Below, piece by piece: positions 1 to 64,000 of a DNA stretch of 64,000 bases (its first letter is position 1; every line of letters starts with the position of its first letter). Source of the DNA: Desulfobacteraceae bacterium (GTDB taxonomy: Bacteria > Desulfobacterota > Desulfobacteria > Desulfobacterales > Desulfosalsimonadaceae). The position numbers and the translations under genes were made by a program. Under the pieces are notes generated by a model. That model saw only the letters and a list, made by a program, of their open reading frames with translations, was not told the origin of the DNA and made no database searches. The stretch spans positions 124,001 through 188,000 of the forward strand of contig QZKW01000089.1 of the NCBI GenBank assembly GCA_003599885.1. Reading direction: 5' to 3'.

Positions 1-246
1 ACATTTCAGTTTGCTGGGGTCAAAGTAGAGTTTTTTTCTGGGCCCGGCCAGCTCAAAAGTCGGCGGTGTTTTTTTTGCAGTGATTTGTTCGATGATATTG
101 CTTGCGGTGACATCAATGAGAATCCGGTCGTCATCGGATTTGAATATTTCTTCGCTGGTGCCGCTGATCTCATCCAGAATTTTGGACTTTATTTTGGCCG
201 GCCCGATGGTTTCGATTTCCGTATCAAAGGGATCGAATTCGTTCAT
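1..246 (-). CDS. 6-phosphofructokinase, N-terminal fragment cut by the window edge
   Basis: Reading the minus strand from ATG at 246 gives 82 uninterrupted codons that run off the left edge. The segment ends in ELAGPRKKLYFDPSKLKC, which matches the N-terminal lead-in of the plant/protist-type ATP-phosphofructokinase clade, just before its first glycine-rich nucleotide loop. The catalytic region is outside the window, so ATP versus PPi use cannot be decided. The gene lies 33 bp downstream of kdsD on the same strand and is probably co-transcribed with it. A separate PPi-type enzyme lies at 61464-63572. The family call rests on recognising this lead-in only. Confidence 0.7.
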   Translation of the reverse strand, partial: MNEFDPFDTEIETIGPAKIKSKILDEISGTSEEIFKSDDDRILIDVTASNIIEQITAKKTPPTFELAGPRKKLYFDPSKLKC

Positions 247-279
247 CTGCGTTCCTCGCCTTATATTGTTGAAGTCGTT

Positions 280-1266
280 TTATATTCCGTTGAACTTGAC
301 CGCGCCTTTGCCCAGAATGTCATGCAGGTGAAGCACCCCCGACACTTTCCCGTCATCGTCGACCACCGGCAGCACGGTGATCTGGTGGGTTTCCATGATA
401 TTCAGCGCATCATAGAGCGGGGTGGTCTGAAGAATGGACTTCGGGTTCGGGACCATCAGCGCATCTGCGGTTTTTTCAAACACGCTGATTTTATTGACCA
501 GCATGCGCCGCACATCGCCATCGGTGATAATCCCGGCAAGGGTGTTGTCTTTTTTTAATATCAGCACAACGCCCAGCTTCTTTTTATCCATTATCTCCAG
601 GGCCGCATCCATGCCAGCACCCTCGTAAACCTCCGGCATGGCTTCCCCGGTCAGCATCATGTCCTGAACTTTGTAAGACAATCGATGGCCGAGATTGCCG
701 CCGGGGTGGATTTTTTTAAAATCACCGGGCGTGAATTTTTTTTTGTTGATGAGGACCACGGCAAGGGCATCCCCCATGGCAAGGAGCGCAGTGGTGCTGG
801 TGGTCGGCGCCAGGCCCAGCGGGCAGGCTTCAACGTCAACTCCCACATTAATGACAATGTCGCTGTTTCTGGCCAGGGTGGACTGCTTGTTTCCGGTAAA
901 AGCGATGATTGGGCATCCGGCATTGCGGATGCTTGGAAGCAGGACGTTCAGCTCATCGGTTTCGCCGCTGTTGGACATGGCGATAAAAATATCATTTCCG
1001 GAAACAATCCCCAAATCGCCGTGCATGGCTTCCACCGGATGTAAAAAAATGGCCCGGGTTCCGGTGCTGTTTAATGTGGCGACAATCTTTCTGCCGATAA
1101 TGCCGGATTTCCCGATGCCGCTGATAATCACTCGGCCTCTGGACTTGCATATCAAATCTGCCATCCGGGTGAATCCATCGTCAAGTTTTTCAATTAATTT
1201 GAGGATTCCCTCTGCTTCCATTTTCAGGACGTCAATCGCCTGGTCAATCGCCTTGCCGGTGGTCAT
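280..1266 (-). CDS. kdsD: Arabinose-5-phosphate isomerase (KdsD/KpsF)
   Basis: Interconverts ribulose-5-phosphate and arabinose-5-phosphate, the first committed step toward Kdo for LPS; cytoplasmic. An N-terminal SIS domain (about residues 35-165, with the SGIGKSG loop and the SNSGETDE sugar-phosphate motif) is followed by two CBS domains (about 200-325) with DGDVRR in the first. The ATG at 1266 is chosen because AAAGGA lies at good spacing upstream and it gives 328 residues, the usual KdsD length. An in-frame TTG at 1293 would add nine residues without a better ribosome site. It is followed after 33 bp by a phosphofructokinase. Confidence 0.93.
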   Translation of the reverse strand: MTTGKAIDQAIDVLKMEAEGILKLIEKLDDGFTRMADLICKSRGRVIISGIGKSGIIGRKIVATLNSTGTRAIFLHPVEAMHGDLGIVSGNDIFIAMSNSGETDELNVLLPSIRNAGCPIIAFTGNKQSTLARNSDIVINVGVDVEACPLGLAPTTSTTALLAMGDALAVVLINKKKFTPGDFKKIHPGGNLGHRLSYKVQDMMLTGEAMPEVYEGAGMDAALEIMDKKKLGVVLILKKDNTLAGIITDGDVRRMLVNKISVFEKTADALMVPNPKSILQTTPLYDALNIMETHQITVLPVVDDDGKVSGVLHLHDILGKGAVKFNGI

Positions 1267-1467
1267 GGATAAATTTCCTTTGGGCGCACTCAAACCGTAT
1301 CTGAGATGAACGCTTGTGATTATTAGAATTGTATGGAATGATGACGGGACATAAAATTACAATTTTTGGGTATTAAATCAACAGTTGTTTTGGGGGCCTG
1401 AGCCTGGAAGGCTGTCTTGAAAGTCTGATTGGAAAGCTCGTTAAATGCCTTAACAATAAAAAAAGGA

Positions 1468-1496
1468 TTGACAATAAATGTTGAATTGATTAATGG
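1468..1496 (+). promoter_or_regulatory. Sigma70-type promoter for the PxxKW gene
   Basis: TTGACA at 1468-1473, a 17-bp spacer and TAATGG at 1491-1496. Predicted transcription start is near 1503, giving a leader of about 95 nt that contains the hairpin at 1539-1560. Confidence 0.55.
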
Positions 1497-1538
1497 ATGT
1501 CACCAAATTTGTTATTTTTTATATCAGCTATTTGATAC

Positions 1539-1560
1539 CGGCGCCCGAAATTCGGCGCCG
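1539..1560 (+). promoter_or_regulatory. GC-rich leader hairpin before the PxxKW gene
   Basis: CGGCGCC pairs with GGCGCCG across a short AT-containing loop. It lies inside the predicted 5' leader, about 20 nt before the ribosome site AACGGAGG. It is followed by TTATTTATAG rather than a T tract, so an mRNA-stability or attenuation role is more likely than full termination. Confidence 0.45.
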
Positions 1561-1598
1561 TTATTTATAGAAAAAAAGTAAAACGGAGGATACACAAG

Positions 1599-1874
1599 AT
1601 GATTTGCACAACAGTAAGAAAAGGTGATGACTGCGTATTTATGGCCAAGAACGGATGTTCATATACCGGCGGGGCCTGTAACGCCATCGTGGAAGCCTGC
1701 AACGGATGCGGCAGAAGCAAGGAATATGAAACCGGCCGGTATTGTGCGGCAGCCCCGGCTCCAGAATTGAAGTGGAAAAACGGCGATTGCAATCTCGCAA
1801 CCCACATTGTCGTTGTTGCTAAAGAACAAGCCAAAATCAACCCGCTTAAAGCTTCCAAACGCGGCGGCAAATAG
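1599..1874 (+). CDS. PxxKW family cysteine-rich protein
   Basis: A 91-residue protein of a small family seen in Desulfobacterota; function unknown. Six Cys fall in the N-terminal half (CTTVRKGDDC, GCSYTGGAC, ACNGCG), followed by one at CAAAP and one at the end of PELKWKNGDC. The PELKW segment gives the family its name, and the tail ends NPLKASKRG. No signal peptide is visible, so it is probably cytoplasmic. The Cys spacing suggests a bound metal or disulfides, which is inference. The gene is monocistronic, with a strong ribosome site (ACGGAGG), its own promoter and a strong terminator at 1960-1992. Confidence 0.8.
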   Translation: MICTTVRKGDDCVFMAKNGCSYTGGACNAIVEACNGCGRSKEYETGRYCAAAPAPELKWKNGDCNLATHIVVVAKEQAKINPLKASKRGGK

Positions 1875-1959
1875 CCGTTATTTCGGAATTGGAAATGTTC
1901 CATCCCCTGGTCCCGATATGGCGGGGTGGGTGTAACGGTCATTAAAAAAAAATTACGGA

Positions 1960-1992
1960 CAGGCGCTGGGGAAACTCAGCGCCTGTTTTTTT
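1960..1992 (+). terminator. Rho-independent terminator after the PxxKW gene
   Basis: CAGGCGCTG pairs with CAGCGCCTG (9 bp, loop GGGAAACT) and is followed by seven T. It also separates this gene from the convergent dehydratase operon ending at 2011. Confidence 0.85.
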
Positions 1993-2010
1993 GGGTGCAT
2001 TGAGTCGTTT

Positions 2011-3243
2011 TTATCCCCACGGAGATGGCCGATCATTGAGCATTTCAATAAATGCTTCCATGCGGGTTTTGATCTGACCATCGGCAAACGACCGGTGATC
2101 GATGCAGTCCACTTCCAGATTCAGCACCGGCACGCCCATCTCCTTTAGCCCTTCGGTGATCAACCCTTTTGAGCCGGTTCCCTGGCGGCATCCCCAGTTG
2201 CAGGGATTGATCGCCCCGTCGATTTTATAATCTTTCGCGAGTTTTTTGAGATGGTCAATTCTATGGGTCGCCTGCCCGTTAAACGGGATGGAAATGGCCC
2301 GTCTGGCAATGCCGGTATAGGGATCATCCGGATCAATTTCATCCCAGGTGATGTCATTTAATTCATCAATCACGACCACCGCGCCGAATTCTTTTTCCAG
2401 CATGTCCACCAGGGGATTTTTAAACTGGATCCGGTTCTGGATCCACATCAGGCGGAGTTTTTCCTCTTTTGATCCGCTGATGCCGTTTTTTACGCGGTTT
2501 TTAAATTCATCCAGGTAAGCCTGCGCCACTTCCACCGCCGCGTCCGATCCCAGGAGCAGGGCCATGACAATGCCGAAGTTGGCCAGCATTTTCCCGTCCG
2601 TGGGGGAAGGGGTCTGTTTCGCCAGTTCATAGGTTTCTGCGATGAGCTTTCTGGCCTGGTTGGTCCGGATGACGGCAGCTCTTAATTTTTCTTCGTCAAG
2701 AGGTTGTCCGGTATGATCGGAGACAAATGTCACCATTTGCCGGATCTGGTCAGCCAGATAGCGGATGCCGGCAGCTGACTGCTGCTGGGGGATATTCAAC
2801 ACAAACAGGTCTTTGTTAAAATGTGCGGCCATATTTTCCATCACGGCAATGCCGCCGGAACACGGGCAGGTGGTGCCGATCAAAAAGTCCGGTTCCGGCA
2901 TCAGGCCTTTGCGGGTCGCGCCCAGGATCGCCCGGTGATACCCGCAGATGTCCGAAGCAAAACCGGCGTGTTCGGCTTCTTCCAGGAATTCCGTCGACAG
3001 GCCGGTTGACGCCAGCATGGCCCCGATGAATTCAACAAAACAGGAGGTAACGTTCATGGCGGACAAAATGTCAAATGGGGCGGCTATCCCGCACCAGGCC
3101 ACCCGGTTTTCCCCGGAATACAGGCGGCTGCCCAGCTTTGCGATCTCAAGAGCATACAGTTTTCTCGGGCTTTTATTGTCCGGAGCCGCTGCCAGTGAGG
3201 CTTCAATCCCGGCCACCAGATCGTTAAAATAGTGTTTCATCAT
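2011..3243 (-). CDS. 2-hydroxyacyl-CoA dehydratase / benzoyl-CoA reductase family subunit
   Basis: A 410-residue protein of the HgdB/FldB/BcrB-like family, whose members hold [4Fe-4S] (or double-cubane) clusters in enzymes that eliminate water from 2-hydroxyacyl-CoA or reduce aromatic-CoA rings. Candidate cluster cysteines are in VAWCGIAAPFD, TTCPCSGG and NPCNWGCRQG, with a further Cys in LEVDCIDHR. The C-terminal GQIKTRMEAFIEML matches the end of its partner, marking paralogous subunits. ATG codons occur at 3243 and 3240; GAGGTGA upstream fits either. It starts 4 bp after the stop of the upstream partner. The substrate cannot be told from the sequence. Confidence 0.82.
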   Translation of the reverse strand: MMKHYFNDLVAGIEASLAAAPDNKSPRKLYALEIAKLGSRLYSGENRVAWCGIAAPFDILSAMNVTSCFVEFIGAMLASTGLSTEFLEEAEHAGFASDICGYHRAILGATRKGLMPEPDFLIGTTCPCSGGIAVMENMAAHFNKDLFVLNIPQQQSAAGIRYLADQIRQMVTFVSDHTGQPLDEEKLRAAVIRTNQARKLIAETYELAKQTPSPTDGKMLANFGIVMALLLGSDAAVEVAQAYLDEFKNRVKNGISGSKEEKLRLMWIQNRIQFKNPLVDMLEKEFGAVVVIDELNDITWDEIDPDDPYTGIARRAISIPFNGQATHRIDHLKKLAKDYKIDGAINPCNWGCRQGTGSKGLITEGLKEMGVPVLNLEVDCIDHRSFADGQIKTRMEAFIEMLNDRPSPWG

Positions 3244-3247
3244 GGGT

Positions 3248-4315
3248 TCACCTCAACATTTCAATAAAGGCTTCGATTCGGGTTTTCTGCTGTCCGATGG
3301 ACCGGAGGGAGCAGTCTCCTTCCAGCAGAAGCAACGGCATTCCGGCGTTTTTCAAGGCTTCCCGGATAAACGGAAGGCGTTCCAGATAAGGGTCGCAGAA
3401 TTTGACGGTATGTCCGATAACCCCCAGCGCTTGAGCCGCTTTCGCGTTATTTAAAACATCTTCAGCGATCTTTCCGGGACGGGCCGGATCAAAGGTCCTG
3501 GCGCAGGGCTGCCGCGTGAGCAGGGCTTCCGCCATGCGGGAAAACACATCCCCGGCATCATCATCCGCAATCGGCGCAAACATCCGGCTGCCGGTGCAAA
3601 AATCATCATTCATGATCGCGGCTCCGCAGGATTCGATCATCTCAAACGCTTCCGGGTCCGGCATGACATTGCCGAACAGAAACACCGGCACCCCTTTATT
3701 TTTTGGCGCATCACTATCCGGCGCATCCTGAAGCTGTTTTAAGCGGACCAGGGTGTCGTCAAAAGGGCTGGTGGCCGCCTGATTATAGATTTTCTGGAGA
3801 GCCGCCGTGCCGCCGTCAAGCCTGCCCTGGCGGAACTTTTGGGCGATTTGCACAAGCAGTCCGGATATTTCATTGTATTTATCAATGCTGGCGGCGATGG
3901 CTTCCGGCTCAATCTTTTTCCCTCGCCAATCCGCCAGTGCATCCGCAGCCCTTACCAGCTCGTCCCTGAAAAAGGATATGGAAAGGCTGTCGGCGGTTGC
4001 CGGCAGGTCTATTAAGATGGTGCGGCCGTTTTTGCGGGTATCAATTTTGTGGATATCAATCCACGCGTCCGCCATCCGGCGCATGGCGTCACAGCTGTTG
4101 ATGAAAACGGCTCCGGCAAGGTCCGGCAAATCGCCGCTCATGGCCCGGTCAAGAATCCGCTTGATGTGGGGGCAGAGATTGTCATGGAGCAACTGGCCGG
4201 CCTGGTCGGGAAAGTCGCCGACCGGCAGGATGCGAAACGGCGCATAACCGGCCGCGTCTATCAGGGGCAGGGGAGTATACGCGCAGGCGAAACCGATGTT
4301 TTCTTTGGGTTCCAT
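3248..4315 (-). CDS. 2-hydroxyacyl-CoA dehydratase-like partner subunit
   Basis: A 355-residue paralogue of the following gene. Family features are YTPLPLIDAAGYAPFRI near the N terminus, then DNLCPHIK and NSCDAMRR, with later Cys in VKFCDPYLER and LEGDCSLR. A two-gene, two-subunit layout is typical of hydroxyacyl-CoA dehydratases. The ATP-dependent activator (HgdC/FldI type, Walker A with a CxxC/GCG cluster motif) is not in this window and would have to be elsewhere. AAGGA lies 7 nt before the ATG. The operon promoter must lie in the short gap shared with the divergent gene at 4392. Confidence 0.8.
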   Translation of the reverse strand: MEPKENIGFACAYTPLPLIDAAGYAPFRILPVGDFPDQAGQLLHDNLCPHIKRILDRAMSGDLPDLAGAVFINSCDAMRRMADAWIDIHKIDTRKNGRTILIDLPATADSLSISFFRDELVRAADALADWRGKKIEPEAIAASIDKYNEISGLLVQIAQKFRQGRLDGGTAALQKIYNQAATSPFDDTLVRLKQLQDAPDSDAPKNKGVPVFLFGNVMPDPEAFEMIESCGAAIMNDDFCTGSRMFAPIADDDAGDVFSRMAEALLTRQPCARTFDPARPGKIAEDVLNNAKAAQALGVIGHTVKFCDPYLERLPFIREALKNAGMPLLLLEGDCSLRSIGQQKTRIEAFIEMLR

Positions 4316-4391
4316 TGTTTAATCCTTTCGGAAACGGGAGCATTAAAAAAATACCTTGAGATTGAAAACCATACTGTTTATATCCCATCCC

Positions 4392-5009
4392 ATGAACGCA
4401 TATCAAGCAGAACAACTTGAAGCACTGCGAATGGTCCGGCAGCTCCTGGGTGCGCTTTCGGAAGCGGAAGCCGGCACACTAAAAGCGGATATCGCTGATT
4501 ACCGAAGATTCCGATCGCAGGTCGCCGGTTTTTTAGACGCCCATTTTAAAGATATCTGCACGGAAAAATGCTTTTCCAGCCGCCTCAGCGCCTGTTGCTC
4601 CAAAAACGGCATCATTACATTTTTCGCTGATGTGGTGGTCAACGCTCTGGTGTCTGATGACGAGGATCTGGACCGTATCGAGTGGGCCATTCAAAATCCG
4701 GCAAATGCATTTAAATGCATTTTTTTGTCGGAAGGCGGCTGCCTGTGGCGGATCAAACCGGTGGTGTGCGAATTTTTTCTGTGTGATGAAGCTGAAAACC
4801 GGGCGTTCGGGGACAACCCGGAAGCAAAGAAGCAATTTGAGGTATTTAAAGAAATCAAAAAACACTTCACCTGGCCGGACAAGCCGGTTCTGTTCGAGCG
4901 TCTGGAAGAGTTTTTCCTGTCCAGAGGCTGCCGCTCCTCCCTGATGTACATTCATTTCAGCCCCGGACTCTCCAGAATTCGGCAAAACCGGAATAGTGCT
5001 TTATCCTGA
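4392..5009 (+). CDS. Cysteine-rich protein of unknown function, divergent from the dehydratase operon
   Basis: About 205 residues from ATG 4392; an upstream TTG at 4356 would give 217, and neither start has a good ribosome site. Cys are clustered: CTEKC, then SACC, then CIFLSEGGC, VVCEF and FLC. The C-x3-C plus CC pattern and KPVVCEFF recall YkgJ-like zinc/iron-chelating domains, but the match is not close enough to name the family. There is no signal peptide. It is transcribed away from the dehydratase genes, with start codons 77 bp apart, so shared regulation is plausible. A maturation or redox role for the dehydratase is only a guess. Confidence 0.7.
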   Translation: MNAYQAEQLEALRMVRQLLGALSEAEAGTLKADIADYRRFRSQVAGFLDAHFKDICTEKCFSSRLSACCSKNGIITFFADVVVNALVSDDEDLDRIEWAIQNPANAFKCIFLSEGGCLWRIKPVVCEFFLCDEAENRAFGDNPEAKKQFEVFKEIKKHFTWPDKPVLFERLEEFFLSRGCRSSLMYIHFSPGLSRIRQNRNSALS

Positions 5010-5171
5010 CTCAGGTTTTCCTAAAAAATCGAATATCAAGAATAAATAAACTTGCGAATTTTATTTTCATGATTATTGTTATGACATTAGTATTTTTGTA
5101 TCCTTACCATCAATTTGACGTGTGATGATGGGCCCCTTTTATTTAACCTAACCAATAACAAGGAGGACGAC

Positions 5172-5483
5172 ATGGATGTAAAAGACTATTGTTCAAGCAC
5201 GAATATAGAGCTCACGGGATGGAAGGCAAAATTATACGACGTTATTGTTAAAACAGAAAAACTGGCCGGAAAAGACAGGGAGAAGATTCTCGGTAATATC
5301 GGTGATCTTAAAATTTTGGTCAGCGAGCTTGAGGATCGAATCAAACTTCTGGAAACCGAATGCCCTTCCGAATGGAGTCCTCAGAAAAAGGAAATTGATC
5401 AAGGGACTGTTGATATGCGATCCAAATATGAAGAGACCATGGAGTTTATCGGTCAGGCCAGTCCGGTTTCAATCCCCGGGTAA
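5172..5483 (+). CDS. Small helical protein of unknown function
   Basis: 103 residues starting at ATG 5172, which has AAGGAGG at 5160-5166; the reading frame opens further upstream but without a ribosome site. The sequence is rich in Lys, Glu, Leu and Ile, and the stretch KIKLLETECPSEWSPQKK region sits between two helix-forming segments (about residues 15-60 and 70-92). This suggests a helical hairpin or short coiled coil. No signal peptide or known domain is recognised. It is followed closely by a terminator, so it is a stand-alone transcript. Confidence 0.7.
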   Translation: MDVKDYCSSTNIELTGWKAKLYDVIVKTEKLAGKDREKILGNIGDLKILVSELEDRIKLLETECPSEWSPQKKEIDQGTVDMRSKYEETMEFIGQASPVSIPG

Positions 5484-5523
5484 ACACCCACTCTTTTAAA
5501 AACCGAACACACCAATTTTCCAA

Positions 5524-5553
5524 GGCAGGGCTTTAAGCCCTGCCTGTTTTTTT
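5524..5553 (+). terminator. Rho-independent terminator
   Basis: GGCAGGGC (5524-5531) pairs with GCCCTGCC (5537-5544) around TTTAA, followed by seven T from 5547. It ends the 5172-5483 transcript. The stop codon of the convergent DUF1295 gene (5533-5535) lies inside the loop. Confidence 0.85.
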
Positions 5554-6330
5554 GGGAAACCAGGGAATAAATGCGCTGGTTTGCCGGATATATTGCTGGT
5601 ATTCGGGATTATCTGAAAACTGGGTTTCCTCCATAAGCGTCACCCCGGTCAGTTTCAAGAGCGTATAGGTGATCAGCAAAGGGCTGATTATGGTCCAGAA
5701 TCCCCAGGGCGTTGACAGGACAATCACAAACAGCCCCCACCAGATCAGGGTTTCGCCGAAATAATTGGGATGCCGGCTGTATTTCCAGAGCTTCTGGTTC
5801 ATGATTTTGTCCTTGTTTGCCGGGTCAGATAGAAATTGCTTCAATTGCTGGTCCGCAAAAGATTCGATGATGATTCCGGCCGTCCAAATCAACAATCCCA
5901 GAATATCCGTCAGGGTCAGAAGCGCCGGTTCCGCTGACATTTGTCCATACTGGATGCCGAGAGCAATGATCCACTGGAATAGCGCCTGAATTAAAAAAAC
6001 TTTGAACAGGCTGATGATCCAGAATGATTTTCCGTGCTTTTCCCGCCACTTGCCGTAACGGGGATCTTCGCCCTTGCCCCGGTTGCGGGAACTTAAATGA
6101 ATAAAAAGGCGCAGCCCCCATAATGTGACCAGTATCGTTATCATCAGCTTTCGAAGCAAAAACCCGTCGGTCCGGAAAAACGTCAGCCAGGCAATCAGGA
6201 CAAATCCCAGTCCCCACAAGCTGTCCGCGATGGTGACGTCCTTTTTGATCAGGCTGAAGACCCAGCCGATACTCATCAAACCGGCGGCGGCAAAGAGGTT
6301 GACCAAGAACAGATTCAAAAAAGCGTCCAT
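5533..6330 (-). CDS. DUF1295 membrane protein (steroid 5-alpha-reductase / ICMT-like fold)
   Basis: 265 residues with about seven hydrophobic segments. The family hallmark SRHPNYFGE lies near residue 185, matching the NADPH-binding end of steroid 5-alpha reductases and isoprenylcysteine methyltransferases; KYSRHPNYFGETLIWWG is highly typical of DUF1295. Likely an inner-membrane lipid-modifying reductase or methyltransferase; substrate unknown. It is the last gene of a minus-strand run with the GPH transporter (21 bp upstream) and the chalcone-isomerase-like gene. Its presence beside cyclopropane-synthase-like and DUF1365 genes supports a role in fatty-acyl or sterol-like modification (inference). 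Confidence 0.85.
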   Translation of the reverse strand: MDAFLNLFLVNLFAAAGLMSIGWVFSLIKKDVTIADSLWGLGFVLIAWLTFFRTDGFLLRKLMITILVTLWGLRLFIHLSSRNRGKGEDPRYGKWREKHGKSFWIISLFKVFLIQALFQWIIALGIQYGQMSAEPALLTLTDILGLLIWTAGIIIESFADQQLKQFLSDPANKDKIMNQKLWKYSRHPNYFGETLIWWGLFVIVLSTPWGFWTIISPLLITYTLLKLTGVTLMEETQFSDNPEYQQYIRQTSAFIPWFPKKTGRA

Positions 6331-6351
6331 GTGGTTGCTCTCCTTTCAAAA

Positions 6352-7740
6352 TCACCGGAGCATCCGGGAGGGTTCAAGGGGATCGGAAACCGTTTCCCCG
6401 GCAGACTTTCTATCGATGGCATCCCTGATATTTCGATGGACAGCGCCGGTGATGGGATAGGCAAACGCGATGACAATGGCGACCGCATTGCAAAGGCAGG
6501 GCACCAGCGCGTAAAGAATCCGCAAATAAAGAACAACCGCATCGGTCTGCCGGACATTGGGCACATAGCCGGAAGCCCCCAGCAGGGCAAGTCCTGCTCC
6601 GACCCCAAAAGCGGCCGCCATTTTTTTGGCGACGGACCAGAGCCCGATATAAAGTCCTTCCCTCCGCTCACCGCTGATGAGTTCGTCATAGTCGATCACA
6701 TCGGCCTGAATGGCTGACGGGATGGCAAGGGTGGCCCCAAAACCGATTCCGGAGATAAATATTAATACGCCGTAGGCAAGTTCATCTCCTGGCCCGAGAA
6801 AAAAAACCCCTGAAAATGCGCCGGTATTGACCGCCATGGATATCAGCCACATGGATTTTTTTTCAAATCGTTTGGCCCCCGCAACCCACAAGGGGAGAAA
6901 AAGGATGCCGGTCACAAAATACATCACCAGAAAAAAATCCGCCCGGCTGGAATGAAGCACATATTCGACATAATAGAGAATGAGCGTGGCCGGAAGATTG
7001 TTGCCGATGGCGCTGATGGTGTAGGAGATGAGCAGAATTCGGAAGGGCCGGTTCCGCAGGCTGGCCGACAGGTTTTGAAAAATGTTGTCCCGACTGGCAA
7101 TCACGTTTAAAGCGCGTTCCTTAAGGGTCAGCACGCACCAGAAGGCCGAAGCAATAATCAGCGGCGTATAAATTATCGAAAGGATGAAAAAAGTTTCGCG
7201 CTCCCCCTGGGGGCTCTCAGGCAAAGACATCAATGCTTTAATTGCTGCCGGAGAGGCGGCGGCAACCAGCGTGCCGGCAATCAGCGCACCATCGCGCAAT
7301 CCAAACAAGGTTGTCCGCTCATTATAGTCAAAGGTCAGTTCCGGCCCCAGGGATTCATAGGGCACGATGATCACCGTCCAGAATAAAAACAGCAAAAAAA
7401 TAAGCACCATGAACCATGCTGTGGCTGTATCGGCATCGGTATGGGGCGGATTGAACAGCAGGAGGATGGCGAGTCCTGTCAAGAGTGCCCCCAGAATGAT
7501 CAGGGGGCGTCTCCGGCCGAAGGGGGTTCTGAGCCGGTCTGAAATCAGACCGATGGCCGGGTCCGTCACTGCGTCAAACAGGCGGACCACCAAAAGAATG
7601 ACGCCCATGGCCGATACGTGGACACCGATGACGTCCGTATAGAATTTCGGGATATAGACATAAACCGGTATGCCCACCACCGCCAGCGCAAAGGCCGGTG
7701 CGGCGTAAGCCAGTTTTTCGCTCCATGTGAGTTTTTTCAT
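6352..7740 (-). CDS. MFS transporter of the glycoside-pentoside-hexuronide (GPH/MelB-like) family
   Basis: 462 residues and twelve predicted membrane segments. The family motif DAVTDPAIGLISDRLRTPFG is followed by RRRP in the loop between helices 2 and 3, and the central loop carries LKERALNV. GPH members are cation symporters for sugars, but many with this neighbourhood are annotated only as putative sugar transporters. The gene sits in a lipid-modification block, with the chalcone-isomerase-like gene 2 bp upstream. A lipid or lipid-head-group substrate is therefore possible; this is inference. Confidence 0.85.
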   Translation of the reverse strand: MKKLTWSEKLAYAAPAFALAVVGIPVYVYIPKFYTDVIGVHVSAMGVILLVVRLFDAVTDPAIGLISDRLRTPFGRRRPLIILGALLTGLAILLLFNPPHTDADTATAWFMVLIFLLFLFWTVIIVPYESLGPELTFDYNERTTLFGLRDGALIAGTLVAAASPAAIKALMSLPESPQGERETFFILSIIYTPLIIASAFWCVLTLKERALNVIASRDNIFQNLSASLRNRPFRILLISYTISAIGNNLPATLILYYVEYVLHSSRADFFLVMYFVTGILFLPLWVAGAKRFEKKSMWLISMAVNTGAFSGVFFLGPGDELAYGVLIFISGIGFGATLAIPSAIQADVIDYDELISGERREGLYIGLWSVAKKMAAAFGVGAGLALLGASGYVPNVRQTDAVVLYLRILYALVPCLCNAVAIVIAFAYPITGAVHRNIRDAIDRKSAGETVSDPLEPSRMLR

Positions 7741-7742
7741 GG

Positions 7743-8306
7743 TCAGTCTTTCCCTAAAAGATGGTCCCTGAATCCTTTATCAATGGGGTTATCCCCGAGC
7801 CAGATGCCAAAATAGGCTGCCGCATAATCCACACCGGGGACAATCCCCAGGGGTTTTCCGTTTAACGCAAGTTCCGTTCCAACGCCGGGCAAATAGGTCG
7901 CCGCATACCGGTCCCCCGGTTTGACATCCCGGTAAAGGGCGTTCATTTGCGCAATTTGCGGGCCAAGGCGGATTCTCTCTTGGGGAGTCAGATTTTCTTC
8001 AATCAAGGTCCGGGTCGATTCGGCGAAATCAGCCGCTGATATCGCATGAAAATAATGAAGTTCCAGCCGTTTCGGCACGTCATTGAAGATCTGATCCGCC
8101 TTCTGATTCTTATCCAGATAAAGGGCGCCCACATATGCCTTGATGAACACCATATACCGAAGCAGAGCGACACCCCGCAAAGATAGGGTTTTCTCCTGTG
8201 CGGTGTAGCTTTCTTTAAATTCGACCCCTTCAATCATGGCCGTATCAGCGCGGGTTGCCCCAAGGAGCAGTATAAATAAAACATATACCAGTCGATTCAT
8301 GCGCAT
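7743..8306 (-). CDS. Chalcone-isomerase-like periplasmic protein
   Basis: 187 residues with a signal peptide (hydrophobic core VYVLFILLLGATRA, cleavage probably after ADTA). The mature part matches the bacterial chalcone-isomerase-like (CHI-fold) family: GVEFKESYTA, RYMVFIKAYVGALYLDK, and the terminal WLGDNPIDKGFRDHLLG. Bacterial members are not shown to be flavonoid enzymes; related plant proteins bind fatty acids, so a periplasmic lipid-binding role is plausible. It is the first gene of a run with the GPH transporter and DUF1295, divergent from DUF2177. Confidence 0.82.
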   Translation of the reverse strand: MRMNRLVYVLFILLLGATRADTAMIEGVEFKESYTAQEKTLSLRGVALLRYMVFIKAYVGALYLDKNQKADQIFNDVPKRLELHYFHAISAADFAESTRTLIEENLTPQERIRLGPQIAQMNALYRDVKPGDRYAATYLPGVGTELALNGKPLGIVPGVDYAAAYFGIWLGDNPIDKGFRDHLLGKD

Positions 8307-8317
8307 CGGATTCCCTC

Positions 8318-8345
8318 TTGACCTGTGTTAAAGTTTATATATACT
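8318..8345 (+). promoter_or_regulatory. Promoter for the DUF2177 gene
   Basis: TTGACC at 8318-8323, a 16-bp spacer, and TATACT at 8340-8345. It lies in the 91-bp gap between the divergent chalcone-isomerase-like and DUF2177 genes. Predicted start of transcription is near 8352. Confidence 0.5.
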
Positions 8346-8397
8346 TGAAAAAATGCAATATATCCATCATTAAAATCCTGTAAACGAGGAGTACGCC

Positions 8398-8832
8398 ATG
8401 CAATACTTCCTGTCATCCGTTTTTTTAAAAGTAGCAGGCCTTTCCGTCATCATTTTTGTCATACTGGATCTGTTATGGCTTTCCGTGGTCGCCCGGGGGA
8501 TCTATTTTAAGCACATGGGGTATCTCGCGGTCATTGAAAACGGCCGGATCATGTTCAACCTCCCCGTGGGTCTTTCGGTTCAGGTCATTATCGCGCTGGG
8601 GCTTGCGGTCTTTGTGTCGCTGGCGCTTCTTGTTCAAAACACCCTGGGAACCGCCATTGTCATGGGCGTTTTTTCAGGGTTTGTGCTTTATTGCACCTAT
8701 GATCTCACCAACCTGTCGTTTGTCAGGGGCTACCCGGTTGCCATTACGGTTATCGACATCCTTTGGGGCACGGCCCAGGGTCTTTTTTCCGGGATTTATG
8801 TTTTTTATCTCACCCGGTATTTTTCTTCGTGA
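8398..8832 (+). CDS. DUF2177 family membrane protein
   Basis: 144 residues with four hydrophobic segments and no signal peptide cleavage site. Family features include DLLWLSVVARGIYFKHMG in the first third, TYDLTNLSFV around residue 100, and VIDILWGTAQG near the end. The ribosome site GAGGAG precedes ATG 8398. It is the only gene in the 5533-12126 block on the plus strand, and it converges on DUF1365 with 13 bp between stops. DUF2177 proteins recur beside cyclopropane-synthase/FAD-oxidoreductase/DUF1365 clusters in other proteobacteria; the function is unknown. Confidence 0.85.
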   Translation: MQYFLSSVFLKVAGLSVIIFVILDLLWLSVVARGIYFKHMGYLAVIENGRIMFNLPVGLSVQVIIALGLAVFVSLALLVQNTLGTAIVMGVFSGFVLYCTYDLTNLSFVRGYPVAITVIDILWGTAQGLFSGIYVFYLTRYFSS

Positions 8833-8845
8833 CCGCGCATAACCC

Positions 8846-9619
8846 TTAACCCGTTTTTTTGATGGTCATGGGACTGATGGGCTCCGGTTTGGGGTGGTAT
8901 TTCATGTGTTTCTGAAAATACAGCCGGGCCGCTTCCATAAAAATCCGGGGTTTTGTGAGATACGGGATTGCCGGATGCCGAAGAACTGCTTTGAGCTGAC
9001 TGGCGGCGGTCAGCGGCAATGGTTTCCCCCACAACCGCGCGGTAAAAACTTCGGAACCCTCCCGCACCAGCTTGATGTTGATATCTAAATCGCCATTTAT
9101 GCGCGAAAAGGAAAATTCGTATTCGCCTTCCAGGTTGTTAAACGGCGACACATGAAAGGCTTTTGTGGCGTAATACGGCCTATCCGTGTCCGCATCCCCG
9201 TCTTTTTGTCTGGGGAGATAGAGGTGGCGTTCGCCGAATGTGTTGTTGACCTCCACTGCCATGCGGACAATATCGCCCTGGTGATTGAGGCAATAATAAA
9301 AGCTGACCGGGTTAAACGCATAATTGAAATACCGGGCGGAGGTGATGAGGAAAACAGACGCAACCGGAACATCTGAGCCGTCGGCAGCCAGAAAGGATAT
9401 CAGTTTTTCTTTAATGGAACCGGGCCGTGGGTCCAGATAGTCGGCATCATGGAGGGAAACCGGACGAAAGCGGTTATAACCAAACAGCGGCAGGCTCTGG
9501 TCCAGTCCGGTCAGTTCATCCAGATCAAAGCCATAGACATAGAGCGGGTAGCGGAATTCATGGCGCACCGGCTGGAAACGGGTATGCTCGACAAAGCCTG
9601 AAAACAGCTTTGATTTCAT
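8846..9619 (-). CDS. DUF1365 domain protein
   Basis: 257 residues, close to family length. Diagnostic motifs are TRFQPVRHEFRYPLY near the start, FNPVSFYYC in the middle, VNNTFGERHLY and KAFHVSPF. DUF1365 genes nearly always accompany an FAD-dependent oxidoreductase and a cyclopropane-fatty-acid-synthase-like gene, as here. The start overlaps the stop of the FAD oxidoreductase by 4 bp, so translation is coupled. The biochemical activity is not established; it is assumed to act on membrane fatty acyl chains with its neighbours. Confidence 0.9.
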   Translation of the reverse strand: MKSKLFSGFVEHTRFQPVRHEFRYPLYVYGFDLDELTGLDQSLPLFGYNRFRPVSLHDADYLDPRPGSIKEKLISFLAADGSDVPVASVFLITSARYFNYAFNPVSFYYCLNHQGDIVRMAVEVNNTFGERHLYLPRQKDGDADTDRPYYATKAFHVSPFNNLEGEYEFSFSRINGDLDINIKLVREGSEVFTARLWGKPLPLTAASQLKAVLRHPAIPYLTKPRIFMEAARLYFQKHMKYHPKPEPISPMTIKKTG

Positions 9620-10878
9620 AACTGTATCCCGAATTTGACGCCGATATTGACGGCTGAAGACACCGCATCTTCGTGAAACCCATACCGGAAATAACTGCCG
9701 CAGAAATAGGTGTTCCGGATACCGTTTAAACTGTCCAGATCCTGCTGGGTCCGGATGGATTCAAATGAATACTGGGGATGGGTATAATTAAATTCGGCGA
9801 TCATGGCCGAATCCATGATCCGGCTTGCGGGATTTAATGTAACGCAATAATCCGAATGGGTCTGTAAACTCTGTAGGAGGTTCATGTAATAGGTCATGGT
9901 CATGGGAGACGACTCGGAATCATTGTTCTCCCGGATGTAATTCCAGGATGCCCGGGCGCGGTTCAGCGGAGGGAGAAAGGCTGGATCACGGTGCAGAATC
10001 GTCCGGTTTTGCGTATACCGCCAGGGTGAGAGAAGTTTTTCTTCCGCAGGAGAAGGATCTGCGAGCATCCCCAATGCCTCATCCGCGTGCGCGGCGATCA
10101 CAACCGCATCAAAAATTTCCTCGCTGTTTCCCAGATGAAGCTTTATTTTCCCCTCTTCACGGCTGATTTTCAGCACCGGCGCGTTTGAAAACACGCTTCC
10201 GGAAAAATTTTTCAAAAATGCATCCACATAACTGCGGCTGCCGCCTTTGATGGTGTACCACTGGGGCTGATCCGTTACGGCCAGCAAGCCGTGGTTTTCA
10301 AAAAATTTTGCAAACGTCCGGGCCGGAAAATCCATCATCTGATTGTCCGGTGTTGACCAGATGGCCGCTCCCATGGGGATGATATATTGCCGGATAAACG
10401 TTTTATTAAACCCATTTTTGTTCAGGTACTGCCCCAGCGTCATGTCCCCCAGGCTGCTTTCGGAAAGGGCCTTTACGGTCAGCCGGTTGAACCGGAGGAT
10501 ATCTGCAAGAAACCGCCAGAAGGAAAGGGAAAAAAGGTTTTTTCGGTCGGCAAAGGGCGCGGCGCTGGAATACTGGAACCCGGTGCGGCGGTCAAAATAT
10601 GAAAACGACATGGGGCATTTGACCCGTTCCACGCCCAGCTGACTGATGAATTTGATGAAATTGGGATAGGTCCGGTCGTTGTGCACAATGAACCCGGTGT
10701 CCACCGGCGTGCCTGCGTCCGGTCCATCCGGGATGTCCACCGTATGGGTGTGGCCGCCGATATAGTCGTTTTTTTCAAAAAGGGAGACCTGATGCTTTCG
10801 GCCAAGGAGGTGGGCCGCCACGATACCCGCAACGCCGCCCCCGACAACGGCAATGTTTAATTCGGATGATGTTTGCAT
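9616..10878 (-). CDS. FAD-dependent oxidoreductase (amine-oxidase/desaturase-like fold)
   Basis: 420 residues. The N terminus carries the Rossmann FAD motif VVGGGVAGIVAAHLL, followed by SLFEKNDYIGGHTHTV, typical of the phytoene-desaturase/amine-oxidase flavoprotein superfamily. The C-terminal FCGSYFRYGFHEDAVSSA places the second flavin contact. Members beside DUF1365 and cyclopropane-synthase-like genes are candidates for oxidising or desaturating lipid acyl chains; the substrate here is unknown. It lies 21 bp after the synthase-like gene and overlaps DUF1365 by 4 bp, so the three form one operon. Confidence 0.88.
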   Translation of the reverse strand: MQTSSELNIAVVGGGVAGIVAAHLLGRKHQVSLFEKNDYIGGHTHTVDIPDGPDAGTPVDTGFIVHNDRTYPNFIKFISQLGVERVKCPMSFSYFDRRTGFQYSSAAPFADRKNLFSLSFWRFLADILRFNRLTVKALSESSLGDMTLGQYLNKNGFNKTFIRQYIIPMGAAIWSTPDNQMMDFPARTFAKFFENHGLLAVTDQPQWYTIKGGSRSYVDAFLKNFSGSVFSNAPVLKISREEGKIKLHLGNSEEIFDAVVIAAHADEALGMLADPSPAEEKLLSPWRYTQNRTILHRDPAFLPPLNRARASWNYIRENNDSESSPMTMTYYMNLLQSLQTHSDYCVTLNPASRIMDSAMIAEFNYTHPQYSFESIRTQQDLDSLNGIRNTYFCGSYFRYGFHEDAVSSAVNIGVKFGIQL

Positions 10879-10899
10879 GGGGTTCCTGCCTTTTAAAGA

Positions 10900-12126
10900 T
10901 TATTTATACATAAATTCCCTGTCCATTGGATAACTATTTGTATTTCCTTTTGAAAAAGTGATCTGATAGAGCCGGAGCACCGTATTTTCCGTGCGGAAAT
11001 ATTCGGCACAGAAATGGAGATAGGCCCGCCAGGTTCTCCGGAACTTTTCATTAAAGCGGTCCGGGTCATATTGGTGGATGGCATTCCATTTATCGTCAAA
11101 GTTCTGCGCCCAGGCATCCAGAGTCAGGGCGTAGTGGCGGCGGAGGTTTTCAATGTCCAGTATTTCAAGGCCGTGTTTTGCCATGATTTCGATGGTTTCG
11201 GCAAGGCCTGGCAGATATCCGCCCGGAAAGATGTGCTTCCGGATAAAGAAATCCGTTTCCATGGACAGGTCGTGGGCGATAAAATGCAGCACGCCGACGC
11301 CGCCGGTCTTCAGGCATTTCGCCATGCTTTGGATCCAGTCGGTGAGCTGGCCTTTGCCCGCATGCTCATAGACGCCCAGTGATGCATATTTGTCATAAAC
11401 CCCCTCCACCTGCCGGAAATCTTTTTCCTGAATGGTGATTTTATCCGCCAGCCCTTTTTCCCTCGCTTTTTGAACCAGCCACCGGTTCTGGTCGACGGTG
11501 GGACTTAGATTCGTCGCTGTCACCCCATATTTTTCGACGGCATGAAACAACAGGGAACCCCATCCCCCGCCCACGTCAATCAGTCGCTCGCCGGGCTTGA
11601 GCCTGAGTTTGCGGCACACATGATCCAGCTTGTTTTCCTGGGCTTCCTTAAGCGTCCGGGTGCCGTTTTTCCAGTAAGCGCAGGTGTATGTCATGCTGGG
11701 GTCCAGATACTGCCAGAAGATTTCTGACCCCCGATTATAATGGAACAAGGCGTTTTTGACGGCCTGGGGTAAATTCCGGTTGCCGTAGCGGATTTCATGC
11801 CAGAAATTTCGGATGCGGATCAACGGGTGCGGAATCCGAAGCTGCACGGTGTTTTCGATAAGGGAAGGTCCGGTATCTGCCGATATCTGGACAAGAAGCT
11901 TCAGATTGCCGTCGATATCCACATCCTGATTGATATAGGATTCGGTCAGCCCCCATCCACTATGGAGCATCGTGTTGATCTCCGCCAGCCTGGATTTATA
12001 TCGAATGGTGACTTGCGGGTGTTCGTCTCTGTTGCGGTACATTGTGCCGTTGGTAAAAATGACCTCAAAGGGAATGGCGGAATTCCCCCAGTTGGATTTG
12101 AAAAAAGCTTTTAGAAGTCGGGACAT
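10900..12126 (-). CDS. Cyclopropane-fatty-acyl-phospholipid synthase family methyltransferase
   Basis: 408 residues. A lipid-binding N-terminal part of about 120 residues precedes a SAM-dependent methyltransferase domain with motif I LIDVGGGWGSLLFHAVEKYG around residue 190. Family features YDRGSE-like HYNRGSEIFWQYLD, MTYTCAYW and the later YEHAGKGQLTDW and HFIAHDLSME are present. Cfa enzymes methylenate or methylate unsaturated acyl chains of phospholipids at the membrane. It heads the operon with the FAD oxidoreductase and DUF1365. The ribosome site GGCAGGAG precedes ATG 12126. Whether it makes cyclopropane, methyl-branched or other chains cannot be told. Confidence 0.9.
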   Translation of the reverse strand: MSRLLKAFFKSNWGNSAIPFEVIFTNGTMYRNRDEHPQVTIRYKSRLAEINTMLHSGWGLTESYINQDVDIDGNLKLLVQISADTGPSLIENTVQLRIPHPLIRIRNFWHEIRYGNRNLPQAVKNALFHYNRGSEIFWQYLDPSMTYTCAYWKNGTRTLKEAQENKLDHVCRKLRLKPGERLIDVGGGWGSLLFHAVEKYGVTATNLSPTVDQNRWLVQKAREKGLADKITIQEKDFRQVEGVYDKYASLGVYEHAGKGQLTDWIQSMAKCLKTGGVGVLHFIAHDLSMETDFFIRKHIFPGGYLPGLAETIEIMAKHGLEILDIENLRRHYALTLDAWAQNFDDKWNAIHQYDPDRFNEKFRRTWRAYLHFCAEYFRTENTVLRLYQITFSKGNTNSYPMDREFMYK

Positions 12127-12440
12127 GATTCTCCTGCCGTGAATGGAAAGACCGAATTAAAAAACAACTACAGAATTCTCTATTTATCTATAGCCTATCT
12201 GTCCGAGCCGTTTCAAGGGGTTTAACAGTTCTATGAATAATCATTGCTCAGATTAGGGGCATGGATTGCTTTGTCTTATAGTATTTTTCGGAAGGAAATG
12301 AAACAATTTTCCGGCGGTGGGCTCCCCCCACCGGAAGTGTAAGGCTTTTTTCCCCAATATTTGAAATCAATCGTCCTTTCCCTTGCAGAAGTCATGAAAA
12401 AGGAGTATTGTTTCATGAAAAGATAAAGAGAGGTAGGGCT
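12127..12440. other. Intergenic region between the Cfa-like gene and the toxin-antitoxin pair
   Basis: No gene is seen. It holds an imperfect hairpin at 12309-12336 (TTCCGG-GGTGGG against CCCACCGGAA, one bulge) and, further right, the toxin-antitoxin promoter. The left part must hold the divergent Cfa promoter, which I could not place with confidence. Confidence 0.5.
12383..12421 (+). promoter_or_regulatory. Toxin-antitoxin promoter with two direct repeats
   Basis: TTGCAG at 12383-12388, a 17-bp spacer and TATTGT at 12406-12411. TCATGAAAA occurs at 12392-12400 and again at 12413-12421, exactly 21 bp apart, so both copies face the same side of the helix and flank the -10. This is a good candidate operator for autoregulation by the ribbon-helix-helix antitoxin. 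Confidence 0.5.
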
Positions 12441-12713
12441 ATGGCTAATTTACAGATTAAAGGGATTTCCAGTGAATTTTACGACCAGATAAAGGACATG
12501 GCTGAGGCTGAAAACCGGTCTGTCAGTCAGCAGGTGTTGTATTTGATCAAGGAACATATGGCGAAGGGCAAAGCAGTGAAAGCCATAAAAACACCGGCCC
12601 AGGTTTTGCTGGAGCTGGCTGGATCATGGTCGGATGCGAGAGATGCCGAGGAAATCGTGATGGAGTTGAAAAAGGGCCGGTCGAATTCTAAAAAATTATC
12701 CGCAGGTTTTTAA
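12441..12713 (+). CDS. Ribbon-helix-helix antitoxin (VapB/FitA-like)
   Basis: 90 residues from ATG 12441, preceded by GAGAGGTAG. The N-terminal half MANLQIKGISSEFYDQIKD then NRSVSQQVLYLIKEHM has the strand-helix-helix pattern of FitA/Arc-type DNA-binding antitoxins. The C-terminal tail (residues about 50-90) is expected to wrap the toxin. The stop overlaps the toxin start in TAATG, so synthesis is coupled. It should neutralise the PIN RNase and repress the shared promoter. Confidence 0.82.
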   Translation: MANLQIKGISSEFYDQIKDMAEAENRSVSQQVLYLIKEHMAKGKAVKAIKTPAQVLLELAGSWSDARDAEEIVMELKKGRSNSKKLSAGF

Positions 12714-13120
12714 TGTACCTTCTTGATACGGACATCATCATTTATTCCTTAAAGGGAAATCAGGCAGTTGTCAGAAACTTACAACGGCATTTGAATGATC
12801 CCCTGCATATCAGCGCCGTCACGTTGATGGAATTATATTATGGCGCGTATAAATCCAGCCAGGTCGAAAGCAATCTGGCAAAGGTCAAGGCCATCGAAAG
12901 TTCAATGGATATCGTTCCGGTCAGTCAGGGCCTGGTGGAGATTTTTGGGTTGTTAAAATCAAATCTTGAAAAAACCGGTACGCCGCTGGATGATTTTGAT
13001 CTGGTTCTTGGAGCCACGGCCCTTTCCCGGAATCTGGTATTGGTGACGAATAACACAAAACATTTTCAGAGAATCAACGGGTTGAAAATGGAAAACTGGT
13101 CCCAGGAATCTTTCCTCTGA
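12713..13120 (+). CDS. PIN-domain toxin (VapC-like RNase)
   Basis: 135 residues, normal for VapC. The acidic metal site is intact: LLDTDIIIY at the N terminus, the MELYYGAY glutamate near residue 40, and D in PLDDFDLVLGATAL about residue 100, followed by LVLVTNNTKHFQRI, typical of the family end. VapC toxins cut specific tRNA or rRNA sites and stop translation. Nothing suggests decay, in contrast to the truncated PIN gene at 18902-18991. Confidence 0.88.
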   Translation: MYLLDTDIIIYSLKGNQAVVRNLQRHLNDPLHISAVTLMELYYGAYKSSQVESNLAKVKAIESSMDIVPVSQGLVEIFGLLKSNLEKTGTPLDDFDLVLGATALSRNLVLVTNNTKHFQRINGLKMENWSQESFL

Positions 13121-13201
13121 AAAAAGTGAATTTTCTTTCGCGCTTTTTGCGTTCTTTTGCGGTGAATAATAAAGCGCCATTCCGGTCATCAAGCGAGCTT
13201 T

Positions 13202-15217
13202 TCACTCCCCCAGTATCACGCTCTCAAACGGCTCTGAAATGTCCGGCAGATCCCCAGCAACCACCTTATCCGCGCTCACGGCATAGACCCGGTTGTTCAT
13301 AAAAACACCCCGCAGCCAGCCCGCATCGTTAAACATCCCTGAGCCTTCGTCAGCCATGGAAATCCGTCCCCTGTATTTAAAGATGTTTTCTCCGGTAAGT
13401 TCATAAACATACAGTCCATTGAATACCGGTGCGCCGGTTTCCGATGGATCCGGCTGCGGGTTCTGGTGTTCATAAAGGGCCATGGGCAGCGCCAGCAGGC
13501 TTTCTTCCGGCCGGAAGGTCAGGGCCTTGTGGTTGTAAAGCGCCTCTGATTCCGTGCCCCGGTCGCCGATGGTGTGCGTACTGAGCAGTTTCGCGGCGGC
13601 AAAATCGCTGGTGTCAAACAACGCGAGTTGAATGCCCTGATACCAGGATTCGTCGTCCGCTGTCGTGGCTGCTTTCCCCATGGTCAAAAGAAACTGGTCG
13701 CCAAGGGGATAAAGAGCGGCGCCAATCCCCGGCGTTTTCAGTTCGCCGGCAACCGACGGGCTTTCTGTCTTGGAGAGATCCAGGGTCAGGAGCCTGCCGG
13801 ACTCAGCGGATGTGGCCAGGAATCCCCTGGCCTTTATAAAACGGGCAGCGGTGCCCCGTTTGCCGGACGCCAGATTTTCCAGTTTCCCAACCATCGTCAG
13901 CGTCTTGTCCTGCCGCTGCAGGCAGTAAACATGATTTTGTGCGCTTCCATCCCATACATGGCCGGTGGTGGTTGCGATGCGCAGCACATCGGCGTATTCG
14001 CTCATGGAAAGCAGATCCAGAATCTGCCCCGGAACAGTGCCTGAAGCTGCATGCCGGACTTCAGCACTGGAAATATCCAGTTGATGGAGTTCTGTTTGAA
14101 ACCGGGAAGCGTCTGGCGACCCGTTCTCAACCGGTGCGCCGTCATACCGCGTGGCGGACAGAAATAGCGAATCCTTTGACGCATAGACATGGTGCACATC
14201 GCTGATCAGGCCGACGCTGGTGAAAGTCTTGGAAAGGTCCGCGAGATCAAGGGTGATGACAGCCACCACGGAGCCGCCGCCAGGAGTTTCCGGTTTTATG
14301 AAATTTTCCGTTTCCACCAGTCTGCCCTGACGGGTCATGACTCCGTCTGTGTCATAACTCTCATAGGACGGGACCAGGTCATCCAAGGTCATGGCGTCAA
14401 GCAATTCCCGGTTGGCGTCGATGGTCTGACCTTTTCCGGTTTCCGACCCGTCATAGGATAATTCCAGGGGCGGCAAATCCGGCAAAAATTGGGTGACGAC
14501 GTGGAGCAGGCCATTGGTGAGACGGGAGGACACGAGGCGCCCCTCCACCTGCAGGTCTGTTTGAATGGCGGGATTTTCCGGATCCTGAATGTCCACCGTG
14601 AGAATGCCGATGCGGCTGCCCACCGGAATCCATTCGGGTATGCCGATGCCTGCGGGGGCCTTTTCATCGGTGCGTCCGGACCATAACTCTCCGCTCCCGT
14701 CTTCCGGCGTATAGAGGATGACCAGGCTCGCGCCATACAGATACAGCGAATCGACCGGTCCTTTGACGGGAATCCGGGCCGCTTCGTTAAGCCCGTCTTC
14801 AGCAGTTGTGTCCACAATATGCACGGTTGAAGTACCGGCCACATAAATGCGGTTTCCGCCGGTTTTGACCTTGTCGGATTCATCCACGCCGGTTTCCCGG
14901 ATGCTGGTTTCGGAATAATCCTTAAACGCCGCAGATCCCGGGGTGTCGGGTGCTTCCGGTTGCGGAACGCCGTCTATGACGTCATCCTTCATGCTGTCGG
15001 GCAGGGCGCTTTGGGCATATTGATCCGCGATATAGGACTTGAGCACGCCATCGGACGAGAAGCTTGCTCCTTCGGGGTTGCCGATGTCCGTTCCGCCAGC
15101 ACATCCGGAAACAATGGCCAGCGCGGTCAGCACCAGGGCAAGCGCAATAGTCAGGATGGTTGGGCAGGCATGGTGTGCAAATTGGCGATTTGGATGGCCC
15201 GTCATTTGCCGCATCAT
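13202..15217 (-). CDS. Beta-propeller lipoprotein
   Basis: 671 residues. A lipoprotein signal (ILTIALALVLTALAIVSGC) places Cys near residue 39, followed by AGGTDIGNPEG. The rest matches the large secreted beta-propeller family with WD40-like blades: repeated segments such as NRIYVAGTSTVHIVD, LYLYGASLVILY, HHVYASKDSLFLSATRYDG and ALYPLGDQFLLTMGK. ATG codons at 15217 and 15214 both fit; the first overlaps the stop of the upstream TIGR02147 gene in ATGA, so the two are translationally coupled. Anchored in the envelope; ligand unknown. Confidence 0.85.
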   Translation of the reverse strand: MMRQMTGHPNRQFAHHACPTILTIALALVLTALAIVSGCAGGTDIGNPEGASFSSDGVLKSYIADQYAQSALPDSMKDDVIDGVPQPEAPDTPGSAAFKDYSETSIRETGVDESDKVKTGGNRIYVAGTSTVHIVDTTAEDGLNEAARIPVKGPVDSLYLYGASLVILYTPEDGSGELWSGRTDEKAPAGIGIPEWIPVGSRIGILTVDIQDPENPAIQTDLQVEGRLVSSRLTNGLLHVVTQFLPDLPPLELSYDGSETGKGQTIDANRELLDAMTLDDLVPSYESYDTDGVMTRQGRLVETENFIKPETPGGGSVVAVITLDLADLSKTFTSVGLISDVHHVYASKDSLFLSATRYDGAPVENGSPDASRFQTELHQLDISSAEVRHAASGTVPGQILDLLSMSEYADVLRIATTTGHVWDGSAQNHVYCLQRQDKTLTMVGKLENLASGKRGTAARFIKARGFLATSAESGRLLTLDLSKTESPSVAGELKTPGIGAALYPLGDQFLLTMGKAATTADDESWYQGIQLALFDTSDFAAAKLLSTHTIGDRGTESEALYNHKALTFRPEESLLALPMALYEHQNPQPDPSETGAPVFNGLYVYELTGENIFKYRGRISMADEGSGMFNDAGWLRGVFMNNRVYAVSADKVVAGDLPDISEPFESVILGE

Positions 15218-16089
15218 GGAAGGTTTCCTTTGTTGTGTGTTTTGTTGCGATCTCTTTCGACGCTGTTTTGTCTGGTCAGGGGAAACGCCTGGATGTTGAT
15301 TTGCATGACCTGGTCCGCATCCTCGTCGCTGGCGAATTCCTTGAGCATCTCCTGCCGGAACGCTGCTATTTTTTGTTTTAATTCAATAATTTTTGATTTT
15401 TTAATGCTGAAAGTCAGGGCCGTGATGTCCCGCTCATTTGCCGGAAACCGGTTGATGGATTCTTCGCCTTTCTGAATCATTTCCCGATGGAAATTGGCGA
15501 TCAGCAAGGATTTCACCTCAGGCCCGGTACTGATGATCTGGTCGGATTGTTCCCAGCATCCGGCCTCATTTTTCCGGATAAGCCCCAGGTCTGCCAGTCT
15601 TCCCAGGGCCGTTTCCACCTCCTTGACGGTTGCCGCCGGAATCAGGCGTTCGGCCAGTTGTTCCGGTGTCTGCTGCCTGTCGCCGAACATAACCAGTTCC
15701 CGGAGTACCGGGAAATACCATTTTGAAAAATATTCATACTGGGCGGTTTCCAGTTTTTTCAGGCTGCCCTGGGCTTTTAACGAGATCATTTTTCGATAAT
15801 ACCGGTCTTTTTCCGCATGGTCGGATGCCTGGTTCATGAGAACCAGGAGTTCGAAAAATTCCCGTTCCGGTTTTTTGAGCTTAAAACCCGTGGCTACCTG
15901 GGCAATGCTGGTGTTTGTCAGGTTTCTGCTTCCGTTGACCACCAGTTGAAGAAAGTTGGGGGATGAAAATCCGGCGAGTTTTGAAAAATAGCGATAGGAA
16001 AAACTGGACGTGGTTCCTTTTTTATACAGGAACATATCATTTAAAAAGGCCCGATAATCCAGATAGGTGAAAATGGAAGGGCGCTCCAT
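15214..16089 (-). CDS. TIGR02147 family protein, putative regulator
   Basis: 291 residues. Family hallmarks are FTYLDYRAFLNDMF at the start, FSYRYFSKLAGFSSPNFL, LVVNGSRNLT and KPEREFFELLVLMNQ. The N-terminal third resembles a lambda-repressor-like helix-turn-helix (residues about 30-75), so DNA binding is plausible, though no member has a proven role that I know. It is directly coupled to the downstream beta-propeller lipoprotein by a 4-bp overlap and probably controls it or acts with it. ATG 16089 follows a weak upstream purine tract. Confidence 0.85.
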   Translation of the reverse strand: MERPSIFTYLDYRAFLNDMFLYKKGTTSSFSYRYFSKLAGFSSPNFLQLVVNGSRNLTNTSIAQVATGFKLKKPEREFFELLVLMNQASDHAEKDRYYRKMISLKAQGSLKKLETAQYEYFSKWYFPVLRELVMFGDRQQTPEQLAERLIPAATVKEVETALGRLADLGLIRKNEAGCWEQSDQIISTGPEVKSLLIANFHREMIQKGEESINRFPANERDITALTFSIKKSKIIELKQKIAAFRQEMLKEFASDEDADQVMQINIQAFPLTRQNSVERDRNKTHNKGNLP

Positions 16090-16386
16090 GGCGGGCTACC
16101 TTTCGGACTCGGTTGGAAATATGGCATATGGTCTGTTGATCATGGGTTTATTTGTAGCACCCGGACACGGGCATCACAACTTATTTATGGCGGAATTATT
16201 TAAAAAATGTATTCATGAGAATACGAACATGATGGAATTTCAGATAATTTTATAATTATATCCAATAATTGAATTAATTGGCGGGTTGATTATCCGAATA
16301 TATTTTATATTTTTGAATACATCCAAAGCAGGCGGGGCAATCTTCGTGCGGGAAATATCGAAAGGTTTAAAATGAATATAAACGGA
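16090..16386. other. AT-rich intergenic region upstream of the TIGR02147 gene
   Basis: I see no gene or RNA in these 297 bp. The TIGR02147/beta-propeller promoter should lie here on the minus strand. A 62-codon plus-strand reading frame at 16067-16255 has no ribosome site and is not supported. Confidence 0.5.
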
Positions 16387-16878
16387 TTATTTCGGCTCCA
16401 TATCCTTTGCATACACTTCCAGAAGGGCCTTGCATTTGGCGCTGTCGTTGAGCATGGGGTAAAGGTCCGTCATTTCGCGTTTGGCATGGCTTTTTAATGC
16501 GTCGATGAACAACTTTATTTTTTCGATCAGTTCGCTGGTGAGTTTTTCATGGGATGATTTTAGGGCCTTCAGCTCATCGGTCAGGCATTGAAGCTGGTTT
16601 TCAAGCAGGCCGTGTTCTTTCTGAAGGGACATGACCATTAACGTATTCCCGTAATTGGATTCTCCCGTGATGGATGCCGGGAAAATAACCACTTCTTCAT
16701 ACCGGAAATGGGTGAGCAGGTCTTTTTCCAGAAAATCAAAAAATGTGGCGAGCCCTTTAAAAAATTCCTTGTCCCGTTCTTTGTAGCTTTTGTTGAATTT
16801 CGAGACATAATCAATAATGATCTTGTGCTCTTGTGAAATTTTTTCAACGCGAGTGTTCAGGTGATAAATGTTATTCAA
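16387..16878 (-). CDS. Hemerythrin domain protein
   Basis: 163 residues, all helical. The di-iron ligand pattern is present: EHKIIIDYV (first His), HFRYEEVVIFP (His...Glu), KEHGLLE (His), and HAKREMTDLYPML (His...Asp/Glu) near the C terminus. Bacterial hemerythrins bind O2 or sense or scavenge it; in anaerobes they often help with oxygen or NO stress. No fused sensor domain is present. It stands alone between a convergent-looking AT-rich spacer and an unknown gene. Confidence 0.87.
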   Translation of the reverse strand: MNNIYHLNTRVEKISQEHKIIIDYVSKFNKSYKERDKEFFKGLATFFDFLEKDLLTHFRYEEVVIFPASITGESNYGNTLMVMSLQKEHGLLENQLQCLTDELKALKSSHEKLTSELIEKIKLFIDALKSHAKREMTDLYPMLNDSAKCKALLEVYAKDMEPK

Positions 16879-17067
16879 GGTGCCTTCCCTGTTTTAATAA
16901 AAAGGTTGTACTCTTTCGAGCCGCCGCTAAACTGTGGAAATGCATGATGTTTAAAGTTGTGGTTATACTTAAACGGAAATCGTCCGCAGAATCAAGCGCA
17001 AAAAACGAGACAGGGCTGACTTCCTCTTGCAACCGTTCCGCGTTTTTCCGGTTGATGCATCCTGTGG

Positions 17068-17493
17068 TCACTGGCTTGGATTTTCCGCCAGATCCCGGAT
17101 AATATCCAGCAGCGGCGGTTTCAACTGGCGCCATTTGGGGCTGATGGCTTTCTCCTTGTACCATTCAAAATCCACCGCCACATACTGTTCCGGGATGGTG
17201 TGTTCGGAGCCGACGCCGTAGGTGATGGCCGGATAATATTCCACCCACAGCATCCGGTGGGGATCAATGGAAAAGTCTCCGGTCACTTTGGTGGCGATAT
17301 GCCCGGCGCAGCTCCGGACCGTCATTTTGCTGTCCGGGAGATCTGAAACAATGATCACAAAAGGCCGTAAAAAGGCGACACCCTTGCCCATTCTTTTAGA
17401 CCGGTCATAGATCCGCAGCCGGCATTTGCCGCTGGCCAGTTGCAGTTTCCCGCCCCATCCATCCCAGGTATAGGTCGCGTCATAGGTCGGCAT
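17068..17493 (-). CDS. Conserved-looking hypothetical protein
   Basis: 141 residues and no recognised domain. The composition is beta-rich (TYDATYTWDGWGGKLQL, CRLRIYDRSKRMGKGVAF, FVIIVSDLPDSKMTV) with a Trp-rich N terminus and a helical tail (PLLDIIRDLAENP). No signal peptide or membrane segment is present. Codon use looks like that of its neighbours, so I treat it as a real gene. The genes on either side (hemerythrin, TraB) give no clear hint about its job. Confidence 0.6.
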   Translation of the reverse strand: MPTYDATYTWDGWGGKLQLASGKCRLRIYDRSKRMGKGVAFLRPFVIIVSDLPDSKMTVRSCAGHIATKVTGDFSIDPHRMLWVEYYPAITYGVGSEHTIPEQYVAVDFEWYKEKAISPKWRQLKPPLLDIIRDLAENPSQ

Positions 17494-17690
17494 ATTGACA
17501 TTCCAAATTTTAAAAAGGTCTTTATTTTATTCCATACAATAAGGGCTTTCCGCACCGGGGTCAAGACGAGACGGGATAAACGTTTTGATAATGGGGAATT
17601 TCTGCTTGTTTTGGACAGGTTCATGGCTTATGAATGCATGTCGGCGTTTCAAAGCCGCCCATTTAAAAAAACGAAAAAGGATAGATATAG

Positions 17691-18869
17691 ATGGCCACAG
17701 CAGCTGAAAATCAAGAACTGCCGAAAATCGTTATCGGCGATAAGGAAATCACCCTGGTGGGAACCGCCCATGTGTCCAGGGAAAGCGTTGATCTGGTGGA
17801 GCGGGTGATCACAGATGAAAAACCGGACACGGTTTGCGTGGAATTATGCCCGTCCCGTTTCCAGTCCATCAAAAAGAAAGACCAGTGGCTGGAAATGGAC
17901 ATCATGAAGGTGATCAAGGAGAAAAAAACCTTTCTCCTGCTGTCCAATTTAATGCTGGCGTCTTTTCAGAAGCGCATCGGCGAAAAGCTCGGGGTAAAGC
18001 CCGGCGAGGAAATGATCCGTGCCATAGACGTGGCTGAGGCCATGGGGGCGCATGTCTGCCTGGCGGACCGGGACATTACCATCACCCTTTCCCGGACCTG
18101 GCGCAGCACCGGATTCTGGAACAAAACAAAACTGCTGTTTCAGCTTCTCGGGTCTGTGTTTGAAGTGGCTGAAATCGAGGAAAAAGACATCGAGGCCATG
18201 AAAGAGGCGGACATGCTCGAATCCCTTCTGGCGGAACTGGGAAAAACCCAGCCGGTGCTGCGGGAGATATTGATCGACGAGCGGGACCGCTATCTGGCGC
18301 AAAAGATCAAATCCGCGCCGGGGAATAAAATCGTGGCCGTGGTGGGGGCCGGTCATGTGCCCGGCATCCGGCGCTATATCGAACAGGATACGGACATTGC
18401 GGCCCTGGAAACGCTGCCGCCCAAAGGCAAGCTGGGGGGCGTGATGAAATGGCTGATTCCGGGGGCGATTGTGGCGCTGATTGTCTTTGGTTTTTTTCAT
18501 GGCGGCATGGATGTGGGAACAGACATGATCCTCTGGTGGGTGGTGGTGACCGGATTGTTTTCCGGCATCGGGGCGGTGGTCGCGTTCGGGCACCCCCTGA
18601 GCATCCTGTCGGCGGTTTTGGCCGCGCCCATAACAACCATTCATCCCCTGATCGCCGCCGGTTGGGTGTCCGGGATTGTGGAAGCCATGGTGCGAAAACC
18701 CAAAGTCCGGGATCTGGAGTCTCTGCCCGAAGACATTCTGTCGGTCCGGGGGTTCTGGCGGAACCATGTGACCCGGATTCTCTTGATGGTGGTGTTCACC
18801 AACCTGGGGGCCAGCATCGGTACATTTGTGGCCCTGCCCATGATGATGAAGGTGCTGGGGGCTGGATGA
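17691..18869 (+). CDS. traB: TraB family protein (pheromone-shutdown TraB/GumN type)
   Basis: 392 residues. The soluble TraB domain covers about residues 1-230: VGTAHVSRESVDLVERVI, CVELCPSRF, and a second conserved VVGAGHVPGI. Three or four hydrophobic segments follow (about 250-390), giving a membrane-anchored form typical of the TIGR00261 type. Enterococcal TraB limits pheromone signalling by an unclear, possibly proteolytic, mechanism, and GXXH/GxGH His residues are the proposed metal ligands. The role in this organism is unknown. It ends 32 bp from the truncated PIN remnant. Confidence 0.87.
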   Translation: MATAAENQELPKIVIGDKEITLVGTAHVSRESVDLVERVITDEKPDTVCVELCPSRFQSIKKKDQWLEMDIMKVIKEKKTFLLLSNLMLASFQKRIGEKLGVKPGEEMIRAIDVAEAMGAHVCLADRDITITLSRTWRSTGFWNKTKLLFQLLGSVFEVAEIEEKDIEAMKEADMLESLLAELGKTQPVLREILIDERDRYLAQKIKSAPGNKIVAVVGAGHVPGIRRYIEQDTDIAALETLPPKGKLGGVMKWLIPGAIVALIVFGFFHGGMDVGTDMILWWVVVTGLFSGIGAVVAFGHPLSILSAVLAAPITTIHPLIAAGWVSGIVEAMVRKPKVRDLESLPEDILSVRGFWRNHVTRILLMVVFTNLGASIGTFVALPMMMKVLGAG

Positions 18870-18901
18870 TTGGGGGGAGTATGCCAGTCATGCAATTCGT
18901 A

Positions 18902-18991
18902 TCATAGATAATTGTCAATGAGGATTTCTGACGGTGGGCCGCTGAAAAATATCCCGGATATAAACACATTCGTATCCAGTACGATCCTCAC
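18902..18991 (-). pseudogene. Truncated PIN-domain toxin remnant
   Basis: GTG at 18991 overlaps the stop of the AbrB-type antitoxin in GTGA. The 29 codons that follow read MRIVLDTNVFISGIFFSGPP and on through SEILIDNYL before a TGA. This is the N-terminal first strand and helix of a PIN toxin with its first catalytic Asp, but typical members run to about 135 residues. No continuation is found in other frames before the convergent traB stop at 18869. The toxin has lost its catalytic core, leaving an antitoxin that may be orphaned. Confidence 0.75.
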
Positions 18992-19254
18992 TTTGTTTTT
19001 TCTCGCGCCTTGACGATTGCCTCGCTGATATCGGATTCTTTGATGCCAGCCTGTTTTCCTTTTTTTCTTGCCTCGGCAATCATCTCCTCAAATTCATTAA
19101 CAGACGGCGGCGAAATGCTTTTTAAAATCACCACGTCTTTATCGCCGACAACCACAAATTGTGCGCCCGCCTTTAAATTCAATTGCTTGCGGATGGTTTC
19201 GGGAATAACGACCTGCCCTTTGGAGGACATTTTTGTTGTCGCCAAACTGGTCAT
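18988..19254 (-). CDS. AbrB/MazE/SpoVT-fold antitoxin
   Basis: 88 residues. The N-terminal swapped-hairpin DNA-binding domain is clear: TKMSSKGQVVIPETIRKQL then LKAGAQFVVVGDKDVVILK. A helical tail (FEEMIAEARKKGKQAGIKE) would bind the toxin. The ribosome site AAGGAG precedes ATG 19254. Its 3' end overlaps a truncated PIN gene. The antitoxin itself looks intact and may still repress its own promoter or act on a related toxin. Confidence 0.85.
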   Translation of the reverse strand: MTSLATTKMSSKGQVVIPETIRKQLNLKAGAQFVVVGDKDVVILKSISPPSVNEFEEMIAEARKKGKQAGIKESDISEAIVKAREKTK

Positions 19255-19807
19255 AATAAATCTCCTTGTTTTTAATTTCTTACTGGTAAGATATTATGGC
19301 GCTGGCAGGCAAAAAGCAAGGGGACTTTTTTGAGTGCGTCAGATCGTTTTGCCGTTCACCGTCAGGCATCAGGTCCCGGATTTTAGAAAGGACGTTGCCG
19401 GTCTCACGATAAACAATCGGCGACTGAAGCTATTCCAGCAATGGAGGATTTGGTTTTTCCAATCATTTAATAAACTGGAAACCGATTGTTTTCATTTACT
19501 TTTCTTTTAAAAGAAAAGTAACAAAAGAAACCCGCCCGTGCGCTGCGGAAAGTTCCCTGTCCCTTCGGTTTCCGTGGCGCGGTCAAAAACTCGCTGACAA
19601 ATTGGAACGACGCCTTTTGCGGTTCCGCCCACCGTTATGGAACAATTCATCATCCATCGGCATCTATCCGCTCAAACAGTTTGTCCGCGTGATCCACGGC
19701 AACCATCAGGTTCAGGGCCGCATCGCAATGGGCCTTTAAACCCGTGAACCTGAGGAGTTTTCAGGAATTGCCCAACCCGTCGCACTGGGGAAGCCGAAAA
19801 ACCGGGA
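19255..19807. other. 553-bp intergenic region with a palindromic element, no intact gene
   Basis: A perfect 26-bp palindrome lies at 19496-19521 and is followed by a GC-rich stretch to about 19620. Downstream, the minus strand has a 36-codon open segment (19653-19760) ending DHADKLFERIDADG with no start codon or ribosome site; it could be the tail of a lost gene after the restriction enzyme, but that is weak. I see no RNA gene. Confidence 0.5.
19496..19521. repeat. 26-bp perfect palindrome, possible dispersed intergenic element
   Basis: TTACTTTTCTTTT is followed directly by its reverse complement. The next bases (ACAAAAGAAACCCGCCCG) and the GC-rich run to 19620 resemble intergenic repeats of the type 'AAAGAAAAGTAACAAAAGAAA' that I recall from several proteobacterial genomes. 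Only one copy is in this window, so its repeat status is not shown here. Confidence 0.5.
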
Positions 19808-22699
19808 TCAAGCCCCGGATTCCACCATCCGGATTTCCTCGTCAGTCAGGCCGTAGAGTTGATAGACCAGTTGGTCAATCTGGTGGTCTGTGACTTCAAT
19901 TTGGCGTTTGAATATCATCTTTTCTTGTGGTGAGTTCGAAGCAGTAAATTTTTTATGAAGCTTTAACATAGAAGCTACAATTTCAATAAGTTTTTCATTA
20001 AAGCTAATATCCTCAGATTTATTGAAATCAAGTTTTCTTATTGGCAGTTTAACCAGATTCACTTTTTTTATTTCAGCAAAAGTTCTTCCTTTTTCAGGAA
20101 CAATTTGTTGATATACATAAATCATTAATTTTGAATTGATTATACCTAACAAATAATTATGGCTATAATTTGAGTTTTTAAGTTTTATGTTATATATGTT
20201 GTTTAAATTATAGAATTTTTCCTCATCAAGAACAGCCCTTATCCTATCAGACGTTTGTCTTAAAATTATTTTATTTTCTTCAAAAGGAGCCCCATTCCTT
20301 GGCTCCGCCAGCCAAATCCCATATTTTATAAATCGTTTCTCAACAGGATTGATCAAGTACCGATCAATATCTTTTCCAATAAGGTATTGTTTATAATCCT
20401 CGTCTTTTTTGACTGAACTATCAAAAAGTCGATTTGCAACAGCGTTTTTTGTCTGTTTTGGTCTCCCTTTTCCTGTCTGGTATGGCTTTATTCCCATAAC
20501 ACATTCTGCTAAATTACCTAAATTCTCTGATTTATTATATATTTTTTCAAATATATTATTTTCGAAAGGCAAATTAAATTCAAATCGTTCATTCTCTATA
20601 AATTTTTTTTGATCAAGTTTAGAATAGGCTATCTTTTTAAAATCAATGTTATTTTTTAAAGTGGCGAATTCCAAAATATGATTAACAGTAAATCCTTTTT
20701 TAAAAACAAAAACACAACCATCCCCGATGTCAGCATCTTTAAATGCCTTATATTTAAGCAATAATATCTTTTCTATCGAACATTTTTGTGCAACAATTTT
20801 TCTAATATTCTTAAAATAATGCTGCGTTAAAAAGACTGCTGGTGTAATGTATGAAATCAATCCGGTTTGATTTAAAAGATTTTGACCTTTTTCAATAAAC
20901 AAAACAAATGAATTTGCCTGATATTCATAAGAGTTATATTTTTTTTCCAGGTATGAATTTTCTTCTTTTGTTAAAAAAGCCCCATACGGCGGGTTTCCGA
21001 TCACCGCGTCAAATCCGCCCGCATTCATGATGTCCGCAAATTCGGCCCGCCAGTCAAAGGCATTGATGCGGAAAATGTCGTCGTCGCCATTCATCATTCC
21101 GCATTCATCATTCATCATTCCATAATATTCCGGTCCGATCAGCGAATTGCCGCACTTGATATTGCGCTCCAGGTCCGGCAGCACCCGCTCCTGAAACAGC
21201 AGCATCTGTTTGCCGATGCTCTGCTCGTCCTCTCCCTCCAGAACCTTGAGCAACAGGGAGAGTTTGGTGACCTCCACGGCCTGGGGATCGATGTCCACCC
21301 CGAAAATATTGTTGATCAGAATCCGCTTGCGCTCGTCCGTGGTGAGCCGCCAGTCCCCCCGGATGGTGCGGTAAAGGCGCGGGGTCTTGCCCTTGTCCCA
21401 TTTTTCCGGCCCGTCCGCCATATACTGGTCCAGATGCCAGTCCAGGAGGAACTGGTAGGCCCCGATGAGAAAGGAACCGGACCCGCAGGCCGGGTCAAGG
21501 ATTCGGATATGGCTCACCCCGCCCCTGGGGCCGGGCTTTTTGCCGTCCACCAATCGTCCCACTGTGTTTTTGACGATATAATCGACGATATAGGTGGGGG
21601 TGTAATACACGCCGCCGGCCTTTCGGACTTCGGGCTTTTCCTCGATTTTCGCCTGATGGGACGGGGTCAGGCTGATGACTTTTCCTAAGAATTTTTCATA
21701 CACCTGGCCGAGAATGTCCGCCGGAAGCACGGAAAATTCATAGGGGCTGTCCGGGTAATACAGATTTTTGAAAATATCCTTGAGGGGCTTGTCGTCGATG
21801 GAAAGATCCGGCGTGAGCCGGTCCGCGCTCTGGCGGTCTTTTTCGGCCTTGAAATGAAACAGGCCGGAATTGTATTTGGCGTCCGCCTTGTCAAAGAGTT
21901 CGAAGAGGCGGCGGTAGGTGTTGTCCCCGTTTTTCAGGGCCATGAACCGGCCATAGGGTTCAATTCCCCGATCCTCGCAGATGCGCAGGAAGATGATGCG
22001 GTCGATGGTCTGTTGGACCGCAAAATTCAGCTCCCGCTGAGAGAGGGCCGGGTTGCGCAGGGCGATGTTCCGGGCCAGAAGGTCCCGCCACCGCTCGATT
22101 TCGGCCAGAAACGCCGCGTCCACCTCGGTGGTGCCTTTCTTGGCCTTGGTGGTTTCGGCGTATTTGTCGAATGAGCCTTTTAAAACCGCCTGTTTGGAAA
22201 AGATGGCCTCGATCCGGTCCCAGTCGTGGAGATAATCGGCGTAGCGGAGATACATGATCCGGGAATGGGAGGCATTGTCGGTTTTCGAAGGCTTGACCCG
22301 GCAGTCATATACTGCGAATTCTTCGAAATCCGTGAGAACGCTCAACGGCAGCTTGGCGCTCCAGGCATAGCGGCGGAGCTGAAACGCGGGGGAAACATCC
22401 TCCCGGATGTTGACGGTGGGCTTCTTGGCTTCAAGGAAGAACTTGCGGGCCCCGCCGACGCGGAAACAGTAATCCGGGGCCTTGGTGACGCCGCCCACCT
22501 TGATGGCGTCCTCGTGGATCACGTCCTTGTAGGCTTCGGCATATCCGTCCGTATTGTTCACATCCCAGCCCAGGGCCTCAAAAAAAGGGTTGATGAACTC
22601 CAGTCTGACCTGGGTTTCGTTGTAATTCCCCCGCTTGTAGCTTTCCAGATTGTTGTGGAAGGTTTCCACCAGTTGGATAATTCTGCCGGGCGCGGTCAT
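19808..22699 (-). CDS. Type IIG restriction-modification enzyme (Eco57I/BREX-like class)
   Basis: 963 residues combining nuclease, methyltransferase and specificity functions. An N-terminal PD-(D/E)xK site is visible as PD75-D76...E90-A-K92. The SAM motif LDPACGSGSFLIGAYQFL lies near residue 400 and the catalytic NPPY (DAVIGNPPYGAFL) near 565, which indicates adenine N6 methylation. Residues about 600-960 are the target-recognition part with a TaqI-like C terminus. DNA composition changes sharply: the first 570 codons are GC-rich like the neighbours, while bases 19920-20990 are strongly AT-rich. A heptanucleotide repeat lies between the SAM motif and NPPY. No separate specificity subunit is nearby. 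Confidence 0.88.
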   Translation of the reverse strand: MTAPGRIIQLVETFHNNLESYKRGNYNETQVRLEFINPFFEALGWDVNNTDGYAEAYKDVIHEDAIKVGGVTKAPDYCFRVGGARKFFLEAKKPTVNIREDVSPAFQLRRYAWSAKLPLSVLTDFEEFAVYDCRVKPSKTDNASHSRIMYLRYADYLHDWDRIEAIFSKQAVLKGSFDKYAETTKAKKGTTEVDAAFLAEIERWRDLLARNIALRNPALSQRELNFAVQQTIDRIIFLRICEDRGIEPYGRFMALKNGDNTYRRLFELFDKADAKYNSGLFHFKAEKDRQSADRLTPDLSIDDKPLKDIFKNLYYPDSPYEFSVLPADILGQVYEKFLGKVISLTPSHQAKIEEKPEVRKAGGVYYTPTYIVDYIVKNTVGRLVDGKKPGPRGGVSHIRILDPACGSGSFLIGAYQFLLDWHLDQYMADGPEKWDKGKTPRLYRTIRGDWRLTTDERKRILINNIFGVDIDPQAVEVTKLSLLLKVLEGEDEQSIGKQMLLFQERVLPDLERNIKCGNSLIGPEYYGMMNDECGMMNGDDDIFRINAFDWRAEFADIMNAGGFDAVIGNPPYGAFLTKEENSYLEKKYNSYEYQANSFVLFIEKGQNLLNQTGLISYITPAVFLTQHYFKNIRKIVAQKCSIEKILLLKYKAFKDADIGDGCVFVFKKGFTVNHILEFATLKNNIDFKKIAYSKLDQKKFIENERFEFNLPFENNIFEKIYNKSENLGNLAECVMGIKPYQTGKGRPKQTKNAVANRLFDSSVKKDEDYKQYLIGKDIDRYLINPVEKRFIKYGIWLAEPRNGAPFEENKIILRQTSDRIRAVLDEEKFYNLNNIYNIKLKNSNYSHNYLLGIINSKLMIYVYQQIVPEKGRTFAEIKKVNLVKLPIRKLDFNKSEDISFNEKLIEIVASMLKLHKKFTASNSPQEKMIFKRQIEVTDHQIDQLVYQLYGLTDEEIRMVESGA
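21085..21119 (-). repeat. Imperfect heptanucleotide tandem repeat inside the restriction gene
   Basis: Read on the coding strand there are five consecutive 7-bp units: AATGATG, AATGATG, AATGCGG, AATGATG, AATGGCG. They encode MMNDECGMMNG. Gain or loss of one unit would shift the frame between the SAM-binding and NPPY motifs. Three of the five units are identical. Confidence 0.75.
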
Positions 22700-22782
22700 G
22701 AAGAGGCGATTCCCTTTTGTCGTAATCGGTTAACAGCGTTGATCGTCAGTTGACATTTTTTTTGATGGGTTTATCCGCCCGG

Positions 22783-23583
22783 TCAGTGGATCTGCGCGAT
22801 TTTGACGATGGATCGCTGCCGGAGGTTGCCGCGCTCGTCGGTGTAGGTCATCGTAACCGTCGCCAGCCGGTCTTCGGCAAAGAGCTGGATGCATTCCGGA
22901 AATAGCTGATACTCCAGGGCCAGGCCTTTCTGGCGGATGGTGTCTAACGTGTCGGTTTCGGTGATGGCAAAGGATTTCTGGCCGATGATGGGGCCGGAGT
23001 CTTCGCCGTAGTCGATGAAATGGACGGTGCAGCCCCCGACTTTGCAGCCATAGCGGAAGGTCTCGCCGTAACCGTCGGTGCCGGGAAACGCCGGGAGCAG
23101 GGCCGGGTGGATATTCATGATTCGCGGGTGCCCGGGGGTTACGTTGACCCGGTCGATAAAATAAGGGGTCAGGTTGCGCATAAAACCGGCAAGAACCAGC
23201 AGGTCAAACGGATAGGGTTTCATGTGGTCGAGGAGCCGGGCTTCGGCAATGGCCCGGGTTTCGATGAACCGGATCACCTTGTCTGTTTGTTCCATGTGGC
23301 TGATAAGGGATTGCTTGATTCGTATGTCTTCGAGGTCAAAGTCAGCCGGGAAAAGGAAATTTTCAGGGGATTCCCGGAACTTCCGGATGATTTTGGAATA
23401 GTTCACCACAAAGGTCGGGATTCCTTTTTTCCGGGCTTTGTCAAGGCCCTTGGCCTCCGGGTTGTCGGAGCCCGCAAACACGACGTCTCCGTTGATGATC
23501 CCTTCTTCGCAGGCGGAAATGATGGCGTCCATATTGGTGCCGCTTCCGCTGATGAGTATGCCGATTCTGATTTTTTTCAGCAT
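22783..23583 (-). CDS. purN: Phosphoribosylglycinamide formyltransferase, long form
   Basis: Transfers a formyl group from 10-formyl-THF to GAR in purine synthesis. The start LISGSGTNMDAIISACE is typical. The catalytic Asn-His pair is in IMNIHPALLPAFPG (about residues 150-165) and the Asp in DYGEDSGPI. At 266 residues it is about 50 longer than E. coli PurN. The extra length lies between about residues 62 and 105 (FPADFDLEDIRIKQSLISHM region), before FDLLVLAGFMR. AAGGA precedes ATG 23583. It is upstream of the GldA/DUF4340 operon's end and is a separate unit. Confidence 0.9.
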   Translation of the reverse strand: MLKKIRIGILISGSGTNMDAIISACEEGIINGDVVFAGSDNPEAKGLDKARKKGIPTFVVNYSKIIRKFRESPENFLFPADFDLEDIRIKQSLISHMEQTDKVIRFIETRAIAEARLLDHMKPYPFDLLVLAGFMRNLTPYFIDRVNVTPGHPRIMNIHPALLPAFPGTDGYGETFRYGCKVGGCTVHFIDYGEDSGPIIGQKSFAITETDTLDTIRQKGLALEYQLFPECIQLFAEDRLATVTMTYTDERGNLRQRSIVKIAQIH

Positions 23584-23734
23584 GGGGGTCCTTTTATTCA
23601 GGGTTGCCGGCAGGTGCCAGGGAACTGGTTAGATAAAAAGTGCAAATTCAACCGAATGCGGAATAAACTATCAGATCAGGGAAAATGCTTCAAGCAGAAA
23701 GGTAGGGACCGGCGGGGCGATGGGCGGAAGGTCC

Positions 23735-23766
23735 AACCCGTCCCGCAGAAGGCTGCGGGACGGGTT
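23735..23766. terminator. Strong stem-loop downstream of the ABC operon
   Basis: AACCCGTCCCGCAG (23735-23748) pairs perfectly with CTGCGGGACGGGTT (23753-23766) around AAGG. No T tract follows on either strand, so it may stabilise the 3' end of the DUF4340 transcript or act as a weak terminator. Confidence 0.5.
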
Positions 23767-23778
23767 GGTGTCTGACGT

Positions 23779-24807
23779 CTATGGTTTTGGTTTTGGTTTT
23801 TGTATTAATTTCGGCATGGGTGGTGTTTCTGCGTCGTTTTTTTGGATCATGGTGTCAACTTTGTAAGCCGGCATCATAAACGGGTAGTCATTTTCCGAGG
23901 ACACCGCCGGATAGGTTTCGTCGTCGTTGTTCAGTTTTTCAAAGATGGAGAGGCTGACGGTTTTGGCGCCTGTCAGCGTGACCGTGTAAATGGGTTTCGT
24001 GAAATCCGCCTTTGTCTTTCCTTCGATAAACGACTGGCACTGGAGCTGGGACAGGTTGTTGAACAGGTTGTTGATATCCGATTCATTCACCGGCAGGCCG
24101 CCGGCGTCTTTCCATTCCATTTTCGCGGGCTGGGCAGGAATGTCCGGCTGTTCGGGGGCCTCGGGTTCCTTGGCGTCCGGATTTTTTTCCGGCGCAACTG
24201 CAGGCGCCGCCGGTTCCTGCTTCAGGCTGAGAAGGGTTTTATTGTCTTTGTCTTTGATGTCAACCTGTTGCACATTGTTCCGGTCCACGGTGAGAACGAC
24301 TTTGTCCCGCAACTGGTCCCTGGTTTGATCAAATGAGTTCCTGAAATTTTCACCGGCGTGATAGACTTTTGTGTCATCCGCCAGTTTCACGAAGGTGTGG
24401 CGGCCGGATGGCGCGGATTTGCCGATGTCAAAAGATCGCAGTGTGCTGTCGCCTTTTGCTGCCACCACGGAGATCCCGTTTTCCGGATTCAGGTCATACC
24501 GGTTGTCTGATGGTGATTCGGACACCAGGGCCGTCACCGTGAGATTGCGGATAATTTTCAGCATGGCATCTACTTTGCCGGTGTCTGCCGGAAATTTCTC
24601 CGGTTGAATCAGCCACCGGTCATCCGTTTTTTTCAGTTCCAGACTGTCTTTGCCCTTCGTGATTTTGAGGGACGTGATTTCATTGTCCCCGATTGGGGAG
24701 AGGACCGGGAGTTCATAATTGGTCCGGTCTGTCTTGCGAACCGTCAGATACGCCGCCAGAGCGATAATGACAAGCCCCAGAAGAATGAATTCCTTTTTTG
24801 ATTTCAT
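23779..24807 (-). CDS. DUF4340 domain protein of the GldG-type ABC system
   Basis: 342 residues. One N-terminal membrane helix (FILLGLVIIALAAYLTV) anchors a periplasmic beta-rich domain: LPVLSPIGDNEITSLKI, RWLIQPEKFPADTGKVDAML and VYHAGENF. A Pro/Glu-rich linker near residues 205-235 is followed by a second DUF4340 part (NLFNNLSQLQCQSFIEGK), ending in a KPKPKP tail. The family occurs almost only downstream of GldA-GldF-GldG genes, as here, with the gap after the GldG gene 64 bp. Its function in the complex is not known. Confidence 0.88.
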   Translation of the reverse strand: MKSKKEFILLGLVIIALAAYLTVRKTDRTNYELPVLSPIGDNEITSLKITKGKDSLELKKTDDRWLIQPEKFPADTGKVDAMLKIIRNLTVTALVSESPSDNRYDLNPENGISVVAAKGDSTLRSFDIGKSAPSGRHTFVKLADDTKVYHAGENFRNSFDQTRDQLRDKVVLTVDRNNVQQVDIKDKDNKTLLSLKQEPAAPAVAPEKNPDAKEPEAPEQPDIPAQPAKMEWKDAGGLPVNESDINNLFNNLSQLQCQSFIEGKTKADFTKPIYTVTLTGAKTVSLSIFEKLNNDDETYPAVSSENDYPFMMPAYKVDTMIQKNDAETPPMPKLIQKPKPKP

Positions 24808-24871
24808 GATATGATATACCTCTCTATACGTGGTGTGTTGTCAATATATTGAGTGAGGTCATTCTGAGTAT

Positions 24872-27082
24872 TTATTTTTGAAACATTAATCGAATATTTT
24901 TCCGCCGCATGCTTCGCCGCCACCAGGTTAACAGCCCGAACAGCACGATGATCACCGGCAAACCGGCGACGTTGAAGCCTTTGATAAGGGTTTTGGTGTT
25001 CCCGCTGGTCTCCTCAAGCGGGTTAAACTGCTGAATCTTGCTGCGCATGGCCGCGATGTCGTCCCGGCCGTTGAGGGTATCGATGAGGTTCAGAATAAAC
25101 GCGGCGTTGGGACTGTTCCCTTCCGCATCCAGCAGGTTGTCCTTCAGCAGGGCGGAAGAACCGACAATGCTGATTTTCCCCGGTTTTCCGGCAGCGATGA
25201 AACTGTCCTTGCTCTCGATTTTGGCAGCTTCGGTGTCGGGTTTTTTGTCTTTGTCGGCCTTATTCGGGATGTCTTCCTCTGTTACCGCTTCTTCCGGAGC
25301 TTTCTCTTCCTGCCGGGGGATTTCCTTCCCTTTGAAATAACTGGTAAAAGAGCCTTCGACCAGGCTTGCCAGGGAGATGCTCTTGAACGCGCTGCCGGTC
25401 TGGGGCGGCTGGATCATCATGGGATTCAGGTTGATTTGGCCGCTCATTTCCCAGGATTCATCAGATGATGCCACCAGGGACTGGGCTGTGAGCCCGTTTT
25501 TCTTTAGAGTATCATTGTCAACCAGCACCGGGGAAGCGTTCAGCGCAATCAGGCCTTTGATGTTTTTCATAAAATCTAGGTCATGATTGATAAACTCGTT
25601 TTTAATCATCGGCGCAAAATATATGGGCCGTTCCCCACCCCCGGCCTGGGGCGGCATTTGCTGTTTGAAGCAGTTTTTATCCAGAATGTAGGCTGGCTTG
25701 ATCTTTACCCCATAATGGTCCAGCAGTTTTTCCAGGCCGGTGGCCAGGGGCTGGTAGGTCGGTCCCATGTTGAATTGGAACTGCTGCTGTTGCTGCTGAA
25801 TCTCTTTTAACCCGTCGGAAAAAATGGCCAGATGGGTTCCCCGCATCACCGCCTGGTCAATCTGATACAATTCATAATCGCTGAATTCTTCCGTGGGTTT
25901 GGCAATGATGAGGCAACCCAGGCTTTCCGGAATCCGGCCTTCCTTTAACATGATGGGTTTTAAGTTGTAATTTTCATTCACCAGATTCTGGAAGTTTTGA
26001 AGCGATTCTTCCCCTTGCGGCTGCATGCCCATCATGGGGTTTGCCAGTTCCAGCGTGCCGTGGTCCGCCAGATAGCCGATGTCTTCATTAATGCCGATGA
26101 GGGTTTCGACGGTTTCATTGATGGTTTCTTCCATGCTGCTAGTGTTAATGAGTTCATAACGGGTGCCGATAATGGGAATCCGCATCACGTTCATGACCTG
26201 CAGGTAGGTTTTTTCATTCTTGTATTCCAGGCCCATGCCGATGGCGCCCCTGCCTGCCTGAATGCCTTGTTCCGGAATATCCGGCCACTGGAGAACCCGG
26301 ATATTGTATTGTTTGATTAAATCGTCAATGGCCGCGTCTGTGGCCGGGTCAATGTATTCAAAGGTCAGTTGTCCGAAATTGACGGCATTGAGTTTTTCCA
26401 CCGTCTGTTTGACGGATTCCGGCAGGGAGGCAATGTCCTTGATGCCGATGACCGGAGCCAGTGCGCCGATGGATGAAGACATGAACAATTTCACATGCAC
26501 TTTTTCCGGAAGACCCGCCAGGGTGCTGATTTTTTTATTGAGCTTTTCAATAAGGGTGGTCAGTTTGTATTCCAGGCCGTCGGTGGACGTGATGGCCGGA
26601 ATCCGTTCAATGATGTCGCCCTGAATCATCACCATGCCCATATAGGCTTTTTTAAATTTCAGTTCGTCTTTTTCAACCATCCGGATTTCCACCGGCGCGA
26701 TGCCGTAATTTTCCGCCAGCTTCTGATTTTCCTTTGTTTTGTCGCTGGCGGCCCCGCCTTCTTCCTGGGGACTGACGTCATAGAACCGGTAATTAAAGTT
26801 TTTATTTGAGTAAAGGGCATATTCCTCAAGCATGTCCCGGAGATACTGCTGAGTGCCGTTGTGCGGGGCCGGCAGGTTTTCCGTGAAAAACACATTGATG
26901 GTGAGGGGATCGGAAAGTTTGGCAACCGCCGCCTTGCTGGCATCCGACAGGGAATAGAGTTTGTTCTCCGTCAGATCGATCCTGAAAAGCAGGGTGCTGG
27001 CCGCCAGATTGACCAGAACGATAACCACCGCGTAAATAATGAATTTAATATATTTTTCTGATTGAAAGGTCGCTTTCATCAT
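24872..27082 (-). CDS. gldG: GldG-like ABC transport auxiliary protein
   Basis: 736 residues. An N-terminal membrane helix (IIYAVVIVLVNLAASTLLF) is followed by the periplasmic GldG domain (DLTENKLYSLSDASKAAVAKL, INVFFTENLPAPH, and RIPAITSTDGLEYKLTTLIE), and a C-terminal helix (GLPVIIVLFGLLTWWRR) ends in a positive tail. A Gln run (QQQQQFQFN) lies near residue 435. GldG partners an ABC permease and ATPase; in Bacteroidetes it belongs to gliding motility, but elsewhere the cargo is unknown. It starts 7 bp after the permease gene. Confidence 0.9.
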   Translation of the reverse strand: MMKATFQSEKYIKFIIYAVVIVLVNLAASTLLFRIDLTENKLYSLSDASKAAVAKLSDPLTINVFFTENLPAPHNGTQQYLRDMLEEYALYSNKNFNYRFYDVSPQEEGGAASDKTKENQKLAENYGIAPVEIRMVEKDELKFKKAYMGMVMIQGDIIERIPAITSTDGLEYKLTTLIEKLNKKISTLAGLPEKVHVKLFMSSSIGALAPVIGIKDIASLPESVKQTVEKLNAVNFGQLTFEYIDPATDAAIDDLIKQYNIRVLQWPDIPEQGIQAGRGAIGMGLEYKNEKTYLQVMNVMRIPIIGTRYELINTSSMEETINETVETLIGINEDIGYLADHGTLELANPMMGMQPQGEESLQNFQNLVNENYNLKPIMLKEGRIPESLGCLIIAKPTEEFSDYELYQIDQAVMRGTHLAIFSDGLKEIQQQQQQFQFNMGPTYQPLATGLEKLLDHYGVKIKPAYILDKNCFKQQMPPQAGGGERPIYFAPMIKNEFINHDLDFMKNIKGLIALNASPVLVDNDTLKKNGLTAQSLVASSDESWEMSGQINLNPMMIQPPQTGSAFKSISLASLVEGSFTSYFKGKEIPRQEEKAPEEAVTEEDIPNKADKDKKPDTEAAKIESKDSFIAAGKPGKISIVGSSALLKDNLLDAEGNSPNAAFILNLIDTLNGRDDIAAMRSKIQQFNPLEETSGNTKTLIKGFNVAGLPVIIVLFGLLTWWRRSMRRKNIRLMFQK

Positions 27083-27089
27083 CCTCTCC

Positions 27090-27794
27090 TTAATTTTTGT
27101 TCTGAAGGGCCAGACGGGTGCCGTACAGGCTGATAAAAATCACGCTGATGAAATAGATCAGATCCCGTGAATCGATAATGCCTTTTGAAATATTGCGGAA
27201 ATGAAAATCCGCGCCCATGTATTCAATGATGTTTAAGATAGATTCGGGGAAAAAAAACAGCATTTTATCGATCAGGGTGAGGATAAAGCAGATGGAAGCC
27301 CCAAGGATAAAAGCGATGATCTGGTTGCGGGTGAGGGCGGAGGCAAACACGCCGACAGCGGCAAAGGTCCCCCCCAGGAGCAGCGCCCCTAAATACCCGC
27401 CGATCACCGGTCCCCAGTCCAGGTCGCCGATCAGGGAGATGGCGATGGGGTATGCGATGGTGGGCAGCAGCATGGCCGCGGTCATCACCATCCCGGCGGC
27501 GAATTTGCCGAACACGATATCTCCGAAGGTCACCGGCATGGTCAGCAGGATTTCATAGGAACCGATGTTGAATTCTTCGGAAAACAGCCGCATGGTAATG
27601 GCCGGAATGACAAAGGTGAAGATGATGGGAAGCAGGGAAAAAAAGCTCCTCATGTTGGCCTGATCATAGATAAAAAAAGTGGAAAAGAAAAACCATCCGG
27701 TGATGATCAGAAAAATCGCAATCACAATATAGGCGATGGGTGAAATAAAAAAATCTTTCAGTTCTTTTTTAAGAATGTGCGCGAATTGCCACAT
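27090..27794 (-). CDS. gldF: ABC-2 type permease (GldF-like)
   Basis: 234 residues with six membrane segments (for example YIVIAIFLIITGWFFFSTFF and FVIPAITMRLFSEEF). The start HILKKELKDFFISPIAYIVI is typical of GldF permeases. The FSEEFNIGSYEILLTMPV segment is the characteristic cytoplasmic loop that couples to the ATPase. It sits between the ATPase gene (24 bp upstream) and gldG. Likely an exporter subunit in the inner membrane. Confidence 0.9.
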   Translation of the reverse strand: MWQFAHILKKELKDFFISPIAYIVIAIFLIITGWFFFSTFFIYDQANMRSFFSLLPIIFTFVIPAITMRLFSEEFNIGSYEILLTMPVTFGDIVFGKFAAGMVMTAAMLLPTIAYPIAISLIGDLDWGPVIGGYLGALLLGGTFAAVGVFASALTRNQIIAFILGASICFILTLIDKMLFFFPESILNIIEYMGADFHFRNISKGIIDSRDLIYFISVIFISLYGTRLALQNKN

Positions 27795-27818
27795 GGTCGG
27801 TCTCCTTTAATTCAGGCG

Positions 27819-28769
27819 TCAGTTGATTTGGCGGGTCAGGTCTCTGAATATGGTTTCAAGGGTTTTGGCCTCTTGCCGGAATTCCAGGAGCATCCAGTCC
27901 GTGGCTTTGATTTTCCGGTAGACGCTTTCCCGCAGGTCTTCAGACGACCGGGTCCAGGCTTTCACCGTGAGCACCCCGTCGCCGGTTTGATGGATTTTTT
28001 CCACGCCGTCAATGCCGCTGATGGTTTGGAGTTCCTTTTGGACGGATTCCAGGTCAGCGCCTGTCAGGGACAACTGGATGGCGGTTTTCTTATCCGCAGA
28101 GGCTTTCAGTTCACGGGTATCGCCATCCGCCACGATTTTTCCCTTGTTGATAATCACAATCCGGTCGCAGGTGGCTTCCGCTTCACTCAGGATGTGGGTG
28201 GAGAAAATAATGGTTTTTTCTTTACCGATTTTTTTAATGATATTGCGGATTTCAACAATCTGGTTCGGGTCCAGCCCCTGGGTGGGCTCGTCCAGGATCA
28301 GGATTTCCGGGTCGTTCATCATGGCATGGGCCAGGCCCACCCGCTGGTTCAGGCCTTTAGACAGCTCGCCGATGGCCTTGTGCATGATGTCATTGAGACC
28401 GCAAAGGTCCGCCAGAAACCGGAGCCGGGCATGCCGGTCGCCGGAGGGAATGCCTTTGATTTTTGAGGCATATTCCAGATAATCATAGACCAGCATGTTC
28501 TTGTAAAAAGGAGAAGACTCCGGCAGGTAGCCGATCATGCGCTTGATTTCAAGGGGGTTGTCTTCAATCGAGTAGTCTTTGACCCGGATGGTGCCTGCGG
28601 TGGGCTTGAAATATCCGGTGAGCATTTTCAGGGTCGTGGTCTTGCCGGCGCCGTTCGGGCCCAGAAGACCCAAGACCTCTCCTTTGTTGATGTTTATCGA
28701 GATATGGTCCACCGCGCAAAAGCTGTCATAATATTTGGTCAGGTTTTCGACATGAATCATGCCATTCAT
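27819..28769 (-). CDS. gldA: ABC transporter ATP-binding protein (GldA-like)
   Basis: 316 residues. Walker A is GPNGAGKTT, the signature is LSKGLNQRV (the variant typical of GldA, not LSGGQ), and Walker B is ILILDEPTQGLDPNQ, followed by the FSTHILSEAEATCD His switch. A C-terminal accessory domain (about residues 225-316) follows. It leads the four-gene operon with gldF, gldG and DUF4340, all on the minus strand with short gaps. Confidence 0.92.
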   Translation of the reverse strand: MNGMIHVENLTKYYDSFCAVDHISININKGEVLGLLGPNGAGKTTTLKMLTGYFKPTAGTIRVKDYSIEDNPLEIKRMIGYLPESSPFYKNMLVYDYLEYASKIKGIPSGDRHARLRFLADLCGLNDIMHKAIGELSKGLNQRVGLAHAMMNDPEILILDEPTQGLDPNQIVEIRNIIKKIGKEKTIIFSTHILSEAEATCDRIVIINKGKIVADGDTRELKASADKKTAIQLSLTGADLESVQKELQTISGIDGVEKIHQTGDGVLTVKAWTRSSEDLRESVYRKIKATDWMLLEFRQEAKTLETIFRDLTRQIN

Positions 28770-29189
28770 CTTTCCTCCATTTTGATACTTTTGAAAATTT
28801 TCAGAATAGGTTTATTTGATTGCATCAGACGATTCATTGCGGTTAAACAATAAACGAATTGAATCCCCCCGGTTAAGGGGGGATTCTGGGGGAGTTATAC
28901 GGCAACTCGCGACAAAACGTCGTTGATTGCGATATGTCGCGGAAATTAATCATTTGAGCATGTTTTGTCAATAGCAATGTTAGGCCGGAGGCAGAGCCTT
29001 GGATATAAAATTAATTTAGCGATTACAGTTTGTTATTTATACCCAACAGCGCAGCGGGGATTGCTTCCATGCCTGTTGTTCAATTTTTTGATCGTGCCGA
29101 AAGACTAAAGCAGGCCGGATAAAAAAAAGATTAAAAAAAGATTAAAATTTTCTTATCAACCAGCATGTTCTTATAAATAAGGATGGATG
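28770..29189. other. Intergenic region between gldA and mazG
   Basis: No gene is seen in about 420 bp between divergent genes. It contains a 9-bp inverted repeat at 28862-28885 and, near 29125-29148, two short direct repeats of AAAAAAGATT. The promoters of gldA and mazG must lie here; I could not place them with confidence. Confidence 0.5.
28862..28885. repeat. Inverted repeat, AATCCCCCC type
   Basis: AATCCCCCC (28862-28870) and GGGGGGATT (28877-28885) flank GGTTAA; CTGGGGGAG follows. The pattern resembles ends of C-rich intergenic repeats found in many bacterial genomes. It is a single copy here, so it may be a relic. Confidence 0.45.
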
Positions 29190-29963
29190 ATGGAAGCACT
29201 AAATCGACTGATGGACATTATGGACACCCTTCGCGGGCCGGGGGGGTGTCCCTGGGACATGGAACAGACACATAAGAGCATCATGAAATGCCTGATTGAA
29301 GAAACCTATGAGCTGGCGGACGCCATTGAAAGCGGGGATGCGGAGGTGCTGCGGGAAGAACTGGGGGATGTGTTCCTGCAGGTGGTGTTTCACAGCGCCA
29401 TCGCCAAAGACAACGGGTTGTTTACCTTGGATGAAGTAATTCATGAATTGTGCGATAAATTAATCTACCGCCATCCCCATGTGTTCGGGGATGCATCGGT
29501 GCGGGACTCGGATGAGGTGATCAAGAACTGGGAGCGGCTCAAACGGAAGGAAAACACCAAGTCGGCGCGGGAGTCCATTTTGTCCGGTATTCCCAATGAT
29601 CTTCCGGCATTGCTGAAAGCGTTAAAAATACAGTCGGTTGTCAGCCGGGTGGGGTTTGACTGGGAACAACCACGGGATGTGCTGGATAAAATCAAGGAAG
29701 AAGTCCGGGAAGTGGAGGAGGCCATCAGTTCAAGCGACAAGGACCAGATGGAAGCGGAAATCGGGGACCTGATATTTTCCGTGGTGAACTTGGCCAGACG
29801 CCTGAAGGTGGACCCCGAGGCCGCGCTCCGGCGGACCAATAAAAAATTTTCCAGCCGGTTTTATGAAATTGAGAAAGTCGCTAAAACGAAAGGCCTCCGC
29901 CTGTCCGAAATGCCGATGGAGGAAAAAGACCGGATCTGGGAGGAAGCCAAGAAGCGGGTTTAG
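29190..29963 (+). CDS. mazG: Nucleoside triphosphate pyrophosphohydrolase MazG
   Basis: 257 residues, close to E. coli MazG. Two tandem MazG helical domains each carry the metal motif: EETYELADAIESGD...EELGD, then EEVREVEEAIS...EAEIGD. N-terminal GGCPWDMEQTHKSI is invariant in the family. MazG hydrolyses (d)NTPs to (d)NMP and PPi and is proposed to clear damaged nucleotides or limit ppGpp. ATG 29190 is preferred over 29187 because of spacing from AAGGA at 29179-29183. Confidence 0.93.
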   Translation: MEALNRLMDIMDTLRGPGGCPWDMEQTHKSIMKCLIEETYELADAIESGDAEVLREELGDVFLQVVFHSAIAKDNGLFTLDEVIHELCDKLIYRHPHVFGDASVRDSDEVIKNWERLKRKENTKSARESILSGIPNDLPALLKALKIQSVVSRVGFDWEQPRDVLDKIKEEVREVEEAISSSDKDQMEAEIGDLIFSVVNLARRLKVDPEAALRRTNKKFSSRFYEIEKVAKTKGLRLSEMPMEEKDRIWEEAKKRV

Positions 29964-30021
29964 CTGGCTGTTTAAAACGCAGGCGGGTTACCCTTCAGTT
30001 ACCCGTAATGCAATGAAAAAT

Positions 30022-30066
30022 AGCCGGAAGGCCCATATGAGGATTTTGGGAAATGGACTTCCGGCT
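30022..30066 (+). terminator. Possible terminator after mazG
   Basis: AGCCGGAAG (30022-30030) pairs with CTTCCGGCT (30058-30066) across a 27-nt loop. Only TTTGCC follows, so any rho-independent activity would be weak. Confidence 0.4.
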
Positions 30067-30314
30067 TTGCCTTGCCAAACATTCATCGGCAGTGTACTCC
30101 AAAAACGCGCAGTGGGTTTTTAAAGAAAGCCTCGTGAAAAGTCGCTGCCGATTTCACTTAATTTATTAAGATAATTAGCTATTCAAAAGTTCCATCCTGT
30201 ACGTCTCATCATGTAGCCAAATGCGGCAAATCCATTGATTGGTTCGAATGTTTTTTATTAAGTTATTCTATCTCTTACAAAAAATTCAACCTGGGATTAA
30301 TCCGCTATTTTTTC

Positions 30315-30373
30315 TTGACAAAGATAAAAAAACGGCACATATTTAAGTACAAGTGTACGAACAAATGTTTTAA
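30315..30373 (+). promoter_or_regulatory. Promoter and repeat site for the hydrolase gene
   Basis: TTGACA at 30315-30320, a 17-bp spacer and CATATT at 30338-30343. Just downstream lie ACAAGTGT and ACAAATGT in the same orientation, 12 bp apart, and the near-palindrome GTACAAGTGTAC. These could be an operator. The predicted leader is about 110 nt. Confidence 0.4.
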
Positions 30374-30462
30374 CAATTGCTTTTACGATTGCAATTTTGA
30401 ATGAAACACTTGTTGCAGTCGTATGAAAAATGCCGCCAAAATACTCGTTATGGAGAAGACAA

Positions 30463-31323
30463 ATGAAACACATCAGGCTGAAATACATCAATAAAGAATC
30501 GAAATTTATAGAAGTTGAATGCGGAGACACCAATTGCCGCCTTCATTATCGGGATGAGGGTAACGGGCCGGTGCTGCTGCTGCTTCATGGCATGTGCGCC
30601 TCCCTGCACACCTGGGACGCCTGGGCCGAAGAACTGAAACCGCATTATCGCATTATCCGGTTTGATATTCCAGGATTCGGGTTCTCAAGTCCGCCTGGAA
30701 AGGATGGCTACGATCCAACCATTGGTGTGGAAATCATGGAGGAGTTTGTTAAAAAAATGGGAATTGACCATTTTTTCCTGGCCGGGAACTCCATCGGCGG
30801 ATTCATTGCCTGGAAATACGCTTTAAAATATCCGGAAAAAGTGGATAAGCTGATTTTGATTGATGCGGTGGGTCATAACCAGGATCTGCCCTGGGTTGTC
30901 AGTTTCGCCAGTCATCCGGTGATTCGTCCGTTTGCAAGACGCTTCATGCCGCGCTTTTTCTTTGATATGGCCGCAAGACAGGTTTTCGGCGATCCGGCAA
31001 AATTGACAGAGCAGATAAAAGACCGGTATTTCGAATTGTCCACGTCCGATGACAACCGGAAATCGTATGTGGATTTTTTTACGATCATGAGAAAATTATG
31101 CCACGCCAAGGAACTTCCGGAAGGGATGGACGGCATAAAATCGCCGCTTCTCGTGATGTGGGGAACCAAGGACCGGTGGGTTCCTTTAAAATATTTCCAT
31201 TTATGGAAACAATCGTTCCCCCATGGCGAATTTAAAGTTTATGAAGGTGTCGGCCACACGCCCATGGAAGAAATTCCCATACAAACGGCAGCGGATGCGC
31301 GGGCTTTTTTGATGGCCGCATAA
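30463..31323 (+). CDS. Alpha/beta hydrolase
   Basis: 286 residues from ATG 30463, which has GGAG at good spacing; the frame opens 33 bp earlier. The triad is visible: Ser in LAGNSIGGFIAW (nucleophile elbow), Asp in MWGTKDRWVP, His in GVGHTPMEE. The oxyanion segment is LLLLHGMCASLHTWD. A cap region (about residues 145-200, PFARRFMPRFFFDMAARQV) suggests a hydrophobic acyl or ester substrate. The substrate is not determinable. It ends 88 bp before the convergent M24 gene. Confidence 0.88.
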   Translation: MKHIRLKYINKESKFIEVECGDTNCRLHYRDEGNGPVLLLLHGMCASLHTWDAWAEELKPHYRIIRFDIPGFGFSSPPGKDGYDPTIGVEIMEEFVKKMGIDHFFLAGNSIGGFIAWKYALKYPEKVDKLILIDAVGHNQDLPWVVSFASHPVIRPFARRFMPRFFFDMAARQVFGDPAKLTEQIKDRYFELSTSDDNRKSYVDFFTIMRKLCHAKELPEGMDGIKSPLLVMWGTKDRWVPLKYFHLWKQSFPHGEFKVYEGVGHTPMEEIPIQTAADARAFLMAA

Positions 31324-31411
31324 TGTTTTGGAGATCGGCCAAATTGCAGGGCGGATTAGCGAAGCGTAATCCGCCGGAATATGATGCCAAACTCCTTATT
31401 TGTATATCGAT

Positions 31412-32632
31412 TTACCCGATTTCTTCTATTCCCAGCGGGAATTTGGACATTTCCTCGCAGCGGTCTTTGTACAGGACAATCGGGTTTTCATACCGGAACC
31501 CGATATTTTCATCCGGACATGCGTATTGCATGGCGCAGATCAGGACCTCGTTTTCCTGGTACAGGTGGTCCGGATTGGTCCAGAAGGGGAAGGGGCCGTC
31601 ATTTAACCCGATGCGCCATTCGTCACCCAGCATCCCGATGCCGTGTTCATATCCGGGCACCATGTAATCCGCAAATCCTCCGGCTTCCGCGAACGCCATC
31701 ATCTGTTCGGCCAGCGTTGAAGGCGTAATGCCTGCCCGGTAGGTTTCCAGCGTTTTTTTCACGATGCTCACAAAATTATCCGCGTGCCACCGCTGACGGT
31801 CTGTGGCCGGTCCGATGAGATAATTGTGGGAATGATCTCCCAGGCCCAGCTTGAATGTGGCATGAATATCCACCATCAGAGGTTCGCCCGCTTTGATTTC
31901 CTTGCGGCTAGCCGGTGTGCAGGCGCCGCCCGCATAACCGGTGCGGTAGCCGCTGGCGATTTCATTGCCGCCGGTAAATGACCATTCCCATTCAGAGCCT
32001 GCCCGGCGCATGGCCAGGGCCGCAATGCCCGCGATTTCGGTTTCGGTCATGCCTTTCCATCCGCCGTTTTGAATGGCCGCAAGCACCGCCTCATGTCCCA
32101 CATCCACAATCCGGGAGGCTTCTTTGAACCGGTTGATGGTTCCCGTATCCTTGATCAAGGCCAGCCGGTCGATGATAGTGTGGGCGTTGACCAGCTCACA
32201 ACCGTTTAGTGCTGCTGCAAACTGTCCGTATTCATAATGGGTCAGCCAGCCTTCGGGCAGGTAGTTGGACATGCCGCTTTCGATGCCGATCCGGCCTTTG
32301 CCGTTTTTTAAAATTTCTTTTATGAACTCAGAAATCTGCTCAATCTGGTCCTGGCCGCCCATGGGGGCGAACCCGTAAACATGGTCTTCGTCCAGCCAGG
32401 AATCATCCGCGGCCCTTGCCGCGTCAATGACAAACGTGAATGCCGTGGGCAAGCCTTCCGGAGGGACCACGATAAAACTCCGCCAGGGAAAGAAGGCGTC
32501 TGTCGTCCAGGATAGGGTCCGCAGCCGGGAACCTAAGTACACATCAATGTTCTCGCGCTGCATCTGGGACTGAATGCTTTGAATGCGCTTGGGGAAATCG
32601 ATAAAATAGGGGTCGGTGGAGGTGCTTGTCAT
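31412..32632 (-). CDS. M24 family metallopeptidase (Xaa-Pro peptidase-like)
   Basis: 406 residues from ATG 32632, chosen because AAAGGAGA lies 6 nt upstream. An N-terminal creatinase-like domain (about residues 1-150) precedes the pita-bread catalytic domain. The five metal ligands are present: Asp in MVDIHATF, Asp in LGDHSHN, His in PGYEHGIG, Glu in NEVLI, and Glu in RYENPIVL. Members remove N-terminal residues before Pro or act as creatinase-like hydrolases; several are misannotated. It is the last gene of a TetR-SCP2-M24 operon. Confidence 0.88.
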   Translation of the reverse strand: MTSTSTDPYFIDFPKRIQSIQSQMQRENIDVYLGSRLRTLSWTTDAFFPWRSFIVVPPEGLPTAFTFVIDAARAADDSWLDEDHVYGFAPMGGQDQIEQISEFIKEILKNGKGRIGIESGMSNYLPEGWLTHYEYGQFAAALNGCELVNAHTIIDRLALIKDTGTINRFKEASRIVDVGHEAVLAAIQNGGWKGMTETEIAGIAALAMRRAGSEWEWSFTGGNEIASGYRTGYAGGACTPASRKEIKAGEPLMVDIHATFKLGLGDHSHNYLIGPATDRQRWHADNFVSIVKKTLETYRAGITPSTLAEQMMAFAEAGGFADYMVPGYEHGIGMLGDEWRIGLNDGPFPFWTNPDHLYQENEVLICAMQYACPDENIGFRYENPIVLYKDRCEEMSKFPLGIEEIG

Positions 32633-32692
32633 AATGGTCTCCTTTATCAATAATTTAGTGAACACTTAAAAAATGCTTGATGCCGGAACCAG

Positions 32693-33097
32693 CTAATATT
32701 CCGTGGGAATGGTGGCCAGCACCTTGTTGAGCCGGTCAGCCAGGGACGCCAGGCGAAGGGCCTTGACCATATTCCCTTTGAGTTTGAGTTTCAGGGTCAT
32801 GAGCGCCTTTTGCGCACCCAGCTCGCCACGGGTGATGCTGGCAAACGTCTGATAATCTCCGCTGACGGCGAACTCAGGCTTCGGGGATTCGCCCGTGCCG
32901 AGGAGGAGTTGGGCGAAGCGGCCTTCTTCAAACTTGAAAAACAGAAATTTTTCCGCTCCGTCCGGCGGGCAATTCTGGTAAATATTGCTCATGGACGATG
33001 TGACGAAATTCATCCGTTCCGGCGGCAGTTCACTGTTCAGGCGGCGTTCGGCTTCATCCCGCCACTCCGGGCTCAGATATTTCACTTTTTCGGTCAT
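32693..33097 (-). CDS. SCP2 sterol-carrier-type lipid-binding protein
   Basis: 134 residues. The SCP2 fold is suggested by KFLFFKFEEGRFAQLLLG (strands), then EFAVSGDYQTFASITRGEL, and the hydrophobic C-terminal helix LKLKLKGNMVKALRLASLA. SCP2 domains bind acyl-CoA, fatty acids or sterols in the cytoplasm. Its position between a TetR regulator and an M24 hydrolase suggests a lipid or acyl-CoA related response, which is inference. Confidence 0.8.
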   Translation of the reverse strand: MTEKVKYLSPEWRDEAERRLNSELPPERMNFVTSSMSNIYQNCPPDGAEKFLFFKFEEGRFAQLLLGTGESPKPEFAVSGDYQTFASITRGELGAQKALMTLKLKLKGNMVKALRLASLADRLNKVLATIPTEY

Positions 33098-33108
33098 GGG
33101 GTTTCTCC

Positions 33109-33699
33109 TTATTTTAAGGCGTTGATAAATAAACCGTGGGCAAACAGGTCCACCGTATCTTCAAACATTTCATGGATGAAGCGGTCTTCGGTTTTGAGAT
33201 ACATCCGGATAATAAACATTTTGTAAATCATGAATACCGCTTCCGACACCCGGTCCGGGTCCACCGGGCGAAATGCTTTTTCTTCAATCCCCTGTTTTAA
33301 TATGCCTTTGATCAGTTCAACGGAATTGCGGTTAATGTCATAAAACGGGTCTTTGTCCGGAAACATGGGGAAAATCTCCGGGTCCCGAACCAGTACCTGA
33401 CGCAGCCGGATGTCTTCGGAAAGGTACTCGACGGCCTTAAAGCACATGAGGGAAAATTTCCGCCGCACATCCGGCTCACTGTCCACCGCTTCCAGCACCT
33501 TTAACTGCCAGGCTGTGAGCGCATGGGCCACGGTTTTGTGGTACAGGTCTTTTTTGTTTTTTACATACAGGTAGAGGTTGCCCTTGGTCATGCCCATGCG
33601 GCCGGCGACATCTTCCATCGTTGTTTTCTGGTATCCGAATTCCGCAAAAACCGATAGGGCGGTGCGGTAAATGGCTTCGATATCTTCTCTGGGTTTCAT
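33109..33699 (-). CDS. TetR/AcrR family regulator
   Basis: 196 residues from ATG 33699; a TTG at 33711 lies upstream without a ribosome site. The HTH is TTMEDVAGRMGMTKGNLYLY (about residues 30-50). The C-terminal ligand domain is helical, with hydrophobic cores like VEYLSEDIRLRQVLVRDPE, as in acyl-CoA-responsive members. A 21-bp palindrome just upstream of the gene is the likely self-operator. It should control its operon with SCP2 and the M24 peptidase. Confidence 0.9.
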   Translation of the reverse strand: MKPREDIEAIYRTALSVFAEFGYQKTTMEDVAGRMGMTKGNLYLYVKNKKDLYHKTVAHALTAWQLKVLEAVDSEPDVRRKFSLMCFKAVEYLSEDIRLRQVLVRDPEIFPMFPDKDPFYDINRNSVELIKGILKQGIEEKAFRPVDPDRVSEAVFMIYKMFIIRMYLKTEDRFIHEMFEDTVDLFAHGLFINALK

Positions 33700-33717
33700 T
33701 TTAAAATCCAATTGAAT

Positions 33718-33738
33718 AAATGAACAATTTGTTTATTT
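33718..33738. promoter_or_regulatory. Probable TetR operator palindrome
   Basis: AAATGAACA (33718-33726), ATT, then TGTTTATTT (33730-33738): the arms match at 8 of 9 positions when reverse-complemented. It lies 19-39 bp upstream of the TetR ATG, in a position to block its promoter. TGTTTATTT is repeated again just beyond. Confidence 0.6.
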
Positions 33739-33879
33739 GTTTATTTAAACCCGCAAGCATTTTCTGTCAAGAGGCTTTTTCAGATAAACACCAGTGGATA
33801 ATAAATTTTATTTGCTTCCGGGAAAGGAACCCGTTAGCGTCAAATTCAGGCAAAATAAGGTTAAAAGGAGACGCCACCG

Positions 33880-34542
33880 ATGAGCGATCACCGGTATCAG
33901 GACATTGATCTGATTCGAAGAAAGAAAAAAAAGAATATTATTTCAGAAATTTATCGCCATGACGGCAGGCTGGTGAAGCGTTTCATTAAAACCGCTCCCC
34001 GTCCGGATACCCGTGAGGTGTGGCGGATTGAAGACACGGCCCTCCGACGGCTGATGGGGTTAAATGTCCCAAAAACCTATGGTTTTACCAAAAGTCAGTT
34101 GAATGGCGCTCTGGAAATTATTTATGTCCGGGAATTTATCGACGGCAATCCCATCGAACAATTCGAGATCAGCGATATGGAACCTTTGGCCCGGATGATG
34201 GCGCAGATCCATGGCCGGGGAGTGGTTTCCCGTGATCCGTCACTTGAAAATTTCATCAGAACGTCTGACGGGGAGATTGTTTTAATTGATTTCGGCAGAT
34301 CCGCCATATTGAATCCCAAAAATCCGCTGCTGATGGGTTATCAGGCCAAAGAACTGGCACGGGTGAGGCTCCATGCGTTGCAAGAAGATGAAGCCTTATA
34401 CCGTTTGTTCCATGAAAAATATTTTACGTTTTTTCCTCATGATGCAGCCCGCCGGGTTCTGGTGGAACGTATCGGGGAAATATGGTTTTCAAGATTTAAA
34501 AAAATATCAGCCCGGAAAAACAAAAAGAAAAGGAGTGTATGA
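33880..34542 (+). CDS. Lipopolysaccharide kinase-like protein (Kdo/WaaP/RIO-like fold)
   Basis: 220 residues. Kinase features: RRLMGLNVPKTYGFT and EIIYVREFIDGNPIEQF in the N lobe; catalytic loop HGRGVVSRDPSLENF (H..D....N), then metal-binding IDFGRS. The length and lack of a C-terminal activation segment fit Kdo/heptose or other small-molecule kinases rather than protein kinases. Substrate is probably an envelope glycan or lipid, but unproven. It abuts the next gene (TGA then ATG with no gap), so the two are co-translated. Ribosome site AAAAGGAG lies upstream of ATG 33880. Confidence 0.8.
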   Translation: MSDHRYQDIDLIRRKKKKNIISEIYRHDGRLVKRFIKTAPRPDTREVWRIEDTALRRLMGLNVPKTYGFTKSQLNGALEIIYVREFIDGNPIEQFEISDMEPLARMMAQIHGRGVVSRDPSLENFIRTSDGEIVLIDFGRSAILNPKNPLLMGYQAKELARVRLHALQEDEALYRLFHEKYFTFFPHDAARRVLVERIGEIWFSRFKKISARKNKKKRSV

Positions 34543-35109
34543 ATGAATAGGATAACAATGAAAAAAATAATGGGATTTCTGGTGGCGTGGGGCATCCTGT
34601 TTCTGGGCATGTTGCCGGGTTCAGCATTGGCCGCTTCTATGGATCACTATCTGTCCGGCCCCCTTTTTACCTGTGACGCGTCTTCCCCGAACCTGATCCT
34701 GGCCGATAACAGCTCAGGAACCGGTTCCGGGAGTTCCGGCAGCCGGATGTCCATCGACCGGATATCTGCGGGCAAGCTTCATAAATATCTGGGATATGCG
34801 ACTCTGGCTGCCGGGCTGGTCGCCGGAGTGTCAGGGTCGGATGACGGGTTGCATAAAGGCGCTGGAACCGCTGCCGCCGCCTTTGCCGTGGCCACCTGTG
34901 CGACGGGTTTTTCGGAATACGGCAACTATTTTGACATGGACGAGGGGCTGTCTGTCCACAATATTCACATTGTGCTGGGCACACTGGCGACGGCCGGTTT
35001 TGTGGCAACCGTCGCCAATGCTTATGCAAATGACGATGATGGGCACGCCGGACTGGGCATTGCATCCGGGGTGTTGATGGTGGTGCCGGTGGTTGTTCTC
35101 AAATTTTAA
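34543..35109 (+). CDS. Signal-peptide membrane protein with paired His segments (possible heme-b type)
   Basis: 188 residues. A signal peptide ends near MLPGSALAA. After a Ser/Gly-rich linker (GTGSGSSGS) come four hydrophobic segments, each starting with or containing His: HKYLGYATLAAGLV, LHKGAGTAAAAFAVA, HNIHIVLGTLATAGFV and GHAGLGIASGVLMVV. The placement recalls cytochrome b561-like four-helix proteins, but I cannot assign a named family. It sits directly after the LPS kinase-like gene and may act with it in the envelope. A heme or electron-transfer role is speculative. Confidence 0.65.
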   Translation: MNRITMKKIMGFLVAWGILFLGMLPGSALAASMDHYLSGPLFTCDASSPNLILADNSSGTGSGSSGSRMSIDRISAGKLHKYLGYATLAAGLVAGVSGSDDGLHKGAGTAAAAFAVATCATGFSEYGNYFDMDEGLSVHNIHIVLGTLATAGFVATVANAYANDDDGHAGLGIASGVLMVVPVVVLKF

Positions 35110-35175
35110 GGGGCAACCAGATTCCAGACATCCTTTTTTTGTAGAGCTTTCGACAAATCTTTTGTAAATATTGCA

Positions 35176-35226
35176 GCATCACGCCAGCACCGGTATTTGC
35201 GATTACAACCGCATATGGCGTGATGC
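35176..35226 (+). terminator. Possible terminator after the kinase/membrane-protein pair
   Basis: GCATCACGCCA (35176-35186) pairs with TGGCGTGATGC (35216-35226) over a 29-nt loop, followed by AACTTTTTG. The stem is perfect, but the T tract is short. Confidence 0.45.
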
Positions 35227-35250
35227 AACTTTTTGAGCTGTCATCCCTCG

Positions 35251-35751
35251 CTATTCGCTTTCTATCTCATTGAGCTTCATCCTGGCCTCTTCATTTCCCG
35301 GGTTTTCCTTGAGTTCAAGAACCAGTTCGTCAATGGCCTTTTTCTTCATTCCTTTTCCGTAATACTCGATGGCCCGAGAGTAATGCGGGCTTGTGGATTG
35401 CTTCATTATTTTTTTGGCATGAATATATTTTTCGTGAGCCACCGGATTATTGGGGTCAATTTTGATGGCGATTTGATAAAAATAGATGGCCTCTCCGATT
35501 TCGCCCTTGTCAAAATACACATCCCCCGTCCGCACCGCCCCCATGGACTCCTGGATGTTCCACTGTTTCATGCTTTCTCTTTCCCGCTGCTGGAGTTCAT
35601 AATCAAAATCATCGAGTTTATAAATTTTATCCGCATCGCCGGTCTGGCCTTGATGAATAATGACGTTTGTGTCTCCTCCGGCAGCAACTCCGGGGACCAG
35701 GCCCATGATTGCCGCAGCGATGAATATGTAAAAGCTGTGTCGCGCCTTCAT
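35251..35751 (-). CDS. Periplasmic TPR protein
   Basis: 166 residues with a signal peptide (YIFIAAAIMGLVPGVAAG). Residues about 70-165 form two or more TPR units: AVRTGDVYFDKGEIGEAIYF, YQIAIKIDPNNPVAHEKYIH, then AIEYYGKGMKKKAIDELVLE and LKENPGNEEARMKLNEIE. TPRs mediate protein contacts, here in the periplasm or at the membrane. It is monocistronic and divergent from the AGCS symporter. No partner is evident. Confidence 0.8.
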   Translation of the reverse strand: MKARHSFYIFIAAAIMGLVPGVAAGGDTNVIIHQGQTGDADKIYKLDDFDYELQQRERESMKQWNIQESMGAVRTGDVYFDKGEIGEAIYFYQIAIKIDPNNPVAHEKYIHAKKIMKQSTSPHYSRAIEYYGKGMKKKAIDELVLELKENPGNEEARMKLNEIESE

Positions 35752-36060
35752 TATAACCTCCTGATAAGTTAAATATTACGCAGGGATACGGTTTCCTGCG
35801 CCATTTTGCTGAAAGTGTATCAAATGAGCGGCCCAAAGGGCAATAAAAATCAAGGCCCGTCTTTAATGAGTCTAAAACGCGGTCCGGTTATTCGTAATCG
35901 CAACAACATCCTGTGTATTCAGAAACTTATTGACACAAAGCGCCTCCTGGCTTATATATTCGCAACTCCATCAACCGGAGTTATTGTCCCGTTTGTCAGC
36001 CGATTTATTTTCTGATTACGATTCCATCATTATCAATCATATGACAGTAAAGGCGGATCT
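35752..36060. other. Divergent intergenic region between the TPR gene and the symporter
   Basis: About 309 bp with no gene. It contains a near-consensus promoter for the symporter at 35930-35958. The symporter's predicted leader (about 95 nt) has a small hairpin, AACTCC with GGAGTT. The TPR promoter was not placed. Confidence 0.5.
35930..35958 (+). promoter_or_regulatory. Strong sigma70-type promoter for the AGCS symporter
   Basis: TTGACA at 35930-35935, exactly 17 bp, and TATATA at 35953-35958. Transcription is predicted to start near 35965, leaving a 95-nt leader before ATG 36061. Confidence 0.65.
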
Positions 36061-37383
36061 ATGCATTCTGTTGAACTTCTGATTTCCACCCTTTCGGGAT
36101 GGGTATGGGGCCCGCCCATGCTGGCCCTGCTTGTGGGCACGGGCCTCTATCTTACCATTTTGCTTCGCGGCATGCAGTTCCGGGTTCTTCCCCAGGCTCT
36201 GCGCCTGATATGGCACAAAGAGGCTTCATCTGATGGTGATATTTCTCATTTTGCAGCGCTCATGACGGCCCTGGCGGCAACGGTGGGGATCGGTAATATC
36301 GTCGGTGTGGCCACCGCCATTTCATTTGGCGGACCGGGGGCGGTGTTCTGGATGTGGATGACCGGTCTTGTCGGAATGGCCACCAAATACTCGGAAGCGG
36401 TGCTGGCGGTCAAATACCGGGAAAAGGGGCGCTACGGCATGCGCGGAGGCCCCATGTACTATTTGGCGAAAGGCGCGAACCTTCCAAAACTGGCATGGCT
36501 TTTTGCCGTGTTCACCGCTCTCGCCACTTTCGGCATCGGCAATATGACCCAGGCCAATGCGGTTGCCACAATTTTTAAATCGACCTTTAATGTCGAACCC
36601 TGGCTCACCGGCACGGTACTGATGACCATGACCGGATTGGTGATTCTTGGCGGTATCCGCTCCATCGGACGGTTTACATCCCTGCTGGTGCCGTTCATGA
36701 TCATCGGCTACGTGGGCGCGGCCCTGGTGGTGCTGGCGCTCCATGTCCGGGAAATCCCCCATGCGTTTTATCTCATTTTTTCCCATGCCTTTTCGCCGTC
36801 TGCCGCCACAGGAGGGTTTGCCGGCGCTGGTGTGGCCGCAGCCATGCGATTCGGCATTGCGCGCGGTGTGTTTTCCAACGAGTCCGGCCTGGGTTCAGCC
36901 CCGATTGCCGCGGCTGCAGCAATGACCAGTGATCCGGTTAAGCAGGCCCTGGTGAGCATGACCCAGACGTTTATTGATACCCTGGTGGTCTGCACAATGA
37001 CCGCTGTCGTGATTCTCACAGCCCCTGACTGGATTAAGGGCGTTGCCGCGGGAGAATTGACCAGCGCCAGTTTCGGGTCCACTTTAGGGCATGCCGGGGT
37101 AATGATTGTCGCCCTGGCCACGGCGCTGTTTGCCTTTTCCACCCTGATCGGCTGGAATTATTACGGTGAAAAGGCCATCGAATACCTGGCCGGACCTGAG
37201 GCGATCCGCCCATATCGCGTGGTGTTTGTATGCATGGTGGTTGTCGGGGCCATGATGAAGCTGGAATTCGTCTGGAATTTTTCGGACCTCATGAACGGCA
37301 TGATGGCGATTCCCAACATTATCGGCCTGCTGTTGTTGTCCAAGGTGGTCAAGTCAGAAACGGAAAGGTATTTCAAATGGTGA
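36061..37383 (+). CDS. Sodium:alanine symporter family protein (AGCS)
   Basis: 440 residues and about eleven membrane helices. The family signature is clear: GIGNIVGVATAISFGGPGAV then FWMWMTGLVGMATKYSE near residue 100, with GRYGMRGGPMYYL after it. The family imports alanine, glycine or similar small amino acids with sodium or proton. It is monocistronic, with its own promoter and a terminator-like hairpin at 37400-37434. Confidence 0.92.
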   Translation: MHSVELLISTLSGWVWGPPMLALLVGTGLYLTILLRGMQFRVLPQALRLIWHKEASSDGDISHFAALMTALAATVGIGNIVGVATAISFGGPGAVFWMWMTGLVGMATKYSEAVLAVKYREKGRYGMRGGPMYYLAKGANLPKLAWLFAVFTALATFGIGNMTQANAVATIFKSTFNVEPWLTGTVLMTMTGLVILGGIRSIGRFTSLLVPFMIIGYVGAALVVLALHVREIPHAFYLIFSHAFSPSAATGGFAGAGVAAAMRFGIARGVFSNESGLGSAPIAAAAAMTSDPVKQALVSMTQTFIDTLVVCTMTAVVILTAPDWIKGVAAGELTSASFGSTLGHAGVMIVALATALFAFSTLIGWNYYGEKAIEYLAGPEAIRPYRVVFVCMVVVGAMMKLEFVWNFSDLMNGMMAIPNIIGLLLLSKVVKSETERYFKW

Positions 37384-37399
37384 GGCGCGGTGAAGGAAC

Positions 37400-37434
37400 A
37401 ATCCGGGTTTCAAAATTTAAAAATCCGGATTTTC
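37400..37434 (+). terminator. Likely terminator after the symporter
   Basis: AATCCGG pairs with CCGGATT with AT-rich flanks; the right arm is followed by TTTCCTTATTGATTTTT. The stem is modest. Confidence 0.5.
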
Positions 37435-37624
37435 CTTATTGATTTTTCATTTGTTTTTTTTGTAAAATATTTACACATTCGATGAAAACTAAACGGTGTT
37501 TATGATAAAAAATAACGTTAAATATCCGGTACATTAATTAAAGCTTGTTAATGTTAATCCTTCGGCCTCAAATCCTCAAAATACGAAAAAATCAGCGGGC
37601 CAACCTGTCCGTCTATTGATTCAT

Positions 37625-38455
37625 ATGAAAAACAAACCGCTTTTCATTTTTTTATCATTAATATTTGTTGGAATGATGCTGGGCGCATTTGCCTGGTTTT
37701 TTTTCAGCGGCAGCCAGGACGGGCAAAAAACCATCCACCCGGCAGAGACAGCGCCCTCTGAAAAAACAACCCTCCATCAGGAGTCATCGGTTCCGGATGC
37801 CCGGAACCCATTAGTTGAAGAAACAGGATCGCTGTCCGGCAAAGATCTCCCGGTTGCCGATGCATTGAAACATCTCCGGCTGGTTGGTGTTGCGTTTAAT
37901 GCAGCGGGCGAGCCCAGCGCGGTGATTGCGGATAAAGCAGCCAGCACTCAGGGTCTTTACAAAGAGGGGGATACGGTTAGCGGGGCAAAAATTATCAAAA
38001 TTCAGCCGGATGCGGTTATGCTGGTTCTGGATGCTGAAACATTCATGCTCAAGCTGGAAAAATCAGGATCCGGGGAAAAGCAGTTGTCCGCCGAAGACCT
38101 GTTGCAGGAACCGCCCCCCCCATTGCTCCATACCACCCAGGGAGACATCGAACAGGCGTGGGATGAAACCCAGCGCCTGATGACCCAGATTGAACTGGAA
38201 CAGCGCCTGGTCGACGGCGAGCCCCAGGGGGTGACCATCCAAAAGGTTGTCCCGGATTCCATTTTTGAAAAAATCGGTTTTAAAACCGGTGATATTCTGG
38301 TCAGGGTGGATGATATGGACATGCGCATCGCCGATGACGCTATGGAAGTCTATAACTGTATCCGCACCAATTCCGCAGCTTTCTTCACCGTTATTCGGGC
38401 AGGGGAGCCCGACCCCGTCATCCTGGAATACACCAGTCAGATGCGTCAGCCATAG
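37625..38455 (+). CDS. Orphan GspC-like protein with a PDZ domain
   Basis: 276 residues from ATG 37625; an in-frame TTG at 37616 lies just before it and neither has a clear ribosome site. An N-terminal membrane helix (PLFIFLSLIFVGMMLGAFA) is followed by a Glu/Ser-rich linker. A GspC-type homology region then appears (LRLVGVAFNAAGEPSAVIAD, GLYKEGDTVSGAKIIKI, DAVMLVLDAETFMLKL), and a C-terminal PDZ domain (about 200-270, KVVPDSIFEKIGFKTGD). GspC links the inner and outer membrane parts of a type II secretion system, yet no other gsp gene is in this window. The gene stands alone between the symporter and the redox operon. Confidence 0.75.
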   Translation: MKNKPLFIFLSLIFVGMMLGAFAWFFFSGSQDGQKTIHPAETAPSEKTTLHQESSVPDARNPLVEETGSLSGKDLPVADALKHLRLVGVAFNAAGEPSAVIADKAASTQGLYKEGDTVSGAKIIKIQPDAVMLVLDAETFMLKLEKSGSGEKQLSAEDLLQEPPPPLLHTTQGDIEQAWDETQRLMTQIELEQRLVDGEPQGVTIQKVVPDSIFEKIGFKTGDILVRVDDMDMRIADDAMEVYNCIRTNSAAFFTVIRAGEPDPVILEYTSQMRQP

Positions 38456-38501
38456 TCGCGGAATCCGAAACAGGCATAATTGAAAAAAATCAAAAAAAAA
38501 G

Positions 38502-38530
38502 TTGACAGCGGATATATCTTTCATGTATTC
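38502..38530 (+). promoter_or_regulatory. Promoter of the ArsR operon with a TTCAA palindrome
   Basis: TTGACA at 38502-38507 and GTATTC at 38525-38530 (17-bp spacer). TTCAATTTGAA, a perfect arm-to-arm palindrome around one base, starts at 38528 and overlaps the -10 edge; it is a candidate operator for the ArsR regulator. Confidence 0.45.
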
Positions 38531-38592
38531 AATTTGAAACTTATCGAATTGTAAAATTATAAAAATAAAAACCGAGTGGCTGAAACTAAAAA

Positions 38593-38889
38593 ATGAACCC
38601 ATCCCGACTGGCAAAGATATTAAAAGCGCTTTCCAATCAGACCCGGCTGGATCTCTATCTGCAGATCGCCCGTCAAAACGAGGCCGATTTTGACACCGGC
38701 TGTGAATGTTTTATCTCCGATATAGTGGGATCATTGAATATTGGCGCTCCCACCGTTTCTCATCATTTAAAAGAGCTGTCCAATGCGGATTTAATCACCA
38801 CCGAACGCCGGGGCAAATTTCTGACCGCCACCATCAATAAGCAGGTTATCCGTGAGGTGATTGAAGTTTTATCAGAAAGCGTTAAATAG
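38593..38889 (+). CDS. ArsR/SmtB family regulator with a Cys pair
   Basis: 98 residues. The winged helix is seen as LAKILKALSNQTRLDLYLQI, then GAPTVSHHLKELSNADLITTE (recognition helix) and RRGKFLTATINKQ (wing). A CEC pair (DTGCECFISD) lies between helix 2 and helix 3, where some members bind metal or sense redox. It leads the operon with the nitroreductase and the flavodoxin-ferredoxin gene. The ligand is unknown; a redox or thiol-reactive signal is plausible. Confidence 0.85.
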   Translation: MNPSRLAKILKALSNQTRLDLYLQIARQNEADFDTGCECFISDIVGSLNIGAPTVSHHLKELSNADLITTERRGKFLTATINKQVIREVIEVLSESVK

Positions 38890-38959
38890 CGCTCTGTGGA
38901 ACCTGCCGGTTCCACACGATTTGATGTTTAACCCGGGAGAATTTTTTTTGATTAAACAA

Positions 38960-38976
38960 TTCGACAGTTGTCAAAT
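38960..38976. promoter_or_regulatory. Possible second operator upstream of the nitroreductase
   Basis: TTCGACAGTTGTCAAA contains the perfect 10-bp palindrome GACAGTTGTC (38963-38972) with mostly matching flanks. It sits between arsR and the nitroreductase, so it could be a site for the ArsR protein or a short hairpin. Confidence 0.35.
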
Positions 38977-39023
38977 TTTTAAAAATTAAAACTTTGATTT
39001 TTTTACCAAAAAGAGGAGGCCGC

Positions 39024-39899
39024 ATTACCAATCAAACACCGGTGACTGAAATTATAAAAAAACGCTATTCATGCCGGACATACAATCAAACTCCCATCGA
39101 CAAAGACCAGCAGGCGTCTTTAGAAGGGTTTTTGTCAGAAAACAGTACCGGCCCCTTTGGCGAAAGCGCACGATTTAAGCTGATTACCGCGACCGCAGAA
39201 GAACAAAACGACTTAAAAGACCTCGGCACCTACGGGGTGATCAAGAACCCGGCAGGGTTTATCATCGGTGCGGCCAAAGACGGCCCGAGCAATCTGGAGG
39301 ATTTCGGGTATACCATGGAAAAGAGCATTCTGTTTGCCACCGGTCTGGGCCTGGGAACCTGCTGGCTGGGCGGAACATTTACCAAAAGCGCATTTGCCGG
39401 GAAAATCGATCTCCAGGCTGATGAATCCATCCCTGCGGTGACGGCAGTCGGACATATTGCGCCACAGAAAAGCCTTTTGGAGAAAACCATGCGCTGGGGG
39501 GCCGGCGCAGACAGCCGAAAGCCCCGGCAAATGCTTTTCTTTAGAAACACCTTTGATCAGCCGTTGACTCCGGAGGCTGCGGGAGAATGGAACATTCCTT
39601 TGGAAATGGTTCGGATCGGACCGTCCGCTTCCAACCAGCAGCCGTGGCGGATTGTCAGACACGCGGAAAACGATACGTTCCATTTTTACTTGCAGCGGAC
39701 ACAAAGATATCAGACCAGAAACCGCATCCTTTTCGGCATGGCCGACCTCCAGCTTGTGGATATGGGCATTGCCATGTGTCATTTTGAAATAACAGCAGCC
39801 GATTTGGGCCTTGCCGGAGAGTGGCGTTTTGATGAGCCGGATATCGGACAGCTCCCGGATCAGACCCGCTATGTGGCATCCTGGGAAGCAGGCATTTAA
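39024..39899 (+). CDS. Nitroreductase family flavoprotein, possible AUU start
   Basis: About 291 residues. The frame opens at a TTG (38994), which has no ribosome site. A strong AAGAGGAGG at 39011-39019 instead points to ATT at 39024, or less likely to GTG at 39042. FMN-binding family features are KKRYSCRTYNQTPIDKD at the start, LFATGLGLGTCWLGGTFTK in the middle, and RIGPSASNQQPWRI (second nitroreductase-type flavin contact). The length and two-part layout match the longer nitroreductase-like group, which reduces nitro groups, quinones or other acceptors. It is followed 23 bp later by the flavodoxin-ferredoxin gene. Confidence 0.8.
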   Translation: MTNQTPVTEIIKKRYSCRTYNQTPIDKDQQASLEGFLSENSTGPFGESARFKLITATAEEQNDLKDLGTYGVIKNPAGFIIGAAKDGPSNLEDFGYTMEKSILFATGLGLGTCWLGGTFTKSAFAGKIDLQADESIPAVTAVGHIAPQKSLLEKTMRWGAGADSRKPRQMLFFRNTFDQPLTPEAAGEWNIPLEMVRIGPSASNQQPWRIVRHAENDTFHFYLQRTQRYQTRNRILFGMADLQLVDMGIAMCHFEITAADLGLAGEWRFDEPDIGQLPDQTRYVASWEAGI

Positions 39900-39922
39900 C
39901 CAAAAAATTAAGGACACCCCCC

Positions 39923-40903
39923 ATGGAAGAAAGACGATTGTTTTTAAAAAAAAGCGCGTTGACGTTAATAACCCTCTCAATGCCGATGGTATTATCCTGT
40001 AAAACAGGGGTGACTGCGGCAACTGCCAAAATGAATCCGAAAACACCGAAGAAAGTCGTGGTGTTCTGGTACAGCCAGACCGGAAACACCGAAAGGGCCG
40101 GCCGTTTGATTGCCGAGACCCTGAAAAAACAGGGCCTGGATGTGGTCGCTTCTGAATACCGGGAAATGGATCCCGCATCTGTCGCGAATTTTGACATGAT
40201 CGTTGCCGGGTCGCCTGTATATTATTACGACGTTCCGGCCAACTTTAAAAAATGGCTGCGCGCTCTGCCTGACATTGGCGGGATTCCATGCGCCGCTTAT
40301 GTCACCTTCGGGGGCACGGGCGGAAATCAGCACAACACGGCCTGCACCCTTCTGGAACTTCTTGCAGATAAAGGCGGCGTACCTGCGGGCATGGAAACCT
40401 TCGCCAATATGCCCACATTTGCCATCACCTGGTCATACGGAAATGTTGATCAGGTATTAAAATACAAGCACCTGCCAAATGAGAAATCCTATGACAAAAT
40501 GCGGGATTTCGCGTCACTGGTTTTAAAGCGGGTGGGTGAAGGCAAGCCTTTTGAAATTGATAAAGAGGTAGATTTGAGGGATCTGATTAAAAACACGCCC
40601 TCCATCTGGTCCACCAAGCTGTTCATCAGTCACCATACCATCGATGCGGATAAATGCATCGAGTGCGGCACCTGCATTAAAAAATGTCCGGTGGGCGCCA
40701 TTGATCTCTCAAAACATCATGTGGACACCGACCGCTGCATTGCCTGCCTCGGGTGCGTAAACAACTGCCCGGTCCAGGCGGTTGACATGGTATTTATGGG
40801 GAAAGAAATCTATGGGTATAATGAATTTGTCCGGCGAAACGGGATTCAGATTCTTGTACCGGAAGAGTTTAAAAAAGAGATCCATCAATCCATCCGTTTA
40901 TAA
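39923..40903 (+). CDS. Flavodoxin-ferredoxin fusion (EFR1-like) with a Tat-type lipoprotein signal
   Basis: 326 residues. The N terminus MEERRLFLKKSALTLITLSM then PMVLSC has a twin-arginine RRLFLK motif, a hydrophobic stretch, and a possible lipobox Cys at residue 26. A flavodoxin domain (about residues 43-200, WYSQTGNTERAG phosphate loop) is followed by two [4Fe-4S] motifs: CIECGTCIKKCP and CIACLGCVNNCP. Tat exports folded cofactor proteins, so a membrane-anchored periplasmic electron carrier is suggested. EFR1 relatives are usually cytoplasmic. It closes the ArsR-nitroreductase operon. Confidence 0.83.
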   Translation: MEERRLFLKKSALTLITLSMPMVLSCKTGVTAATAKMNPKTPKKVVVFWYSQTGNTERAGRLIAETLKKQGLDVVASEYREMDPASVANFDMIVAGSPVYYYDVPANFKKWLRALPDIGGIPCAAYVTFGGTGGNQHNTACTLLELLADKGGVPAGMETFANMPTFAITWSYGNVDQVLKYKHLPNEKSYDKMRDFASLVLKRVGEGKPFEIDKEVDLRDLIKNTPSIWSTKLFISHHTIDADKCIECGTCIKKCPVGAIDLSKHHVDTDRCIACLGCVNNCPVQAVDMVFMGKEIYGYNEFVRRNGIQILVPEEFKKEIHQSIRL

Positions 40904-40909
40904 GTTTGA

Positions 40910-40938
40910 TTGACAAATTCACCGAATATCAATAATAA
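40910..40938 (+). promoter_or_regulatory. Near-consensus promoter for the zinc-ribbon SDR
   Basis: TTGACA at 40910-40915, 17 bp, TAATAA at 40933-40938. It lies immediately after the stop of the flavodoxin-ferredoxin gene, so the SDR is a separate transcription unit. Confidence 0.6.
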
Positions 40939-40998
40939 ATTCGTTCTTTTAAAAACAGGCCGAACAGACGTTCAACAAGAAATAAGGGTATAAAAACG

Positions 40999-42621
40999 GT
41001 GAATCGCATCAGTCCAAACATAAAACCGGACACCAAAACAAATACGGAAACTGACGATAAACAGGAAACCCTGGCCGCCATGCGAGGGTGTCTTCCCCTT
41101 CTGGAAAAGATCGCGGACCAGTCCGAGCTGCTGGCCCTCCTGACTGAATCCGAGCGGATCGCTCTGATCACGGCGGCTGGAAAAATATCCCGGCCCGACC
41201 GGAAGGAGATTAAAAAGCGCAATAAAGACAAAAAGCGGCAGACCCGTATGGTGATTGTGGAAAAGGAACGCGGACTGAGGGCGGCCACCGGGATCCGCAG
41301 GGCCAGGGAAGCGGCGGTCTTTACCGCTCCCCGGCAGATTTCCTGTGCCGAATCAAAACCTCAAGGGCCGGCTGAAGCCGGGGGGGGCGAATATACGCTG
41401 GAATCGCCACGAAACTGCTATGTGTGCAAAGCCGAGTTTACGAAGCTTCATCAGTTTTATGACGCCATGTGCCCGGAATGTGCGGCGTTCAATTATCAGA
41501 AACGCTTCCAGACCGCTTCCCTGAAGGGACAGGTGGCGTTGATCACCGGCTCCCGGCTCAAGATCGGCTACCAGGCCACCCTGATGATGCTCCGGGCCGG
41601 GGCAAGGGTGGTCGCCACCACCCGTTTTCCAAAGGATTCGGCCTTACGTTTTTCAGGAGAACCGGATTTTTCCGACTGGGGCCACCGGCTTCAGGTTTAT
41701 GGGCTGGATCTGCGCCATACCCCGAGTGTGGAGCTTTTTACCGATTATTTCAAAGAGGTTTACGGACGTCTGGACATTCTCATCAACAATGCCGCCCAGA
41801 CCGTCCGGCGGCCGCCCGGATTTTATGCCCATTTGATGGAGAATGAAACAAGGGCGGTGGAAGATCTGCCAGCAGAGGCCCAGGCCCTTCTGGGCCACTA
41901 CCAGGCCTGTCTCTCCCGGCTGGAATTCGCTCCGGCAGAAGGTGCGGGTCAGGTGAATGTGGGCAGGGAAAGGGCATTGCCCGTCACCTGGAACGGCACC
42001 GCCCCCGGCATCGGACTGCGCCTGTCTGCCCAGCTGTCCCAGATTCCCTATTCCTATGACCATTCCCTGGACGCTCCCGGAGACTTTCCGGCGGACAAGC
42101 TCGATGCCGACCTCCAGCAGGTGGACCTCCGGAAGACCAATTCCTGGCGGCTCCGGCTGGGGGAGATCCAGACCTCGGAAATGCTGGAGATCCAGCTCGT
42201 CAATTCCGTGGCCCCCTTTGTCCTGTGCAACCGGCTGGCAAATCTGATGAAACAGGATGATACCGGACAAAAACATATTGTGAATGTGTCAGCCATGGAG
42301 GGCAAATTCCTGCGGTTCAAAAAAGGCAGCCGCCACCCCCATACCAATATGGCAAAGGCTTCCCTGAATATGCTCACCCACACTGCCGCCAGCGATCTGG
42401 CCAAATACGGAATTTTCATGAATGCTGTTGACACCGGCTGGGTCACGGATGAGGACCCGGCCATCCTGGCCAGGCATAAGCAGGAATGCCATGATTTTCA
42501 GCCGCCTTTGGATATAGTGGACGGAGCAGCAAGGGTCTGCGATCCGTTTTTCCACGGCATCCTGACGGGAAAACACTGGTGCGGCAAATTTCTAAAGGAT
42601 TATTTCCCCATCGATTGGTAA
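40999..42621 (+). CDS. Zinc-ribbon SDR oxidoreductase with an atypical active site
   Basis: 540 residues from GTG 40999. Residues 1-125 are a variable, Lys-rich helical extension (for example [13 protein letters not shown]). A C-x2-C...C-x2-C zinc ribbon follows (CYVC and CPEC, 15 residues apart, about residues 140-160). The SDR fold then has the cofactor loop [19 protein letters not shown] and the NNAAQT motif. The usual YxxxK is replaced: after NVSAMEGKF comes [14 protein letters not shown], putting Thr at the Tyr position while the Lys remains. Substrate unknown. It is preceded by its own promoter. Confidence 0.82.
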
Positions 42622-42676
42622 CGGGAGGTTTCTCGCGACAGGCGATGGGGTTTTTAAAATATATTTCTATGAAGTT

Positions 42677-42871
42677 TTAGCCCAATATCTCTTTAACTCT
42701 TCCGATTTCGCCACTTTCCAACCGGACTTTTATACCATGATGGTGGTTTGGGGATTTTGTTAAAATATCCTTTACGATTCCTTCAGTTAATTTGTTCGTT
42801 TTCTGGTCTTTTTTTAATACGATTAAAACTTTGGCGCCAGATGTTATATCCGCACGATGGGTGCCGTTCAT
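42677..42871 (-). CDS. ywbE: YwbE family protein
   Basis: 64 residues, the normal size of this small family. MNGTHRADITSGAKVLIVLK and GIVKDILTKSPNHHHGIKV, ending in RLESGEIGRVKEIL, match YwbE closely. The fold is a small beta-barrel (KOW/SH3-like); the function is unknown, though RNA or nucleic-acid binding is often suspected. It stands alone, convergent with the SDR gene (55-bp gap). Confidence 0.88.
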   Translation of the reverse strand: MNGTHRADITSGAKVLIVLKKDQKTNKLTEGIVKDILTKSPNHHHGIKVRLESGEIGRVKEILG

Positions 42872-42990
42872 TGAAATTACCTTATGGGTTTAAGCCATTT
42901 TAGCGGTCGTTCCACTTTTAGTCAGACCACGGGTGCGTTGAGCGGCCCCCTGAGAGGAAGGACGCATTTCCCCGCAGCGCAATTACGCAA

Positions 42991-44025
42991 TTAAACGGCT
43001 TCATTAACTGCATCGATGAGTTGTTTTAACTGGCCAAAGTTTTTCCGGTTAAAATCCACCACCAGCCGTGGCAGGTGGGCGATTTCCGGTTCATCGGCCT
43101 CTCTTGGAAGTGAACCCGAAAGACAAATGTCCCCGCCGGGCGTCAGCATTTCTGAAAATGAGGCTTTCAGCGCATTGATCCGGTCCTGGTCAATTGCTGA
43201 TATCAGGCGTAACACCACCTGATTGTCAATGTATCTGAGGCTATGGTATCGAAAATAAAAACGGTTGATTTTTGATACTGCGTCATCGACGTCTTCCACC
43301 CGTTCAATCAGATGCAGATCAGATTCACTGATATATCCATTCGCCAGCAGGTGGTCCTTTAAAAACTGAATCCAACCGGACCAGTAAGTGCCGCCGGGTT
43401 CATCCACCACAATCAGCGGAAGGGGATTGCGCTTGCCTGTCTGAACCAGGGTTAAGGTCTCCATTGCTTCGTCGTGTGTGCCGAATCCTCCCGGGAACAG
43501 GACCACCGCGTCTGATTCCTTAACAAAGGCCACTTTGCGGTTGAAAAAATATTTGTAGAGAATGTTTTTGGGATTTCCGTGAACCACCGGGTTGGATTGT
43601 TGTTCAAACGGAAGCTGAATATTGACCCCAAATGACTTCTCCGGGCCAGCCCCTTCATGAACTGCCTGCATGATGCCGGGGCCGCCGCCGGTGATCACCA
43701 TGTACCCTGCCTGGGCCAGTTTCTTTCCCATCTCCCGGGCCATTTCATATGCTTTTTCATCCGGCCGGGTGCGGGCCGACCCGAATACCGTCACTTTTTT
43801 AAACTGGCGGTATTCACCAAAAATTTTAGCAGTATACCTCACTTCCTTCAGCGAGGTGTTCATCATCTTTAAATCTACCCCGCCGTCATCTTCCTGGCCG
43901 GCTTTGAGTGCCGCCAGAATCATCTCCCGCACGATCCGGGGCCTGCCGATGTCGCCGACCTGATTGATTAACCCGTCAATATTTGTATCCACCGGGCCAT
44001 TATTTTCTTTAAAATTGAGTTTCAT
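42991..44025 (-). CDS. LOG family protein (TIGR00730 Rossmann fold)
   Basis: 344 residues. A Rossmann-like nucleotide fold has the LOG signatures GGGPGIMQAVHEGA and PGGFGTHDEAMETLT. LOG enzymes release free bases from nucleoside 5'-monophosphates (cytokinin-type in plants) and are often misannotated as lysine decarboxylases. N- and C-terminal extensions of about 70 residues each make it longer than the core family. No iP-tRNA-related gene is nearby. It is downstream of tRNA-Glu, separated by a terminator. Confidence 0.88.
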   Translation of the reverse strand: MKLNFKENNGPVDTNIDGLINQVGDIGRPRIVREMILAALKAGQEDDGGVDLKMMNTSLKEVRYTAKIFGEYRQFKKVTVFGSARTRPDEKAYEMAREMGKKLAQAGYMVITGGGPGIMQAVHEGAGPEKSFGVNIQLPFEQQSNPVVHGNPKNILYKYFFNRKVAFVKESDAVVLFPGGFGTHDEAMETLTLVQTGKRNPLPLIVVDEPGGTYWSGWIQFLKDHLLANGYISESDLHLIERVEDVDDAVSKINRFYFRYHSLRYIDNQVVLRLISAIDQDRINALKASFSEMLTPGGDICLSGSLPREADEPEIAHLPRLVVDFNRKNFGQLKQLIDAVNEAV

Positions 44026-44061
44026 AATATTTATATTTCTCTGACGAAAAAGGAAAATAAA

Positions 44062-44091
44062 AAGGGGGCCACAAAAAATGTGTACCCCCTT
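44062..44091 (-). terminator. Terminator after tRNA-Glu (works in both directions)
   Basis: AAGGGGG pairs with CCCCCTT, extended by ACA/TGT. Reading minus, TTTTTATTTTCC follows; reading plus, GTTTTTT follows. It separates the tRNA from the LOG gene. Confidence 0.75.
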
Positions 44092-44099
44092 GTTTTTTA

Positions 44100-44175
44100 T
44101 GGTGACCCCAACGGGGTTCGAACCCGTGTTACCGGCGTGAGAGGCCAGCGTCCTAGGCCACTAGACGATGGGGCC
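44100..44175 (-). tRNA. tRNA-Glu (anticodon CUC)
   Basis: A 76-nt cloverleaf on the minus strand, starting GGCCCCA and ending in an encoded CCA. The acceptor stem pairs with TGGGGTC. The anticodon stem CTGGC/GCCGG holds loop CTCTCAC, giving anticodon CTC. The T arm has ACGGG TTCGAAC CCCGT. Encoded CCA and the discriminator A are normal. A terminator follows at 44062-44091. Confidence 0.93.
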
Positions 44176-44331
44176 ATAAATGGTTCATCAGTGATGCGTT
44201 TAATAATATATTAACTATAATATCAATGTGTTTATTTCAAAGTTGACAGTTTGGTCAAAGTTAGTTTGCACAATATTCAGGCAGTGCGTTTTTGTCAAAC
44301 ACTATTTTTTCACCTGTTTTTTGTTGGGTGT

Positions 44332-44541
44332 TTATCCGTCAACGGGCTTTTTGCCTCTGCGAAATCCAATGATCAGATAAATGAAGCAGCCGACAAAAGG
44401 AATCAGGGCGATCAGCCACCAGGCGGCTTTTTCCCCTGCCGATTTGAATTGCTTCACAGATATGTCCACCAGCATCCAGAGCGTCAGCAGGAAAAAAGGG
44501 ATGGTCATGGCGATGAAGGTGCCAATGGTTTTAATATCCAT
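44332..44541 (-). CDS. PLDc_N domain small membrane protein
   Basis: 69 residues with two membrane helices (FIAMTIPFFLLTLWMLVDI and AAWWLIALIPFVGCFIYLI) and a basic tail (FRRGKKP). This is the N-terminal membrane module of cardiolipin-synthase-type phospholipases D (PLDc_N), here without the catalytic part. It is the last gene of the PHP-mltB operon (18-bp gap after mltB). Function unknown, possibly membrane anchoring or signalling. Confidence 0.8.
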   Translation of the reverse strand: MDIKTIGTFIAMTIPFFLLTLWMLVDISVKQFKSAGEKAAWWLIALIPFVGCFIYLIIGFRRGKKPVDG

Positions 44542-44559
44542 GGTTTCTCTTTTTTCCAG

Positions 44560-45459
44560 TCACGATCTGAGTTTGTCCGTTATCTTTAAAACCGTCTCCA
44601 CATAATAGGAACTGTGGTTGTAGTGGTAGACGACTTCCCCGGCCTGTTTTCGACTGATGCCGGGTTTCCATCCGTAATGTTTCAGGTAGTTGGCAATGCT
44701 GGCGATGGCGTCTTCATGGTGGAAAAGATTCACACTGCCGTCATTGTTGCCGTCTTCCGCAATCCACAGGATATTGCTGGGCATGAACTGGGCGATGCCC
44801 ATTGCGCCGGCATAGGACCCGTTAATGGTATAAGGATCCATTTTTTCTTTTTCTACGTATTTTATGAATGCTTTTAGTTCTTTATAGGCCCACTTGGCTT
44901 TTTTTACCGCCTTTTTTTCATACTCTTCACGGGAGAAACGATTTTCGGTGGGGATTTCTTTCCAGAACTTGTCCCGCATGGTTTTGTCTTCCAGAACGGC
45001 CATGGTGGAAAGAATATTGAGGACCGATTTATTGCCGACATATGTGCCCAGCCGAGTTTCCACCAGCATAATCGCGGTGATGACTTCTTTGTCAACGCCG
45101 TATTTTGTTTCGACGTTGGTCAGGGTTGCATGGTTTTTACTTATGTATTCTTTTGCTTTGTTAATGGATTCGGCTGACAGAAACTGGTCATAATTGAGTT
45201 TGCTTTCCCGGTGCTGGAAATAGCTGGCCACACCTTTAGCGTCAAACGATATGCCCGGGTTGGTGAAAATCCGGTTGATCTGCTCCGGGGTGAATTTGGC
45301 CTCCTTGTCATTGATCAGCTGCTTCTGAAGGATATTAAAATTGAAATCACTATCCATAGCGCAAACTGTCACAGGGTTGACGAGCATCAGGACGACCAGA
45401 ACCAGCGAACAGAAAAGTGAAAAAAAGCAGTCATGCGATAGGGCGAAAATGGTTTTCAA
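44560..45459 (-). CDS. mltB: Lytic murein transglycosylase B family
   Basis: 299 residues with a signal peptide (FFSLFCSLVLVVLMLVNPVT). Catalytic Glu is in AIMLVETRLGTYVGN; the substrate-binding NGSYAGAMGIAQFMPSNIL motif matches the MltB/SltB family. It cleaves the glycan backbone to 1,6-anhydro-MurNAc ends in the periplasm. The start is a TTG at 45459 with GGAGGT five bases upstream; it overlaps the PHP gene's TGA (TTGA), so translation is coupled. Confidence 0.9.
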   Translation of the reverse strand: MKTIFALSHDCFFSLFCSLVLVVLMLVNPVTVCAMDSDFNFNILQKQLINDKEAKFTPEQINRIFTNPGISFDAKGVASYFQHRESKLNYDQFLSAESINKAKEYISKNHATLTNVETKYGVDKEVITAIMLVETRLGTYVGNKSVLNILSTMAVLEDKTMRDKFWKEIPTENRFSREEYEKKAVKKAKWAYKELKAFIKYVEKEKMDPYTINGSYAGAMGIAQFMPSNILWIAEDGNNDGSVNLFHHEDAIASIANYLKHYGWKPGISRKQAGEVVYHYNHSSYYVETVLKITDKLRS

Positions 45460-46292
45460 GTATTACCTCCATGGTTTTGTTTCAGAAGTTCGGGTCCGGA
45501 TGGCGATATTTCTATATCATACCGTGTTCGCCGGGAAAAAGCAGACACATGCCGGTAGCCGGTGGTCAGCAGCAAGTTCATGGCCTTGTCATAATGCCGA
45601 CCCACCTGGTCGGGGGAATGAGCGTCCGAACCGATGGTCACGGGGATATTGCGGTCATGGCATTTTTTTAACAAGGCGGCTCCGGGATAAAATTCTTTTG
45701 CCGCCTGACTATAACCGCTGGTATTGAGCTCAACGGTTAGATTGCTATAGCTGATTTTAGATAATATATCATCAAATTTTTTTTCAAACACTGCAGACGG
45801 ACGGCGTCCGAATTTTTTGACCACATCCAGATGACAGACGATATCCGCAAAATCAAGGGAAATCATCTGGTCAAGGCGCTCAAGATATTGTTCGCATATC
45901 TCATCAATGGATTGTTTTTCCCGCACACTTGCATCTTTTGAGCTGACAATATTGACGTCCCCGATAAAATGAACCGAGCCGCCGATGACGTCAAAATCGA
46001 AGGGACGAATGATTTCCTGGGCCTGGTCCGCGTTTTCCGGATCGAAATCCACTTCAAGACCTACTTTCACCAGGATTTGATGTTTATATTCATACGCCAG
46101 TTGCCGGGCGGCGTGGAAATAAAAGGGCACATCATCCGGCGACATGGACTGTGCTCTGCCGTTTTTATGCAGGGTCAGATGGTCCAGGAAACATATTTCC
46201 TTTAAACCGGCAGCCACCGCATTTTGGATATATTGATCCATTGCGCCGTTTGCATGGTTGCAAAGAGAGGTGTGAACGTGATAATCAATCAT
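45456..46292 (-). CDS. hisJ: Histidinol-phosphatase, PHP type (HisJ-like)
   Basis: 278 residues. PHP motifs are present: DYHVHTSLCNH, FLDHLTLHKNG, GSVHFIGD, CHLDVVKKFG and SDAHSPDQVG, giving the metal ligands for a trinuclear centre. Family length and the DVIGGSVHFIG segment fit HisJ histidinol-phosphatase, which makes histidinol; other PHP phosphatases are possible. hisD is also in this window (58595-59899), but not next to it. It overlaps mltB. Confidence 0.82.
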   Translation of the reverse strand: MIDYHVHTSLCNHANGAMDQYIQNAVAAGLKEICFLDHLTLHKNGRAQSMSPDDVPFYFHAARQLAYEYKHQILVKVGLEVDFDPENADQAQEIIRPFDFDVIGGSVHFIGDVNIVSSKDASVREKQSIDEICEQYLERLDQMISLDFADIVCHLDVVKKFGRRPSAVFEKKFDDILSKISYSNLTVELNTSGYSQAAKEFYPGAALLKKCHDRNIPVTIGSDAHSPDQVGRHYDKAMNLLLTTGYRHVSAFSRRTRYDIEISPSGPELLKQNHGGNT

Positions 46293-46479
46293 AAATTAGC
46301 CGCTGCGAGCATCAAGTGATGAAGAACCGCCATAACCATATCCAGGCTGATTCAGAACCTTTTTGATCATAATCATATACCCGATCTTAATCATAAATCA
46401 TAAATAATGTCGTAATCAATGAACATTTCGTGCTGCACTGTGGGACCAGGCCTCATTGAAGCCCGAATAAAGTGAAATA

Positions 46480-47853
46480 ATGATGATAAAAAAAAAGACC
46501 AAAACCACATTTTGTTGCCAGGAATGCGGATATTTTGCCCCAAAATGGCTTGGTCGCTGCCCGGAGTGTGGCGGCTGGGACTGTTTTGCGGAAGAACGCA
46601 CAGCGCCTTTGACCGGGCCGGGTGCCATATCGGGAAATGGCCTGTTCAGCGCCCAGCCCGTGCCGATTGATTCCATTGTGCTGGATGAAGACAGCCGTAC
46701 CTCGACCGGGATTAATGAGTTCGACCGGGTGCTGGGAGGGGGTGTTATTCAGGGCAGTCTGGTTCTGATCGGTGGTGATCCGGGCATCGGTAAATCCACA
46801 TTGATCCTGCAGGTCATTCACGGGCTGTCTTCAATCAATAAAAAAATTCTGTATGTATCCGGCGAAGAATCCATCCGGCAGATTAAGATGCGGAGCCAGC
46901 GGTTGAACGCTTCTTCCCCGGGCATGCTGGTGGTCTCTGAAATCGATGTTGACGCCATATTAAATATGGTGGAGTCGGTGGGGCCGGATGCGCTGGTGAT
47001 TGATTCCATTCAGACCATGTTCAGCCAGGACATTTCTTCGGCGCCAGGAAGCGTCAGTCAGGTCCGGGAATCCACTATGAAGCTGATGCTGATGGCCAAA
47101 CGAAGCGGCATTCCGACATTTTTGATCGGCCATGTGACCAAAGACGGCGCCATTGCCGGGCCCAGGGTCATGGAACATATGGTGGACACGGTATTGTATT
47201 TTGAGGGGGACCAGAACCATGAGTTCCGCATCCTTCGGGCCGTGAAAAACCGGTTCGGCTCCACCAACGAAATCGGCGTGTTTGAAATGAAAGAAAACGG
47301 ACTGGCCGAAGTGCCGAATCCATCGGCGGTTTTTCTGGCCGAGCGTGCGGCCAATTCCCCCGGTTCCGTGGTGACTTCCTGCATTGAAGGGACGCGCCCG
47401 ATTCTTGTTGAAATCCAGGCCCTCATCAGCAGCGCCGGGTTCGGCACCCCCCGGCGGACCGTTCTGGGACTGGATTACAACCGGGTGTCCCTGCTGATGG
47501 CGGTGATGGAAAAAAAATTAGGGTTGAATCTGGCCGGGCATGATATATTTATGAACGTTACCGGCGGCGTAAAAGTAACGGAGCCGGCGGTTGATCTGGG
47601 GATTGTGGCCGCAGTGGCATCGAGTTTTTTGGACAAGCCCATTCCTGAAGGCATGATCGCCATCGGAGAAGTCGGGCTTTCCGGTGAAGTGCGAGGGGTT
47701 TCCCATCTGGAGGCGCGGGTTGCTGAAGTCCGGAAAATGGGGTTCACCAAATGTATCGTTCCGAAAACCAGTTTGAAGCAGTTGATCAATAAAAGTGATA
47801 TTGAACTGGTCGGGATTACCCGGCTTGCGGAGGTCATGGAAAATTTATTTTGA
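46480..47853 (+). CDS. radA: DNA repair protein RadA
   Basis: 457 residues. An N-terminal C4 zinc finger (CCQECGYFAPKWLGRCPEC) is followed by a RecA-like ATPase: Walker A GGDPGIGKST, RadA-specific KNRFGSTNEIG, and the Lon-like C-terminal domain ending in LKQLINKSDIELVGITRL. RadA drives branch migration in recombination. ATG codons at 46480 and 46483 lie in a weak ribosome site context. rlmE starts inside its stop codon. Confidence 0.95.
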   Translation: MMIKKKTKTTFCCQECGYFAPKWLGRCPECGGWDCFAEERTAPLTGPGAISGNGLFSAQPVPIDSIVLDEDSRTSTGINEFDRVLGGGVIQGSLVLIGGDPGIGKSTLILQVIHGLSSINKKILYVSGEESIRQIKMRSQRLNASSPGMLVVSEIDVDAILNMVESVGPDALVIDSIQTMFSQDISSAPGSVSQVRESTMKLMLMAKRSGIPTFLIGHVTKDGAIAGPRVMEHMVDTVLYFEGDQNHEFRILRAVKNRFGSTNEIGVFEMKENGLAEVPNPSAVFLAERAANSPGSVVTSCIEGTRPILVEIQALISSAGFGTPRRTVLGLDYNRVSLLMAVMEKKLGLNLAGHDIFMNVTGGVKVTEPAVDLGIVAAVASSFLDKPIPEGMIAIGEVGLSGEVRGVSHLEARVAEVRKMGFTKCIVPKTSLKQLINKSDIELVGITRLAEVMENLF

Positions 47854-48476
47854 CAGGTAAAAAAACAAACAATAAATATCTTTCGGATCATTATGCGAAA
47901 CAGGCGCAAAAGGAAAATTTCCCGGCCCGGTCTGTTTATAAGCTGAAAGAAATTCAGCAGAAATTGCAAATTATCAGACCTGGGAACAAAGTGCTTGATC
48001 TGGGCTGCGCACCGGGTTCCTGGGCCAAGTTTGCCGGTGAACTGACTGGAAAACAGGGACTGGTGATCGGGATTGACCTGAAAGCCGTTTCTGAACGGTT
48101 TCCGGCACACGTCCGGATATTGGCGGGGGACGTGATTGCGCTGGCGGAAAAGGATGCCGTCGAGCTGGCCGCCGTCATTGGAAACGGGTTTCATGTGGTT
48201 TTAAGCGATATGGCGCCCGCAACGACGGGACGCAAAGAAGTGGACGCGGCCCGGTCCTATTATCTGTGCCGGTCAGCCCTGATTATCGCCCGGAAAGTTC
48301 TTGAACCGGGCGGTTCTTTTGTGTGCAAGATTTTTCAGGGAGAAGATTTTAACGGGTTTATTAATGAAGTCGCAAGCGACTTTGAACGACATAAAATATT
48401 TAAACCACAGAGCTGCCGAAAAGAAAGCAAGGAAATTTACATTATCGCTTTGGGGAAAAAACAGGAGGATAACTGA
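47850..48476 (+). CDS. rlmE: 23S rRNA (uridine-2'-O)-methyltransferase RlmE/FtsJ
   Basis: 208 residues from TTG 47850, which overlaps the RadA stop (TTGA). Catalytic [30 protein letters not shown] and [12 protein letters not shown] motif [11 protein letters not shown]. It methylates U2552 of 23S rRNA (E. coli numbering). The stop shares its last base with the yebC start in TGATG. This makes a radA-rlmE-yebC operon. Confidence 0.93.
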
Positions 48477-49222
48477 TGTCTGGACACAGCAAATGGGCGA
48501 ATATTAAACATAAAAAGGGCGCTGAAGACGCCAAAAGAGGGAAAGTTTTCACCAAAGTAGTCAAGGAAATCATTGTCGCCGCCCGGCTCGGCGGCGGTGA
48601 CCCCGCCACCAACCCGAGACTCCGCGGGGTTCTCCAGAAAGCCAAATCCGCCAATCTCCCCAAGGACAACGTGGAACGGGCGATCAAAAAAGGGACAGGC
48701 GACCTGGAAGGGTCTAATTACGAGGAAATTTCATATGAAGGTTATGGCCCGGGCGGCGTGGCGGTGCTGGTGGAATCCCTGACCGACAATAAAAACCGGA
48801 CTGTGGCCGATGTCCGGCATATTTTTAACAAACACAATGGAAACTTAGGTGAAAACGGGTGCGTGGGCTGGATGTTCGATAAAAAAGGCTGGATTTCCGT
48901 TGCCAAAGAAGGCGTGGATGAAGACACCCTCATGATGGCGGCCCTGGATGCCGGAGCTGAGGACGTCAAGACCGATGATGCCGCCGAGTTTGAGATTATC
49001 ACGGCACCGGATGATTTCGAGGCGGTTAAAGCCGCCATCGAAAAAGCATCGATTGTGATTTTGGATTCTGAAGTGACCATGCTCCCCCAGAATTATGCCC
49101 GTATCATTGGCAAGGAAGCCGAGCAGATGATAAAACTTATGGACGCGCTGGACGACAATGACGATGTTCAGAAGGTTTATACCAACGCAGATATTCCGGA
49201 TGAGGTAATGGACGCGTTGTAA
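48476..49222 (+). CDS. yebC: YebC/PmpR family protein
   Basis: 248 residues, the usual length. It starts [20 protein letters not shown], a fixed family motif, followed by [20 protein letters not shown] and [20 protein letters not shown]. Once called a transcriptional regulator, it now also has ribosome-related translation roles (polyproline) in related bacteria. ATG follows GGAGGATAAC. It ends 10 bp from the convergent nadA stop. Confidence 0.95.
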
Positions 49223-49232
49223 ACTTTTAACC

Positions 49233-50150
49233 TTACTTGATTGCGATCATTCGCTCCACCGATTGCAGGGCCGGAATGCGGATGTCTTCCGGCACCTTGA
49301 CTTTTCCGGTCAAGTGCTCCAGACTTTCCGCCACATCTTCCAGCGTGATTTTTTTCATGTCCCTGCATTCCATGGCCGCTGATGCCGGATAAAAATTTTT
49401 ATCCGGCATCGCTTTTTGCAGCGGATACAGCAACCCGACTTCTGTTCCCACGATAAACGAGGTGTGCTCCGCTTCCCGTGCAACCCGCAGCATACCCGAT
49501 GTGCTGGTAACAATGTCTGCCAAGTCAAGCACTTCTCTCCGGCATTCGGGATGGGCCATAAACAAGGCTTCAGGATAGCGCTGCTTTTGTTTTAAAACCG
49601 TTTCAGGGGGCAGGGCGTCATGAAACGGACAAAAACCATTCCAGATGTGGATGCGTTTGCTGGTTTTGGTGGCCGCATAGTTGGCCAGATTGCGGTCCGG
49701 CGCCATCAGAATTTCATCTTCCGCCAGGCTGTTCACCACCTTGATGACATTGGCGGACGTGCAGCAGACAGTGGTCAGCGCCTTGACCGCAGCCGTTGAG
49801 TTTACATAGGTCACAACCGGCATGCCGGGGTGTTCCCCGATCCATTCCTTCAACTCTTCCGGGGTGATCATGTCAGCCATGGGGCATCCGGCGTCCGGCC
49901 GGGGCAGAAGGACGGTTTTGTCCGGCGACAGGATGGAGGCGGTTTCCGCCATGAACCGGACCCCGCAAAAAACAATAATATCGGCATCCGTTTGAGCGGC
50001 CCGGATACTCAGTTCCAGCGAATCCCCGCACAGATCCGCAATATCCTGAATTTCCGGCGGCTGGTAATTGTGGGCCAGAATAATCGCATGTTTTTCTCTG
50101 GCCAGGCGTTTAATTTTATTATTGATGTCAGTTTTTATGTCATTGTTCAT
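49233..50150 (-). CDS. nadA: Quinolinate synthase
   Basis: 305 residues, the short clostridial/archaeal-type length. It condenses iminoaspartate and DHAP to quinolinate in NAD synthesis. The three cluster Cys are in DAGCPMADM, NGFCPFHDAL and AMECRDMKK, with AHNYQPPEIQDIAD at the start. It lies 5 bp after lolA on the same strand. nadB and nadC are not in the window. Confidence 0.94.
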   Translation of the reverse strand: MNNDIKTDINNKIKRLAREKHAIILAHNYQPPEIQDIADLCGDSLELSIRAAQTDADIIVFCGVRFMAETASILSPDKTVLLPRPDAGCPMADMITPEELKEWIGEHPGMPVVTYVNSTAAVKALTTVCCTSANVIKVVNSLAEDEILMAPDRNLANYAATKTSKRIHIWNGFCPFHDALPPETVLKQKQRYPEALFMAHPECRREVLDLADIVTSTSGMLRVAREAEHTSFIVGTEVGLLYPLQKAMPDKNFYPASAAMECRDMKKITLEDVAESLEHLTGKVKVPEDIRIPALQSVERMIAIK

Positions 50151-50155
50151 GGCAG

Positions 50156-50860
50156 TTATTCATCCATTTTTAAGACTTCCGCGCCGGATGGTATCTGGAA
50201 GTTGAACAAAGAAGCATCCATGGGCTCAAACACCAGATCCGAAAATTCAATCCGGGTTTCGTCGCCATACTCATTTAATGTCACTACGCTTTTAATTTCA
50301 TAGGTGGATTTATCGATGTTTAAAAAAATTGCTGATAAATCCAGTTGTTTTTGGCGGGGGACCAGCTTGAGTGAATATTGGTCGGGTGCAGTCGGTACTG
50401 CGACAGTGACCGTATAGGTATCCTGAACCAGGTTGAAATTTGACAGAAAACTGGCGCCCTTGCCGTTGCCGAAGTAGGTCATAGCGTCGCCGATCACCAC
50501 CTGGTTGTCTTCAGGCCGGAAAATCCACAAGGTTTTTCCATCGGAGATAATGGCGTATTTTTCAGGCCGTTCATATTCCCACTGCATCATTCCCGGATGT
50601 TTGAACCATACTTTTCCGGAAGCGGTATCTGTAATACCCAAGGCTTTCAACGCCGATTCCTGGGAGAAGCGGGCGGAAAAATCGGCGGTATTGTAGCGCT
50701 TTTCAAGATTCTTGATAATGTCTTCGCGCAAACCGGCAGGAGATTGGTCAGCGGCCGGCTGAGGGCTGGAATTCTGGGCCGCAGTCATGCCGGGAAATGC
50801 GCAGAAGCCGAGGGAAAAAGTCCAAAATATTAAAGCAATGATACATCGATTCATCTTCAT
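50156..50860 (-). CDS. lolA: Outer-membrane lipoprotein carrier LolA
   Basis: 234 residues. A signal peptide (IIALIFWTFSLGFCAFPGMTA) precedes the LolA beta-barrel: FSARFSQESALKALG, SGKVWFKHPGMMQWEYERPE and TLWIFRPEDNQVVIG. LolA ferries lipoproteins across the periplasm. It is longer than E. coli LolA (203). It heads a two-gene operon with nadA, an unrelated partner. Confidence 0.9.
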   Translation of the reverse strand: MKMNRCIIALIFWTFSLGFCAFPGMTAAQNSSPQPAADQSPAGLREDIIKNLEKRYNTADFSARFSQESALKALGITDTASGKVWFKHPGMMQWEYERPEKYAIISDGKTLWIFRPEDNQVVIGDAMTYFGNGKGASFLSNFNLVQDTYTVTVAVPTAPDQYSLKLVPRQKQLDLSAIFLNIDKSTYEIKSVVTLNEYGDETRIEFSDLVFEPMDASLFNFQIPSGAEVLKMDE

Positions 50861-51007
50861 GTGTCCATTCTATTCCCTAAAATATAAATTTTAAAATAAC
50901 AGGTGATTTTTTTTATTTCCGATTATCATAGACAAATTGAGAAGTAAATCAAAGGAAATTATCTTTCAAACCAACAGTATCCAAAGGAACGGTTTATTAT
51001 TATAGAT

Positions 51008-51022
51008 ATGGCGCGGCGCCAT
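51008..51022. promoter_or_regulatory. 15-bp palindrome upstream of the beta-oxidation operon
   Basis: ATGGCGC, G, GCGCCAT: perfect arms around one base in an otherwise AT-rich region, 74 bp upstream of the -35. It could be an activator or repressor site, or a small hairpin; no known consensus is matched. Confidence 0.35.
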
Positions 51023-51095
51023 TCACTCCGGCGGGTAAAATATTAACTGTCTGATTTTTAATAAAAATATCAAATAATTCATACGGATATTTTTC

Positions 51096-51125
51096 TTGAC
51101 ACATTTAAGCACTCTTTGATAGGTA
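51096..51125 (+). promoter_or_regulatory. Promoter of the beta-oxidation operon
   Basis: TTGACA at 51096-51101 followed at 17-18 bp by ATAGGT/TAGGTA and AAAT. Leader about 75 nt, ending in the strong ribosome site CAGGAGGT before ATG 51204. Confidence 0.5.
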
Positions 51126-51203
51126 AATTATCTTGTTTTGAAAGGCTTTTTTTACGGGTTTTGTGCATTTTTTGCTTAACTTAATATATTTCAGGAGGTA
51201 ACT

Positions 51204-53612
51204 ATGCAAAGAAGAATTAGAAAGGTAGCCGTAATCGGTTCAGGTATCATGGGCGGCGGTATTGCAGCCCTTCTTGCCGGAGCCGGTGTGGAAGTCTTGC
51301 TTTTGGACATCGTCCCGTTTGATCTGACGGATGACCAGAAAAAAGACCCCAAAGCCAGAAACCGGATGGTTCAAGCTGGATTTGACGCAGCATTGAAGTC
51401 AAAACCGCCGCTGTTTTATGACAAAAAAAATGATGCGCCGATGATCTCCATTGGCAACCTGGATGATGATTTTAATAAGCTGGCCGACTGTGACTGGATT
51501 ATTGAAGTTGTTGTTGAAAATCTGAAAATTAAACAACAGCTGTTCAAACGCATTGAAGGCGTCAGAAAAGCTGGTTCCATTGTTAGTTCCAACACATCCG
51601 GTATTCCGCTGAAAGACATGTCCGCTGACCTGAACAAGGAAATGCGTCAGCATTTTCTGGGCACCCACTTTTTCAACCCGGTCCGCTACATGCACCTTCT
51701 TGAGCTGATCCCCGGCGAAGAAACGCTTCCCGAAGTTCTTGATTTTGTAGCAAACTATGGCGAAGTAATGCTGGGCAAAGGCATTGTATGGGCCAAAGAC
51801 ACCCCCAACTTTATCGGTAACCGTATCGGTATCCATGGTATCGGCAAGGCCATGCAGATTATGCTGGAAGACGGCCTGACCATCCCCGAAGTAGACGCCA
51901 TCTTCGGCGCTCCCATGGGACGCCCCAAAACAGCTATTTTTAAAACATCTGACTTGGTTGGCTTGGACACCATGAGCCATGTTTCCAGCAATACCTATGA
52001 CCTGTGTGTTGATGATGAAGAACGCGATACATTTATTGTTCCGGATTTTGTCAAAAAAATGGTCGAGAACAAACAGCTTGGCAACAAAACCAAGGGTGGC
52101 TTCTACAAAAAAGAATTGACCCCGGATTGGAAGTGGCTCCGCAAGGTCATTGATCCGAAAACCGGCGAGTATGTAGATCTTGATAAACCGACTTTCCCGT
52201 GCCTGGACGCTGCCAAGCAATGTGCAACCACCGCTGAAAAACTTCAGACGATTGTTTACGGCGATGACAAAGGCGCCAAATTCGCCTGGAAAGTGGCCGC
52301 TGCCGCTGCTATTTATTCCGCCAACAGGATTCCCGAAATTTCAGATACCATCGTTGAAATCGATAATGCCATGAAATGGGGTTATAATTTTGAAATGGGT
52401 CCGTTTGAAACCTGGGATGCCATTGGCGTTGAAAAATCAGTTGCCAAGATGGAAGCCGACGGCATGGCTGTCCCGGCAAATGTGAAGAAAATGCTCGCAT
52501 CCGGTGCAACTGCTTTTTATAAGCTGGAAAACGGCAAAAAAATGTTCTTTGACTTTGCTTCCAACGGTTACAAACCCATGCAGACCAGCGAAAAAGCCAT
52601 TGTTCTGGCTGACCTTCGCGCTGCTGGCAAAGTGGTCAAATCCGTACCTTCCTGCTCATTGATTGATCTGGGCGACGGCGTATACTGCATTGAATTCCAC
52701 TCCAAGATGAACGCGCTCAATGGCGAAATGCTTGATTTTATGAAAGAAGCCGGTGAGTATGTTAAAGAAAACGGCGTTGGAATGGTGATTGGTAATCAGG
52801 CAGGCGGCATGCCCGGCGCATTCTCTGCGGGCGGAGATCTGTCATACATGCTGGGTTTGGCAAAAGCCGGCAAGTTCGACGAAATTGATACCTTTATTAA
52901 GGGCGTTCATGAAGGTATCATGGGCACCAAATATGCACCGTATCCGGTTGTGGCTGCACCTTATGGTCTGGCATTGGGCGGCGGATGTGAAATCTGTCTG
53001 TCAGCAGACAGAATTGTTGCCCACGCGGATCTTTTCATGGGTCTGGTTGAAATCGGTGCCGGTCTGGTTCCCGGCGGCGGCGGCATGATTCATCTGTGGA
53101 GAAACTTTATTGAATCCAAACCCGGGGTTGGTAAAATTACGGACCTGGCTGGTTTCTTTATCCAGGCCTTCATGAGTGTTGCCCAGGCAAAAGTTTCCTC
53201 ATCAGCGGCTGATGCCCGCAATAACGGCTTCCTCCGACCCACCGACCGGATTGTCGCCAATAAAGACAACCTGATCGGCGAAGCGAAAAAAGAAGTCTTA
53301 AAAATGGTGGATGACGGATATGCACCCCCCAGAAAGACAAAGACAGCGGTATTCGGACGAGAAGCCCTTGGCATGATCTGGGCGGAAATGCTGAACATGA
53401 AATCCGGCGGATACATAACCCCGCACATGGAATTTATCGCTAAAAAAATCGCCGTCTGCATGGCCGGCGGTGATGTGCCTCAGGGCACGCTCGTGTCTGA
53501 AGAGCATCTGATGACGCTTGAAAGAGAAGCCTTTGTGGATCTGTGGCGGACGGAAAATACCCAGAAGATGGCTGAAAACATTATGAAGACAGGCAAGCCG
53601 TTATTTCTTTAA
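51204..53612 (+). CDS. 3-hydroxyacyl-CoA dehydrogenase/enoyl-CoA hydratase fusion (FadN-like)
   Basis: 802 residues. The dehydrogenase half comes first: VIGSGIMGGGIAALLAGAG (NAD loop), SSNTSGIPL, and HFFNPVRYMHLLELIPGEET with the catalytic His. The C-terminal enoyl-CoA hydratase half has FSAGGDLSYML and ALGGGCEICLSADRIVAHA with the oxyanion loop. Dehydrogenase-first order and length match FadN of Bacillus, not E. coli FadB. It catalyses two steps of fatty-acid beta-oxidation. A thiolase follows after 37 bp. Codon use is more even and A-rich than in neighbours, fitting high expression. Confidence 0.93.
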   Translation: MQRRIRKVAVIGSGIMGGGIAALLAGAGVEVLLLDIVPFDLTDDQKKDPKARNRMVQAGFDAALKSKPPLFYDKKNDAPMISIGNLDDDFNKLADCDWIIEVVVENLKIKQQLFKRIEGVRKAGSIVSSNTSGIPLKDMSADLNKEMRQHFLGTHFFNPVRYMHLLELIPGEETLPEVLDFVANYGEVMLGKGIVWAKDTPNFIGNRIGIHGIGKAMQIMLEDGLTIPEVDAIFGAPMGRPKTAIFKTSDLVGLDTMSHVSSNTYDLCVDDEERDTFIVPDFVKKMVENKQLGNKTKGGFYKKELTPDWKWLRKVIDPKTGEYVDLDKPTFPCLDAAKQCATTAEKLQTIVYGDDKGAKFAWKVAAAAAIYSANRIPEISDTIVEIDNAMKWGYNFEMGPFETWDAIGVEKSVAKMEADGMAVPANVKKMLASGATAFYKLENGKKMFFDFASNGYKPMQTSEKAIVLADLRAAGKVVKSVPSCSLIDLGDGVYCIEFHSKMNALNGEMLDFMKEAGEYVKENGVGMVIGNQAGGMPGAFSAGGDLSYMLGLAKAGKFDEIDTFIKGVHEGIMGTKYAPYPVVAAPYGLALGGGCEICLSADRIVAHADLFMGLVEIGAGLVPGGGGMIHLWRNFIESKPGVGKITDLAGFFIQAFMSVAQAKVSSSAADARNNGFLRPTDRIVANKDNLIGEAKKEVLKMVDDGYAPPRKTKTAVFGREALGMIWAEMLNMKSGGYITPHMEFIAKKIAVCMAGGDVPQGTLVSEEHLMTLEREAFVDLWRTENTQKMAENIMKTGKPLFL

Positions 53613-53649
53613 TTAATACTGTAATAGAAAATTCCAGGAGGAAATCTCT

Positions 53650-54855
53650 ATGAAAGAAGCATATATCGTAAGTTCAGTCAGAACTCCCGGCTGCCGGAGA
53701 GGAAAAGGCGCTTTTGGCCAGACACGGCCGGAAGAACTTCTGGTTCAGGCGCTCAATGGTGTCATGGAGCGGGCAGGTGTCGGAAAAGAAGCTGTTGAAG
53801 ATGTGATGACCGGCTGTGCTTTTCCGGAAGCGGAACAAGGCCTCAATATCGGCCGTGTGGCTGCTCAAATGGCAAAGTTTCCGGACAGTGCCTGTGGCGC
53901 CACCGTCAATCGTTTCTGCTCTGCCGGTCTGGAAGCCATTTCGCTACAGGCCATGCGGATTAAAGCCGGATGGTGTGAGGTCGCCATCGGATCCGGGCTT
54001 GAATCCATGTCCATCGTTCCCATGGGCGGCAATATGCCGCGCCCTCATCCGGAATGGGCAAAAGAATGTCCGGATGTGTATATGTCCATGGGTGTGACTG
54101 CAGAAAATGTGGCAACCCGCTACAAAGTCACCCGCGAAATGCAGGATGAATTTGCTTATCATTCACATATGAAAGCTGCCAATGCCACGAAAAACGGACT
54201 TTTTAAAGAAATCGTCCCGACGCAGGCTGCCCGGTATGTTGAAAAAGGCAGCACCTGGGTGAAAGAAACATTTACCCAGACGTTTGATGATGGTGTCCGA
54301 GACACCACAACCATCGAAGGCTTGGCCAAACTTCGGCCGGTTTTTTCCGCTACCGGCTCCGTAACTGCCGGTAACTCATCCCAGACCACTGACGGTGCGG
54401 CGGCCACCCTGCTGATGAGCGGCGACGCAGTGAAAAAGTATGGTGTAAAACCGATTGCAAAAGTGATCGCTTATGCGGTTGCCGGATGCCGTGCGGATGA
54501 AATGGGCGTTGGCCCTGCCTATGCAGTTCCCAAGGCTTTGGCCATGGCCGGATTGAAAGTGGAAGACATCGGGCTTTGGGAACTCAATGAAGCTTTTGCA
54601 TCGCAGTGTATTTACGCCATGCAGCAACTGGGCCTGTATGACAAAAAAGAACTGTGGGTTTCAGACAGCGATAAACGCATCATTAATATCAACGGCGGCG
54701 CGATCGCTCTGGGTCATCCCCTGGGATGCACCGGCGCAAAACTCTGTGCTCAGCTGATGACCGGCATGCAGGAAAAAGGTGCAAAATACGGCGTTGAGTC
54801 CATGTGTATCGGCGGCGGTATGGGTGCTGCAGCAATTTTTGAGCTGTGTGAATAA
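53650..54855 (+). CDS. fadA: Acetyl-CoA C-acyltransferase (thiolase)
   Basis: 401 residues. The nucleophilic Cys is in VNRFCSAGLEAIS (about residue 89), His in GGAIALGHPLGCTGA, and the second Cys in CIGGGMGAAAIF. It cleaves 3-oxoacyl-CoA to acetyl-CoA and a shortened acyl-CoA. GGAGG lies close upstream. It completes the beta-oxidation pair with the fusion gene. No acyl-CoA dehydrogenase is in the window. Confidence 0.94.
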   Translation: MKEAYIVSSVRTPGCRRGKGAFGQTRPEELLVQALNGVMERAGVGKEAVEDVMTGCAFPEAEQGLNIGRVAAQMAKFPDSACGATVNRFCSAGLEAISLQAMRIKAGWCEVAIGSGLESMSIVPMGGNMPRPHPEWAKECPDVYMSMGVTAENVATRYKVTREMQDEFAYHSHMKAANATKNGLFKEIVPTQAARYVEKGSTWVKETFTQTFDDGVRDTTTIEGLAKLRPVFSATGSVTAGNSSQTTDGAAATLLMSGDAVKKYGVKPIAKVIAYAVAGCRADEMGVGPAYAVPKALAMAGLKVEDIGLWELNEAFASQCIYAMQQLGLYDKKELWVSDSDKRIININGGAIALGHPLGCTGAKLCAQLMTGMQEKGAKYGVESMCIGGGMGAAAIFELCE

Positions 54856-54887
54856 TCTGTTTTTTTAAAACATAAGACCGAATAAAA

Positions 54888-54918
54888 AAGGCCGCCCATG
54901 GGGCGGCCTTTCTTATTG
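54888..54918 (+). terminator. Terminator of the beta-oxidation operon
   Basis: AAGGCCGCCC, loop ATG, GGGCGGCCTT, then TCTTATTG. A strong 10-bp stem with a weak T tract, preceded by an A-run that would help in the reverse sense. Confidence 0.8.
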
Positions 54919-55170
54919 TGATTTTAACGGTCGTTGCCCTAAAATGCTGAGGCCGCTCAGAAAAAGTGCCGTGTTTTTTTAATGGAGATCAAACGTTTCT
55001 TGCCTTTAAATGGCATTGACGGTTCATTGAATTTATTATAATTTATGAATCACTGATACAGTTTTTCCACCTGGTTTATTCACTTCTGCTAATTTCCGGT
55101 AACAGAATGATGTTTTTTGCCCTTAAACAAATCGTATCCAACCACCCAAAAAAAAGCAAAGGAGACGCCA
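54919..55170 (+). promoter_or_regulatory. Upstream region of the tandem cyclic-nucleotide-binding gene
   Basis: TTGACG at 55016-55021 and TATAAT at 55037-55042 (15-bp spacer, slightly short) form the best promoter. The predicted leader is about 120 nt. No gene is seen between the terminator and ATG 55171. Confidence 0.45.
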
Positions 55171-56178
55171 ATGGCCTATCTGGAATTATTGAAGCAGGCT
55201 GAAGCGTTTCATCTTTTAACAGATGAGGCGTTGTCGGTGATTGAAACATTTTGCAGCCACAGGCAACTTCAGCATGGGGAACGCCTGTTTAAGGAGGGCG
55301 ACGCGGCGGTTCATTTATGGGTAGTCATGGAAGGGGTTATCGATTTGCGGTTTGATCTTCCGGGGCGCGAGACATCGCCGGAAAGCACCCTTTCTTCCGT
55401 AACCAAAAACAACATCATCGGTTGGTCGAGTCTCATACCGCCTTATCATTACAAGCTTTCCGCCTACTGTGATTCTCTTCAATGCGGGATGTTGATGATC
55501 GATGCGCAAAAGCTGCTTGCATATCTGAAAGAAAATCCGAAAACAGGTTATCAGGTGTTTTCAGCCATGCTGAGGGTGGTGGGAAGACGGTTTGAACGGC
55601 TGCAGGAGTCTGCGGGGGAGACCTCTCCAGTTCTGGATAAAACAAATGCCCGGACAACGACTTACGGTATCCCCGCTGGCACCAGAGAAGTGATGGTAAG
55701 CCACGAATTTTTGGAACAGACGGACGTGTTTAAGAGCCTCACCGACGCGCAGTTGTCTTCTATTCGTAAAAATGCAGATGTGATAGATTTTAAAAAAGAT
55801 GATCGTATTTTTGCTCAGGGAGACAGTGCTACCCATGTCTGGATCGTTCGCGAGGGAGAGGTGAGGCTTCAGGCAGAAACAATCGAAAATGAGGGATTAA
55901 ATGGCGGGCCGTTGATGTCCTTTATGTCCCAGGCCCATGCATTCGGCTGGACCTGTTTTGTGCCCCCCTATCAATACAGGCTTTCCGGATATTGCGACTC
56001 CAGGTGGTGCAGTCTCATTCGATTGAACAGAATTGATCTTCGCCGTATTTTTGAAGACGATTTTGCCATCGGTTTCCATGTGATGTCTTTTTTGATGGAG
56101 GCCGTGGGAAGGCAGTTCGTGCAATATCAGGATGAAGTGGCTCGAAGCAGGGGAATCGAAATGATGAATCACTGGTAA
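55171..56178 (+). CDS. Protein with two tandem cyclic-nucleotide-binding-fold domains
   Basis: 335 residues from ATG 55171 (AAAGGAGACG upstream). Two cNMP-fold domains, about 10-140 and 180-325, are paralogous: LFKEGDAAVHLWVVMEGVI against IFAQGDSATHVWIVREGEV. Instead of the usual phosphate-binding GELAL...RAA, each has the same odd segment: GWSSLIPPYHYKLSAYCDS and GWTCFVPPYQYRLSGYCDS. No DNA-binding domain is present. It may bind a different ligand or a heme and act as an intracellular sensor or scaffold. It is a single-gene unit. Confidence 0.82.
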   Translation: MAYLELLKQAEAFHLLTDEALSVIETFCSHRQLQHGERLFKEGDAAVHLWVVMEGVIDLRFDLPGRETSPESTLSSVTKNNIIGWSSLIPPYHYKLSAYCDSLQCGMLMIDAQKLLAYLKENPKTGYQVFSAMLRVVGRRFERLQESAGETSPVLDKTNARTTTYGIPAGTREVMVSHEFLEQTDVFKSLTDAQLSSIRKNADVIDFKKDDRIFAQGDSATHVWIVREGEVRLQAETIENEGLNGGPLMSFMSQAHAFGWTCFVPPYQYRLSGYCDSRWCSLIRLNRIDLRRIFEDDFAIGFHVMSFLMEAVGRQFVQYQDEVARSRGIEMMNHW

Positions 56179-56189
56179 AGAAATCCGGA

Positions 56190-57158
56190 TTAAAACTGCC
56201 TTTTTTTCTTCGGTTCTCGCTTTGTTCCTGTCGTCATGTCGGCGGTGCGGGGAGTATGACAGACCGCCGGATTTTCTGCCGGGTGATAATGGACGTGCAC
56301 ATTTCGCATAAATTCAATGTTGTCGATCAGGATGTTTTCCACTTTTGTGGCAATGGCATCTCCTTCGGTCACGCTCAGAAAGCCGTCCACGCAGACCGTG
56401 ACGTTGGCCACCAGAAAAGGCCCGAACCGGTGGGCATGGATTTCTTCGATGTGTCTGACCCCTTCCACGCTTTTCGTCAGATCCATGATTTGCATAGCTA
56501 ATTGTTTTCCCGGAAGGGTATCCATGAGGTTGGCAGTGGATTCGCGTAAAATCTCAATTCCCGTATAGAGAATAATCAAAGATACGACCGCACCGGCCAG
56601 AGGGTCAACCCAGAGGTACCCCATGCGGCCGAAGGTGATGCCGATGGTCGCGGCCAGGGCCGAGAAAATATCATTGCGGTGGTCAGATCCGAGAGCCAGC
56701 ACCGCCGGGTTTTGGGTTCTGCGGCCCACATCGAATGTCCAGACAGTCAACGCTATCTTAATGGCCACGGTCATTAATGCGACCCATAAAGCGGCCACTC
56801 CCGCGCCGCTGAAATCGCTTTTCCCTGACATTAATTCATAAACGCCGTCCACTGAATTCCAGAAAATGGCAATGGCCGTGGTGATGACAAAGGCACCCAC
56901 GACCACGGCGGCAATGGTTTCCATCTGGCTGTGGCCGTAAGGGTGGTCGTCATCCGGGGGTTTACCGGAAAGGCGCATGAATATAGAGACAACGATGCCG
57001 TAGGCGACATCGGAGGTTGAATTGATGCCATCGGCCAGCAGGGCAGGGCTGTGCCCCACTATTCCGATGATTGTTTTAACCGCAGCAAGCATACAGTTCG
57101 CCGTTAGCCCGACGTGGACGGCCAGAATGCTTTTTCGGTTGCGCTGGTCAAGAATCAT
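56190..57158 (-). CDS. Cation diffusion facilitator transporter
   Basis: 322 residues with six membrane helices and a C-terminal metal-binding domain. Helix-2 and helix-5 metal ligands are in LLADGINSTSDVAYG (D, D) and GSDHRNDIFSALAAT (H, D). HPYGHSQMETI in the cytoplasmic loop is typical. It exports Zn2+, Fe2+, Mn2+ or similar divalent ions. ATG 57158 follows a terminator for serC (57185-57227), so it has its own promoter or is a read-through product. Confidence 0.9.
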   Translation of the reverse strand: MILDQRNRKSILAVHVGLTANCMLAAVKTIIGIVGHSPALLADGINSTSDVAYGIVVSIFMRLSGKPPDDDHPYGHSQMETIAAVVVGAFVITTAIAIFWNSVDGVYELMSGKSDFSGAGVAALWVALMTVAIKIALTVWTFDVGRRTQNPAVLALGSDHRNDIFSALAATIGITFGRMGYLWVDPLAGAVVSLIILYTGIEILRESTANLMDTLPGKQLAMQIMDLTKSVEGVRHIEEIHAHRFGPFLVANVTVCVDGFLSVTEGDAIATKVENILIDNIEFMRNVHVHYHPAENPAVCHTPRTADMTTGTKREPKKKRQF

Positions 57159-57184
57159 GAGGTTTTTTGCGAATGTTGATTATT

Positions 57185-57227
57185 AAAAAATTGGAAAGCC
57201 GCCACAAAGGCGACTTTCTAATTTTTT
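57185..57227 (-). terminator. Terminator after serC
   Basis: On the minus strand AAAAAATTAGAAAG pairs with CTTTCCAATTTTTT, with GCC/GGC near the TTTGT loop. Strong A/T-rich stem ends with a T run. Confidence 0.7.
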
Positions 57228-57246
57228 AAGGATGTGATCGCTGGCT

Positions 57247-58335
57247 TCAGCCGTTTTTCTTCTCAAATGCTTTCATAAAATCCACCAGAGTCTGGACGCC
57301 TTCCACAGGCATGGCGTTGTATATGGATGCACGACACCCGCCCACTGAACGATGGCCTTTGAGCCCGCCCATTCCGGCAGCGGTTGCTTCCTTGATCAAC
57401 AGTTTTTCCAGGTCTTCGGAGGGCAGGCGGAAGGTGACATTCATCAGGGACCGGCTGTCTTTGTCGGCGGTGGCATTGTAAAAGTCTGTGGAGTCCATAA
57501 AATCATAAAGAAGGCCGGCCTTTTCCTGGTTGATTTTTTCCATGGCAGCCAGGCCGCCGACGGTTTCTTCCAGCCATTTCATAACGAGTTGGATCGTATA
57601 AATGGAGAAGCAGGGTGGCGTGTTGTACATGGAATTGGATTCCGTGAATGTTTTGTAGTTCAGCATGGACGGCAGATTGTCCGGTATCGTTTTGAGCATG
57701 TCATCCCGGACGATCACCATACAGACCCCCGCCGGACCGATATTTTTCTGGGCTCCGGCATAGATGACGCCGAATTTTTCAACATCCAGCGGTCTGGACA
57801 TGATGTCTGAAGACATGTCCGCAACAATGGGAACGCCGCCGGTATCCGGAAATTCCGCCCACTGGGTGCCTTTGATGGTGTTGTTGGATGTGAGATGGAC
57901 GTAGACCGCATCCTTATCAAACGGGATGTTTTTGGGAATGTAGGCGAAGTTCCGGTCCTCTGATGTCGCCGCCACACGATGGGCTTTTTTTAAGATTTTG
58001 GCTTCCTTGATGGCTTTTGTCGACCAGGTGCCGGTATTGACGTAATCTGCTGATTTGCCTTCCGGCAGAAAATTCATGGGGACCATGGCGAACTGCATGC
58101 TGGCGCCGCCCTGGAGAAACAGCACATGAAATTTGTCATCCAGACCCAGCAGCCTTTTGGTTCTTGCCACCGCGTCGTTAATGACATCGTCAAACCACAC
58201 CGACCGGTGGCTGACTTCTGTAATGGACATGCCGCTTCCTTTGAAATTTAAAAAAGACGCCTGAATTTCTTCAAGCACCGGCAGGGGCAGAACGGCCGGT
58301 CCTGCATTAAAATTGAAAATTCTGTTTTCCGCCAT
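57247..58335 (-). CDS. serC: Phosphoserine aminotransferase
   Basis: 362 residues. It starts RIFNFNAGPAVLPLPVLEEI, a SerC hallmark. The PLP-binding Lys is in YAGAQKNIGPAGVCMVI (about residue 196). LQGGASMQFAMVPMN and HLTSNNTIKGTQW also match. It makes phosphoserine for Ser and cofactor synthesis. GGAGG lies upstream. It is divergent from hisD, with direct repeats in the gap. Confidence 0.95.
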   Translation of the reverse strand: MAENRIFNFNAGPAVLPLPVLEEIQASFLNFKGSGMSITEVSHRSVWFDDVINDAVARTKRLLGLDDKFHVLFLQGGASMQFAMVPMNFLPEGKSADYVNTGTWSTKAIKEAKILKKAHRVAATSEDRNFAYIPKNIPFDKDAVYVHLTSNNTIKGTQWAEFPDTGGVPIVADMSSDIMSRPLDVEKFGVIYAGAQKNIGPAGVCMVIVRDDMLKTIPDNLPSMLNYKTFTESNSMYNTPPCFSIYTIQLVMKWLEETVGGLAAMEKINQEKAGLLYDFMDSTDFYNATADKDSRSLMNVTFRLPSEDLEKLLIKEATAAGMGGLKGHRSVGGCRASIYNAMPVEGVQTLVDFMKAFEKKNG

Positions 58336-58368
58336 TGGTTGTAACCTCCATTATTCAATTTGTATTTT

Positions 58369-58400
58369 TTGATGACCAAATGATTATTTGATGACTAAAT
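58369..58400. promoter_or_regulatory. Direct repeats in the serC-hisD divergent region
   Basis: TTGATGACCAAAT at 58369-58381 and TTGATGACTAAAT at 58388-58400 match at 12 of 13 positions, 19 bp apart, 34-65 bp upstream of the serC start. Spacing near two helical turns suggests a regulator dimer site over the serC promoter. No known consensus is matched. Confidence 0.5.
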
Positions 58401-58594
58401 AAAAATTGAACAATGGCAATTTAATTGATGGATGTCAACTGTTGAGTTGAGCATATCCTCGATATTTCATTGGATTTTTTCAGGCAGCCGGCATATTATT
58501 TAAGACATATCCGGCCATTGACAAGCCGGGCAGTTTGTCATAAGGATATTCATCTTTATCTATTTGAAATAAAAACCATCCATAAGGACTTGTT

Positions 58595-59899
58595 ATGGAA
58601 ATCATTGCTTATCCGTCAGCGGAAGCTGAAAAAAAAATTACAGCCATCACCGGGCGCAGTCTTGAAATGCGCACGGAGGATGTTGAGGCGGTGTCAAAAA
58701 TCCTTTCCGATGTGAAGGCCCGTGGAGATGCGGCGGTAACGGATTATACCAATCGGTTTGATGCGCCGGATTTAACCATTGAAGATGTGGTCGTCTCTGA
58801 AGCGGAAATCGTTTCAGCGGAAAAACAGGTGTCTGATGATTTCCGCGCAGCTCTGGACAGGGCTGTCGGCCAGATTGAAGCGTTTCACAAAAAACAGCTC
58901 CGCAATTCATGGATTACCACTCCCCGGCCGGGGGTGATGCTGGGGCAGTTGATTAACCCTGTGGATGCCGCAGGTATTTATGTGCCCGGCGCCAGAGGCG
59001 GACTAACGCCCTTGGTTTCATCAGTGCTGATGGGCGCAATTCCGGCCAAAATTGCCGGGGTTGGACATGTCGCCATGGTTACGCCGCCCACAAAACCGGG
59101 AACCGTAAACCCCCATTTGCTGGTAGCCGCCCGCAAAGTAGGGGTGGACGTGATTTACAAGGCCGGCAGCGCCTGGGCTGTGGCAGCGCTGGCATACGGC
59201 ACCCAGACCATTAAAAAAGTGGATGTGATTGTGGGGCCGGGCAATATTTATGTCACGCTGGCCAAAAAAATGGTTTCGGGAACTGTCGGCATTGACATGA
59301 TCGCCGGCCCCAGCGAGATTCTGGTGATTGCGGACGATTCGGCCAATGCCCGATATATCGCCGCAGATCTTTTGTCTCAGGCGGAGCATGATCCGCTGGC
59401 GTCTTCAATCCTGATTACCAATTCGTCCAAAACCGCTGAAAAGGTATTAAACGCTGTCAGGGACCAGTTGGCGCATCTCGACCGGAAGGCGATCGCTGAA
59501 AAATCCCTTCGTGATTTTGGTGCGATACTGATTGTCCCCGACATTGAGACGGCGGTTGCCTTGTCCAACAGGATAGCGCCGGAACATCTGGAAATCCAGG
59601 TGAGGGAACCTTTTGAATATCTGGGGCTTATCCGGAACGCCGGGGCGGTATTCGTCGGTGAGTATACGCCGGAGCCGGTGGGGGATTATGTGGCGGGGCC
59701 CAACCATGTCCTGCCCACCGGGGGCACGGCCCGGTTTTCATCGGCATTGTCCGTTGATGTATTTCTGAAGCAGACCAGTTTGCTGCATTATTCCCGTCAG
59801 GCCTTCCATCGCGAGGCGGCAGATATCATGTGTCTGGCCAATGTGGAAGGGCTTGGGGCGCATGCCGGATCTGTGAATGTGAGACGAATGCCGGATTGA
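58595..59899 (+). CDS. hisD: Histidinol dehydrogenase
   Basis: 434 residues. It oxidises histidinol to histidine using two NAD+. Zinc ligands are visible in LSQAEHDPLASS (Gln, His), GPNHVLPTGGTARF and GLGAHAGS. VIVGPGNIYVTLAKK and DMIAGPSEILVIAD are family signatures. Ribosome site ATAAGGAC is upstream of ATG 58595. No other his operon gene is adjacent. Confidence 0.95.
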   Translation: MEIIAYPSAEAEKKITAITGRSLEMRTEDVEAVSKILSDVKARGDAAVTDYTNRFDAPDLTIEDVVVSEAEIVSAEKQVSDDFRAALDRAVGQIEAFHKKQLRNSWITTPRPGVMLGQLINPVDAAGIYVPGARGGLTPLVSSVLMGAIPAKIAGVGHVAMVTPPTKPGTVNPHLLVAARKVGVDVIYKAGSAWAVAALAYGTQTIKKVDVIVGPGNIYVTLAKKMVSGTVGIDMIAGPSEILVIADDSANARYIAADLLSQAEHDPLASSILITNSSKTAEKVLNAVRDQLAHLDRKAIAEKSLRDFGAILIVPDIETAVALSNRIAPEHLEIQVREPFEYLGLIRNAGAVFVGEYTPEPVGDYVAGPNHVLPTGGTARFSSALSVDVFLKQTSLLHYSRQAFHREAADIMCLANVEGLGAHAGSVNVRRMPD

Positions 59900-59929
59900 T
59901 GAATTGCAGGGAAATCGTTGGGATTGAAC

Positions 59930-59958
59930 TTGACAGGGAAGATGACAGGCATTAATCT
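59930..59958 (+). promoter_or_regulatory. Promoter of the DUF134-mrp operon
   Basis: TTGACA at 59930-59935, 17 bp, TAATCT at 59953-59958. ATGACAGG inside the spacer repeats part of the -35 (TTGACAGG), 15 bp apart. Predicted start near 59965. Confidence 0.55.
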
Positions 59959-59996
59959 TTGTCAACATGAGAATATACTCAAAATTAAGGTAAATT

Positions 59997-60422
59997 ATGG
60001 GTCGACCACACAAAAAACGGTTTGTCGCATTTAATCCGGGGGTCTGTTATTTCAAACCCAGAGGAATTCCAATGCTGGAACTCGAAGAAATCCGTCTGAC
60101 CATCGATGAGCGGGAAGCATTGCGGCTCGCGGATCTTGAGGGACTGTCCCATGAAGATGGCGGCCGCTTAATGGGGGTATCCCGGGCGACCTTCGGGAGA
60201 ATTATTGAGCAGGCCCGGAAAACCGTTTCCGATGCCTTGATCAACGGCAAAGCCATCAGCATTGAAGGCGGCAATTACGAGATCAGCTGCACGGAACGCC
60301 TTTTCGTATGTGAAAAGTGCGATTATGAGTGGCACGAAGATTGCGGCACCGGGCGGCCGAAAGCATGCCCTTCCTGCCGACACCCGGGCATACACCGGGT
60401 TCCATCCGGAAAAAAAGAATAG
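59997..60422 (+). CDS. DUF134 DNA-binding protein with a zinc ribbon
   Basis: 141 residues. DUF134 helix-turn-helix: GRPHKKRFVAF, FKPRGIPMLELEEIRLTIDE and SHEDGGRLMGVSRATFGRI. A C-terminal zinc ribbon CEKCDYEWHEDC and CPSC closes the protein. The family often neighbours Mrp/NifX-type Fe-S genes in anaerobes, as here. It probably regulates Fe-S or molybdenum related genes; unproven. It lies 100 bp before mrp, likely the same operon. Confidence 0.88.
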   Translation: MGRPHKKRFVAFNPGVCYFKPRGIPMLELEEIRLTIDEREALRLADLEGLSHEDGGRLMGVSRATFGRIIEQARKTVSDALINGKAISIEGGNYEISCTERLFVCEKCDYEWHEDCGTGRPKACPSCRHPGIHRVPSGKKE

Positions 60423-60522
60423 AACCAGCGCTCTGTTATGGCTGGCGAAGGCGAATTCCGGGCGGGAAATTTCATTATTATTGTTACCAGATCAGTCTGG
60501 TTGGTAAAGGAGAACTGTTTTT

Positions 60523-61368
60523 ATGGGAAATTGTCAGAGCGGGTCCTGCGGCGGTAGTCAGGGACAGGAAAAACAAAAGCAGGAACAGGATGTTAAGGAC
60601 GCATTAGGGAAGATCAAGCATAAATTAATCGTCATGAGCGGCAAAGGGGGGGTGGGCAAAACCAGCGTATCGGTGAACCTTGCCATCGCTTTGGGAGCCA
60701 GAGGGTTTAAGGTCGGCATCATGGATGTGGACCTGCATGGACCGGATGTGCCCCGCATGCTTGGGCTTCAGGGTATGGTGTCGGCTGGCGCCAACAATAA
60801 AATTGAACCCATGACGTATTCGGAGAATATCAGCGCCATTTCCATGGAATGCTTCATGTCCAACAAAGACGATGCGGTCATCTGGCGCGGACCGTTGAAA
60901 CATTCGGCCATCAATCAGTTTATAACGGAAATCGACTGGGGTAATTTAGATTTTCTCATTGTGGATTCACCGCCAGGCACTGGGGATGAACCGTTAAGCG
61001 TGGCCCAGACCATTCCGGACGCCAAAGCGATCATTGTCACCACTCCTCAGGAAGTGGCATTGTCGGACGTCCGTAAATCCATCAATTTTTGCAAAAAAAT
61101 AAACAAACCCATTTTGGGCATGGTGGAAAACATGAGCGGATATGTATGTCCGCATTGCGGAGAAACCGCCGACCTGTTTGGTTCCGGGGGCGGGGAATCC
61201 CTTGCTGCTAAATTCGGAATTGCGTTTCTGGGAAGAGTCCCCTTTGATCCCAAGATTGTTCATGCCGGTGATACGGGTGTGTCCTATCAGGACAATAACA
61301 AGGCGGCCGCCGGTGCCGTGGCTCTGGGGGAAATCGCAGATAAGGTGCTCTCGCTGCTGAATTCATAA
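60523..61368 (+). CDS. mrp: Mrp/NBP35 family Fe-S carrier P-loop ATPase
   Basis: 281 residues. The N terminus is Cys/Gln-rich (MGNCQSGSCGGSQGQEKQ). The deviant Walker A is SGKGGVGKTSVSVNLA, followed by IMDVDLHGPDVPRMLG, and the cluster-binding CPHC (SGYVCPHCGETADLF). It transfers Fe-S clusters to apo-proteins in the cytoplasm. It is preceded by DUF134 and ends just before a bidirectional terminator. Confidence 0.93.
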   Translation: MGNCQSGSCGGSQGQEKQKQEQDVKDALGKIKHKLIVMSGKGGVGKTSVSVNLAIALGARGFKVGIMDVDLHGPDVPRMLGLQGMVSAGANNKIEPMTYSENISAISMECFMSNKDDAVIWRGPLKHSAINQFITEIDWGNLDFLIVDSPPGTGDEPLSVAQTIPDAKAIIVTTPQEVALSDVRKSINFCKKINKPILGMVENMSGYVCPHCGETADLFGSGGGESLAAKFGIAFLGRVPFDPKIVHAGDTGVSYQDNNKAAAGAVALGEIADKVLSLLNS

Positions 61369-61390
61369 AAAAAGCGGCAGGAAAATCAAA

Positions 61391-61435
61391 AAAAGCGCCG
61401 GTGATGGGGCAGCATGCCCATCACCGGCGCTTTTT
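61391..61435. terminator. Bidirectional terminator between mrp and the PPi-phosphofructokinase
   Basis: GCGCCGGTGATGG and CCATCACCGGCGC form a long stem, with AAAA before it and TTTTT after it. It can end both converging genes. Confidence 0.85.
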
Positions 61436-61463
61436 AATTTTGAATGAGCCCCGAGCTGACCGC

Positions 61464-63572
61464 TCAAGGGGTTGTTGTCTGGCCCAGGTTATTCAGGGTC
61501 AGAATAAGCGGCTTGCTCTCGATACTGACCCCTGCGAACCGAATGGGGCCGGGTTTGCGATAGTCATCCGGGCCCGGGGCAGCCGCCAGCCATTTTTCTC
61601 GCAAGGCCTTGACGACCCTGAAGGCCGGGGATTCTGTGTCCACCACCGTTCTTTCAAGGACCAGCGCCAGCTTTCCTTTTCTTTCCTCAAGATGCATGAG
61701 CGGCCCGATGGGTATCCCGATGGGCTCCCATTCTGAAAAATCCTTCCCAAGGTTTTTAATGGCTGCCATTTGTCCGGTGGCACGGTTGGCGATCAACGCA
61801 AATACGGTGCGTCCCAGGTTATAGGTATAGGTGCTGTCAAACCAGGTGGGGTCATTGCCGCGTCCGTCATACCCATAAAAATGGACCTGAGTTTTAAATT
61901 TAGGCACGGTCTCCATGAATACCTTTTGAATCAGCTGGGGAATGTCATCATTTTTTCCAATGATTTTTTCCCGAACCAGCTCGAGGTTGAGTTTTTTAAT
62001 GGAAGTCAGTGAATCCTTTGCCAGCAGAAAAGGCGCGCCGGTATTATAATTTTTAAACAGAACCGGGCCTAATGCACCTGGATCAAATCCGCCCCTCCGA
62101 ATGGTTTTTTCGTACCATTCCGGTTTAATGCCCACCTTATACCGTCCGCCTTCCTGGCGGATTTTCAGGTAGTCTTTGACCAGTTCCAGGATTACTTTTT
62201 CCGTTTCCACCTGAGAAAACTGGAAATTGCCGTGGCTGTCGCGTTCGGTCAGCAGTCCTTCCTGAAAAAACGCCGGTATATCGTTGAACAGGTCGTCATC
62301 CCGGGTATTCCACACGAACAGGTCGTGGCCCTCTCGGGAAAAGCGCGCCAGCCGTCGGAGATAGTCCAGTTTTTCCGTCAGCGTCACGAAATGGGTATGA
62401 AAATCCGTATCGTGAGTCTGGTTGTATTCAGCGATAATGGTGTTGAGTTTAATTATAAAGACTTGAATTTCATTAATAAATTCAAGTATGCCCTCGGGTA
62501 TGACAATCACCCCGTAATTTTTGCCCACCTCGGCCCGCCGCACAATGGCGTTGCAGATGACGCGTGACAGATGCCGAAGGGTCATGCCGTAGGCTGTATA
62601 GTCAATGCTTCCGGAAGCATTGGCTTTTGCGATCCTTTCCGAATCGATGTAGTCGGCCATTTCTTCACCGATCATGCAGAGGTTCGGGTGGACCTGAAGC
62701 GCGACTTCGAGGGCCAGATGGCTAGCCACGCGGCCCATGACCTTGCAAACATGCCAGTATTTGACATCCGAGCTGCTGTCGGTGCATAAATTGCTGATAT
62801 TACGTGCAAACGCCCGCGCTGCGGTGTGGAAACCGAAGGACATGGCGCATAAGGTTTCGCCATGTTTGTCTTTCACCTGAATATCCCCGTCGATGGTTTT
62901 GGGCACCCCGATGACCTGAATGCCGTCATCATAAAGCTCCTGGGCCAGAAATGCCGCATTGGTGTTGGAGTCATCCCCTCCCACAACAACCAGCGCGTCG
63001 AGATTCAACCGTTTGCAGTTTTCCCTGGCCAGCGAGATCTTGCTTTGGGAATCGATTTTGGTGCGGCCGGTCTTGATCATGGAAAAACCGCCCAGATTCC
63101 GGTGGGCATCGATTATTTCCTGAGAAAGTTCCACCACATCAGATTCCAGGATTCCGTCCGGTCCCAGAATAAACCCAAACAGCCGGCTTTCCGGATTGAC
63201 TTTTTTCATGGCGTCATACAGGCCGCCGATCACATTATGACCGCCGGGAGCAGGCCCTCCGGAAAAAACAATTCCGATATTGCGCGGTTTTGTAAAATCC
63301 GATGCATGACGGGAATCCAAAGCCTCGGCTCCGGTTATCTTCTGTACTTTGTTGTTAATTATTTTGGGCAGTTGTTCCCGGGCTGCCGGGTGAATGTGAA
63401 ATTCATATTGAAGCTCCTCTTTGAGGGTGGAAAACGGGTGATTAAAGACGTCGCATACCGGTGGCTGAAATCCCAGCCGCGCCTGAAGATCAGTGGTATT
63501 GGATGTTGTAACGGCCTGTACTTCCGGATTTTCTAAAAAAGAATCCAGATCCATATCGGTGCTTTCCGGCAT
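61464..63572 (-). CDS. pfp: Diphosphate-dependent 6-phosphofructokinase, long form
   Basis: 702 residues. PPi-type markers are GGPAPGGHNVIGG (first Gly loop), GGDDSNTNAAFLAQ (Asp instead of the Gly that accepts ATP) and GVPKTIDGDIQ. Group-II long enzymes of this size are typical of anaerobes and plants. It catalyses the reversible fructose-6-P/fructose-1,6-P2 step with PPi. The left edge of the window carries a second, different phosphofructokinase. GGAGG lies upstream of ATG 63572. Confidence 0.92.
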   Translation of the reverse strand: MPESTDMDLDSFLENPEVQAVTTSNTTDLQARLGFQPPVCDVFNHPFSTLKEELQYEFHIHPAAREQLPKIINNKVQKITGAEALDSRHASDFTKPRNIGIVFSGGPAPGGHNVIGGLYDAMKKVNPESRLFGFILGPDGILESDVVELSQEIIDAHRNLGGFSMIKTGRTKIDSQSKISLARENCKRLNLDALVVVGGDDSNTNAAFLAQELYDDGIQVIGVPKTIDGDIQVKDKHGETLCAMSFGFHTAARAFARNISNLCTDSSSDVKYWHVCKVMGRVASHLALEVALQVHPNLCMIGEEMADYIDSERIAKANASGSIDYTAYGMTLRHLSRVICNAIVRRAEVGKNYGVIVIPEGILEFINEIQVFIIKLNTIIAEYNQTHDTDFHTHFVTLTEKLDYLRRLARFSREGHDLFVWNTRDDDLFNDIPAFFQEGLLTERDSHGNFQFSQVETEKVILELVKDYLKIRQEGGRYKVGIKPEWYEKTIRRGGFDPGALGPVLFKNYNTGAPFLLAKDSLTSIKKLNLELVREKIIGKNDDIPQLIQKVFMETVPKFKTQVHFYGYDGRGNDPTWFDSTYTYNLGRTVFALIANRATGQMAAIKNLGKDFSEWEPIGIPIGPLMHLEERKGKLALVLERTVVDTESPAFRVVKALREKWLAAAPGPDDYRKPGPIRFAGVSIESKPLILTLNNLGQTTTP

Positions 63573-63782
63573 AGCTTCCTCCGCTTATGTGTTTCAGATG
63601 TCCGGTTGATGCCGTCCCCCTGATCCAGCCAGCATAACCTGTTGCTAACAATTATAAAAACGGGCAATCTGTGTCAAGCAAACAATGGAATGTTTTTTCC
63701 GAAGTGACAGTCGTTAATTGACAGAGAGTTTTTTTTATCATAATAACGGCTGAAAATGAATTATTAAAAGGAGAAGGTCGTC

Positions 63783-64000
63783 ATGCTGATCGTCATGCGG
63801 AAGGATGCGAGCCAACAACAGATCGACGCAGTGATGCAGGCGGTTAAATTCAGAGGATGCAAGGCCCGGCCCATTCCGGGCGGGGACCGGGTGTCCATCG
63901 CCGTGCTGTTTAACCAGGGTGCCGTCAATGAGTCATGGTTTGAGGACATGCCGGGAGTCAAGCAGACGATTGCCGTCACTCGTCCCTATAAGCTTGTCGG
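63783..64000 (+). CDS. 3-deoxy-7-phosphoheptulonate synthase, N-terminal fragment
   Basis: 72 codons from ATG 63783 (AAGGAGAAGG upstream), cut by the right edge. The sequence (for example ARPIPGGDRVSIAVLF and MPGVKQTIAVTRPYKLV) matches the N-terminal ferredoxin-like domain of the AroG-type I-beta DAHP synthase, the first enzyme of the shikimate pathway. The catalytic barrel lies outside the window. It is divergent from the phosphofructokinase. Confidence 0.8.
   Translation, partial: MLIVMRKDASQQQIDAVMQAVKFRGCKARPIPGGDRVSIAVLFNQGAVNESWFEDMPGVKQTIAVTRPYKLV

Follow-up and report, generated by a model that had tools for sequence, protein, structure and literature searches.

A probable variant of the furan-fatty-acid gene cluster with a methylase from outside the UfaM clade in a dsrA-bearing bacterium

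A block of seven genes in the window (the whole 64,000-nucleotide stretch of Desulfobacteraceae DNA that was analyzed) encodes an FAD oxidoreductase and a DUF1365 protein that, judged by sequence, are homologous to two enzymes of the furan-fatty-acid pathway, UfaD and UfaO, respectively. On balance, we favor reading the block as a variant of the furan-fatty-acid cluster with a substituted first enzyme, which would produce a furan or related oxygenated acyl chain contingent on O2. The kind of cluster is already known; what is unusual here is the methylase, which is not UfaM, and the occurrence of such clusters in genomes that show neither oxidase family. The genes are as follows:

10900..12126, minus strand: CFA-type SAM-dependent fatty-acyl methylase (408 aa; CMAS)
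9616..10878, minus strand: UfaD-like FAD oxidoreductase (420 aa; Amino_oxidase/NAD_binding_8), a predicted fatty-acyl desaturase/dehydrogenase
8846..9619, minus strand: UfaO-like DUF1365 protein (257 aa), a predicted O2-using acyl oxygenase
8398..8832, plus strand: DUF2177 membrane protein (144 aa), accessory, divergent
7743..8306, minus strand: chalcone-isomerase-like protein (Chalcone_3; 187 aa), accessory
6352..7740, minus strand: GPH/MFS_2 transporter (462 aa), accessory
5533..6330, minus strand: DUF1295 membrane protein (265 aa), accessory

An earlier note had described a seven-gene lipid-modification block at 5533-12126. All seven open reading frames are present across that span, and each family label that it gave scores above the Pfam cut-off (CMAS, Amino_oxidase/NAD_binding_8, DUF1365, DUF2177, Chalcone_3, MFS_2, and DUF1295), with the GPH label also passing NCBIfam TIGR00792 (260.8 bits against a cut-off of 231.35). 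The gene layout likewise matches its description of a tight CFA/FAD/DUF1365 run, a divergent DUF2177 gene, and a second run of chalcone-isomerase-like, GPH, and DUF1295 genes. The CFA-type and FAD genes lie on the same strand 21 bases apart, and the FAD and DUF1365 genes overlap by 4 bases. The DUF1365 and DUF2177 genes are convergent, with 13 bases between them, and the DUF2177 and chalcone-isomerase-like genes are divergent, with 91. The transporter gene is separated from the chalcone-isomerase-like gene by 2 bases and from the DUF1295 gene by 21.

Because Rhodobacter sphaeroides sequences were absent from the scan matches, Rhizobium homologues from an rpoE-chrR cluster served as proxies for its UfaD and UfaO, to which the window FAD and DUF1365 proteins are 40.4% and 29% identical, respectively. 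The FAD protein matches Amino_oxidase, NAD_binding_8, DAO, and HI0933_like in Pfam and has a DUF1365 neighbor, features that mark it as UfaD-type as judged through the proxies. The neighbor matches PF07103 at 240.5 bits (cut-off 25), belongs to the UfaO family (DUF1365; PMC7380195), and retains the residues that are invariant in alignments of 31 and 59 sequences. Both the lipid-modification label and the lead toward furan fatty acids were correct. The predicted structure of the DUF1365 protein is confident (pLDDT 95.4) and suggests at most a lipocalin/nitrobindin-like barrel. The DUF1365 profile found no match among PDB sequences at E up to 1, and Foldseek with the model returned nothing at E ≤ 0.001 (best 0.032). 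The likenesses given by VIA-align were middling, with OlmO at the top (Z 6.9, rmsd 4.2, 126 aligned) and nitrobindin 2a13 also compared (Z 6.6, rmsd 4.6, 132 aligned). The fold likeness from Foldseek and VIA-align points to no cofactor.

The grouping of these genes exceeds chance. A search for conserved synteny in Desulfobacterota, which the earlier note had proposed, showed that the cluster is not confined to a single strain: in a phylum sample of 395 genomes, DUF1365 occurs at 31 places in 30 genomes. At all 31, a UfaD-type FAD gene lies upstream of DUF1365 in the same orientation, no more than 400 bases away and in most cases abutting it, and a CFA-type gene is found within the fetched stretch. 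UfaD- and UfaO-type genes are also adjacent in 76 of 80 named-record loci (the best 80 of 588 confirmed, many of which end at contig ends). At the 31 phylum-sample places and in these best 80 of 588 named loci, respectively, DUF2177 is found 16 (window counted) and 5 times, Chalcone_3 15 and 5 times, MFS_2 6 and 1 times, and DUF1295 18 and 34 times. A genome of the same family but another genus (G134) has all seven families again in one block, rearranged (L051). In the R. sphaeroides RSP1087-1091 operon, the remaining three genes are dispensable for furan fatty acids.

The block resembles the ufaM-ufaD-ufaO clusters of R. sphaeroides and Rhodopseudomonas palustris (PMC7380195) in having a UfaD-type gene directly before DUF1365, an adjoining SAM-dependent acyl methylase, and accessory genes. 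It differs in that its methylase falls outside the UfaM clade, RpoE-ChrR does not adjoin, the host carries dsrA, and the host genome has no second (FufM-like) methylase. RpoE-ChrR accompanies some such clusters and does not define them; single-sequence searches covering the opening 20 kb of the window found no homologues of ECF-sigma, ChrR, or photolyase. The earlier remark that no sigma factor or photolyase is adjacent holds for that stretch but not as an oddity, as absence is common: a sigma factor and ChrR are both present in 2 of 110 loci and a photolyase in 5 of 110. The noted resemblance to proteobacterial clusters with links to photo-oxidative or ECF-sigma regulation is borne out by RpoE-ChrR at L141 and L142 and by a photolyase at L142. 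A loose RpoE-promoter-style pattern gave 23 matches against 22.75 expected.

The methylase has a different affiliation from its neighbors. In a 51-row tree of a subset that we picked, it lies outside the UfaM clade (100/99), so named from the position of its genes next to ufaD-ufaO, and inside a 22-row Desulfobacterota CFA clade (100/98). It matches CMAS at 237.6 bits, is 33% identical to Escherichia coli CFA over 276 columns, and scores 238.3 bits against the NCBIfam CFA equivalog, below the cut-off of 400. Along with the CMAS domain of a CFA, it keeps all five bicarbonate-site residues of the E. coli enzyme (C139, E239, H266, I268, and Y317, or C-E-H-I-Y), whereas Gln occupies the His266 position in 97 of 97 UfaM-clade rows, counted after pieces shorter than 230 aa had been excluded. 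Because the window methylase is not of the UfaM clade, its product may not suit UfaD.

The UfaD and UfaO proteins carry a different signal. DUF1365 is fused to a UfaM-clade methylase at 13 of 31 phylum-sample places and in 19 of 80 named loci (the best 80 of 588), fusions that tie the activities of both together. Desulfospira joergensenii DSM 10085 is one of the named strains that carry the fused protein (L074). In a joint UfaD/UfaO tree, for which 101 of 111 loci were kept after removal of pairs with short pieces, the window pair is nested among proteins whose UfaO is fused to UfaM. Clade tests (LG+G4) gave p-AU 6.7e-6 when two further unfused loci, L081 and L083, were included (44 rows) and 0.0036 without them (42 rows), for a group defined after the tree had been viewed and with L068, whose frame is cut at a contig end, scored as fused. 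The longer DUF1365 frame of L067 was rejected as a fusion remnant, as its tail looks like a different domain, perhaps DUF1499. From these trees, it looks as though UfaM was lost and then replaced by a non-orthologous CFA-type methylase. The earlier note had the cluster type right and overlooked both this methylase and the fused UfaO-UfaM relatives of the host UfaD and UfaO.

It is possible, if unlikely, that the methylase genuinely makes cyclopropanes and that UfaD and UfaO alter the cyclopropane chain (for example, into a cyclopropene or a chain that is ring-opened and oxygenated), giving a new lipid rather than a methyl-furan. The C-E-H-I-Y residues fit this proposal, as does the position of the gene: in the four loci having both, the window-type CFA lies next to ufaD-ufaO or no more than ~5.3 kb away, arranged in three ways: upstream (window and L061), convergent (L051), and apart (L062). 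Plants offer a parallel, in that a UfaD-like domain is joined with a CFA-type methylase in cyclopropane synthases and UFAMD (excerpts of PMC3132707 and PMC10940516), and the domain fused to the cyclopropane-forming enzyme has been proposed to take part in the desaturation that yields sterculic acid (same excerpt of PMC3132707). In plants, however, the two form one protein, whereas the window genes are separate and, in the bacterial relatives, the fusion partner of the methylase is UfaO rather than UfaD. Reading the product off active-site residues was rejected as proof, since cyclopropanes are formed by cotton enzymes that carry Gln and Ser at this site (excerpt of PMC3132707), and C-E-H-I-Y is also present in CFAs next to a flavoprotein judged TmpA-like, which are hence perhaps methylene-forming. 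Also against the proposal, a genome of the same genus (G333) has a window-type CFA but no cluster, and no CFA is present in the 12.5 kb covered at L067, a locus whose UfaD and UfaO belong to the same clade as those of the window. A more specific history for this lineage of probable sulfate reducers strikes us as quite unlikely: a fused UfaO-UfaM would have lost its methylase half, a cyclopropane-type methylase would have been substituted, and UfaD and UfaO would act on a cyclopropane or exo-methylene chain in an acyl modification undescribed in bacteria, with the precursor kept under anoxia and finished with O2.

The G333 gene, which lacks a DUF1365 partner, could also be taken to mean that the CFA is an ordinary cyclopropane synthase and that UfaD and UfaO use another substrate or are relics. 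The opposite orientation of the CFA in G134 and its distance of ~5.3 kb in L062 point the same way. We consider this improbable, as the CFA gene lies on the same strand at a gap of 21 bases in the window and 42 in L061, every frame is open, the invariant DUF1365 residues are retained, and the window methylase is the sole full-length CMAS match of the host genome.

Two other operons pair a CFA-type methylase with a flavoprotein, as described in excerpts of PMC7791843: tmpBA, for 10-methylpalmitate, from Desulfobacter and others, which shares a Desulfobacterota host with the window, and bfaAB, for 10-methylstearate, from actinobacteria. By description there, TmpA resembles geranylgeranyl reductases and BfaA is a flavoprotein of another family, whereas the window flavoprotein is UfaD-like, with the Pfam matches given above. 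Searching the first 20 kb of window sequence with two flavoproteins judged TmpA-like, used in place of a published TmpA sequence, gave no match. The tmp operon was therefore rejected, with no neighbor TmpA-like by these proxies and the methylase neighbor UfaD-like. Pairs judged TmpBA-like occur in L176, L180, and L183, the last in G134 and separate from its ufa cluster.

The favored reading, an O2-contingent furan or related pathway, calls for O2. The oxygen that UfaO inserts comes from O2, and without O2 the product of UfaD was not observed (PMC7380195). The presence of dsrA suggests that the host is probably a sulfate reducer. Its genome also encodes a cox operon (CoxA, CoxB, Cox3, SCO1, and CtaB-like) and CydAB (cytochrome bd), by which it can probably reduce O2. 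Contact with O2 is plausible from these genes, and an O2-using UfaO step would be possible when O2 arrives, which makes the cluster less paradoxical. An unknown flavoprotein system in a strictly O2-free host was rejected because of the same cox and cyd genes. The haem-copper oxidase family PF00115, which includes NO reductases as well, is found in 18 of 30 DUF1365-bearing genomes as against 122 of the 365 that lack DUF1365 (p = 0.005 by Fisher's test, kinship ignored), with copies typed in G000 and G134 only. No such enrichment is seen for cytochrome bd (15 of 30 versus 204 of 365, p = 0.57, kinship ignored). Within family f1 (n = 3), PF00115 is present in the cluster-bearing G000 and G134 and absent from G333, which has no DUF1365.

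Both PF00115 and PF01654 are missing from eight of the 30 cluster genomes, which are drafts with an estimated completeness of 90-99%, and five of these eight carry a UfaO-UfaM fusion. The question of what such a modification does without O2, posed earlier for the host, loses force there, as the host has cox and cydAB alongside dsrA, and stands for these eight. Electrons from UfaD might pass to a quinone or other acceptor, so that the lipid formed in the absence of O2 would be methyl-branched, a diene, or even a furan. Going by its title, White 2005 reports furan fatty acids from Dehalococcoides, described as strictly anaerobic, which argues against a strict O2 need in every lineage, and a UfaD-UfaO pair occurs in a Dehalococcoidia MAG (L083). 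For the window this is doubtful, the least probable of the alternatives, as its host has both oxidase families, characterized UfaO consumes O2, the eight genomes are drafts, and absence of the oxidase families does not differ significantly between fused and unfused clusters (p = 0.21).

From the observed homology, synteny, and host oxidase genes, we infer the activities, substrates, products, and timing of the favored pathway as follows. The CFA-type methylase would add a SAM-derived one-carbon unit to a phospholipid acyl chain at a double bond in mid-chain, a step that would need no O2. The UfaD-like flavoprotein would then desaturate next to the added carbon, probably with a need for O2, and the UfaO-like DUF1365 protein would insert oxygen from O2 to give a furan or close oxygenated acyl chain. 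An anoxic cell might thereby store the modified precursor and, on the arrival of O2, convert it to a radical-scavenging lipid.

Overall, the cluster would place an O2-using lipid pathway, known from alphaproteobacteria under photo-oxidative stress, in a dsrA-bearing bacterium and in little-studied lineages. The window cluster offers a clean test of whether the product of a cyclopropane-type methylase can serve as a substrate of UfaD and UfaO, and it allows one to ask when anaerobes form furan lipids. The fused UfaO-UfaM proteins and the presence of Gln in place of His266 in all 97 UfaM-clade sequences analyzed may provide handles on the chemistry of DUF1365 and UfaM.

The seven open reading frames at 5533–12126 stand where the earlier note placed them, as an ORF check of the window agrees with its positions, and a Pfam search upheld its family labels for 7/7:

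CFA-type (CMAS-domain acyl) methylase, minus strand, 408 aa; first of a tight three-gene run
FAD oxidoreductase, minus strand, 420 aa; 21 bases after the CFA gene
DUF1365 protein, minus strand, 257 aa; 4-base overlap with the FAD gene
DUF2177 protein, plus strand; convergent with DUF1365 (13 bases) and divergent from the chalcone-isomerase-like run (91 bases)
Chalcone-isomerase-like protein, minus strand, 187 aa; starts the second minus-strand run
GPH transporter, minus strand, 462 aa; 2 bases after the chalcone-isomerase-like gene
DUF1295 protein, minus strand, 265 aa; 21 bases after the transporter gene

Close to the cluster, two 2-hydroxyglutaryl-CoA dehydratase D-component (HGD-D) proteins lie side by side (2011–4315). 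Two small ORFs at 12408–13120 also flank it and are maybe a toxin-antitoxin pair: one is ribbon-helix-helix-like (RHH_5, 24.4 bits, slightly below the cut-off of 26), and the other was judged by eye to be PIN-like.

The cluster is real and conserved, its core is already known in kind, and its form is variant. According to the accessible parts of PMC7380195, the Rhodobacter sphaeroides methylase UfaM, FAD desaturase UfaD, and DUF1365 protein UfaO yield a methyl-furan fatty acid on phospholipid, with O2 as the source of the furan oxygen; the UfaD product was not observed without O2, and the remaining three genes of the RSP1087–1091 operon are dispensable for the furan fatty acid. Excerpts of two other papers describe adjoining ufaM, ufaD, and ufaO in Halomonas (PMC12089945) and a single Arabidopsis protein resembling both UfaM and UfaD (PMC10940516). 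The FAD and DUF1365 proteins of the window belong to the same families as UfaD and UfaO and show the same adjacency. The scans run recovered none of the R. sphaeroides Ufa sequences, so placement of the core is based on family, adjacency, and proxies such as the Rhizobium homologues, which have rpoE and chrR in their cluster and to which the window FAD and DUF1365 proteins are 40.4% and 29% identical, respectively.

A Desulfobacterota sample of 395 genomes has DUF1365 at 31 places, spread over 30 of the genomes. Each place, the window included, shows a homologue of the window FAD protein no more than 400 bases upstream in the same orientation, together with a CFA-type gene somewhere in the fetched stretch; DUF1295 (18/31), DUF2177 (16/31), the chalcone-isomerase-like gene (15/31), and the transporter (6/31) come and go. 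Synteny, which the earlier note had proposed to look for in this phylum, is not confined to a single strain. A bacterial and archaeal genome scan confirmed at least 588 DUF1365 loci; among the best 80 named-record loci, the FAD gene is immediately upstream in 76 and a CFA-type gene is present in 77, and the accessory genes are scarcer (DUF1295 in 34, DUF2177 in 5, chalcone-isomerase-like in 5, transporter in 1). On these counts, the three-gene core is widespread, and the other four genes are companions, DUF1295 foremost, rather than fixed parts. One genome of the window's family but a different genus (G134) has all seven families in one block in changed order (locus L051).

Judged by sequence, the window methylase is not UfaM. 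A tree of 51 rows places it outside the UfaM clade (100/99) and inside a Desulfobacterota CFA clade of 22 rows (100/98), where a subgroup of five rows (100/100) joins it to the methylases of loci L051, L061, L062, and L164. The last of these belongs to a genome of the window's genus (G333) in which the window-type CFA is present and DUF1365 is absent, and in the host genome the window CFA is the sole full-length CMAS match. A comparison of 150 CFA-type sequences from the loci and three references (pieces shorter than 230 aa left out) distinguishes three groups by the residues at Escherichia coli positions 139, 239, 266, 268, and 317. Gln-Ile occupies 266/268 in 97/97 rows of the UfaM clade, and His-Phe does so in 48/48 rows of a second clade, which we infer to be FufM-like and in which, Rhizobium row aside, DUF1295 is at most 600 bases away in 33/47. 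The window CFA and three Desulfobacteraceae relatives have C-E-H-I-Y, matching E. coli CFA. In the portion of PMC3132707 consulted, these five residues are described as strictly conserved among non-plant enzymes, and Gln at 266 is already known from cotton enzymes; because some of the latter form cyclopropanes, the residues are uninformative on product. In 3/20 Desulfobacterota stretches, a CFA-type methylase adjoins a FAD_binding_3/DAO-type flavoprotein (L176:4449–6763, L180:3740–7143, L183:4628–6809); we take these pairs as TmpBA-like, and G134 has one in addition to its ufa cluster.

DUF1365 and CFA occur in a single ORF at 13/31 places of the phylum sample and in 19 of the best 80 named-record loci from at least 588 confirmed (for example L037:9427–11412, L044:9434–11425, and L074:8001–9962, the last from Desulfospira joergensenii DSM 10085). 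Fusion-bearing records include Desulfobacterales, Kiritimatiellae, Omnitrophota, and Salisediminibacterium, among others. All fused CFA halves that entered the tree belong to the UfaM clade; the CFA half is interrupted in L047, L057, and L058. The parts of the pathway literature consulted name no bacterial UfaO-UfaM fusion. In a tree of UfaD plus UfaO that kept 101/111 loci, the window forms a clade (SH-aLRT 99) with L051, L061, L062, and L067, nested in a group of 34 rows, 26 of them fused and 8 unfused; the three further unfused rows are L068, where a contig end cuts the frame, L081, and L083. Monophyly of the fused rows was rejected (p-AU 0.0036; 42 rows, L081 and L083 excluded, LG+G4) for a group chosen once the tree had been seen. 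Most simply, the window lineage would have lost the fused UfaM half and recruited a local-type CFA. The window-type CFA gene precedes the ufaD-ufaO pair in the same orientation in the window and L061, is convergent with it in L051, and lies about 5.3 kb off in L062; no CFA was seen within the 12.5 kb of L067. The DUF1365 protein of L067 (8001–9167) carries another C-terminal extension of about 130 aa, which we take to resemble DUF1499. In four genomes of family f42 and some relatives, a relative of the NTF2/SnoaL-like gene of the Pseudoalteromonas cluster directly follows the fused gene (L044:11555, L047:11405, L049:11110, L050:5640, L052:11296, L063:9881, L064:9989; L052 and L064 are on the same contig).

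A full dsrA (619 bits, cut-off 392.85) makes sulfate reduction by the host likely; dsrAB can also work in the oxidative direction. The host has a cox operon (DOMON, SCO1, CoxA, Cox3, CoxB, and a CtaB-like gene) in which CoxA (543 aa) scores 642.9 bits, slightly below the NCBIfam cut-off of 670.75, CoxB scores 171.8 bits, above its cut-off of 147.7, Cox3 is assigned via Pfam, and the CtaB-like gene scores below its own cut-off. It also encodes both CydA and CydB. Partial COX1 matches with near-equal scores lie at the same positions (bases 8–628) at the ends of host contigs C22 and C67, separate from the full match on C16, and are perhaps a second oxidase gene split by assembly. The haem-copper oxidase family PF00115, which also includes NO reductases, is found in 18/30 genomes with DUF1365 versus 122/365 others (Fisher p = 0.005, kinship ignored); cytochrome bd shows no association (15/30 versus 204/365, p = 0.57). 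The host O2 reductases and the PF00115 association make O2-using lipid tailoring plausible in this host, and O2 reductases are known in sulfate reducers (PMC4383621 and PMC11451228). The difficulty raised in the earlier note, flavoprotein-based acyl modification without O2, thus partly dissolves for the window's host but persists for 8/30 cluster genomes with neither oxidase family (G069, G131, G160, G167, G251, G257, G272, and G392), all drafts of 90–99% estimated completeness; dsrA is above cut-off in 3/8. The absence of a sigma factor or photolyase, also remarked on there, extends over the first 20 kb and is unremarkable, since a single-sequence search found sigma and ChrR together in 2/110 loci and photolyase in 5/110 (reference plasmids extra).

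A report of furan fatty acids exists for Dehalococcoides (White 2005, as cited in PMC6222795), whose members PMC10772276 describes as strict anaerobes; the available parts of PMC6222795 and two further papers cite these lipids for Dehalococcoides only. Like the eight genomes above, this report weighs against a strict O2 requirement in all lineages. A Dehalococcoidia MAG has consecutive CFA, FufM-like CFA, UfaD-like, and DUF1365 genes (L083:4552–8795). For furan fatty acids in sulfate reducers, we recognized no report among the papers listed by our searches of an open-access library, which lacks most subscription papers.

Homology, synteny, and the host oxidase genes suggest a pathway in which the methylase step would be O2-free, with the precursor made under anoxia; the UfaD step is probably O2-dependent, and an O2-dependent UfaO step would yield a furan or similar oxygenated chain, completed on O2 arrival. 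The DUF1365 structure model is confident (pLDDT 95.4), but its structural matches are middling, and we therefore put forward no cofactor. A sharper puzzle takes the place of the first: how UfaD and UfaO act downstream of a methylase that is not UfaM.
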